From Candidatus Eiseniibacteriota bacterium (GTDB lineage: Bacteria; Eisenbacteria; RBG-16-71-46): DNA of 40,638 nt. Within the stretch, counting starts at the first letter, position 1. Every line of letters begins with the position of its first letter. The DNA lies in contig VBOY01000013.1 of the NCBI GenBank assembly GCA_005893295.1, forward strand, positions 37,071 to 77,708, given 5' to 3'. Under the pieces are notes generated by a model, which ran no database searches, was not told the DNA's origin, and was given only the letters and a program-made list of their open reading frames with translations. The position numbers and the translations under genes were made by a program. Positions 1 through 40,638 of this stretch are shown here, piece by piece.

Positions 1-2
1 GG

Positions 3-638
3 CTCCGGACCGGCTGGGATCTCGGGGAGCGGCTGGCATCCGATCCGGAGACCCGGCATATCCCGTTCGTGTTCGTCACCGGCTTCGACCAGCAGGTGCG
101 CGATCGGCTCCAGAACAACGTCTTCGCCCAGAGACCGAAGCACCTCGTGAAGCCGATCGACGGAGCCACGCTGGTCGCGGCGATCGAGGAGGTCGTGGGC
201 GCGATCGGGAGCCGGCAGGTTCGCATCCTGATGGCAGACGACGATGCATCGGTGGCGGCGTTCGTGCGCAAGGTGCTGCCCGAAGGCCGATTCCACCTCG
301 ATCTCGCGTCGAACGGAGAGGAATGCCTCCATATCCTGCGGACCCAGCCGCGCGGGTTCGATCTGTTGCTGTTGGATCTCATGATGCCCGGCGTCAGTGG
401 CTATGACGTGCTGCGCCAGATGGCGCTGAGCGGAACTTCCGCCTCGCTGCCGGTGCTGGTGCTCACGAACTACCCGGAGCCGCGCACCGACGAGGAACGC
501 CAGCTCCTCGAGCATGGAATGGTCCTCGACATCGTCTCCAAGACGGCGGTGCACGAGAACCCCTCGCTTCTGGCCCACGTCGTCGAGTGGCACGTCGAGG
601 TCGCGGGCGATCGCGAGGGCTTGGAGGAAGCAGCGTGA
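3..638 (+). CDS. Response regulator with two tandem receiver (REC) domains, N-terminus truncated by window edge
   Basis: Frame is open from base 3 (LRTGWDLGERLASDPETRHIPFVFVTGFD...KPIDGATL = end of one REC), then a second REC (ILMADDDASVAAFVRKVL...DLLLLDLMMPGVSGYDVL). Confidence 0.8.
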   Translation, partial: LRTGWDLGERLASDPETRHIPFVFVTGFDQQVRDRLQNNVFAQRPKHLVKPIDGATLVAAIEEVVGAIGSRQVRILMADDDASVAAFVRKVLPEGRFHLDLASNGEECLHILRTQPRGFDLLLLDLMMPGVSGYDVLRQMALSGTSASLPVLVLTNYPEPRTDEERQLLEHGMVLDIVSKTAVHENPSLLAHVVEWHVEVAGDREGLEEAA

Positions 639-1036
639 GGCACGTGATCGTGGTCGAAGACGATCCGCTCAACGCGCTGCTGTTCCACAAGCTCCTGGAA
701 CGCCGGGGCGGCTACCGGGTGACCCTGACGGAATCGCCCGAGGAGGTGCTCCGCCTGGCGCGCGAGGGGGCCGACCTGGTGCTGCTCGACGTCTCGCTCA
801 CGGACTCGTTCTGGGAGGGACGGCACGTCGGCGGGGTCGACATCTGCAGGCTGCTCAAGTCCGACCCGGCGTGCGCCAAGATCCCCGCCGTCCTGGCGAC
901 CGCGCACGCGATGCGTGGCGATGAGGAGCGCCTGCTGTCCGAGAGTGGGGCCGACGGTTACGTTGCCAAGCCCCTGGTCGATCACGAGGCCTTCTTGACC
1001 CTCATCCGAGGGTTGCTGCGAGCGGAGGCGGCATGA
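635..1036 (+). CDS. Single-domain response regulator (REC)
   Basis: GTG start overlapping the upstream TGA (GTGA); VIVVEDDPLNALLF...ADLVLLDVSL...VLATAHAM...GADGYVAKPL. Confidence 0.85.
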   Translation: MRHVIVVEDDPLNALLFHKLLERRGGYRVTLTESPEEVLRLAREGADLVLLDVSLTDSFWEGRHVGGVDICRLLKSDPACAKIPAVLATAHAMRGDEERLLSESGADGYVAKPLVDHEAFLTLIRGLLRAEAA

Positions 1037-1557
1037 GGCCGGCTTCCCAGTTCAAGGTGTTGGTGGTCGAGGACGACCTGTTCTTCCAACGCGTGCTATG
1101 TAAGCGCCTCGCGGGCGAGGGCTATCAGGTGGCGGCGGCGTCCGACGGGCGCGAGGGCATGCGTTCGATCGTCACCTTCGAGCCCGACCTGGTGATCTCG
1201 GACTGGATGATGCCCGAAGTGGACGGCCTCGAGCTGTGCCAGTCGGTGAAGACGGGACTACGCGAGGCGGCGCCGTACTTCATCTTGCTCACCGCGAAGG
1301 ACGAGATCAGCGACAAGTTGCTGGCGCTCGAGACCGGGGCCGACGATTACCTCGTGAAGCCCTGCGAGCAGGCGGAGCTCTTGGCGCGCGTCAAAGCCGG
1401 GCTCAGGATCGTCGAGCTGACCCAAGAGCTTCGAAGGGTCGTCGCCGAGCTGAAGGCGGCGAACGCCGCGCTGCAAGACGAAGGGAACGGGCCGCGGGGC
1501 GAGGCAGAGCCGGCGGCGGGCGGGCCCTCGGCTGACCCCTCGGAGCAGGCGGCGTAG
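1033..1557 (+). CDS. Response regulator (REC) with short C-terminal coiled coil
   Basis: ATGA overlap with upstream gene; VLVVEDDLFFQRVL...PDLVISDWMMPEVDGLELC...LLTAKDEISDKLLALETGADDYLVKPCEQAELLARVKAGLRI; C-terminal LTQELRRVVAELKAANAAL. Confidence 0.9.
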   Translation: MRPASQFKVLVVEDDLFFQRVLCKRLAGEGYQVAAASDGREGMRSIVTFEPDLVISDWMMPEVDGLELCQSVKTGLREAAPYFILLTAKDEISDKLLALETGADDYLVKPCEQAELLARVKAGLRIVELTQELRRVVAELKAANAALQDEGNGPRGEAEPAAGGPSADPSEQAA

Positions 1558-1624
1558 CGACGCGGTCCTCGGCGCCCAGGCGGAACGACCGGTCGCCGAC
1601 CCGAGGTTCCGTCGCAACCCGTTC

Positions 1625-1653
1625 TTGACCGCCATCCCTCTCGCAGATAAGCT
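1625..1653 (+). promoter_or_regulatory. Candidate sigma70-like promoter for tRNA-Asn
   Basis: TTGACC (1625-1630), 17 nt spacer, TAAGCT (1648-1653), about 45 nt upstream of the tRNA. Confidence 0.4.
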
Positions 1654-1697
1654 GCGCCGCCCGTTTGGGCCGCCTCCGGCGGCCGCCGATTCCCGAT

Positions 1698-1772
1698 TCC
1701 TCGGTAGCTCAACGGCAGAGCATCCGGCTGTTAACCGGAGGGTTGTAGGTTCGAATCCTACCCGAGGAGCCA
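1698..1772 (+). tRNA. tRNA-Asn (anticodon GTT), 3' CCA encoded
   Basis: Acceptor TCCTCGG/CCGAGGA, anticodon stem TCCGG-CTGTTAA-CCGGA, T-arm GTAGGTTCGAATCCTAC, discriminator G, CCA. Confidence 0.97.
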
Positions 1773-1777
1773 CGTCC

Positions 1778-1815
1778 GAGAGCCCTCGTAACTCGATGAG
1801 TTGCGGGGGCTTCTC
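1778..1815 (+). terminator. Stem-loop downstream of tRNA-Asn, possible terminator (could serve both converging genes)
   Basis: GAGAGCCCTCGTAACTC-GAT-GAGTTGCGGGGGCTTCTC imperfect inverted repeat; no strong T tract. Confidence 0.45.
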
Positions 1816-1866
1816 GCGTGCGGGCGGGAAGGCCCCAGGTTCTGGGCACCCGTTCCTCGAGAAGCA

Positions 1867-3192
1867 CTAGGCCGGCGCGCGAGGCGCACGGCCTCGAGAC
1901 AGCCGATGCGCTCCGTAGACGGAGAAGCCGACGGCAACCGCGATCGCGACGTCGCGCAGCTCGCGGCCGCCCGCGCGGGCGAGCAGCCACAGGCACGCGG
2001 CCAGGGAGACCAGCGGCACCACCGCCCCAAAGGGCACGCGAAACGTCGCCGCAGGCTCGTCGCCACGCCGCCTGAACACCAGCAACGATCCAATCGTGGC
2101 GAGAAACGTGGTGAGTCTCGCCAGGACGTTCAGCGTGGCCAGATACGTGAAGCTCCCGGAGAGGGCGAGGCCCAGGACGAGGCCGGCGCCGACCAGGATC
2201 GCCACGTGAGGCGTGTGGAACCGGCCGTGGATTCGCCCGAGCACCGGCGGGACCTGATTCTCGACCGCCATGGCGAACAGCACGCGCGGCGCGATCAGCA
2301 AGCCGCCCAGGAGGACTCCAACGGTCGAGAGCACGGCGCCCGCCGCGATGATCGAGCCGCCGGCGGAACCCATGAAGCGCGCGCTGGCGTCGGCCAGGGG
2401 GCGCTGCGAAGCAGCAAGATCGGGGAGAGTGCCGATGCACACGCTTTGGATCAGAAGGTAGAGAATCGCGACGAACCCGATGGTGAGCAGAGTCGCGAAC
2501 GGCAGGTCATGCCGCGGATCGCTAATCTCGCCTCCGGCGACCACCGTTGCCTCGTAGCGCCCGAACGCGAAAATGAGTTGGGCGATGGCCGCCGTGAAGG
2601 GCTCGAGTCCCGGCCGTGCCGCGGAAGTGAAAGCGCGCGGGTCGAGAAAGAACAGCCCGACCCCGGTGAAGAGCAGAAGCGGAACGAGCTTGCCGATCGT
2701 GAACAGGTTGCACAGGGTCGCGGCCCGGCGCACGCCCACGACGTTCACGGCGGTGAGCGTCGCAACGATGATCGTGATGAACGACGCGCGGCCAATTCCC
2801 GAGGCCGCCGGGGCCCAAAAGTAACCCAGGTAGCTGGTCGTGACGTTGACGATCGCGGCGGCAGCGCTCAGCCGGGTGAGCCACATCAGCCAGCCGACGC
2901 CGAACGCGGCGTGGGGGCCGAACGCGCGCCGCGCGTACAGGTAGGCTCCTCCGGTTTCGGTGAAGCGGCTCGCAACCTCCGCGCAGCACAGGGCGATCCC
3001 GGCGACGATGAGGGCGCACGCGGCGAAGGCGAGGAGTCCGTACCCTCCGACCAGGGCGTGAACCTTGGAAGGCAGCGCAAAAATCCCGGCGCCGACGATG
3101 CCGTTGACCATGAGCGCCACGGCGTCCCAGCGGTAGACGCCCCGCACCAAGCCCGACGAAGCCGTCTCAGGGCGAGATGGCGCCCACGTCAC
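1867..3192 (-). CDS. APC superfamily amino acid permease
   Basis: VNGIVGAGIFALPSKV...FTETGGAYLYARRAFG...; 12-TM-like hydrophobic pattern; GTG start near 3192 preferred to the longer ORF. Confidence 0.85.
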   Translation of the reverse strand: MTWAPSRPETASSGLVRGVYRWDAVALMVNGIVGAGIFALPSKVHALVGGYGLLAFAACALIVAGIALCCAEVASRFTETGGAYLYARRAFGPHAAFGVGWLMWLTRLSAAAAIVNVTTSYLGYFWAPAASGIGRASFITIIVATLTAVNVVGVRRAATLCNLFTIGKLVPLLLFTGVGLFFLDPRAFTSAARPGLEPFTAAIAQLIFAFGRYEATVVAGGEISDPRHDLPFATLLTIGFVAILYLLIQSVCIGTLPDLAASQRPLADASARFMGSAGGSIIAAGAVLSTVGVLLGGLLIAPRVLFAMAVENQVPPVLGRIHGRFHTPHVAILVGAGLVLGLALSGSFTYLATLNVLARLTTFLATIGSLLVFRRRGDEPAATFRVPFGAVVPLVSLAACLWLLARAGGRELRDVAIAVAVGFSVYGAHRLSRGRAPRAPA

Positions 3193-3457
3193 CACGGCTC
3201 GCCTTCCGCCGCGTCGCGGACCGAGGTTCGAGACGCGGCGCTGCGCAACTGGGCACGCGACCGTTCGGCCTTCTTGACCATCGCGGCTGAAAGGTAGCCG
3301 GGCGCGGGTGGTTGGACAACACGCTCGACGTCGGGGCAGCCGCGTGTCAGCCCGAGGCAAATCATTCGTCTGGCAGTGCGACCCCGATGCTCGCTCGGCA
3401 ACCATTTGCGAGCCGCTCTCGTCGAATCGTACGTGAACTCGAGGAAGGAGGCTCTCC

Positions 3458-3844
3458 ATGACACGTAGCGCGCTCGGACGGGCGGCGATGATTCTGATGG
3501 CATTGAGCTTGTTCGCTCTCGAGGCGGTGGCGTTCGCCGGCCTGGCCCGCACCGTGCGCGGCGCCGTGTCCGGGCCTGCAGACCCGCATCGGAGCGAGAT
3601 CCAAGTGGTGTCGACCGCGCTTTTCCAGGTCGCGCTCCCCGCGGTATCGCGTGCGCTGCGCGGCGTCGTGGCCGCGCCAAGCCCGCGCGCCCTGAGGCAC
3701 GAGAGGAAGGCGCGTGAGATCGCGACGTGTCGTCATGGTGCGATCCCTTGCGTGCGGATCGTGACGATCCACGCGTCGCATCGCTCGATGTTCCGCTCGG
3801 TCGAGATCCGGCCGCGCCTCGCCAGGTGGGCCGGCCAGGCGTGA
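3458..3844 (+). CDS. Small hypothetical secreted/membrane-anchored protein
   Basis: Strong SD (AAGGAGG) just upstream of ATG; N-terminal hydrophobic segment MTRSALGRAAMILMALSLFALEAVAFA. Confidence 0.5.
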   Translation: MTRSALGRAAMILMALSLFALEAVAFAGLARTVRGAVSGPADPHRSEIQVVSTALFQVALPAVSRALRGVVAAPSPRALRHERKAREIATCRHGAIPCVRIVTIHASHRSMFRSVEIRPRLARWAGQA

Positions 3845-3938
3845 AACGCAGGCGATCGAGCGGACCCGCACGCCACGCGGCGCCATTCCCTGCTATGCTC
3901 CGGGCGGTGGCTCGCGCCACGCCCACGGCGGAGGATCC

Positions 3939-4265
3939 ATGGCGTTCGACTCGGCGACCCGCATCGAGGAGTTCCTGGCCTTCGGCGCGTTCGGCGATGT
4001 GAATCCCTCGATCACCGACTCCTCCGCGCATCCCTTCCCGCGACCCCCGGGACGGCGAGCGCCGGCGACAACCACGCGGGCGAGGCTCGACCAGCAGGTG
4101 CAACGGCACCGCGAGATTGGCGCGCGGCTCTCCAAGACCGAGCGCTATCAGCTGCGGATCCCCAACCCCTTCGTGTCCCGCTGGCACTACACGTTTCCCG
4201 AGATGATCCGGGTCGAGGCCGTCCACGTCCGGCATCATGCGCGACTGATCGCCGAGATCTCATGA
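3939..4265 (+). CDS. Short DinB/DUF1569-like protein, possibly truncated
   Basis: C-terminal NPFVSRWHYTFPEMIRVEAVHVRHHARLIAEIS resembles DinB-like C-terminal His region; short (108 aa). Confidence 0.45.
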   Translation: MAFDSATRIEEFLAFGAFGDVNPSITDSSAHPFPRPPGRRAPATTTRARLDQQVQRHREIGARLSKTERYQLRIPNPFVSRWHYTFPEMIRVEAVHVRHHARLIAEIS

Positions 4266-4957
4266 GCGTCTCGACCTCGACCGCCGCGACCACGCTTCGC
4301 TTCCGCGCCACCGAGCGCCACGGCGAGGTGTCCGCATTGCTCGTGCGGCCTCGCGAAGCGCGGGCCATGCTGGTGCTGGCCCACGGAGCGGGGGCGAACA
4401 TGCGACACGCGTTCATGGAAGCGATCGCCGCGCGGCTGGCCCACCGAGCGGTGGCGAGTCTCCGCTACCAGTTCCCCTACATGGAGCGCGGCGGCGGGGG
4501 ACCCGACCCCCAGCCGGTGCTGCTCGAGACGGTGCGAGCGGCGGTGGGGGCCGCGCGTCAGGCGGGCGAGGGCATACCGCTCTTCGCGGGCGGAAAGTCC
4601 ATGGGTGGACGCATGACCTCGCTCGCCGCCGCCGATGAGCCGCTGGCCGAGGTGCGCGGCATCGTCTTCTTCGGCTTCCCGCTTCACTCCGCCGGCCGTC
4701 CGGCCACCGGACGTGCCTTGCATCTGCCCCGGGTGACCGTGCCGATGCTGTTCCTCCAAGGAACCCGGGATCATCTGGCTCACGTGCCCCAGTTGCGCCC
4801 GATCTGCGAGCGGCTCCATGCCACGCTTCACGTCGTCAACGACGCCGATCACTCGTTCCACGTGCTCAAGCGCACCGGCAGGACCGACGAGGAAGTGCTC
4901 GACGAGCTGGCTGACGTCGCGACCGCCTGGATGGCGGGGAACTCGGCCGGTGGCTAG
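4262..4957 (+). CDS. Alpha/beta hydrolase (Tex30/KANL3-like dienelactone hydrolase family)
   Basis: LVLAHGAGANMRHAFM...GGKSMGGRMTSLAAA...VPMLFLQGTRDHLA...NDADHSFHV; ATGA overlap with upstream gene. Confidence 0.85.
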   Translation: MSVSTSTAATTLRFRATERHGEVSALLVRPREARAMLVLAHGAGANMRHAFMEAIAARLAHRAVASLRYQFPYMERGGGGPDPQPVLLETVRAAVGAARQAGEGIPLFAGGKSMGGRMTSLAAADEPLAEVRGIVFFGFPLHSAGRPATGRALHLPRVTVPMLFLQGTRDHLAHVPQLRPICERLHATLHVVNDADHSFHVLKRTGRTDEEVLDELADVATAWMAGNSAGG

Positions 4958-4987
4958 ACCGCCGGCGCTCGAGCGCGGGGGGCGCGC

Positions 4988-5660
4988 GTGAAGCTCCGGG
5001 TCGGCACCAGCGGCTTCGCGTACAAGGAGTGGAAGGGAAGCTTCTATCCCGACCGAATCAAGGCGGAGGACATGCTGCGCTTCTACGGCGAGCGATTCGG
5101 GACGGTCGAGATCAACAATACTTTCTACCGCATGCCTTCCACCTCGGTGCTCGAACGCTGGGCCGGCGAGGTGCCTCGAGACTTCTCTTTCGTGCTCAAG
5201 GCCTCGCGGCGGATCACGCACGAGAAGCGGCTCCAGAACGTGGAGGACTCGGTACTCCAGCGACAAGCTCGGTCCGGTTCTCTACCAACTGCCGCCCAAC
5301 ATGAAGAAGGACGTCGAGCGGTTGCGCGCGTTCCTGGGAGCGCTTCCCCGGCGGCCGGCCGCGGCCTTCGAGTTCCGGCATCCTTCCTGGTACGACGACG
5401 AGGTCCTGGATTCCTTGCGGGCCCGCGACGCCGCGCTCTGTCTGGCGGACACCGACGACGGCGAGGACGCGCCACCGGTCGCCACGGCGCGATGGGGCTA
5501 CCTGCGGCTGCGGCGTGCGGCCTATGGAGAGGCCGAGCTCGAGACCTGGGGCGAACGGATTCGAGGTCTGGGCTGGGACGAAGCGTTCGTTTTCTTCAAG
5601 CACGAAGAAGCAGGGACTGGACCCAAGCTGGCCGCGCGATTCATCGAGCTGGCGGGCTGA
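4988..5660 (+). pseudogene. DUF72 (YecE-like) family gene with internal frameshift/small deletion
   Basis: Frame A: MKLRVGTSGFAYKEWKGSFYPD...SFVLKASRRITHEKRLQNVEDSV; frame B continues DKLGPVLYQLPPNMKKDVERLRAFLGALP...EFRHPSWY...; junction near 5250-5270. Confidence 0.8.
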
Positions 5661-5687
5661 GGGTTCCTCGAGCCGCCGAGGACCGCG

Positions 5688-7128
5688 TTGCCGACGCTCC
5701 CGACGAGGCTGCGCCGCACGATGGGCTTCTGGGACGTCGTCTGGTTCCTGGTCGCCGCGGTCGTCGGGCCCCGCTGGATCCGCGGGCCCGAGCTCCCTCG
5801 CGGTATGGCTGATCGCGCTGCTGGCGTTCTTCCTGCCGCTCGGCTTCACCGTGGTCGAGCTCTCGTCTCGCCATCCGGAAGAAGGCGGTCTCTACGTCTG
5901 GGTGCGGTACGCGTTCGGCGACTTCGCCGGGTTTCTGGCGGCCTGGATGTACTGGATGAGCACCGTGGTGTACTTCCCCGGATTGCTCTACTTCATCGCC
6001 GGCAACGCCCTCTTCCTCGGCGGGCCTTCGTGGCAGGGACTCTCGGACAGCGCCCCGTACTACGTCGCGGTGTCGCTCGGTGGACTCGGGATCGCGCTGG
6101 CCCTCAACGTGGTGGGGCTCCATGTGGGCAAATGGCTGCACAACATCGGAGGGCTCGGCACCTGGATCCCGATCGGCATCCTGGTGGCGATCGGATTCGT
6201 CGCGTGCCTGCGCTTCGGCCCCGCCAGCGACTTCCATCCCGCGGCCTTCGTCCCGAGCTTCGGGCTCAAAGACGTCCTGTTCTGGTCGACGATCGCCTTC
6301 GGTTTCAGCGGGCTCGAGGCGGCGTCCTTCATGGGCGGTGAGGTGGTCGATGCCCGCCGGACGATCCCGCGGGCGATCGTTGCCGGCGGCGCGATCATCA
6401 CCGCGATCTACGTGCTCGGCACGCTGGCCGTGCTGGTCGCGTTGCCGAGCCGAGACGTAGGTGGCCTGCAAGGGATCATGCAGGCGATCGCACGCGCGGC
6501 GGATCGGGTCGGCGCGCCCTATGTGGCCCCGGTGGCCGCCTTCTGCTTCACCGTGGGCAGCGTGGGTGGAGTGGGTGCGTGGCTCGCCTCCACGGCGCGG
6601 CTGCCGTTCGTCGCCGGTGTGGACCAGCTCCTGCCATCCGCCTTCGGCCGGCTCCATCCGCGCTGGGGCACGCCGCACGTGGCGCTCGGACTGCAGGCGG
6701 TCATGGCGGCCGTGTTCGTGGCGCTGAGCCAAGCCGGCACGTCGGTGAAGGGGGCGTACGACGCCCTGGTGAGCCTCGGCGTCATCAGCTACTTCATCCC
6801 CTATCTCTTGATGTTCGCGGCCATGATCAAGCTGCAGAACGTGCCCGCGCCGGGCGGAACGTTCCGCGCCCCCGGTGGCCGCCCGGCCGCGACGTCGCTC
6901 GCCGCGATCGGCTTTGCCACCACCGCGATCTCGATCGTGCTCGCCGCGGTGCCCGCGGAGGACACGCCGAACCCGGCGCTCGCCACCCTCAAGGTCGTGG
7001 GGGCGAGCGTCGTGTTGCTGGTGGCCGGGGCCGCGCTCTACGCGCGTGGGGTGTGGTCGCGCCGTGCGCGGGCGACCGGTGGCGGTGTGTCCGGAGGGGA
7101 TCCCGCGGGTGGCGGAGGTGGGCTATGA
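5688..7128 (+). pseudogene. APC family amino acid permease with apparent frameshift near the N-terminus
   Basis: Frame of 5688 gives LRRTMGFWDVVWFLVAAVVGPRWI; remainder (GPSSLAVWLIALLAFFLPLGF...ELSSRHPEEGGLYVWVRYAFGDF...) is in the frame of ORF 5515..7128; junction near 5765-5795. Confidence 0.75.
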
Positions 7129-7170
7129 TGCCGCGGTCTCGTTTCCACCAAAGCCAGGGGAACGCGCCCC

Positions 7171-8121
7171 ATGATCCGAGTCCGGGCAGGAGCGGCGCTC
7201 GCGCTCGCCGTCGCCGCGCTGGCGGCCACCACAGGGTGCTCGCTCAAGCGCATGGCGGTCAACAGCATCGCCAGCTCGCTCGCCGAGGGCGGTGACGTCT
7301 TCAGCTCGGACGACGACCCCGAGCTGGTGCGCGACGCGCTGCCGTTCGGTCTCAAGACCATCGAGTCCTTGCTCGCCATCGTGCCCGACAACCGGAAGCT
7401 GTTGCTCGCCGGTTGTCAGGGCTACACGCAGTACTCGTTCGCCTTCGTCGAGTCCGATGCGGAGCTGACGGAGTCCGCCGATTACTCGCGAGCGAGCGCG
7501 CTCAAGGAGCGTGCGCTCAAGCTCTACCTGCGCGCCCGCGGCTTCGGCCTCAAGGCGCTCGACCTCGACTACCGCGGGATCTCGGACCAACTGCGCCGCG
7601 ACCCCAAGTCCGCCGCGGCCCGGATTCGGGCCAAGGACTTGCCCTTGCTCTACTGGACGGCCGCGGCCTGGGGCTCGGCGATCAATCTCGGCAAGGACCG
7701 CCCCGACCTGGTGGCGGACGTGGACGTCGTGCGGGCTCTGATGAATCGGGGCCTCGCCCTGAACGAGGCGTACGATGGCGGCGCGCTGCACGAAGCGCTC
7801 ATCGTGCTCGAGTCTCTGCCGGCGATGATGGGCGGCTCGTTCGATCGGGCGCGCGCCCACTTCCAGCGCGCCATCGAGCTCTCGCACGGCGCGGCCGCTG
7901 GTCCCTACGTGACGATGGCCTCGAGCGTCTCGGTCGCCACACAGGACCGGCGCGAGTTCGAGACGCTGCTCCGCAACGCGCTGGCGATCGATCCCGATCG
8001 AGACCTGAGCAAGAGGCTCGCGACCCTAATCCTACAAAGGCGCGCCCGCGATCTGCTGCGCCGCGAGGACGAGCTGTTCTTCGCGGACGACACCACCAAG
8101 ACCGGAGACTCCCATCGATGA
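7171..8121 (+). CDS. TRAP transporter TatT component family lipoprotein (TPR-like)
   Basis: Lipobox-like AATTGCS; LPFGLKTIESLLAIVPDNRKLLLAGCQGYTQYSFAFVESDAE typical of the TatT family; followed by dctP and dctQM genes. Confidence 0.88.
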   Translation: MIRVRAGAALALAVAALAATTGCSLKRMAVNSIASSLAEGGDVFSSDDDPELVRDALPFGLKTIESLLAIVPDNRKLLLAGCQGYTQYSFAFVESDAELTESADYSRASALKERALKLYLRARGFGLKALDLDYRGISDQLRRDPKSAAARIRAKDLPLLYWTAAAWGSAINLGKDRPDLVADVDVVRALMNRGLALNEAYDGGALHEALIVLESLPAMMGGSFDRARAHFQRAIELSHGAAAGPYVTMASSVSVATQDRREFETLLRNALAIDPDRDLSKRLATLILQRRARDLLRREDELFFADDTTKTGDSHR

Positions 8122-9140
8122 GAGCCAGGGCGAACGCACTGCTGGTCGTATGGACGTTGCTCTTCGTGAGTGCCGTGCGGGTCGGGGCCGAGCCCCAGGT
8201 GATCAAGCTCGCAACCCTGGCCCCCGAGGGCTCGGTGTGGCACAAGGTGCTCAAGGACATGGAGGCGGACTGGGCGCGCGAGACCGAGGGACGCGTCGTG
8301 CTGCGCATCTATCCGGGCGGTGTCGCGGGGAGTGAGCCCGATATGGTGCGCAAGATTCGCATCGGTCAGCTCCAGGCCGCGGCCGTCACCTCGGCGGGCA
8401 TGACCGCCATCGACGACGCGTTCCAAGTCTTCGGGATCCCGATGTTCTTCCAGTCCTACGACGAGCTGTTCCACGTGCTCGACCGCATGGAGCCGGCGCT
8501 CGGCAAACGACTCGAGGCGAAGGGGTTCGTCTTGCTCAACTGGGGTTTCGGCGGCTGGGCGCACTTCTTCACCCGCGAGCCGGTGTCCAGCGTGGCCGAC
8601 TTGAAGAGGCTCAAGATCTTCGTGCCGGCCGGCGACGACCGCGCCGTGCAGGTGTGGAAGAGCAGCAGCTTCCGCCCCGTGGCGCTCGCCGAGACGGACA
8701 TCTTGACCGGGCTCCAGACGCGCATGATCGACGCGCTGCCGATCCCGCCGCTGGCCGCGCTCTACCTTCAGTGGTTCCGGCAGACGCCGTACATGGTGCA
8801 CGGCGGCCTCGGCCCGCTGGTGGGCGGTCTCGTGATCTCGCGGCCGGCGTGGGACAAGATCGGCGCCGCGGACCGGGCTCGCATCCTGGCGAGCTGCCAG
8901 CGGGCCGAGCGGCGTCTCGAGGAGGGAATACCCAAGCAGGACACCGCCGCGGTCCACGAGATGGAGCAACGCGGCCTCAAGGTGGTCCGTCTCGATCCCA
9001 AGAGCGCGGCCGAATGGCAAGCGGAAGCGGCGTCGTTCGCGCAGCGCATGCGCGGCGCCACGGTGCCGCCCGAGGTGTTCGACTTGGCGCTCAGGGAGCG
9101 CAACGCGTACCGGCGCGCGAGCGGCGGAGGGGTGCGCTGA
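8118..9140 (+). CDS. dctP: TRAP transporter substrate-binding protein (DctP family)
   Basis: ATGA overlap; signal peptide, then VIKLATLAPEGSVWHKVLKDMEADWARETEGRVVLRIYPGGVAGSEPDMVRKIRIGQLQAAAVT... Confidence 0.93.
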   Translation: MRARANALLVVWTLLFVSAVRVGAEPQVIKLATLAPEGSVWHKVLKDMEADWARETEGRVVLRIYPGGVAGSEPDMVRKIRIGQLQAAAVTSAGMTAIDDAFQVFGIPMFFQSYDELFHVLDRMEPALGKRLEAKGFVLLNWGFGGWAHFFTREPVSSVADLKRLKIFVPAGDDRAVQVWKSSSFRPVALAETDILTGLQTRMIDALPIPPLAALYLQWFRQTPYMVHGGLGPLVGGLVISRPAWDKIGAADRARILASCQRAERRLEEGIPKQDTAAVHEMEQRGLKVVRLDPKSAAEWQAEAASFAQRMRGATVPPEVFDLALRERNAYRRASGGGVR

Positions 9141-10939
9141 GCCACTGGCTCGGCCGTCTCGAGCGGATCGTCGCGAGCGCCTGCCTCGCGGCCATGGTGT
9201 TGTTGCCGCTCGCGGAAATCCCGGTGCGGGCGCTCTTCAAGATCGGGATCCCGGGCTCCGGGCCCTTCGTGCAGCATCTGACGCTGTGGGTCGGGTTCTT
9301 GGGTGCGGCGCTGGCGGCCCGCGACGGCCGCCTGCTGGCGCTCGCCACCGCGAGCTTCCTGCCGGAAGGCTGGCCCCGCCGCGCCGCCTCGATCGCCTCC
9401 GCGTGGGTCGCCGGCGCGGTCGCGGTGCTGCTCTGGCGTGCGAGCCTGATGATGGTGCTCACCGAGCGCACCGCAGCCACGCAAATCGCGGCGGGCGTGC
9501 CGATCTGGGTCGGCCAGCTCGTCCTGCCGGTCTGCTTCGGGCTGATCGCGCTGCGACTGGCATGGCGGGCCGCTCCGGACGCGATGGGTCGCCTGATCGC
9601 GGCGACCGGCGTGGCCGCCGGACTGTTGGTCGGCCAGTTCCCGGATCTCCTCAAGGGTGTTTCTCCCTGGCCGGGAGCGCTGCTGCTGGTGCTCGGCACC
9701 GCGCTCGGCGGCCCGATCTTCGCCGCGCTCGGCGGGTTCGCCCTCCTGTTCTTCCTCCGCGACGGCGTGACCATCGCCGCGATCCCCGCCGAGACCTATC
9801 GGCTCGCGGTGTTCCCGACGTTGGCGGCGATCCCGCTCTTCACTCTCACCGGCTTCGTGCTCTCGGAGGCGCGGGCCTCCGAGCGCCTGCTGCGCGTCTT
9901 CCGCGCCGCGGTCGGTGGGGTGCCGGGCGGCACGGCGGTGGTCTGCGCCACCCTGTGCGCGTTCTTCACCGCCTTCACCGGCGGCTCGGGGGTGACGATC
10001 CTGGCCCTGGGAGCCCTGCTCTATCAGGCGTTGCGCGCCGACTCCTACCGCGAGCGATTCTCGCTCGGTCTCATCACCGCGTGCGGCTCGCTGGGACTGC
10101 TCTTTCCCCCGTCGATGCCCCTCATCCTCTACGGGATCGTCGCCCACGTGCCGATCGAAGACGTCTTCCTGGGCGGCGTCCTTCCAGGGTTCCTGCTGCT
10201 CGGCTTGACCGCGGCGTGGGGAGTGCGCGAGGGCATGCTGACCTCGACCGGCCGGACGCGCTTCTCCTTTGGCGAGCTATGGGCTTCCATGGTCGAGGCG
10301 AAGTGGGAGCTGCTTCTGCCGGTGTTCGTGGTGGGCGCGATCTACAGCGGCTTCGCATCGCTGGTCGAGGCCTCGGCCCTCACCGTGCTCTATGCGTTCG
10401 TGATCGAGTTCCTGGTCGTGCGCGACCTGTCCGTGCGCCGCGACCTCGGCCGCGTGCTCTCCCAATGCGTGGTGGTGGTGGGCGGCGTGCTGGTGATCCT
10501 CGGCTGCGCGATGGGGCTCAGCAGCTACATGGTGGATGCCGAGGTGCCCGCCCGGATGGTCGAGTGGACCCAGGCGCACGTCCATTCGCCGCTCGTCTTT
10601 CTGCTCGGGCTCAACCTCTTCCTGCTCGTGGTCGGCTGCTTGCTCGACATCTTCTCGGCGATCGTCGTCGTGGTGCCGCTCATCGTGCCGATCGGCATGG
10701 CATTTGGAATTCATCCCGTGCACTTGGCGATTATCTTCGTTGCCAACCTCGAGCTGGGTTATCTCACGCCTCCGGTCGGGCTCAACTTGTTCCTCGCCTC
10801 GTACCGGTTCGAGAGGCCGGTGCTCGAAGTGACGCGGGCCGCGGTGCCGATGCTCCTGATCCTGGGCTTCGGCGTGCTGGTGATCACTTACGCGCCGTGG
10901 CTCACGACCGGGATCCTTCACGCCCTGGGTCGCCGATGA
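9137..10939 (+). CDS. TRAP transporter fused small/large permease (DctQM)
   Basis: DctQ-like N-terminus (VASACLAAMVLLPLAEIPVRALF) continuous with DctM (FTLTGFVLSEARASERLLRVFRAAVGGVPGGTAVVCATLCAFFTAFTGGSGVTILALG...LGYLTPPVGLNLFLAS); start probably CTG in CTGA overlap after SD GGAGGGG. Confidence 0.88.
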   Translation: MSHWLGRLERIVASACLAAMVLLPLAEIPVRALFKIGIPGSGPFVQHLTLWVGFLGAALAARDGRLLALATASFLPEGWPRRAASIASAWVAGAVAVLLWRASLMMVLTERTAATQIAAGVPIWVGQLVLPVCFGLIALRLAWRAAPDAMGRLIAATGVAAGLLVGQFPDLLKGVSPWPGALLLVLGTALGGPIFAALGGFALLFFLRDGVTIAAIPAETYRLAVFPTLAAIPLFTLTGFVLSEARASERLLRVFRAAVGGVPGGTAVVCATLCAFFTAFTGGSGVTILALGALLYQALRADSYRERFSLGLITACGSLGLLFPPSMPLILYGIVAHVPIEDVFLGGVLPGFLLLGLTAAWGVREGMLTSTGRTRFSFGELWASMVEAKWELLLPVFVVGAIYSGFASLVEASALTVLYAFVIEFLVVRDLSVRRDLGRVLSQCVVVVGGVLVILGCAMGLSSYMVDAEVPARMVEWTQAHVHSPLVFLLGLNLFLLVVGCLLDIFSAIVVVVPLIVPIGMAFGIHPVHLAIIFVANLELGYLTPPVGLNLFLASYRFERPVLEVTRAAVPMLLILGFGVLVITYAPWLTTGILHALGRR

Positions 10940-12654
10940 GGCGCTGGCGCGGGCCCGCTCGGAGGCTGCCTCGGCGATCGCCGCCCGGGGTCCGGGCGAC
11001 GGGTGCTACCGCGCTCGCCATCGCCGCGCTCTGGCTGGGCGGCTGCGCCCGGTCCGTCGGCACCAGCGCCTACGACCCCGGACCGAACGGTTCACCACGC
11101 CGCGGCGGACACGCCGTGTTCGTGCGCGAGGAGGATCCCGACTACCTCGATCCCGCGCTCTCCTACGGCCTCTACTCGGCCCCGGTGACGGAGGCGATCT
11201 TCCATACCCTGCTCGACTACCAAGGCGTTCCCGGACCGGCGGGCGCGCGGCTCATCCCCGATCTGGCCGAGGCGCTGCCCGACGTCCGCGAAAGCGGAAC
11301 GCTGTACTGCTTTCGCGTGCGGCGCGAAGCGCGCTTCGGCGCACCGCTCCACCGTCACATCACCGCCGCCGACTTCAAGTACTCGATCGAACGGCTGTTC
11401 AAGGTCAGCTCGCCCGGGGTCAACTTCTACCGTCACATCGTGGGCGCCGATCGCGTGCTGGCGGGCCGAGATTCGCTGCTTCAGGGCGTGATCGCGCGCG
11501 GGGACTCGCTCTACATCCGGCTCACGAAACCAGACCCGGTGTTCCTCCACATCGTCTCCATGACCTTCACCGCCCCTCTGCCGCGCGAGATCGCGGAGCC
11601 CTACGCGCGCACCTTCTCGCAGCACACCGTGGCGAGCGGCCCGTTCCAAGTGGCCGAGTTCGTCCCGCGACGGCACGTGATCCTGGTGCGCAACCCCGAC
11701 TACTGCGGCACGCCAGCCTGGCTCGATACCTTCGAGCTCAGGCTCGGCGTGAGCGCCGTCAACGGCGTGGCGCTGATCCGTCGCGGTCTGGCCGACGGCG
11801 GGTTCTTCGAGGTTCCGCCGGCGGAGTACGCGCGACTGCGGGCGGATTCGGTGTGGCGGGGCCAGATCAGCGTGGATGACGGGCTCGAGACCGATTTCCT
11901 GTTCTTCAACGTGCGCAAGGCCCCCTTCAACGACCCGCGCGTGCGGCAGGCGATCTGCTGGGCGGTCGATCGCCGCGCGCTGCTCAAGGCCTATTCGGGC
12001 AAGGGCCGAATCGCCGGCGAGTTCCTTCCGCCCGGGATGCCGGGAGCCAGGCCCCTCGGCCGCTACGCCGGGCCCGACCTCCGGCGTGCCCGCCAACTGC
12101 TCGCGGCGGCGGGCTACCCGCGGGGCTTCAGGACCCGTCTCTACGGGTACACGGCCGAGCCGATCCCCCGGCTGCTCACGATCGTGCAGCAGCAGCTCGC
12201 CGACGTCGGCATTCGGGCCGATCTCGACATGGGCGAAGCGGTCGGCTACACGTCGATGGCCCAGGACACGTCGAACCACGTTCCCTTCGGCTACTACGCC
12301 TGGACTGCCGACTACGTGGATCCTTCGAACTTCTTCGATACGCTGCTCAACGGTCGCCGCATCACGGCGACGAACAACAACGATCTGAGCCTGTTCGACG
12401 ACCCGGACGTGAACGATCGGATCGAGCGGGCCATGGCGACGGCCGACGACTCGGCCCGCGCTCGCCTGTGGCGCGAAGTGGACGAGCGCGTGATGGATCA
12501 GGCACCGGTGCTGCCCTTGGTGCACATCTACGAAAGCCGGCTCTACGGCTTGAGGCTCGGCGGCTGGTACCGGCACGTCACCCGCCTCCTCAAGATCGAG
12601 GATCTGTACCTCAAGTCGCCGCGGAGCGGGGCCGCGCGGCGAGGCTCTCCGTGA
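10936..12654 (+). CDS. ABC transporter substrate-binding protein, family 5 (OppA/DppA-like) lipoprotein
   Basis: ATGA overlap; lipobox LWLGGCA; DPDYLDPALSYGLYSAPVTEAIFHTLLDY...TAADFKYSIERLF...DPRVRQAICWAVDRRAL. Confidence 0.93.
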   Translation: MRRWRGPARRLPRRSPPGVRATGATALAIAALWLGGCARSVGTSAYDPGPNGSPRRGGHAVFVREEDPDYLDPALSYGLYSAPVTEAIFHTLLDYQGVPGPAGARLIPDLAEALPDVRESGTLYCFRVRREARFGAPLHRHITAADFKYSIERLFKVSSPGVNFYRHIVGADRVLAGRDSLLQGVIARGDSLYIRLTKPDPVFLHIVSMTFTAPLPREIAEPYARTFSQHTVASGPFQVAEFVPRRHVILVRNPDYCGTPAWLDTFELRLGVSAVNGVALIRRGLADGGFFEVPPAEYARLRADSVWRGQISVDDGLETDFLFFNVRKAPFNDPRVRQAICWAVDRRALLKAYSGKGRIAGEFLPPGMPGARPLGRYAGPDLRRARQLLAAAGYPRGFRTRLYGYTAEPIPRLLTIVQQQLADVGIRADLDMGEAVGYTSMAQDTSNHVPFGYYAWTADYVDPSNFFDTLLNGRRITATNNNDLSLFDDPDVNDRIERAMATADDSARARLWREVDERVMDQAPVLPLVHIYESRLYGLRLGGWYRHVTRLLKIEDLYLKSPRSGAARRGSP

Positions 12655-13622
12655 CCACGGCAACATCGGTGTCGATCGAGGCAGGCGACCTCGAAGCCAG
12701 CCGGCAGCGCTCGGCCCTGGCGGATGCGGCGCGGCGCTTCGCTGCCGACCGTTGGGCGCTCGCGGGAATGGTGTTCCTGAGCCTGCTCCTCCTCCTGGCG
12801 CTCGGCGCGCCCTGGATCGCCACCCACGTGCTCCATGCTTCGGCCTATCGGCTCGCGATGATGGACCAGATCCAGGTCCATGGCCGCCCGGTCGAGGTGG
12901 TCTCGGCCGAAGGCGTGCCGGTCGGCCCCAACGTCCGCTTCACGCTCGGGGCCGACCTGATCGGGCGCGACGTGCTGGCCCGCATCCTCTACGGCGCGCG
13001 CATCTCGCTGCTCGTCTCCACGCTCGGCACGTTGCTCGCTGTGCTGCTGGGGCTGGCCGTGGGCCTGCTGGCCGGGTTCTACCGTGGCGTCGTGGATGCG
13101 ATCCTGTCGCGCTTCATCGACGCGATGATGGCAATCCCCATCCTGCTGTTGGCGATCGCGCTGGCCTCGGTGCTGCGCGGCGGCAGCGTGTGGACCGTGG
13201 TGTTGATCCTGGGGCTCGTGAACTGGACCTACCTGGCGCGCATCCTGCGGGCCGAGGTGCTGTCGCTGCGGGAGAAGGAGTTCATCGAGGCGGCGCGGGC
13301 GGTCGGCGCCGGCGACCGCCGCATTCTGGCGCGCCACGTGCTGCCCAACCTGGCCGGGCCGCTGCTGGTGTTCGCCACCCTGTCGATGGCGGGGAACATC
13401 CTGCTCGAGAGCGCCCTGTCGTTCCTCGGGGTGGGAATCCAGTCACCGACGCCGTCGTGGGGCAACATGATCCAGGAGGGGATGGGGTTCTACACCGTGG
13501 CCTGGTGGATCACGCTCTTTCCGGGGCTCGCGATCCTGCTCACCGTGGTGAGCCTCAACCTGGTCGGCGACGGGCTCAAGGACGCCCTGATGCCCGGATC
13601 GCGGGCGCGGAGCCGGCCGTGA
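12651..13622 (+). CDS. ABC transporter permease (DppC/OppC-like)
   Basis: GTGA overlap; GADLIGRDVLARILYGARISLLVS...EFIEAARAVGAGDRRILARHVLPNLAGPLLV EAA motif. Confidence 0.93.
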   Translation: MTTATSVSIEAGDLEASRQRSALADAARRFAADRWALAGMVFLSLLLLLALGAPWIATHVLHASAYRLAMMDQIQVHGRPVEVVSAEGVPVGPNVRFTLGADLIGRDVLARILYGARISLLVSTLGTLLAVLLGLAVGLLAGFYRGVVDAILSRFIDAMMAIPILLLAIALASVLRGGSVWTVVLILGLVNWTYLARILRAEVLSLREKEFIEAARAVGAGDRRILARHVLPNLAGPLLVFATLSMAGNILLESALSFLGVGIQSPTPSWGNMIQEGMGFYTVAWWITLFPGLAILLTVVSLNLVGDGLKDALMPGSRARSRP

Positions 13623-14569
13623 CCGTCACCATCGCGCGGCGGCTCGCGTTGAGCGTGGTGGTGCTGGTGATCGTGTGCGCGATCACCTTCGTGATCTTCT
13701 TCGCCGTGCCGGGCAAGCCCGCCGAGCTGATCGCGGGCAAGTACGCCACGCCCCAGACGGTCGCCCTGATCGAGAAGCGCCTCGGGCTCGATCAGCCGAA
13801 GCCGCTTCAGTTCCTGCGCTTCATCACGCACGCCGCCCGTGGCGACTGGGGGTTCTCCTACGTGAGCCAGCAGCCGGTACTGCCGACGATTCTGGTGGCG
13901 TTCCCGAAGACGTTGTCGCTCACCCTCGGCGCGCTGGTGATCTGGATCCTGCTCGGCGTCCCGGTGGGTATCCTGAGCGCGCTCAAGCCGGGCTCGGTGT
14001 GGGATCGCATGGCGATGGTGGGAGCGTTGGTGGGCATCTCGATGCCGGCGTACTGGATCGGCCTGCTGTTCCTGCGATTGTTCGCGGACCTGCTCGGCTG
14101 GTTTCCCCTCGGCGACTATGAGGAGATCGCGCGCGCCGGGGTCTCGGGCTGGGCGCACCACCTGGCGCTGCCCTGGGTGACTCTGGCGCTGCTCTACGCC
14201 GGCTGGTACGCGCGCATGACCCGCGCCCAGATGCTGGACGTCGCGCGTCTCGACTACGTGCGCACGGCGTACGCCAAGGGGCTGTCGCGGCGTGCCGTGG
14301 TGGGTCGGCACATCCTGCGGAACGCCCTGCTGCCGCTCGTCACCATGCTCGGCATGGACGTGGCGTATTTGTTGGGGGGCGCGGTGCTCACCGAGAGCGT
14401 GTTCGGGATCCCCGGGATCGGTGGCCTCGCCTGGCGCGCGATCCGCATGCGCGACTTGCCGATGGTCATGGGCACGGTGTTGTTCGCCGCGGTGTTCATC
14501 GTGCTCGCCAACCTGATCGTCGACCTGATCTACTGCGCGCTCGATCCACGCATCCAGGCCGACGCCTGA
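13619..14569 (+). CDS. ABC transporter permease (DppB/OppB-like)
   Basis: GTGA overlap; RGDWGFSYVSQQPVLPTI...DYVRTAYAKGLSRRAVVGRHILRNALLPLVTMLG...ESVFGIPGIG. Confidence 0.93.
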   Translation: MTVTIARRLALSVVVLVIVCAITFVIFFAVPGKPAELIAGKYATPQTVALIEKRLGLDQPKPLQFLRFITHAARGDWGFSYVSQQPVLPTILVAFPKTLSLTLGALVIWILLGVPVGILSALKPGSVWDRMAMVGALVGISMPAYWIGLLFLRLFADLLGWFPLGDYEEIARAGVSGWAHHLALPWVTLALLYAGWYARMTRAQMLDVARLDYVRTAYAKGLSRRAVVGRHILRNALLPLVTMLGMDVAYLLGGAVLTESVFGIPGIGGLAWRAIRMRDLPMVMGTVLFAAVFIVLANLIVDLIYCALDPRIQADA

Positions 14570-14577
14570 GGTTCTCC

Positions 14578-16428
14578 CTACATTGCGTCGGCGCGCACCG
14601 TGGCGTCGCTCGGCGTGGGTACCAGCGGACGCTCGGGCTCGGGAGTGAAGTCCTCGCCCGGATTGATGAAGCGATCGCTCTCGATCTTGTGCTGGCGGTC
14701 GTGGAGCTGGCGATACCGCCCGTGCCTTGCGAGCAGCTCGTGATGCGTACCACGCTCGACGATCCGTCCCTCTTCGAGCACCAGGATCTGGTCGGCGCTC
14801 CGGATGGTCGACAGTCGGTGCGCGATCACGAAAGTCGTGCGACCGCGCCGCAGCGAGTTCAGGCCGTCCTGGATGAGCGCCTCGCTCTCGCTGTCGAGGC
14901 TGGACGTGGCTTCATCGAGAATCAGGATGCGCGGATCGGCCAGAATGGCGCGGGCGATGGCCACCCGCTGGCGCTGCCCTCCCGAGAGGCGGATCCCACG
15001 TTCACCGACGATGGAGTCGTACCCCTGAGGGAAGCCCAACACGAACTCGTCGCAGTGAGCGATCGCGCTCGCCTCGCGGACCTGCTCCGGGGTGGCGTCC
15101 GGCCGCGAGAAGCGGATGTTGTCGGCCACCGTGCCGTCGAACAGGAAATTGTCCTGGAGCACCACCCCCAGATGCCCGCGGTAGTCACGCAGCCGCAGCC
15201 TTTCCAGATCCATGCCATCCACCACCACGTGGCCCTTCTGCGGGTGGTGGAACGCCATGATCAGGCCGATCAGCGTGCTCTTGCCCGAGCCGCTCGAGCC
15301 CACCAGCGCCGTGGTCGAGCCGGCGCGCGAGCGGAACGAGACGCCCCGCAATACCGGCACCCCCTCCTGGTATTCGAACCACACGTCCTCGAACGCGATA
15401 TCTCCTGCCACGCCATCCACCGGGAGGCGCCCGTCCTCGTCTCCTTCGGTCGTCGTGCCGAGGATCTCGCGGATGCGGTCGAGCCCTGCGAAGGCCTCGG
15501 TGATCTGGGTGCCAATCGACGCGATCTGTACCAGGGGCGCGGCCATCAGCCCGGTGAAGAACACGTACATCACGAAGTCGCCCAGGGTCATCGTGCCGGC
15601 CAGGATCGCGCGGCCGCCGATCACCGTCATGATCACGCCGATCGTGCCGACGATCACCGAGGAGAACGCGGTGATGGTCGAGACCCCGGTGATCGACTGG
15701 GCCACGTTGCGGAACAGGCGGTGCACCCCGCGTGCAAAGGTGAGCTGCTCGCGCTTCTCGGCGGTGTAGGCCTTGACGACTCGAATTCCGCCCAGCGACT
15801 CGGTGAGCCGTCCCGTCACTTCGGCCTGGATCTGGCCGCGCTTGCGGAACAGGGGTCGTAGCCGTGAGAACGCCAGCGCCATGGCGCCGCCGAAGGCGAC
15901 CAGCACGAACAGCGTGATCGAGGTGAGGCGCCAGTTGAGGGCGAACAGCAGGGTGAGCGCGATCGCCGCGGTCACCAGCCCTCCGGAGAGCTGGACCAGC
16001 CCGGTGCCGACGAGATTCCGGATCCCTTCGGCGTCGTTCATGATGCGCGAGATCAAGACTCCGGTTTGGGTGGAGTCGAACGAGCGCACCGGCAACCGCG
16101 TCACGTGCTCCTGCACCCGACGGCGCATGTCGGTGATCGCTCGCTGCGCAGCCACGCCAAGCACCTGGGAGAGCGCGAACGAAGTGAACGCTTGCACCAG
16201 CGTGGCCGCTCCGGTGGCGAGCGCCAGCATCGGCAGCAGCTCGGCGCGTCGCTTTCCGATCACGTCGTCGATCAGGAACTTGGAGCTAGCCGGCAGCACC
16301 AGACCGGCGAGCTGGCCAACCAGCATGAGCACCAGTCCCAGGGCGAGGCGGGCACGATGAGACCAGGCCAGCTCCCTTGCCTCGCGCCACGCGGCGGAGA
16401 CGTCGAACGGTTTCTTGGGTGAGGCCAT
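14578..16428 (-). CDS. ABC transporter ATP-binding/permease protein (MsbA/LmrA-like exporter)
   Basis: TM domain, then Walker A GSSGSGKST, signature LSGGQRQRVAIARAIL, Walker B ILILDEATSSLD; ATG at 16428 preferred. Confidence 0.93.
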   Translation of the reverse strand: MASPKKPFDVSAAWREARELAWSHRARLALGLVLMLVGQLAGLVLPASSKFLIDDVIGKRRAELLPMLALATGAATLVQAFTSFALSQVLGVAAQRAITDMRRRVQEHVTRLPVRSFDSTQTGVLISRIMNDAEGIRNLVGTGLVQLSGGLVTAAIALTLLFALNWRLTSITLFVLVAFGGAMALAFSRLRPLFRKRGQIQAEVTGRLTESLGGIRVVKAYTAEKREQLTFARGVHRLFRNVAQSITGVSTITAFSSVIVGTIGVIMTVIGGRAILAGTMTLGDFVMYVFFTGLMAAPLVQIASIGTQITEAFAGLDRIREILGTTTEGDEDGRLPVDGVAGDIAFEDVWFEYQEGVPVLRGVSFRSRAGSTTALVGSSGSGKSTLIGLIMAFHHPQKGHVVVDGMDLERLRLRDYRGHLGVVLQDNFLFDGTVADNIRFSRPDATPEQVREASAIAHCDEFVLGFPQGYDSIVGERGIRLSGGQRQRVAIARAILADPRILILDEATSSLDSESEALIQDGLNSLRRGRTTFVIAHRLSTIRSADQILVLEEGRIVERGTHHELLARHGRYRQLHDRQHKIESDRFINPGEDFTPEPERPLVPTPSDATVRADAM

Positions 16429-16640
16429 GAAGGGTCTCCGGATCCGTGTGTCGGCCGGGCGACGGCGCGAACGACGCCATACACCATAACGCAACCCGCC
16501 TCGGGCCGGCGCCGCTGGCCGATTCGCTGGGGGCTCGGCCCCCGCCCGCCAGCCGGGCCTTGCCGGTCGAGCTTGTCAGATGCGGCAGTTCGAGCGTAGG
16601 ATTCCATCCCCAGGTGGAACGAGTCGCGAGGCCGCTTGCC

Positions 16641-17552
16641 ATGCCGAAGCCCAGCACGCCGTCTCCCATCGACCCCCACTCGATCGAAGAACCCGGCCTC
16701 CCCAAGAAACGCGTGCGTGTGAACGTCGCGGCGCTGAGCGACCGCGGTCACGTGCGGGAATCGAACGAAGACGCCTACGTCGTCTTCCGCATCGGCCGCT
16801 ACCTCGAGCGCGTGGACAGCAATGTCCCCGAGAGCGAGCTGCCGTCACGCTACGAAGAAGCGGGACACGTTATGGTCGTGGCCGACGGGCTCGGCGGCCA
16901 CGAGGCGGGGGACGTGGCGAGCCGCACCGCCCTGGTCACCACGCTTCGATTGATCCTGCGGGCGCCGAGGTGGGCCCTCAGGCTCGACGATCCGACGACG
17001 CGCGAGGCCGAGATCCGTGGATTGCTTGCCCGCTCGAAGACGTATCTCGCGAGCATCCATGCGGCGCTGCGTGAGCAAGCCTCGACGGACGCTCGCCTGG
17101 CCGGCATGGGCACCACGCTCACGGGCGCCTACTCGGTCGGCGCGGACCTGTTCGTGCTGCACGTCGGCGACTCCAAGGCCTACCTGTTGCGTGGCGGCGC
17201 ACTCGCCAAGATCACCCACGATCACACCGTGGCCCAGGAGTACGCGGATCGCGGAATCATCTCCCAGGAAGAAGTGCCCAGCCATCACATGCACCATGTC
17301 CTGACGCGCGCCGTGGGTGGCCCCGAGGAAACGCTGGAAGGCGACATGCATCACCTGCGGGTCGCGCACGGGGACCGGCTGCTGCTGTGCTCGGATGGGC
17401 TCACCGATCTTGTGACCGAGGACGAGATCGCGGCGATCCTGCGCAGTTTCCCCGCCGACGAAGCCGCGTGCCGTTCGCTCGTCGACCTGACGCTCGAGCG
17501 GGGCGGTCGCGACAACGTCACGGTCATCGTCGCCAGCTTCGCCATGGGCTAG
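16641..17552 (+). CDS. PP2C-family serine/threonine protein phosphatase
   Basis: ALSDRGHVRESNEDAYVV...MVVADGLGGHEAGDVAS...GTTLTGAYSVGADLFVLHVGDSKAYLLR...LLCSDGLTD...GGRDNVTVIV. Confidence 0.95.
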   Translation: MPKPSTPSPIDPHSIEEPGLPKKRVRVNVAALSDRGHVRESNEDAYVVFRIGRYLERVDSNVPESELPSRYEEAGHVMVVADGLGGHEAGDVASRTALVTTLRLILRAPRWALRLDDPTTREAEIRGLLARSKTYLASIHAALREQASTDARLAGMGTTLTGAYSVGADLFVLHVGDSKAYLLRGGALAKITHDHTVAQEYADRGIISQEEVPSHHMHHVLTRAVGGPEETLEGDMHHLRVAHGDRLLLCSDGLTDLVTEDEIAAILRSFPADEAACRSLVDLTLERGGRDNVTVIVASFAMG

Positions 17553-18946
17553 TCGCCCCCGGGCGGCCGCGCGTGTCGCCCGGCGGCGATCGTGGCGAAC
17601 GAGCGGCCGTGCAACTCCTCCGGCGTCACGCCGGCGTCGAGCGCCTCCCGCTCGGTGAGCGCCCCGCAGCGGATGCCCCGCAGGAAGAAGTTGATCAATC
17701 CGTGCGCGGTCGCGGCGTCGTCGAACACGTTGCCCCTCATGGCCGTCCTCGCCGCGGCGTCGACGAACGCCTTGAGGCGCGCTCCCGCTTCGAGCCGCCC
17801 TTCGAGGAAGAATGCGAACACCGCCGCGTAACGCGCCGGGAGCTGTCCCGGGCTCAAGTCCCAGCCCTGGTAGATCCCATGGCGGAGTGAGCTCCGGACG
17901 TTGTCGGCATGCAGCCTCCATGCCGCGTGCACGGTGCGTCGATTCTCCTCCTGTTGGCGCGCGGTGAGGCTCGGACCGTGCGGGCCCGCGCGATGTGGGG
18001 GCGTCGGCAGCACGGTGGTCGCGCCATCCGAGATCATCACGCGGGTGCCGGCGAGGCTCACCTGCACGACATGGCGCGCGAAGTCGCAAGCCGGGTGGGT
18101 GTGGGTCTGGTGGGCCGCCGTGATGCCGAGCTGTGCGGTGTAGTCGTAGGTTCCGAAATGAGCGCCGCGGCAGCGCCCGCGCGCCGCCGCTACCAGCGCC
18201 GGGAGCGCGACCGCCCCACGAGGATCGAGAATCGACTGCGGAGTCTCGATCATCAGCTCCAGTCGAAGCGATCCGGGTGCCATGCCGGTATGGCTCTCCA
18301 GCATCTCGAGCAGATCGACCAGGCATGCCACCTGTTCGGGAGAGGACACCTTGGGCAGCGTGACGACGAATCCGCTCGGGAGCGTCCCGCCGGTGCGCGC
18401 GGCGAGCGTGCCGATGCACAGGTCGAGCGTGCGCACCGCGCGACGCCCCGACTCCTCGGTGAGCGGCTTGATGCGTAGGCCCACGAAGGGGGGTAGCGTG
18501 CCGCGCTCCATGCCGAGCGCGAGCTGCTCGGCCACTATGACCGCATGGCCGTCTTCCTCGGCGTCGGAGCGCTGGCCATAGCCGTCCTCGAAGTCGACGC
18601 GGAAGTCCTCGACCGGTTCGCGCTCGAGCTTCTCGATCACCCGGGCGTACACGCCGTCGGAAAGCCGATCTGCTGCCGCCTCGAGGTCGTGGCCACCGCC
18701 CGGCCCAAGGCCCATCGCGTCGGCGAACGTCTTGGGATCCGGCGCGTAGTGCCGGATCCCGCCGAGAGCCGTCGCTCCCAGCTTGGCCGAGATGTCGCAT
18801 CTGAACAGATGTGCACCTCCGTAGACGGTGTGCACGGGTTGGCGTGCGCTCGTGTCTTCCGGGGTGCCCTCGGCAATGGCGCGGCTCGATCGCCCCAGGC
18901 GCGCCAGGATCTCGCATGCGCGATCTTCGTCGAGGATTGAAGCCAT
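17549..18946 (-). CDS. HpcH/HpaI aldolase/citrate lyase superfamily protein (DUF6986-like)
   Basis: DFRVDFEDGYG...LRLELMIETPQSILD...GAHFGTYDYTAQLGITAAHQTHTHPACDFARH; convergent stop shared with the PP2C gene. Confidence 0.8.
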   Translation of the reverse strand: MASILDEDRACEILARLGRSSRAIAEGTPEDTSARQPVHTVYGGAHLFRCDISAKLGATALGGIRHYAPDPKTFADAMGLGPGGGHDLEAAADRLSDGVYARVIEKLEREPVEDFRVDFEDGYGQRSDAEEDGHAVIVAEQLALGMERGTLPPFVGLRIKPLTEESGRRAVRTLDLCIGTLAARTGGTLPSGFVVTLPKVSSPEQVACLVDLLEMLESHTGMAPGSLRLELMIETPQSILDPRGAVALPALVAAARGRCRGAHFGTYDYTAQLGITAAHQTHTHPACDFARHVVQVSLAGTRVMISDGATTVLPTPPHRAGPHGPSLTARQQEENRRTVHAAWRLHADNVRSSLRHGIYQGWDLSPGQLPARYAAVFAFFLEGRLEAGARLKAFVDAAARTAMRGNVFDDAATAHGLINFFLRGIRCGALTEREALDAGVTPEELHGRSFATIAAGRHARPPGGD

Positions 18947-19179
18947 ACTGGCCTCACTCTAATCGAGGCAGCCAGCGTGAGCCGCAGTTTCCTGTGGCGT
19001 CGCCGCCTGGACTTTGACAAAATCATGACTAAGCGAGGTCGTTGCGTTGAGTGTGGCGACCAAGCGCTCCTCCTAGGGAGCAATGATCGCGGGTCCACGC
19101 GTGTGAGCGGGCTGGGTCTCCCGACCGGCCCGCTCGGCGTTGGGGGCTGGTTGGCTCCTCAGGAGCGCGCTGTGGCACA

Positions 19180-21165
19180 GTGGGCTCCATGCCATCCGCG
19201 CCCGGCACGCCGGACCTGCTCGAGCGAGCGCTGGGGGCGTTGCAACGGCCTTTCGCACCCTCGAGCGAGCTCCCACAGCGCTTGATCGTCGTCGACGTCG
19301 AGCGGCAGCGCTTGGCGTTGGTGGAGCGGGCCCAGGTCACGCTCGAGTTCCCCGTATCGACCGCGAGCGCGGGTGTGGGGGGGATTGCGGGATCGCTTCG
19401 CACGCCACCCGGGTGGCACCGCGTACACGCTCGCATCGGCGAGGGCGCGCCGCTCGGCACCGTATTCGAGAGCCGGGTGCCGACGGGCGAAGTGTGGGAC
19501 GGCGGGCCAAGCGAGGACGATCGGATCCTGACGCGCATCCTGACCCTCGAGGGTTTGGAGCAGGGCGTGAATCGTGGCCCCGGCTGCGATTCGCTCGAGC
19601 GATTCATCTATATCCACGGCACCAACCACGAACGCTTGCTGGGCCGCCCGGCCTCGCACGGTTGCGTGCGCATGTCGGGCCGCGACGTGGTCCGCCTGTT
19701 CGACCGCGTCGAGATCGGCGACCCGGTGGTGATCGTCGGCGAGGACGCTCGCCCGGGGTTTCCCGACCCGCTCTCCGCGGGACGCTTCCACTACGCCGGT
19801 ATTGCCGGCAGCGGGATGAGCGCGCTCGCCCAGTTCCAGGCGATGCGCGGCGGCCGGGTGAGCGGGAGCGACCGCGCGTTCGACCAGGGAGGCCGTCCCG
19901 AGGCGCGGCAGGCGCTCGAGCGGCTCGGCATCGAGGTCCTTCCGCAGGATGGCAGCGGTACCGGCGAGGGGTGCGCCGCGTTGGTGGTGTCGACGGCGGT
20001 CGAGTCGGAAGTGCCGGATTACGCGCGTGCCCGCGAGCGGGACGTGCCGATCGTTCACCGCTCCGAGCTGCTCGCTCACTTCGTGCGCACCCACCGCACG
20101 ATCGCCGTGGCCGGAACCAGCGGAAAGTCCACGGTGGTGGCGATGGTGTTCGAGATCCTGCGCGCACTCGACGCCGCTCCCTCGGTGATCACGGGCGGGG
20201 AGCTGGCCACGCTGCAGCGCCAAGGACTGTGGGGGAACGCCTATGCATCCGGCTCCGACCTGCTGGTGGTCGAAGCCGACGAGAGCGACGGGTCGCTGGT
20301 TCACTACCAGCCGGCTCTCGCCGTGCTGCTCAACCTCCACAAGGATCACAAAGAAACGGGCGAGGTGGCGGCGCTGTTTTCGGTCTTCGCCCGATGTGCG
20401 AGGGAGGCGTGCGTGGTGGGCGAGGGCGTCGCGCTCCGCCATCTCGCGCCAGGCGCTCGCACCTTCGGGTTCGGCCGGGAGGCAGCGGTGCGCGGCGTGG
20501 AGGTGATGCTCGATGCCGAAGGCAGCACCTTCGAGGTGGACGGCGTGCGGTTCACCCTGGCGGTGCCCGGACGGCACAACGTCGAGAACGCGCTCGCCGC
20601 GATCGCGACGTGCCAGGCGCTCGGCTTCCGGACGGCCGCCCTGGCGAAGCCGCTCGCCGGCTTCCACGGAGTGGCGCGACGCTTCGAGTCGCTGGGCCGC
20701 GCCCGCGGCGTGGAAGTGGTGGACGACTTTGCCCACAACCCGGCCAAGATCGCGGCGGCGATCGCGACCGCCCAGCGCCGCGCCCGTCGCGTGCTCGCGG
20801 TCTACCAACCCCACGGCTACGGACCGACGCGCTTCTTGAGGCACGATCTGGTGGACGCGTTCGCGGCAGCGCTTTCCCCCGAGGATTCCCTGTGGCTGCT
20901 CGAGGTGTTCTACGCAGGGGGGACGGCGAAGCGCGATTTCTCGGCCGCCGACATCGCGGCGGAGGTCGCCGCCCACGGCGTGCGCGCCGAGTTCGCGGCG
21001 AGTCGCGAGGCCTTGGTGAGCCGGCTCACCGAGGAAGCGCGCGAGGGCGACCTGGTGCTGATCATGGGGGCCCGGGATCCCTCGCTCGCCACCCTGGCAC
21101 GCACCATCGTCGGAGCGCTGGCGGGCGCGCCGGATGCGGGCCGAATCGGAGCCCCGCGCCCGTGA
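19180..21165 (+). CDS. Fusion protein: N-terminal L,D-transpeptidase (YkuD) domain + C-terminal Mur ligase (MurC/Mpl-like)
   Basis: YkuD motif IYIHGTNHERLLGRPASHGCVRMSGRDV; Mur ligase N-terminal motif FHYAGIAGSGMSALAQF, P-loop AVAGTSGKSTVVAM, VVEADESDGSLVHY, LNLHKDHKE, VVDDFAHNPAKIAAAI. Confidence 0.9.
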   Translation: MGSMPSAPGTPDLLERALGALQRPFAPSSELPQRLIVVDVERQRLALVERAQVTLEFPVSTASAGVGGIAGSLRTPPGWHRVHARIGEGAPLGTVFESRVPTGEVWDGGPSEDDRILTRILTLEGLEQGVNRGPGCDSLERFIYIHGTNHERLLGRPASHGCVRMSGRDVVRLFDRVEIGDPVVIVGEDARPGFPDPLSAGRFHYAGIAGSGMSALAQFQAMRGGRVSGSDRAFDQGGRPEARQALERLGIEVLPQDGSGTGEGCAALVVSTAVESEVPDYARARERDVPIVHRSELLAHFVRTHRTIAVAGTSGKSTVVAMVFEILRALDAAPSVITGGELATLQRQGLWGNAYASGSDLLVVEADESDGSLVHYQPALAVLLNLHKDHKETGEVAALFSVFARCAREACVVGEGVALRHLAPGARTFGFGREAAVRGVEVMLDAEGSTFEVDGVRFTLAVPGRHNVENALAAIATCQALGFRTAALAKPLAGFHGVARRFESLGRARGVEVVDDFAHNPAKIAAAIATAQRRARRVLAVYQPHGYGPTRFLRHDLVDAFAAALSPEDSLWLLEVFYAGGTAKRDFSAADIAAEVAAHGVRAEFAASREALVSRLTEEAREGDLVLIMGARDPSLATLARTIVGALAGAPDAGRIGAPRP

Positions 21166-21176
21166 CGCGGGCTTTT
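21158..21176 (+). terminator. Candidate intrinsic terminator at the end of the YkuD-Mur fusion gene
   Basis: GCCCG-TGACG-CGGGC followed by TTTT. Confidence 0.45.
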
Positions 21177-21255
21177 GCGGTGGATTCCACGCGTCCCCTT
21201 CGGTAAAAATGATAGCGAGGCTCGAAGCGCGAATGATCGGTACGGGTGGGAACGG

Positions 21256-22461
21256 ATGTCGATGAATCCTCGGCTGTTGCTCTCGGCGGCGCTGCTCGCG
21301 CTCTCGCCGGTCGCCGGCTGGACCGGCGGGCTCGGCGACCCGTCTGCGGCCTCGCCCACCGCCGGGGGAGCGGGCGTCGAGCGGTGCGGCACGTCGAGCC
21401 CCACCGCCGCGGACGCGGTCCACGTCGCGGCTGCGCTCGGCCGATGGCGCCAGGAGCGCAACGAAGCCCCGACCGGTGGAACGATCCAGGTCGCCGTTCA
21501 CGTGATCACCGACGGCGTGGAAGGTCGGGTCACCGACCGGCAGATCGAGGACCAGATTCGCGTGCTCAACCAGGGCTTTTCCGCCACCGGGTTTCGGTTC
21601 GAGCTCGCGACCATCGATCGCACCGACGACCCCATCTGGTTCCGGATCTCCCCCGGGAGCATCAAGGAGAAGCGCGCCAAGCAGGCCTTGGCGATCGATC
21701 CCGCCCATCGGTTGAACCTCTACCTCTGCGCGCCCGCGCACGACCAGCTCGGGTGGGCGACCTTGCCCTACGTCTCCACCGAGGAAGATCCGATGCACGG
21801 CGTCGTCGTCCACTACGGGACGCTGCCCGGCGGGTTCATCTCGGGCTTCGATCGAGGGCGAACCGCGGTGCACGAGGTCGGCCATTACCTCGGGCTGTTC
21901 CACGCCTTCCCGTTCGGCTCAAAGGCTCCGGGTGACGGCGTCGAGGATGCTCGGTCCGAAGCCAGCGCGGCGCTCGGTCGCTCGACCGGACGCAACCGTC
22001 CCGATCCGGGAGAAGATCCGATCCGCAACTACATGGGCTACGGCGACGACGCTTCCGTGACCGAGTTCACGGCAGGACAGGTAGCGCGCATGACTGAGGC
22101 CGTGGCAGTCTACCGCCCGAGCCTGCTCGGCGCCGCCCCGCGCGCCGCGGGCCGCGAAGTAGCGCCCGAGGACGCCGCGTCGCCGAACGACCAGACCAAG
22201 GCGATCGAGTTCCGCGGCGCGTTCCCGAATCCCTTCCACTCCGAGACCGCAATTCGCTTCTCGGTGCCACACAGCCAGCGCGTGGCGCTGCGCGTCTACA
22301 CGTTGACCGGCCAGCTCGCGCGCACCTTGATCGACGCGCACCTGCCCGCCGGCTCTCATAGCGCCCTGCTGTCGAGCGGCGACCTGCCCTCGGGGATGTA
22401 CGTCTTGGTGCTGCGCGTAGGGCAAGCGCAGATGACCCGCAGCGTCATCCTGGTGCGCTGA
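21256..22461 (+). CDS. Secreted M43 (pappalysin/cytophagalysin-like) zinc metalloprotease with C-terminal sorting-type Ig-like domain
   Basis: Signal peptide; Zn motif HEVGHYLGLFH; RNYMGYGDDASVTEFTAGQVARM Met-turn region; C-terminal PNPFHSETAIRFSVPHSQRVALRVYTLTGQLARTLID...LPSGMYVLVLR. Confidence 0.9.
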   Translation: MSMNPRLLLSAALLALSPVAGWTGGLGDPSAASPTAGGAGVERCGTSSPTAADAVHVAAALGRWRQERNEAPTGGTIQVAVHVITDGVEGRVTDRQIEDQIRVLNQGFSATGFRFELATIDRTDDPIWFRISPGSIKEKRAKQALAIDPAHRLNLYLCAPAHDQLGWATLPYVSTEEDPMHGVVVHYGTLPGGFISGFDRGRTAVHEVGHYLGLFHAFPFGSKAPGDGVEDARSEASAALGRSTGRNRPDPGEDPIRNYMGYGDDASVTEFTAGQVARMTEAVAVYRPSLLGAAPRAAGREVAPEDAASPNDQTKAIEFRGAFPNPFHSETAIRFSVPHSQRVALRVYTLTGQLARTLIDAHLPAGSHSALLSSGDLPSGMYVLVLRVGQAQMTRSVILVR

Positions 22462-22498
22462 CCGGCCTGGGTCCCCGTCGCCCCCGTCCGTCCACCCG

Positions 22499-22837
22499 GT
22501 GCTCCGTCCGCGTTCTCTGGTGGCCCTCGCCGTGGCGCTGGTCGCGGTCTCATGGGTGCTCATCGCCGGCCGCGGCACGGGTTGGCGTGTCCCATCGTGG
22601 GTGGGACGGGCAGCCCCAGGATCGGTGGTCACCCTGGCGATCCACGGCTCCCGCTGCCTCCCGTGCGCCGCCAAGGTCGAGCGCGAGCTGCGTCTCGTAC
22701 CCCACGTTCTCGATGCGCAGCTGGATTCGACCGGAACGCGGGTCGAGGTTCGGCTGTCGGTGGCCCATCCAGACGTGGGGCCGCTCCTCGAGGCGGCTGC
22801 CCGCGCCGGCTACCAGGCATCCGTGGCTCGGCCCTAG
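22499..22837 (+). CDS. N-terminally membrane-anchored heavy-metal-associated (HMA)-like domain protein
   Basis: N-terminal TM; VVTLAIHGSRCLPCAAKVERELRLVPHVLDAQLDSTGTRVEVRL...LLEAAARAGYQASV HMA pattern with CLPC. Confidence 0.7.
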   Translation: MLRPRSLVALAVALVAVSWVLIAGRGTGWRVPSWVGRAAPGSVVTLAIHGSRCLPCAAKVERELRLVPHVLDAQLDSTGTRVEVRLSVAHPDVGPLLEAAARAGYQASVARP

Positions 22838-23011
22838 GGGCCGCCTTGGGGCCGCGCTCTCGGCCGGGGGCTCCGAAATGGGCGCGCGCCGCTCTCCATC
22901 ATGCTATGCTTCTTGGACGCGTGATGAGCGAATCCTCGCGCGTTCCGACCGGGAAGATCCCCACGGTCCCCGCTCAAGCCATCGGCGGGTGCGCAACGTG
23001 TCAGGTGCAGC

Positions 23012-25222
23012 GTGACTTTCGGGTCGAAGTCGCTCTTCGGTTTCATAGGGTTGTTGCTGGCAACGAGCCTGGCCGGCAGCGCCGCGTCAGAGCCTTGTCC
23101 CTCCGGCACCTTCGTTCCCGTCCAGCTCCTGATCCGCCCCGAGAATCCGTGCGCAGGCAGGGACGTCGAGCTTGTCATCCTGAGCTGTGGCCCTTGCGTG
23201 CGGCTGGTCGGCCTCGAGGGGCCCGACTCGCTCAGAGTACGCGCGCGCATGCGGCCGTTCCTTTGCATGCCTGCGGTCTGCTTCCAGGATACGCTCGTCG
23301 TTCGTCTCGGCCCGTTGGCGGCGGGCACGCAAACCTTGAATGTCAGGGTGATCGGCGAGGTGGTCCATCCGGATAGCAGCGTGTGCATCGCCGAGCGCAC
23401 GGAGACCCTGACCTTCACGGTGGGCTCGGCGTGCGGGCCCCAGGGACCGCTCCCGTACTTGGACCAAGTCGAGATTGGAACCCAAGTGATCTGCGTGCGC
23501 GCCCCGTGTCCGCCGCTCGCCTGCCCGTTCGTGTTCATCCCGGTGGGCCTGCGCGGGCACTTCGACACCGACTGCATTGGGCTCCAGCGCGTCGAGGTGC
23601 TGCCGAGGCGCGCGTATCCTGCTCCGCCCTTCGTGCGGATCGTCTACGGCCAGAACGATTGCAGTCGCAGGCCGTGCATCGACGGCACGTTCCCGTGGTC
23701 GACCCGGCTGGCGATCCCGGAGCTCCCTCCAGGCGATTACGTCCTGCCGGTCGAGGCGGTGCTCGTTCACTCGACCTGTGGGGACTCCCTGGTCGAGACC
23801 CTGGGCTCGACCGGCGTGCCGTTCACCGTGGTCCAGGAGTGCCCGCCACTCCCCTCGCCGTCGTGCTTCACCGCCGAGTGGCACGGAGCATTCGACGGCA
23901 ATCCCTGCGAAGCGCTCGTGGCGCCCGACCGCAAGGCCCAAGTCATCCTGGAGCTGTCGCCTGGCGTAGCCCTCGCGGGGCTACAAGGCGAGTTTGCTCT
24001 CGATTCGCTGGCGCTCGAGATCACCGACCTCAAGCCGGTGGGGCCGGCGGCCGGCATGCACCTCGGCTGGCGGCCCACCCCGCGCGGCGCTCAGTTCGTC
24101 ATGTTCGCCGAGCAAGGCTCACCCATTCCGCCGTTCCTCATGGAGTGCATCCACTGTGGCTGGCCGGTGCTCCAGGTCACGCTCGGCCCGCGCGCCGGCG
24201 TGCCACTGCCGCCGGTCACGCACCTGGTCGCTCGGGGGCTGCTCGCTTCGGACTCCTTGGGCAACGCCGTGCCCGAATGCCCGTCCCTGTTCGCGCGTCC
24301 GTTCCTAGAGATGGCCGCGAGCATCTGCGCAGACCAGCCGTGCGACTTCAACGGCGACGGCAGTCAGGACGTGCGCGATCTGGTGCTGATGGTGCATTGC
24401 ATCCTCGGGGTGGGCGGGTGCCCGGATCCCAAGCCGTCCGATCTGGATTGCAATCACGACGGCACGCTGGGCGTGGACGATGTCCTCTGCTGCGCACGGA
24501 CGGTTCTGAGTGGAGGCAGCCAGGATACGATCCCGGGTCGCCCCGAGCCGGGGGTGCGCGTGTCGATGGGCCAGCCGCAAGCGGGCGGTGAGCGCGTCGA
24601 GGTGCCGATCGCGCTCGAAGGCGCGGCTCTGCTGGGCGCGGCTCGGCTGGCGATCGAATACCCGGCGGATCGCTACGACCTGGAGGGAGCGGACCTGGAT
24701 GGCGCCCCCGCCGAGTGGCTTTCGCTCCACGAGCAACAGGGGAACCAGGCGATCGTCGGACTGATCGGGCTCTCGGCCGCGGGGCGCTCGGATCTGACGC
24801 TCAGGCTCAGGCTCAAGCTCAAGCCGGGGATGCCGTCGGGCGGCCAGGTGCGACTCGCCCGTGGGCAGTTCGCCGGACCCGACGGGGCGGCGCTCGACGT
24901 GACCACCGGCCCGTCGGTGCGGAGCCTGGGTTCCGTGGAGCGCGTCAGCCTCGCGGTCCCCCAGCCCAACCCGTTCAGCCGCTCGACCCGCTTCGCGGTC
25001 ACGGTGGCACAGGCGTGCCGCCTCGAAGTGGGGATCTACGATCTCGCGGGCCGTGAGGTGCGCCAGATCCATCGCGGCTGGACGCCGGCCGGAACGCTCA
25101 CCCTGGAGTGGGACGGCCGCAGCGCGGACGGAGGGCGGGCGCGCGCCGGTCTCTACTTCGTGCGCGCCGCGGGGGCGGGGGAGACGCGGGTACGAAGGCT
25201 GGCGTTGGTTTCGGCTCCCTGA
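23012..25222 (+). CDS. Large secreted protein with dockerin-like Ca-binding repeats, possible cohesin-like domain and FlgD/T9SS-like C-terminus
   Basis: Signal peptide; PCDFNGDGSQDVRDLVLMVHCILG...DLDCNHDGTLGVDDVLCCARTVLSG; C-terminal QPNPFSRSTRFAVTVAQACRLEVGIYDLAGREVRQI...ARAGLYFVRA. Confidence 0.8.
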   Translation: MTFGSKSLFGFIGLLLATSLAGSAASEPCPSGTFVPVQLLIRPENPCAGRDVELVILSCGPCVRLVGLEGPDSLRVRARMRPFLCMPAVCFQDTLVVRLGPLAAGTQTLNVRVIGEVVHPDSSVCIAERTETLTFTVGSACGPQGPLPYLDQVEIGTQVICVRAPCPPLACPFVFIPVGLRGHFDTDCIGLQRVEVLPRRAYPAPPFVRIVYGQNDCSRRPCIDGTFPWSTRLAIPELPPGDYVLPVEAVLVHSTCGDSLVETLGSTGVPFTVVQECPPLPSPSCFTAEWHGAFDGNPCEALVAPDRKAQVILELSPGVALAGLQGEFALDSLALEITDLKPVGPAAGMHLGWRPTPRGAQFVMFAEQGSPIPPFLMECIHCGWPVLQVTLGPRAGVPLPPVTHLVARGLLASDSLGNAVPECPSLFARPFLEMAASICADQPCDFNGDGSQDVRDLVLMVHCILGVGGCPDPKPSDLDCNHDGTLGVDDVLCCARTVLSGGSQDTIPGRPEPGVRVSMGQPQAGGERVEVPIALEGAALLGAARLAIEYPADRYDLEGADLDGAPAEWLSLHEQQGNQAIVGLIGLSAAGRSDLTLRLRLKLKPGMPSGGQVRLARGQFAGPDGAALDVTTGPSVRSLGSVERVSLAVPQPNPFSRSTRFAVTVAQACRLEVGIYDLAGREVRQIHRGWTPAGTLTLEWDGRSADGGRARAGLYFVRAAGAGETRVRRLALVSAP
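24799..24822 (+). repeat. In-frame tandem hexamer GCTCAR x4
   Basis: gctcag gctcag gctcaa gctcaa, encoding alternating LRLRLKLK. Confidence 0.9.
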
Positions 25223-25242
25223 GGCCCGGTCGCAAGGCCCGC

Positions 25243-26496
25243 TCAGCCGCTCGCGCCACTCCCATAGCGCCGCTCCACGTACTCGTCCAGCAGCGCGGCG
25301 AAGTCGCGGGCGATCGTGTCGCCTTTGAGCGTCGTCCTGAGCGCGCCGTCCACGTAGACCGGCGCGCGCGGCTCCTCGCCGCTTCCCGGAAGCGAGATCC
25401 CGATGTCGGCGTGCTTGCTTTCGCCGGGGCCATTCACCACGCACCCCATCACCGCCACGCGTAGCTCTTCGACCCCCGGATGCCGCGCCCGCCACGAGGT
25501 GAGGCGCTCCTGGATGTGCGCGGTGACCTGGGCCGCCAGCTCCTGGAAGGAGCTGCTGGTGGTACGCCCGCAGCCCGGGCACGAGGTCACTTGCGGCGCG
25601 AAATGCCTGAGCCCGAGCGATTGGAGGATCTGCTGGCAGACCCGCACCTCGTCGGCGCGATCGCCACCCGGCGCGGGGGTCAAGCTCACACGGATCGTGT
25701 CCCCGATCCCCTCGTGGAGCAGGATCGAAAGCGCGGCGGTGGTGGCGACGATGCCGGGTATGCCGAGCCCGGCTTCGGTGAGCCCCAGGTGGAGCGGGTA
25801 GTCGGAGGCCTTTGCGAGGGTGCGGTAGACCGACACCAGGTCGCGCACGTCGCTCACCTTGGCCGACAGCACGATCCGATCGTGCGGCTGGCCGAATCGC
25901 TCCGCCAGCTCGGCCGAGCGCAACGCGCTCTCACGCATCGCTTCGAGCACCACCGCCCGATCCTCGAGCGGTTCGGCGCGCCGCGCGTTCTCGTCCATCA
26001 GGCTCGTCAGCAGGGCTCGGTCGAGCGAGCCCCAGTTGACCCCGATTCGCACCGGCTTGCCGTGACGGACCGCGACCTCGATCATGCGGCGGAAATTCTC
26101 GTCGTGTTGATCTCCGACGCCGACGTTGCCCGGGTTGATCCGGTACTTGTCGAGCGCGGCGGCGCAGTCGGGGTGCTCGGTGAGCAGCAGGTGGCCGTTG
26201 TAGTGGAAATCGCCGACCAGCGGAGCCTCGACGCCGGCTTGCCGCACCCGGCGCGTGATCTCGGGTACGGCGGCGGCCGCGGCCCGCGTGTTCACCGTGA
26301 TGCGGACGATCTCGGAGCCGACTCCGGCGAGGTGCGCGATCTGGTCCGCCGTGGCGGCGGCGTCCGCGGTATCGGTGTTCGTCATCGACTGGACGACCAC
26401 CGGGTGGCCGCCGCCGACCGGAACTCCGCCCACCCGGCAGACGACGCTCGCGCGCCGGGCATGGGTGCTCCGATCGGCGATCTGGACCAACGGCAT
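25243..26496 (-). CDS. ispG: 4-hydroxy-3-methylbut-2-en-1-yl diphosphate synthase (IspG/GcpE)
   Basis: [36 protein letters not shown]...[10 protein letters not shown]...YRINPGNVG...CPGCGRT...[25 protein letters not shown]. Confidence 0.97.
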
Positions 26497-26560
26497 GTCG
26501 CGAGGATAGGAACCGGGCCCTGGAGCGTCAAATCGAGCGCGCGCCGAGAGGGCGTGGAGC

Positions 26561-28240
<1,680 letters not shown>

Positions 28241-28410
28241 GAGCGTTCCCTGTGGAGGTCAGGCGATATGGCGATCGGGCCGCCGAGCATGGCGAATGCG
28301 CGGCGCGCGCGCAAGGGCGCCGAACGGCGATGCGCCCTCAAGCGTGGCATCGAAAGCGCCGAAAACCGATCGAGCCCGAGCCGCCGTGGCTCGCCAACCG
28401 GGAGGTGATC

Positions 28411-29001
28411 ATGCTGTTCCCGCGCCATAGCTTCTTCGTCAAGGAGCGAGTGTCCATGCTCAAGCTGAGCGACACCTACGACATCCTCGATCCCGAGACC
28501 AAGGAGAACGTGGGAATCGCGAAGGATGAGCCGCCCTTGTGGGCCAAGCTGTTGCGGTTGGTCCTCAAGAAACCGCTGCTGCCGACCGTGGTGCGGGTGT
28601 ACGAGCACGAGGCGGCGCCGGCCGTCATCACGCTACGCAAGAAACCCGGTTTGCTGCACACCACGGTCGTCGTCACGCACGCGACCCGGGGCGAGATCGG
28701 GCGCTTCAAGAGCAAGCTGTTCTCGTTCGGGGGCGGATTCCACGTGTTCGACACGTCGGGCAGGAAAGTGGCCGACGTGAAGGGCGACTGGAAGGGCTGG
28801 AATTTCAAGATGCTCGACGACCGCGGCCAGGAACTCGGCGTGGTGACGAAGAAATGGGCGGGCTTGGGCAAGGAGCTGTTCACGAGCGCCGACAATTACA
28901 TGATCGCGCTCAACGACCAGACGAGCGGAAAGTCCGACCAGTCCCCGCTTCTGCTCGCGGCTGGGCTGGCGATCGACATCGTCTACAAGGAAGCTGCCTA
29001 G
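28411..29001 (+). CDS. LURP-one-related / scramblase-like family protein
   Basis: SD GGGAGG before ATG; MLFPRHSFFVKERVSMLKLSDTYDILDPETKENVGIAKDE...VFDTSGRKVADVKGDWKGWNFKMLDDRGQELGVVTKKWAGLGKELFTSADNYMIAL. Confidence 0.85.
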   Translation: MLFPRHSFFVKERVSMLKLSDTYDILDPETKENVGIAKDEPPLWAKLLRLVLKKPLLPTVVRVYEHEAAPAVITLRKKPGLLHTTVVVTHATRGEIGRFKSKLFSFGGGFHVFDTSGRKVADVKGDWKGWNFKMLDDRGQELGVVTKKWAGLGKELFTSADNYMIALNDQTSGKSDQSPLLLAAGLAIDIVYKEAA

Positions 29002-29052
29002 GGCTTTTTCAGCAGCCTGCTAGACGGAAGCGCCGCGGGCGGCGGCGTGGGC

Positions 29053-29421
29053 TCACGACGAGACCGTCGCGCTCGGTTGCCCCCGGCGCCGCATCAGCCA
29101 CCATACGAGGAGCGCCAGCAGCGCCAGCGGCAGCGCCGGCACGAGGAAGACCAAGGCGCCAAAGCCGAAGATCAGGGCCCCGATCACGCAGAAAAGGATC
29201 AGGACCGGCAGCCACAGCAGCAGCGCGATCCCCCTGAGCACCAAGCCCAGGATCCGAAACGGCAGCAGCACGAGCCACAGCACCAGAGCCGCGAGGCCCA
29301 AGAAGAACAAGGCCGCGACGGTGACCGCCGCCAGAGCAAACACGTTCGCTCTCCCTTCCGATGGACCCGTCAGGATCTGCCCGCCGCGCAGCACGGTGGC
29401 CGCCTCTGGGGTCGCTCTCAT
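29053..29421 (-). CDS. Small hypothetical membrane protein
   Basis: Three strongly hydrophobic segments followed by a charged C-terminus (WWLMRRRGQPSATVSS); start (29421 or 29451) uncertain. Confidence 0.6.
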   Translation of the reverse strand: MRATPEAATVLRGGQILTGPSEGRANVFALAAVTVAALFFLGLAALVLWLVLLPFRILGLVLRGIALLLWLPVLILFCVIGALIFGFGALVFLVPALPLALLALLVWWLMRRRGQPSATVSS

Positions 29422-29566
29422 TCTACGCCGAAAAGCCCGGTTGGGTTTCACGCCGACGGCGATGCCATCGGGCCGATTGGGTCACCCGTCCAGTCGCCGG
29501 TCGGCCATGGAGTTGCTACAGTATCCACCTCCGCGGTCGCTGCGGCCGCTTCCGATGGAGGTCGAG

Positions 29567-29806
29567 ATGGCGGCAACCCGCATCATCGTGAGGAACAACG
29601 GTTCGCTCCGGATCGAGGGCGATTTTGAGATCGTCGACCAGGAAGGCCACGCCTTCGGGCTCGCCGGCCGCACTCAGGTCTCGCTCTGTCGCTGTGGCCA
29701 GTCCAAGGACAAGCCCTTCTGCGACGCGAGCCACAAGTCCTGCGCCTTCGAGTCGGTGGTGGTGGCCCGCGACCTGCCCCCGCCCGCGCCCAAGCCCGCG
29801 ACCTGA
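29567..29806 (+). CDS. CDGSH iron-sulfur domain protein (mitoNEET-like)
   Basis: VSLCRCGQSKDKPFCDASHKSCAF matches C-X-C-X2-(S/T)-X3-P-X-C-D-(G/A)-S/T-H; SD GGAGG before ATG. Confidence 0.92.
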   Translation: MAATRIIVRNNGSLRIEGDFEIVDQEGHAFGLAGRTQVSLCRCGQSKDKPFCDASHKSCAFESVVVARDLPPPAPKPAT

Positions 29807-29845
29807 CCGGCGTTCGATGCATCGGTCCCAAGCTCGCGAGCGCCG

Positions 29846-30571
29846 ATGAAGCTCCGTTCGGTCCTGGTCGTCCTCCTGGTGCTGGCGGCCGCTTCGGTGT
29901 GCGTACGGCTCGGATTCTGGCAGCTCTCGCGCTGGCACGAGAAACGTGCCTTGAACCGGGCGCTCGCGCGCGCGCTTGCCGCCCCGCCGCGGGAGCTCGG
30001 AGCGAAGCCTCATCCCGAGGCGGACGTCCCCGGCTCACGGATCGAAGCGCGCGGCCGCTACGATGAATCGCGTCAAGTCCTGCTGGGCGCCAGGCCCCAC
30101 ATGGGTGAGCCGGGCGTCGAGGTCGTCACCCCGCTCCTGCTCGAGGGAGGCTCGAGTGCGGTGCTCGTCAACCGCGGCTGGCTCTATGCCGCCGACGCGG
30201 CGACCGCCCGCCCGCAAGAGTCGCCCGAGCCCGGCCCGCAGCGGGTCGTCGGGCTCGCCGAGCCTCTCGGGCGCGGGCTCGCCGGGCCAGCCCTGCGCAC
30301 CGTCGAGCACGATTCCGTCACCTTGTACTCGGCGCGCCGCCTCGATTGGGATACGCTGTCGCGCCGCATGCCCTATGCGCTCGCTCCCTACGTGCTGCGC
30401 CAGACGCCCGGCCCGGGCGTTCCGGCTCGTCCCTTGCGCATCTACCCGAGAGCGGCGAATGAAGCCATGCACCTGAGCTACACGGTGCAGTGGTTCGCGT
30501 TCGCCGCAATCCTGCTCGGCGGCTCGTCGATGCTCGCCTGGTCGAGGCGCGGCACGTCGCGGGGCACCTGA
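29846..30571 (+). CDS. SURF1 family cytochrome oxidase biogenesis protein
   Basis: RLGFWQLSRWHEKRALN...GRYDESRQVLLGAR...VLVNRGWLY...HLSYTVQWFAFAAIL. Confidence 0.9.
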   Translation: MKLRSVLVVLLVLAAASVCVRLGFWQLSRWHEKRALNRALARALAAPPRELGAKPHPEADVPGSRIEARGRYDESRQVLLGARPHMGEPGVEVVTPLLLEGGSSAVLVNRGWLYAADAATARPQESPEPGPQRVVGLAEPLGRGLAGPALRTVEHDSVTLYSARRLDWDTLSRRMPYALAPYVLRQTPGPGVPARPLRIYPRAANEAMHLSYTVQWFAFAAILLGGSSMLAWSRRGTSRGT

Positions 30572-30628
30572 GGGAGGCCGCGCGCGGCCCGCGGCTCGAT
30601 CCATCCACCCAACCACGGAGCTTCCCCG

Positions 30629-32413
30629 ATGTCGATTCGAATCCCGATGGCGATCCTCGTTCTTGCTCTCTCGTTGCCTGGCGCGGCCGCAGGTGCCGCG
30701 ACAGGTGCCAAGACGCCCGGCGGCGAGCTGGCGCGGTTGTGCAAGGAATACTGGGAGGGCTACCTGGTCGCCCATCCGACCGAGGCGACCGCGATCGGTG
30801 ACCGCCGTTACGACGATCGGCTCGAAGACATCCGACCCGCGGCGACCCTGCGCGAACAGCGCCGCCTCGAGGGCGTGCTCGCCCGCGTGCGCGCCATCGA
30901 GCCCGCGAAGCTTCTCGCCGCCGATCGCGTTACCCACTCGGCGTTGATCGAGGAAGTCGGGGGACAGCTCGCCGAGCTCTCGTGTCGGTTCGACGAATGG
31001 GTGGTGGACCCGCTCGGCGGGCCCCAGGTCGAGATCATGAACCTGCCCGACTACACGACGATCGAGTCGCCCGCGGACGGCGCCCGCTTCGTCCAGCGCT
31101 GCCGCCGCATGGGACGCCTGATCGACGACCACGTCGCCAACCTGAGGATCGGCCTCGCCCACCACAAAGTCGCCTCGGTGGACGAAGTGCGCAAGGCCGT
31201 GGATCAACTCGACGCCCTGCTCGCCCGCCCCACCGAGGAGTGGGCGCTCATGAACCCGACGCGCGGCGACCACTGGAGCTGGCGACTCGCCGAGCGGCAG
31301 CGGTTCCACGACAACCTCAAGCGGGCGGTCTTCGATGGCGTGCGCCCAGCCTTGGTGCGCTATCGAGATTTCCTCAAGAACCGGCTGCTCCCGGTCGCGC
31401 GCCCGGCGGACAAGGCGGGGCTCTCGGCGTTGCCCGACGGCGTCGAGTGCTATCGGAAGATGATCCGCGTGCGCACCTCGCTCGACATCAGCCCCGAAGA
31501 GCTGCACCAGCTGGGCCTCGAGCAGGTGGCCAAGTTCCGTCACGACCTGAGCGAGCTGGGGGCCAAGGCGCTCGGGACCTCCGATGTGGCCGAGATCCAG
31601 AAGAAGCTACGCAGTGATCCCGCGATGCACTTCGCGACCGCCGAGGAAATCGAGACCAAGGCCCGAGAGACCCTCGCGCGGGCCAAGGCGGCGGTGCCCA
31701 AGTGGTTCGGGATCCAGCCCAAGGCGGATTGCCAGGTGAAGGTGATGGGGATGCACGAGGCGCCCTATTCGACCATCGCTTACTACCGCAATCCCGCCGC
31801 GGACGGCTCGCGTCCCGGCTACTACATGATCAACGCCTACGAGCCCGAGACACGCCCGCGCTACGAGGCCGAGGCGCTCGCGTTCCACGAATCGATCCCG
31901 GGCCATCATCTACAGATCGCGATCGCCCAGGAGCTGACCGGCCTGCCCGAGTTCCGCAAGCACCAGGGCGTGACGGCGTTCGTGGAGGGCTGGGGACTCT
32001 ACAGCGAGCGCCTGGCGGACGAGATGGGGCTCTACTCGAGCGACATCGACCGCATCGGGATGCTGTCGTACGACGCCTGGCGCGCCTGCCGGCTGGTGGT
32101 CGATACCGGGATGCACGCGATGGGCTGGAGCCGCCAGCGCGCGATCGACTACATGGTCGAGAACAGCGTGCTGGCCGAGAACAACGTCGTGAACGAGGTG
32201 GACCGCTACCTCACCTGGCCCGGGCAAGCCCTGGCTTACAAGGTGGGTCAGCTCGAGATCCTGAAGCTGCGTGACGAGGCCAAGCGCCGGCTGGGCGAGC
32301 GCTTCGATATCAAGGCCTTCCACGACGCCGTGTTGCGCAACGGCGCGGTGGCGCTGCCGGTGCTGCGCGAGCAGGTCGAGGAGTACCTCGCCCAGGATGA
32401 AGCGGCGAAGTAG
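30629..32413 (+). CDS. DUF885 family protein (putative secreted metallopeptidase-like)
   Basis: Signal peptide; YWEGYLVAHPTEATAIGDRRYDDRLED...EALAFHESIPGHHLQIAIAQELTGLPEFRKHQGVTAFVEGWGLYSERLADEMG. Confidence 0.93.
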   Translation: MSIRIPMAILVLALSLPGAAAGAATGAKTPGGELARLCKEYWEGYLVAHPTEATAIGDRRYDDRLEDIRPAATLREQRRLEGVLARVRAIEPAKLLAADRVTHSALIEEVGGQLAELSCRFDEWVVDPLGGPQVEIMNLPDYTTIESPADGARFVQRCRRMGRLIDDHVANLRIGLAHHKVASVDEVRKAVDQLDALLARPTEEWALMNPTRGDHWSWRLAERQRFHDNLKRAVFDGVRPALVRYRDFLKNRLLPVARPADKAGLSALPDGVECYRKMIRVRTSLDISPEELHQLGLEQVAKFRHDLSELGAKALGTSDVAEIQKKLRSDPAMHFATAEEIETKARETLARAKAAVPKWFGIQPKADCQVKVMGMHEAPYSTIAYYRNPAADGSRPGYYMINAYEPETRPRYEAEALAFHESIPGHHLQIAIAQELTGLPEFRKHQGVTAFVEGWGLYSERLADEMGLYSSDIDRIGMLSYDAWRACRLVVDTGMHAMGWSRQRAIDYMVENSVLAENNVVNEVDRYLTWPGQALAYKVGQLEILKLRDEAKRRLGERFDIKAFHDAVLRNGAVALPVLREQVEEYLAQDEAAK

Positions 32414-32437
32414 GAAAGGAAAGGCGGGCGAGCCGGC

Positions 32438-33787
32438 TCAGCGCGACGACGCCCGCCGCGACGGCGTTCCGAGTCGTTCGGTCGTCGCCATGGCGGTGCC
32501 GAGATCCAGCGGCGGCGGCTCCTCGTCGGCCAAGTGCCCGAAGCGGGCGCGGAACTCGGCCGCGGTGAGCCCCGACACGGCCGCGATGCGAGCCAGCTCT
32601 TTCGGGTGCTCGAAGTCGTCCCGTCGCAGGCGGATCATGTAACGACGGGCGATCCCGTAGCGGGCCGACCGGATGTCCACCATCCGCACGCGCGCGCGGC
32701 CGGTCTCGGGGTCGTACAGCTCGTCGAAGGGGACCGGCACGAACTGGCCGGCCTGCATGGAAACCATGGCCGCAGTGCCGCCCTCGAGCAGCAGCTTGGC
32801 TGCGCAATAACCCAGATCGCGCGCGTACTCCATGTCGAAGGGAATTGGATCCGCGCAGCGCAGCTCGTAGCCGATGTCCTTGGTCGCGATGTTCGCCTTC
32901 ACGTGGAACGACTTGAGGCGCTCCTGCACGGCGTGACGAAGCGCGTCGCCAAAGTTGACCTGGGAGATCGCGATGTTGCCGTGAGCGTCGCGTTCGGCCG
33001 ATTCGATTCCGGACAGCTCGCTCGGGTCGATCGCCAGCACCACCCCCTCGGCGATCACCACCACGCCGTCGCGGCGCCCGTCCGCGAGACGCTTGAAGAT
33101 GGCTCCGATCAGAGTGTCCACGATCGTGGCCATGCGAATCGGACGGAGCGAGAACTCCTCGGGGATCAAGGTCAGCGTCGCGCCGGCCGCCTTGCCGATC
33201 CCGAGCGCCAGGTGCCCGGCCTTCCGTCCCATGGCGATGACGAAGTACCAGCGCGACGTGGTGTAGGCGTCCACCATCAGGTTCTTGAGGATTTCGCCCC
33301 CGACGTGCCGCGCCGTCTGGTAGCCGAACGTGTCCACGTGCGGCGGGAGATCGAGGTCGTTGTCGATCGTCTTGGGGACGTGCACGATCCGGATGCGCCC
33401 GCGGGCCTGTTCCTCGAGCTTCATCGCCGAGAAGGCGGTGTCGTCGCCGCCGATCGTGATCAGCCGGTCGACGCCGAGCCGCAGCAGGGATTGCACCGTG
33501 GTCTCGAGGCGCTCGGGCGAAGTGGTCGGGTTGGCGCGCGCGATGCCGATGTAGGAGCCGCCGCGGAAGTGGATGCGGCTCGTGTTCTCGATCGTGAGCG
33601 GCCGCGCGTGATCGGTGATGCCCTGTACGATCCACTCGAAACCGTCCTCGATGCCGAGCACCTCGACGCCTTCGAGGCAGGCGCGGATCGTGGCCGCCCC
33701 GATCACCGCGTTGATGCCCGGGGCGGGGCCGCCGCCGACCAGGATCGCCAGCTTGTCGCGCTGTCCCATGGCTTGCCCTCCCGGCAC
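32438..33787 (-). CDS. 6-phosphofructokinase family, predicted PPi-dependent
   Basis: ILVGGGPAPGINAVIGA...LITIGGDDTAFSAMKLEE...HVPKTIDNDLDLP...IAMGRKAGHLALGIGKAAGATLTLIPEE; start 33787 or 33769. Confidence 0.9.
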   Translation of the reverse strand: MPGGQAMGQRDKLAILVGGGPAPGINAVIGAATIRACLEGVEVLGIEDGFEWIVQGITDHARPLTIENTSRIHFRGGSYIGIARANPTTSPERLETTVQSLLRLGVDRLITIGGDDTAFSAMKLEEQARGRIRIVHVPKTIDNDLDLPPHVDTFGYQTARHVGGEILKNLMVDAYTTSRWYFVIAMGRKAGHLALGIGKAAGATLTLIPEEFSLRPIRMATIVDTLIGAIFKRLADGRRDGVVVIAEGVVLAIDPSELSGIESAERDAHGNIAISQVNFGDALRHAVQERLKSFHVKANIATKDIGYELRCADPIPFDMEYARDLGYCAAKLLLEGGTAAMVSMQAGQFVPVPFDELYDPETGRARVRMVDIRSARYGIARRYMIRLRRDDFEHPKELARIAAVSGLTAAEFRARFGHLADEEPPPLDLGTAMATTERLGTPSRRASSR

Positions 33788-33818
33788 CGGAGCTTAGTGC
33801 AACCTCGCCGCGACGCGC

Positions 33819-33824
33819 TATACT
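33819..33824 (+). promoter_or_regulatory. Candidate -10 element of acnA
   Basis: GC-TATACT about 80 nt upstream of the acnA ATG; weak -35. Confidence 0.4.
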
Positions 33825-33834
33825 GCGAGCGTTC

Positions 33835-33885
33835 ACCGGGGACCCTGTGTGTCCCCCGTTCTCCACGAGGGCCCTGTGCGCCCTC
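33835..33885 (+). promoter_or_regulatory. Tandem stem-loops in the acnA leader
   Basis: GGGGAC-CCTGTGT-GTCCCC (33838-33856) and GAGGGC-CCTGTGC-GCCCTC (33867-33885), 29 nt apart. Confidence 0.55.
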
Positions 33886-33903
33886 CTCGGGAAAGGACGC
33901 ACC

Positions 33904-36900
33904 ATGAACGCTCCGCTTCGCGACCCCTTCGCCACGCGCGCCGCGCTCTCCAGTTCCTCCACGCTTCGGATCTTTCGACTCGACCGCCTCGAACGAACCC
34001 TGGGCGTGTCGGTCGAACGTCTCCCGTTCTCCATCAAGATCCTGCTCGAGGCGGCGCTGCGCGCCTGCGACGGCTACCAGGTGACCGAGCGCGACGTCGA
34101 ACGGCTGGCGCGCTGGTCGCCCAGGGCCGAGCCCCTCGAGGTTCCGTTCAAGCCGGCCCGCGTCATTCTTCAGGATTTCACCGGCGTCCCCTGCGTCGTC
34201 GATCTGGCGGCGATGCGCGACGCGGTACGGCGCCTCCATGCCGACCCGCGGGCGATCAACCCGCTGGTCCCGGTCGACCTGGTGATCGACCACTCGGTGC
34301 AGGTGGATCTGTTCGGCAACGCGATCGCGCTCGAGCGCAACGCCGAGATCGAGTTCGCGCGCAACCGCGAGCGTTATGAGTTCCTGCGCTGGGGCCAGAA
34401 GGCGTTCGCCAATTTCCGCGTCGTGCCGCCGGCGACCGGGATCGTGCATCAAGTGAACCTCGAGCACCTGGGGCGTGGCGTGCTCACCGCGCTGCGCGAT
34501 GGCGAGACCGTGGCATTCCCGGACACCCTGGTGGGCACCGACTCCCACACCACGATGATCAATGGCCTGGGAGTCCTGGGCTGGGGCGTGGGCGGAATCG
34601 AAGCCGAAGCGGTGATGCTGGGACAGCCGCTCTACCTGGTCATTCCCAAGGTGGTCGGATTCAAGCTGACCGGCACGCTGCGCGACGGCGTGACCGCAAC
34701 CGACCTGGTGCTCACCGCCACCCAGATGCTGCGCAAGAAGGGTGTCGTGGACGAGTTCGTGGAGTTCTGCGGTCCCGGGCTCTCCGCCATGACCGTGGCC
34801 GATCGGGCGACGCTGGCGAACATGGCCCCCGAGTACGGGGCGACGGTCGGATTCTTTCCCACCGACCAAGAGACGCTGCGCTACCTCGAGCGCACCGGCC
34901 GCGACGAGGCCGCGCGGCTGGTCGAGAGCTATTGCAAGGAGCAGGGCCTGTTCCGCACCGACGCGACGCCCGACCCCGAGTTCAGCGATACGCTGAGCCT
35001 CGATCTGGGCGACGTCGAGCCGAGCCTGGCCGGGCCCAAGCGACCTCAAGACAGGGTTTCGCTGCGCGAGATGAAGCCGTCGTTCCGGCGCTCGCTGCTC
35101 GCGCCGGTGAAGGAGCGCGGGTACGGGATCGCCGATGCCGAGCTGTCGCGGGTCGCCGAGCTGGGCGTGAACGGCGACCGCGTGCGGATCGGCCACGGCG
35201 CGGTCGTGATCGCCGCGATCACCTCGTGTACCAACACCTCGAATCCTTCGGTCATGGTGGGGGCGGGATTGCTGGCGCGCCGCGCGGTGGCGCGTGGCCT
35301 CAAGGTCAAGCCCTACGTCAAGACCAGCATGGCGCCGGGATCCAAGGTGGTGACCGAATACTTGCGCGCCGCCGGGCTGCTCGCCGATCTCGAAGCGCTC
35401 GGCTTCCACGTCGTGGGCTACGGGTGCACCACCTGCATCGCTTCCGGGACGCCGGTGCTCATGTCGGACGGCACGGCCCGCCGGATCGAGGATCTGCCCG
35501 AGGCCGGGGGAGCGAGGCTCCTCGGCCCCAGCGTCGAAGGCAGGCTGGTACGGGCGACGCAGGCCGAGACGATGGCCCGCGGAGCGCGGGGATGCGTCTC
35601 GGTCGTCCTCCAGGACGGACGCACCCTCACCTGCACGCCCGACCACGAGATCCTGACCGCGGATGGGCGCTGGGTGCGAGCGGACACGCTGGAGCCGGGT
35701 CGCGATCGCGTGGTGGTCGGGCTCGAGGCCCCGCTCGACGAGCCCGCCCGCGACGAAATGGGCTTCGTGCTTCGCGCGGGCGGCTCGACCTTCTCGATGG
35801 AGACGAGGGAAGAGCGACTCCGCACCTTGGCGTTCGCGCGCTTGCTCGGCCATCTCCTCAGCGACGGCTCGATCAGTGAGAACGGCCAGGGGAGGATGAA
35901 CGTCGGTCAAGCCATGGACCGTGAATCCGTCCTCGACGACATCGAGCGCATCACCGGCAAGCGTCCGGCCGGCACGCGGTACGACGAACGCAAATGGAGC
36001 ATCGCGCTGCCGAAGGAGTTGACTGCGGCCGTCTGCGCGTTGCCCGGTGTGCGGGTCGGCCGGCGCATCCACCAGCCCACGTTGCTCCCCTCGCTCGTGT
36101 TCGATCCTCGCTGCCCCACCGCGTTCGTGCGGGAGTTCCTCGGGGGACTCTTCGGAGCCGATGGCTGGGCTCCCACGCTCCATCGGCAAGGGGACCGCGA
36201 TGACGATGCGGTTCTCGAGGCGCCCGCGTATTCGCAAACCGCTCTCCCAGAGCACGCTCCTCGGCTCCATGCGGTGATGGAGGAGGTCGTCGGCCTGTTG
36301 CGCCGCTGTGGCGTGACCACCCATGGATCCAAGACGTACGAGTACCCCGGGCGCCGAGCCCACTCCACCTACCCCGCCGCGGCGGACGGCCAGCCACGAG
36401 TGGAAGTCCGGCTCGTCTTGCCGGACGGGTTTTCGTTCGTCGAGCGAGTCGGCTATCGCTACTGCGTCGACAAGGCGCTGCGGGCCTCGGCTGCCGCGGT
36501 CTACTGGCGGACCGTGAAGCGGATCCACGAGCAGCGCCTGTGGATGTCGGGTCGCCTGGAGGCGCGGCACCAGGAAAACCGTGCCCTGAGCTTCGCCGAG
36601 GCGCCCGGGGCGGCGGCGACCGAGCTGCTCGAGCGGGAGACGACGGTGTTACACCATGACTCCCTGCTCGAGGGTCACGATCGATTCTCGCGGCTGCCGC
36701 AACCGAGTGCGCGGAAGTTTCAGCCCTTGCACAGGGATTCCTGCGGGTTCCCAGCGCCGCTCGAGATGCTCCGGCAGATCGGCGCCCGTGAATGGTTCGC
36801 TCCGCTGGAGCCGAGGGGCGTGGACACGGCGAAACGCTACTGCGTCGAGAAGGAAGCGTTCACGCTCCCCACGCTCGCACTCGAGGTCGTCGATCGGCGC

Positions 36901-38157
36901 CCCGCCGGGAGGCACGAGGTCTTCGACCTCGCGGTATGCGGGGTCCAAGCCTTCGTCGCCGGCACGGTGGCGGTCCACAACTGCATCGGCAATTCCGGCC
37001 CGCTGCCGGAGGACGTGAGCCGTGCGATTGCCGAGAACCGGCTGGTGGCCGCGGCGGTGCTCTCGGGCAACCGCAACTTCGAAGGTCGCATCAATCCTCA
37101 CACGCGCGCCAACTACCTGGCGTCGCCGCCCCTGGTGATCGCGTATGCGCTCGCCGGAACCGTCGACATCGATTTCGACACCGAGCCGCTCGGCACCGAT
37201 CGCGACGGCAAGCCGGTCCACCTTCACGAGCTGTGGCCGACCCAGCGAGAGATCGCCGACACCATCGCGCGCGCGCTCGAGCCGGCGATGTTCCAGAAGA
37301 GCTACGCCAACGTCTTCGATGGCAACCCACGCTGGAACGCGATCCCCGTGGGGGAGGGCGAGCTGTTCGAGTGGAGCGAGGAGTCCACGTACATCCACGA
37401 GCCGCCGTTCTTCCAGGGCCTGACGCTGGATCCGGCGCCCTTGACCGACATCCGCGGGGCGCGGGTGCTGGTGGCGGTGGGCGACTCGGTCACCACGGAC
37501 CACATCTCGCCGGCCGGCGACATCGCCGAGGACAGCCCGGCGGGACGCTGGCTCAAGGCGCGCGGCGTGCAGAAGAAGGACTTCAACTCCTACGGGTCGC
37601 GGCGCGGCAATGATCTGGTGATGGTGCGCGGCACGTTCGCGAACATTCGCCTCAAGAACCTGCTGGTGCCGGGCTCGGAGGGAAACGTCACCACGTACTT
37701 CCCGACCTGCGAAACGATGAGCGTGTTCGACGCCTCCGAGCGCTATCACGCGAGCGGGACGCCGCTGTTGGTCCTCGCGGGTAAGGAATACGGCACCGGC
37801 TCGTCGCGAGACTGGGCGGCCAAGGGCACGCTGCTCCTCGGAGTGCGCGCCGTGCTGGCCGAATCGTACGAGCGCATCCACCGCTCGAACTTGGTCGGGA
37901 TGGGAGTGCTGCCGCTCCAGTACGAGGCCGGCCAGAGCGCCGAAGGCCTGGGGCTCTCGGGCCGCGAGAGCTTCGACATCACCGGGCTCGCGGCCGGACT
38001 TTCACCGCGCCAGCGCGTGACCGTCGAGGCGCGGCGGGACGACGGCTCGGTGCTCACCTTCCAGGCGTTGGCGCGACTGGACACGCCGGTCGAGGTGGAC
38101 TACTTCCGCAACGGTGGGATTCTCCAAACCGTGCTGCGCAGCCTGGTGAAGCGGTAG
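33904..38157 (+). CDS. acnA: Aconitate hydratase A, intein-containing precursor (1417 aa; predicted spliced host about 901 aa)
   Basis: VGTDSHTTMINGLGVLGWGVGGIEAEAVMLGQP, AAITSCTNTSNPSVM, VGYGCTT|intein|CIGNSGPLPE, SGNRNFEGRINPHTRANYLASPPLVIAYALAGTVDID, YGSRRGNDLVMVRGTFANIRL. Confidence 0.97.
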   Translation: MNAPLRDPFATRAALSSSSTLRIFRLDRLERTLGVSVERLPFSIKILLEAALRACDGYQVTERDVERLARWSPRAEPLEVPFKPARVILQDFTGVPCVVDLAAMRDAVRRLHADPRAINPLVPVDLVIDHSVQVDLFGNAIALERNAEIEFARNRERYEFLRWGQKAFANFRVVPPATGIVHQVNLEHLGRGVLTALRDGETVAFPDTLVGTDSHTTMINGLGVLGWGVGGIEAEAVMLGQPLYLVIPKVVGFKLTGTLRDGVTATDLVLTATQMLRKKGVVDEFVEFCGPGLSAMTVADRATLANMAPEYGATVGFFPTDQETLRYLERTGRDEAARLVESYCKEQGLFRTDATPDPEFSDTLSLDLGDVEPSLAGPKRPQDRVSLREMKPSFRRSLLAPVKERGYGIADAELSRVAELGVNGDRVRIGHGAVVIAAITSCTNTSNPSVMVGAGLLARRAVARGLKVKPYVKTSMAPGSKVVTEYLRAAGLLADLEALGFHVVGYGCTTCIASGTPVLMSDGTARRIEDLPEAGGARLLGPSVEGRLVRATQAETMARGARGCVSVVLQDGRTLTCTPDHEILTADGRWVRADTLEPGRDRVVVGLEAPLDEPARDEMGFVLRAGGSTFSMETREERLRTLAFARLLGHLLSDGSISENGQGRMNVGQAMDRESVLDDIERITGKRPAGTRYDERKWSIALPKELTAAVCALPGVRVGRRIHQPTLLPSLVFDPRCPTAFVREFLGGLFGADGWAPTLHRQGDRDDDAVLEAPAYSQTALPEHAPRLHAVMEEVVGLLRRCGVTTHGSKTYEYPGRRAHSTYPAAADGQPRVEVRLVLPDGFSFVERVGYRYCVDKALRASAAAVYWRTVKRIHEQRLWMSGRLEARHQENRALSFAEAPGAAATELLERETTVLHHDSLLEGHDRFSRLPQPSARKFQPLHRDSCGFPAPLEMLRQIGAREWFAPLEPRGVDTAKRYCVEKEAFTLPTLALEVVDRRPAGRHEVFDLAVCGVQAFVAGTVAVHNCIGNSGPLPEDVSRAIAENRLVAAAVLSGNRNFEGRINPHTRANYLASPPLVIAYALAGTVDIDFDTEPLGTDRDGKPVHLHELWPTQREIADTIARALEPAMFQKSYANVFDGNPRWNAIPVGEGELFEWSEESTYIHEPPFFQGLTLDPAPLTDIRGARVLVAVGDSVTTDHISPAGDIAEDSPAGRWLKARGVQKKDFNSYGSRRGNDLVMVRGTFANIRLKNLLVPGSEGNVTTYFPTCETMSVFDASERYHASGTPLLVLAGKEYGTGSSRDWAAKGTLLLGVRAVLAESYERIHRSNLVGMGVLPLQYEAGQSAEGLGLSGRESFDITGLAAGLSPRQRVTVEARRDDGSVLTFQALARLDTPVEVDYFRNGGILQTVLRSLVKR
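35434..36981 (+). mobile_element. Intein (516 aa) with LAGLIDADG (DOD) homing endonuclease domain inserted in AcnA
   Basis: Block A C1-IASGTPVLMSDGTARRIEDLPE; block B DGRTLTCTPDHEILTADGRWVRADTLEPG; DOD motifs LLGHLLSDGSIS and FLGGLFGADGW; block F/G EVFDLAVCGVQAFVAGTVAVHN followed by C+1. Confidence 0.97.
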
Positions 38158-38276
38158 AACCCGCTCCGACGGCCCTGGAAGAGGGAGGGTCGCGGAAGTT
38201 CATTGCTCGCGAGCCCGCGACGCCGTAGTCTGCGGCGTCGCTTCGTTGCGTCGTGGTCCTGCCAAGGAGGGGTCCC

Positions 38277-38639
38277 ATGTCCGCAGCGTACCGCCCGTCG
38301 CAGGGCCGCCGTCGCTTCGTCCAACTCCTGGGCTGGGCGAGCGTGCTCGCGGCCGCACCCGGCCCGACCCTCGCCGCCGCCGCGCGAGCCCGGAGCGAGT
38401 CCGCGAAGCCACGCCTCAAGCCTCCGACCCCCGCGGCCGCCGCACTCGAGAAGAACGAGATCTCGCAGGATGCGCGCGCGCTCGCGGCGGTGCTCAAGCG
38501 GCGTTACGGCGAGCACTGGAGCGCGGACCAGCTCCGTTCCGTGGCGACTGGCCTCGACGACGATCACAAGGCCGCGGCCCGGCTCGGCGAAGTGAAGCTC
38601 GCGAACAGCGAGGAGCCGGACTTCACCTTCAACGCCTGA
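38277..38639 (+). CDS. Hypothetical protein with twin-arginine (Tat) signal
   Basis: GRRRFVQLLGWASVLAAAP Tat-like signal; SD AAGGAGG upstream. Confidence 0.7.
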   Translation: MSAAYRPSQGRRRFVQLLGWASVLAAAPGPTLAAAARARSESAKPRLKPPTPAAAALEKNEISQDARALAAVLKRRYGEHWSADQLRSVATGLDDDHKAAARLGEVKLANSEEPDFTFNA

Positions 38640-38649
38640 GCCCTAGGCG

Positions 38650-40053
38650 ATGCCGGACGTCGCCCCGTTCTTGCCGGTGCGCGAGCTATCTGCCCGCATC
38701 CGCCGCGGCTCGCTCTCTCCGGTCGCGCTGGCCGAAGAATGCCTCGACCGGCTCGAGCGCTTGGGGCCGCGCACCCACGCGGTGATCACCCTGATGCGCG
38801 AGAGCGGCCTTGCCGATGCGCGGAGCGCCGAGCGTGAGATCCGGGCGGGGCGGTGGCGCGGGCCGTTGCACGGGATCTCCTACGGCGCCAAGGATCTGCT
38901 GGCCACCAAGGGCGTGCCCACCACCTGGGGCGCGGAGCCGTATCGCAATCAAGTCTTCGACTACGACGCCACCGTGATCACGCGCCTGCGCGAAGCAGGG
39001 GCGGTGTTGGTGGCCAAGCTGGCCATGGTGGAGCTGGCCGGAGGCTTGGGCTACGACCATGCCGACGCGTCGTTCACGGGGCCCGGGCTCACCCCCTGGA
39101 ACCCGGGGTTCTGGAGCGGCGGCTCCTCGAGCGGGCCGGGGGCGTCGGTCGCCGCCGGCCTGGTGCCGTTCGCCATCGGCTCGGAGACCTCGGGCTCGAT
39201 CCTCACCCCTTCGGCCTTCTGCGGCGTCACGGGCTTGAGGCCTACCTACGGCCTGGTGAGCCGTCATGGGGCCATGGCCCTGAGCTGGACCCTCGACAAG
39301 CTCGGGCCGATGACGCGTACCGCGGACGACGCCGCGCTGGTGCTGGCGACGATCGCAGGCAAGGACCCACGCGACGAGAGCACCGTCGACCGAGGGTTTC
39401 GCTACACGGCACCGGCCCGGCTGGCGCGGCGCCCGCGCCTCGCAGTGCCTGCGGGCTGCACCGAGAAGGTGCAACCCGAGGTGCGCGAGAGCTTCGAGCG
39501 CGCGCTCGGCGCGCTGGGCTCCTTTGCCGAGATCGCGCGCGACGTCGCGTGGCCGGACTTCCCCTGGGGGGCGGCGGTAGGCGCGATCGTGAGCGCCGAC
39601 GGAGCTTCGGCCTTCCGGGAGCTGATCGAGTCGGGGAACGTAGCCAAGCTGCGATGCCCGGCCGACCGGATCGGCGGCTATCCCGCGATGTTGTTGCCGG
39701 CGGTGGACTACTTGCAGGCGATGCGGCTGCGCCGTCCGATGAAGCGGGCGTTGGCCCAATTGTTCGAGCGCTACGATGCGTTCGTGTCGCCGACGCGGTC
39801 GAGCGTGGCGTACCCGGCGGATCGAGCGTTCGACCAGGCCTATCCGGGCGTGAGCGGCGGCCCGGCGCTGATTCCAGCGGGCAACCTGTGCGGTCTGCCC
39901 GCGCTCTGCATGCCGAACGGTTTCGGCCAGAACGGGCTTCCGACGTCGCTCGCGCTCCTAGGCCCGGCGTTCTCCGAACGGCACCTGGTCGACATCGGCA
40001 GCGCCTTCCAGGGGGCGACCGACTGGCACGCCAAGCGGCCCCCGGAGGCTTGA
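38650..40053 (+). CDS. Amidase signature family protein
   Basis: YGAKDLLATKGVPTTWGAEPY...WSGGSSSGPGASVAAGLVPFAIGSETSGSILTPSAFCGVTGLRPTYGLVSRHGAM Ser-cisSer-Lys amidase signature. Confidence 0.95.
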   Translation: MPDVAPFLPVRELSARIRRGSLSPVALAEECLDRLERLGPRTHAVITLMRESGLADARSAEREIRAGRWRGPLHGISYGAKDLLATKGVPTTWGAEPYRNQVFDYDATVITRLREAGAVLVAKLAMVELAGGLGYDHADASFTGPGLTPWNPGFWSGGSSSGPGASVAAGLVPFAIGSETSGSILTPSAFCGVTGLRPTYGLVSRHGAMALSWTLDKLGPMTRTADDAALVLATIAGKDPRDESTVDRGFRYTAPARLARRPRLAVPAGCTEKVQPEVRESFERALGALGSFAEIARDVAWPDFPWGAAVGAIVSADGASAFRELIESGNVAKLRCPADRIGGYPAMLLPAVDYLQAMRLRRPMKRALAQLFERYDAFVSPTRSSVAYPADRAFDQAYPGVSGGPALIPAGNLCGLPALCMPNGFGQNGLPTSLALLGPAFSERHLVDIGSAFQGATDWHAKRPPEA

Positions 40054-40086
40054 GGTCGTTCCCTTCTCACTCGCGGAGGAATCGTC

Positions 40087-40458
40087 ATGAATCGCAGCCA
40101 CGTGGCGCGCGTCGTGATCGCTTGCTCACTCCTGGTCTTGCTCGGCTGCGGCGACATGATCCAGACGATCATGAGGAGTCCCGAGTCCCAAGCCAAGGTG
40201 ATGGACCTGATCGGAGGCGATGCGGAGATGGCGGGCCGCATGACCGACAAGCTGCTGAGCGCCGAGGGCTCGCGCCGGGCGCTGATCGACCACCTGATGG
40301 GGAACGGCGAGGCGATGCAAACCCTGATGGCGCGGGTGGCGCGCGATCCGACCGCGCTCGACGCCGTGATCGGCCTCGCCGTCCAGGACTCGACCATGCG
40401 CGAGCACGTGATGACGCTCTTCAAGGGCATGCAGATGGCGCGCCAGGCGCGGCCGTAG
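40087..40458 (+). CDS. Small hypothetical lipoprotein
   Basis: Lipobox LLVLLGCG; helical remainder; SD-like GGAGGA upstream. Confidence 0.7.
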   Translation: MNRSHVARVVIACSLLVLLGCGDMIQTIMRSPESQAKVMDLIGGDAEMAGRMTDKLLSAEGSRRALIDHLMGNGEAMQTLMARVARDPTALDAVIGLAVQDSTMREHVMTLFKGMQMARQARP

Positions 40459-40573
40459 GAGTCCTAGTTAGCACCCACCGAGCAGCGAACGCGGGCGATC
40501 TTGGGCTGTTACGACATCGTTCCGAGGCAGACCTCAGCATGCCGCACTGCCTGTGCGGTCGGTCCTCCGGTCA

Positions 40574-40600
40574 TCGCGGGGTCCTCCTTGGACCCCGCGA
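40574..40600. repeat. Perfect 11-bp inverted repeat
   Basis: TCGCGGGGTCC-TCCTT-GGACCCCGCGA, extendable outward with GGT/ACC and GGTCC/GGACC. Confidence 0.8.
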
Positions 40601-40638
40601 TACCGCAGTCGGACCATCCTTGGGGTGAGCGGACAGAT

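Follow-up and report, generated by a model that had tools for sequence, protein, structure and literature searches.

A fused YkuD–Mur ligase gene in an Eisenbacteria genome, with a probable role in peptidoglycan recycling

The stretch of DNA analysed here (the window; 40,638 nucleotides from Candidatus Eiseniibacteriota bacterium) contains one uninterrupted ORF in which a YkuD domain is followed by a Mur ligase (Table 1). The start codon is uncertain: it may be the GTG at 19180 or, as a plausible alternative, the in-frame ATG at 19189. All four Pfam domains of the protein score above their gathering thresholds, so that the first-pass annotation, which had described YkuD and a full Mur ligase in one polypeptide, was right on this point; the motifs that it read as intact (HGTN...SHGCVRM, GTSGKST and DDFAHNP) are indeed all there. 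With PF01225, PF08245 and PF02875, a P-loop and the conserved catalytic residues, the second half belongs to the Mur ligase superfamily. An AlphaFold2 model of the fused protein has a mean pLDDT of 92 and a pTM of 0.86. In a Foldseek search of the PDB, MurC structures ranked at the top and Mpl (3hn7) at rank 22, the folds nearest to the ligase half being those of MurC.

Table 1. Features of the fused YkuD–Mur ligase gene (window coordinates)
Feature	Position	Strand	Basis or remark
Fused YkuD–Mur ligase gene	19180..21165	+	661 aa; ORF, Pfam domains, homologues
YkuD domain, residues 34-185	19279..19734	+	Pfam PF03734, E 3e-21
YkuD catalytic motif HGTNHERLLGRPASHGCVRM, His146-Met165, catalytic Cys162	19615..19674	+	Conservation in 15 fusions
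Interdomain linker, residues 186-202	19735..19785	+	Domain limits; pLDDT <50 at 190-192
Mur ligase N-terminal domain, residues 203-305, UDP-MurNAc binding expected	19786..20094	+	Pfam PF01225
Mur ligase middle (ATP) domain, residues 310-477	20107..20610	+	Pfam PF08245
P-loop GTSGKST within the middle domain	20113-20133	+	
Mur ligase C-terminal (substrate) domain, residues 500-632	20677..21075	+	Pfam PF02875
Clade signature DDFAHNP (MurC: DDY[GA]HHP)	20722..20742	+	Phe and Asn in every clade row
Clade signature QPHGYGPTRFL (MurC: QPH[R/L][Y/F][T/S]R)	20806..20838	+	Equivalents of HiMurC Arg377 and Arg380 are Gly and Pro
Clade signature MGARDPS (MurC: GAGD)	21064..21084	+	Alignment columns

No recycling gene was found as a conserved neighbour at the window locus, and the synteny with ampG, nagZ or ldcA that had been proposed as a check is not there. 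About 5 kb upstream (9286-14569, + strand) lie oligopeptide-type ABC transporter genes, for a solute-binding protein of family 5 (SBP_bac_5) and a BPD_transp_1 permease; import of peptides would suit recycling, but transporters of this class are generic and conserved linkage was not seen. The gene divergent from the fusion (17549-18946, – strand) encodes a DUF6986 protein (541 bits) that weakly resembles malate synthase and HpcH/HpaI aldolase domains. On the other side, the products of 21175-22461 and 23012-25222 (both + strand) carry T9SS-type sorting or FlgD Ig-like domains at the C-terminus. The former is an M43 metallopeptidase, and its reading frame opens no more than about 10 bases from the stop codon of the fusion. 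The fused gene is also overlain by a conserved antisense ORF (19162-21903, – strand), which we discounted as a side effect of codon structure in high-GC DNA. In Hyphomicrobiaceae the conserved neighbour of the fusion is a convergent gene for a YcbB-like L,D-transpeptidase, with cobalamin genes upstream.

Is the fusion genuine, or the product of a frameshift or misassembly? Genomes of GTDB species were scanned for homologues, the best 80 of 372 relatives were retained, and their loci were then searched with profiles. The YkuD–Mur ligase architecture, for which a domain search had been suggested at the outset, recurs as the same fusion in 17 of these best 80 of 372, belonging to Hyphomicrobiales, Eisenbacteria and one Syntrophorhabdus and including the cultured Methyloceanibacter species M. 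methanicus, M. superfactus and M. marginalis. Full-length fusions are 61-67% identical to the window protein in Eisenbacteria and Hyphomicrobiales, and 47% in Syntrophorhabdus. Because they recur in cultured isolates and distant lineages, a misjoin or chance origin was rejected. The two halves are separate, adjacent, same-strand genes in 15 loci among the same best 80, usually overlapping or spaced by a few tens of bases (Fibrobacterota, Krumholzibacteria, Latescibacterota, Gemmatimonadota, Raymondbacteria, one Elusimicrobia and some Eisenbacteria). Apparent gene breaks in L028, L033 and G103 look like frameshifts in a fused gene. In the window's own phylum 25 of 47 genomes have a match, and within its family most complete matches span both domains. 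A search of a plasmid collection gave no close homologue of the full fused protein. CP040041.1, filed as an A. baumannii plasmid of 561 kb but possibly a misfiled piece of chromosome, carries an elsL gene.

The YkuD half aligns with nearly the full length of the ElsL profile NF040925 (positions 5-154 of 164), scoring 129.9 bits against a curated cut-off of 270; five split YkuD partners give 127-147 bits and A. baumannii ElsL itself 328.2. In a full-length alignment that includes the YkuD catalytic Cys motif, this half is 41% identical to A. baumannii ElsL, and His146, Gly147, Asn149, Gly161 and Cys162 are invariant in 15 fusions. A periplasmic YcbB-like L,D-transpeptidase encoded next to the fusion in one locus (L012), by contrast, matches a transpeptidase model and not NF040925. 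The first-pass annotation saw no signal peptide, and a simple hydropathy scan (not SignalP) agrees: the window protein has no hydrophobic N-terminal or signal peptide-like stretch, and so lacks the export signal or membrane anchor of a periplasmic L,D-transpeptidase, unlike a YkuD protein on another contig of the same genome (C57), whose N-terminus is hydrophobic. This fits an ATP-dependent Mur ligase half and suggests that the fused protein is cytoplasmic, like ElsL. ElsL is a cytoplasmic enzyme that converts disaccharide-tetrapeptide to tripeptide and does not cleave pentapeptide (PMC8649774). We infer that the YkuD half is an ElsL-like cytoplasmic L,D-carboxypeptidase. The published survey of ElsL orthologs left out proteins of more than 200 aa (PMC8649774), and YkuD–ligase fusions were therefore filtered out rather than seen.

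The ligase half is harder to name. Its best NCBIfam match is murC (TIGR01082), at 307.6 bits below a cut-off of 335.1, and it falls well short of the mpl cut-off (TIGR01081; 117.5 against 388.7). The Mpl motif (S/T)AFFDKRSK (PMC3060825) is missing from the ligase half, where GSLVHYQP comes after EADESD. The label "Mpl/MurC-like" given earlier therefore holds as regards a Mur ligase but not as regards Mpl identity, and the protein also lies outside the MurC clade. Trees of the ligase region recover two supported groups, one with the fused, split, stand-alone and S66-paired members and the other with MurC. For the clade and MurC on opposite sides, SH-aLRT values are 97 and 99 in one tree and 97 and 96 in another (quick searches, no bootstraps). 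E. coli Mpl, represented by a single row on a long branch, is very distant in these trees. The ligase half is thus placed by sequence in a separate supported clade outside MurC.

At three alignment columns every clade row differs from all 25 MurC sequences: Tyr352 to Phe, His355 to Asn and Arg386 to Pro or Ser (E. coli numbering), the Tyr and His of the DDFAHNP region being present in 25 of 25 MurC rows. Five residues of H. influenzae MurC (HiMurC) have been proposed to receive the incoming L-Ala, namely Tyr346, His348, His376, Arg377 and Arg380 (PMC3060825). The ligase half keeps two of the five; the others are changed from Tyr to Phe, Arg to Gly and Arg to Pro. Residues for ATP, metal and diphosphate are conserved, including the equivalents of K130, E174 and H199, as are the glycine-rich loop and the SGSD diphosphate motif. 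Near the uracil site the clade as a whole differs from MurC at two positions (Leu51 to Arg, and PQDGS in the His71 region).

The window's genome also encodes a canonical MurC (518 bits, contig C111) beside other Mur ligases, and 24 of 31 genomes of relatives have a MurC above cut-off. Neither Mpl nor LdcA was found in the window's genome, and among the 31 genomes none had Mpl above cut-off or an S66 LdcA. We dropped these absences as a strong argument for replacement: they are weak evidence because both genes are rare throughout Hyphomicrobiales (Mpl in 0 and LdcA in 6 of 101 genomes). Among Hyphomicrobiales, 7 of 8 genomes that carry the fusion have AmpG above cut-off, compared with 28 of the 97 others (Fisher p 0.0018); this comparison ignores common ancestry, the eight being close relatives. 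The AmpG-like match in the window's genome is below cut-off (181.8 against 350).

A clade ligase also occurs without YkuD. One Hyphomicrobiales genome (G107) has a member, 37% identical, that is divergent from an S66 LdcA gene. Searched with this ligase, 385 genomes of Alphaproteobacteria yielded a clade member in 42, and at 26 of 30 alphaproteobacterial loci inspected an S66 LdcA-type gene is directly beside it or within a short flank; YkuD was near it at none of the 30. As read from sequence, one ligase clade is thus paired with two unrelated folds that have L,D-carboxypeptidase chemistry in common. This repeated pairing points to a ligase that acts on trimmed wall peptides and is otherwise hard to explain.

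Elsewhere the clade has other neighbours. In three Elusimicrobia loci (L043:7998-11356, L046:19-3246 and L048:8021-11335) the ligase follows a protein with C39-like and NlpC/P60 domains; in L048 a single frame of 1105 aa covers both the NlpC/P60 protein and the ligase, perhaps through fusion or perhaps through misassembly. At L056:1876-5744 and 25 similar Elusimicrobium-type loci, the gene for a stand-alone ligase lies directly downstream of dapA, an asd-like gene and dapB and overlaps the last of these. In three Elusimicrobium-type genomes (G026, G028 and G030) and in Kuenenia (G029) the clade member is the sole MurC-type ligase detected, and at the signature the Elusimicrobium members replace Gly/Pro by Ala/Ser (variant motif QPHAFTS). 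Such members may add L-Ala, making the clade mixed in function, and clade membership alone therefore does not fix the substrate.

Taken together, the ElsL-like YkuD half, the fusion or adjacency of the two halves in several phyla and, as its best support, the independent pairing of the ligase clade with S66 LdcA make it likely that the fused protein is a bifunctional cytoplasmic peptidoglycan-recycling enzyme combining L,D-carboxypeptidase and UDP-MurNAc:tripeptide ligase activities. The YkuD half would remove D-Ala from recovered tetrapeptides, free or still linked to sugar, by means of Cys162; the ligase half would join the resulting tripeptide to UDP-MurNAc, and the UDP-MurNAc-tripeptide would rejoin synthesis at MurF. 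Mpl uses tripeptide about 44-fold better than tetrapeptide (PMC3060825), and tetrapeptide that has been ligated is both harmful and a dead end (PMC8649774, PMC8630537). With trimming and ligation coupled, tripeptide would be ligated preferentially and less UDP-MurNAc-tetrapeptide would form. The two activities of the fused enzyme, its substrate and any benefit from handover are predictions, as is the tripeptide specificity of the ligase half, which no sequence feature of the ligase proves. Of the one-protein recycling module first proposed for this gene, the cytoplasmic L,D-carboxypeptidase and peptide ligase are favoured by the ElsL homology and the pairings, and the transpeptidase part is less likely. 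More tentatively, and with slightly less than even confidence, we propose that the clade is a further UDP-MurNAc-acting type beside MurC and Mpl, devoted to peptide reuse and joined independently to two unrelated L,D-carboxypeptidases, the YkuD fusion serving for proofreading, so that no peptide but newly trimmed tripeptide is let through.

Could the ligase half instead be a second MurC that adds L-alanine, with YkuD as an unrelated passenger? Its score comes near the murC cut-off, the nearest solved folds are MurC, and some Elusimicrobium genomes show this ligase type alone. We nevertheless judge this unlikely, since the cut-off is not reached, the ligase lies outside the MurC clade, three of the five L-Ala contact residues are replaced throughout and a canonical MurC is present in the same genome; nor does a second MurC explain the repeated pairing with two L,D-carboxypeptidase folds.

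The other alternatives alter one half each. L,D-transpeptidation is the usual reaction of YkuD domains and the catalytic motif is intact here, so that this domain might be a cytoplasmic transpeptidase, swapping for example the terminal D-Ala of the tetrapeptide for other amino acids before ligation. That ElsL, the nearest characterised relative, is a selective L,D-carboxypeptidase (PMC8649774) and that the clade ligase is partnered elsewhere by LdcA, also a carboxypeptidase, render this quite improbable. Least probable of all is that the ligase uses an acceptor different from UDP-MurNAc, for instance anhydroMurNAc or some other nucleotide sugar; the two clade-wide changes near the uracil site would fit it, but the glycine-rich loop and SGSD motif are conserved, and Mpl likewise deviates at the uracil site yet takes UDP-MurNAc (PMC3060825).

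Direct reuse of wall peptides is thought to require an L,D-carboxypeptidase (LdcA or ElsL) together with Mpl, and bacteria without these are assumed to degrade the peptides to amino acids (PMC9790009, PMC13046382). The half of the fused protein predicted to re-attach the peptide appears to come from a group of ligases other than that of the textbook enzyme for this step. Should L,D-carboxypeptidases prove to be paired with a second type of ligase, the lack of Mpl would be a poor guide to whether peptides are recycled, and culturable Methyloceanibacter would offer a testable candidate. We found no description of a YkuD–Mur ligase fusion in the literature searched, which covered part of the literature only.

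Among known systems, ElsL (LdtK) of A. baumannii resembles the YkuD half in its full-length homology, catalytic motif, lack of a signal peptide and expected reaction step; it differs in being a stand-alone protein of about 167 aa whose partner is a canonical Mpl. LdcA (Peptidase_S66) has the chemistry predicted for the YkuD half and adjoins the same ligase clade in Alphaproteobacteria, but its fold is unrelated and none was found in the window's genome. Mpl shares the Mur ligase architecture, the proposed reaction and the Phe at the DDF position; the window ligase is far from it in the tree and lacks both (S/T)AFFDKRSK and the EPRSNT segment. MurC is the nearest family by score and fold, from which the ligase half is set apart by its sub-threshold score, separate clade and replaced L-Ala contacts, the true MurC being encoded elsewhere in the genome. 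The MurC–Ddl fusion (NF011171, PRK14573) likewise joins a Mur ligase to a second cell-wall enzyme, but there the partner is a D-Ala-D-Ala ligase and the role lies in de novo synthesis.
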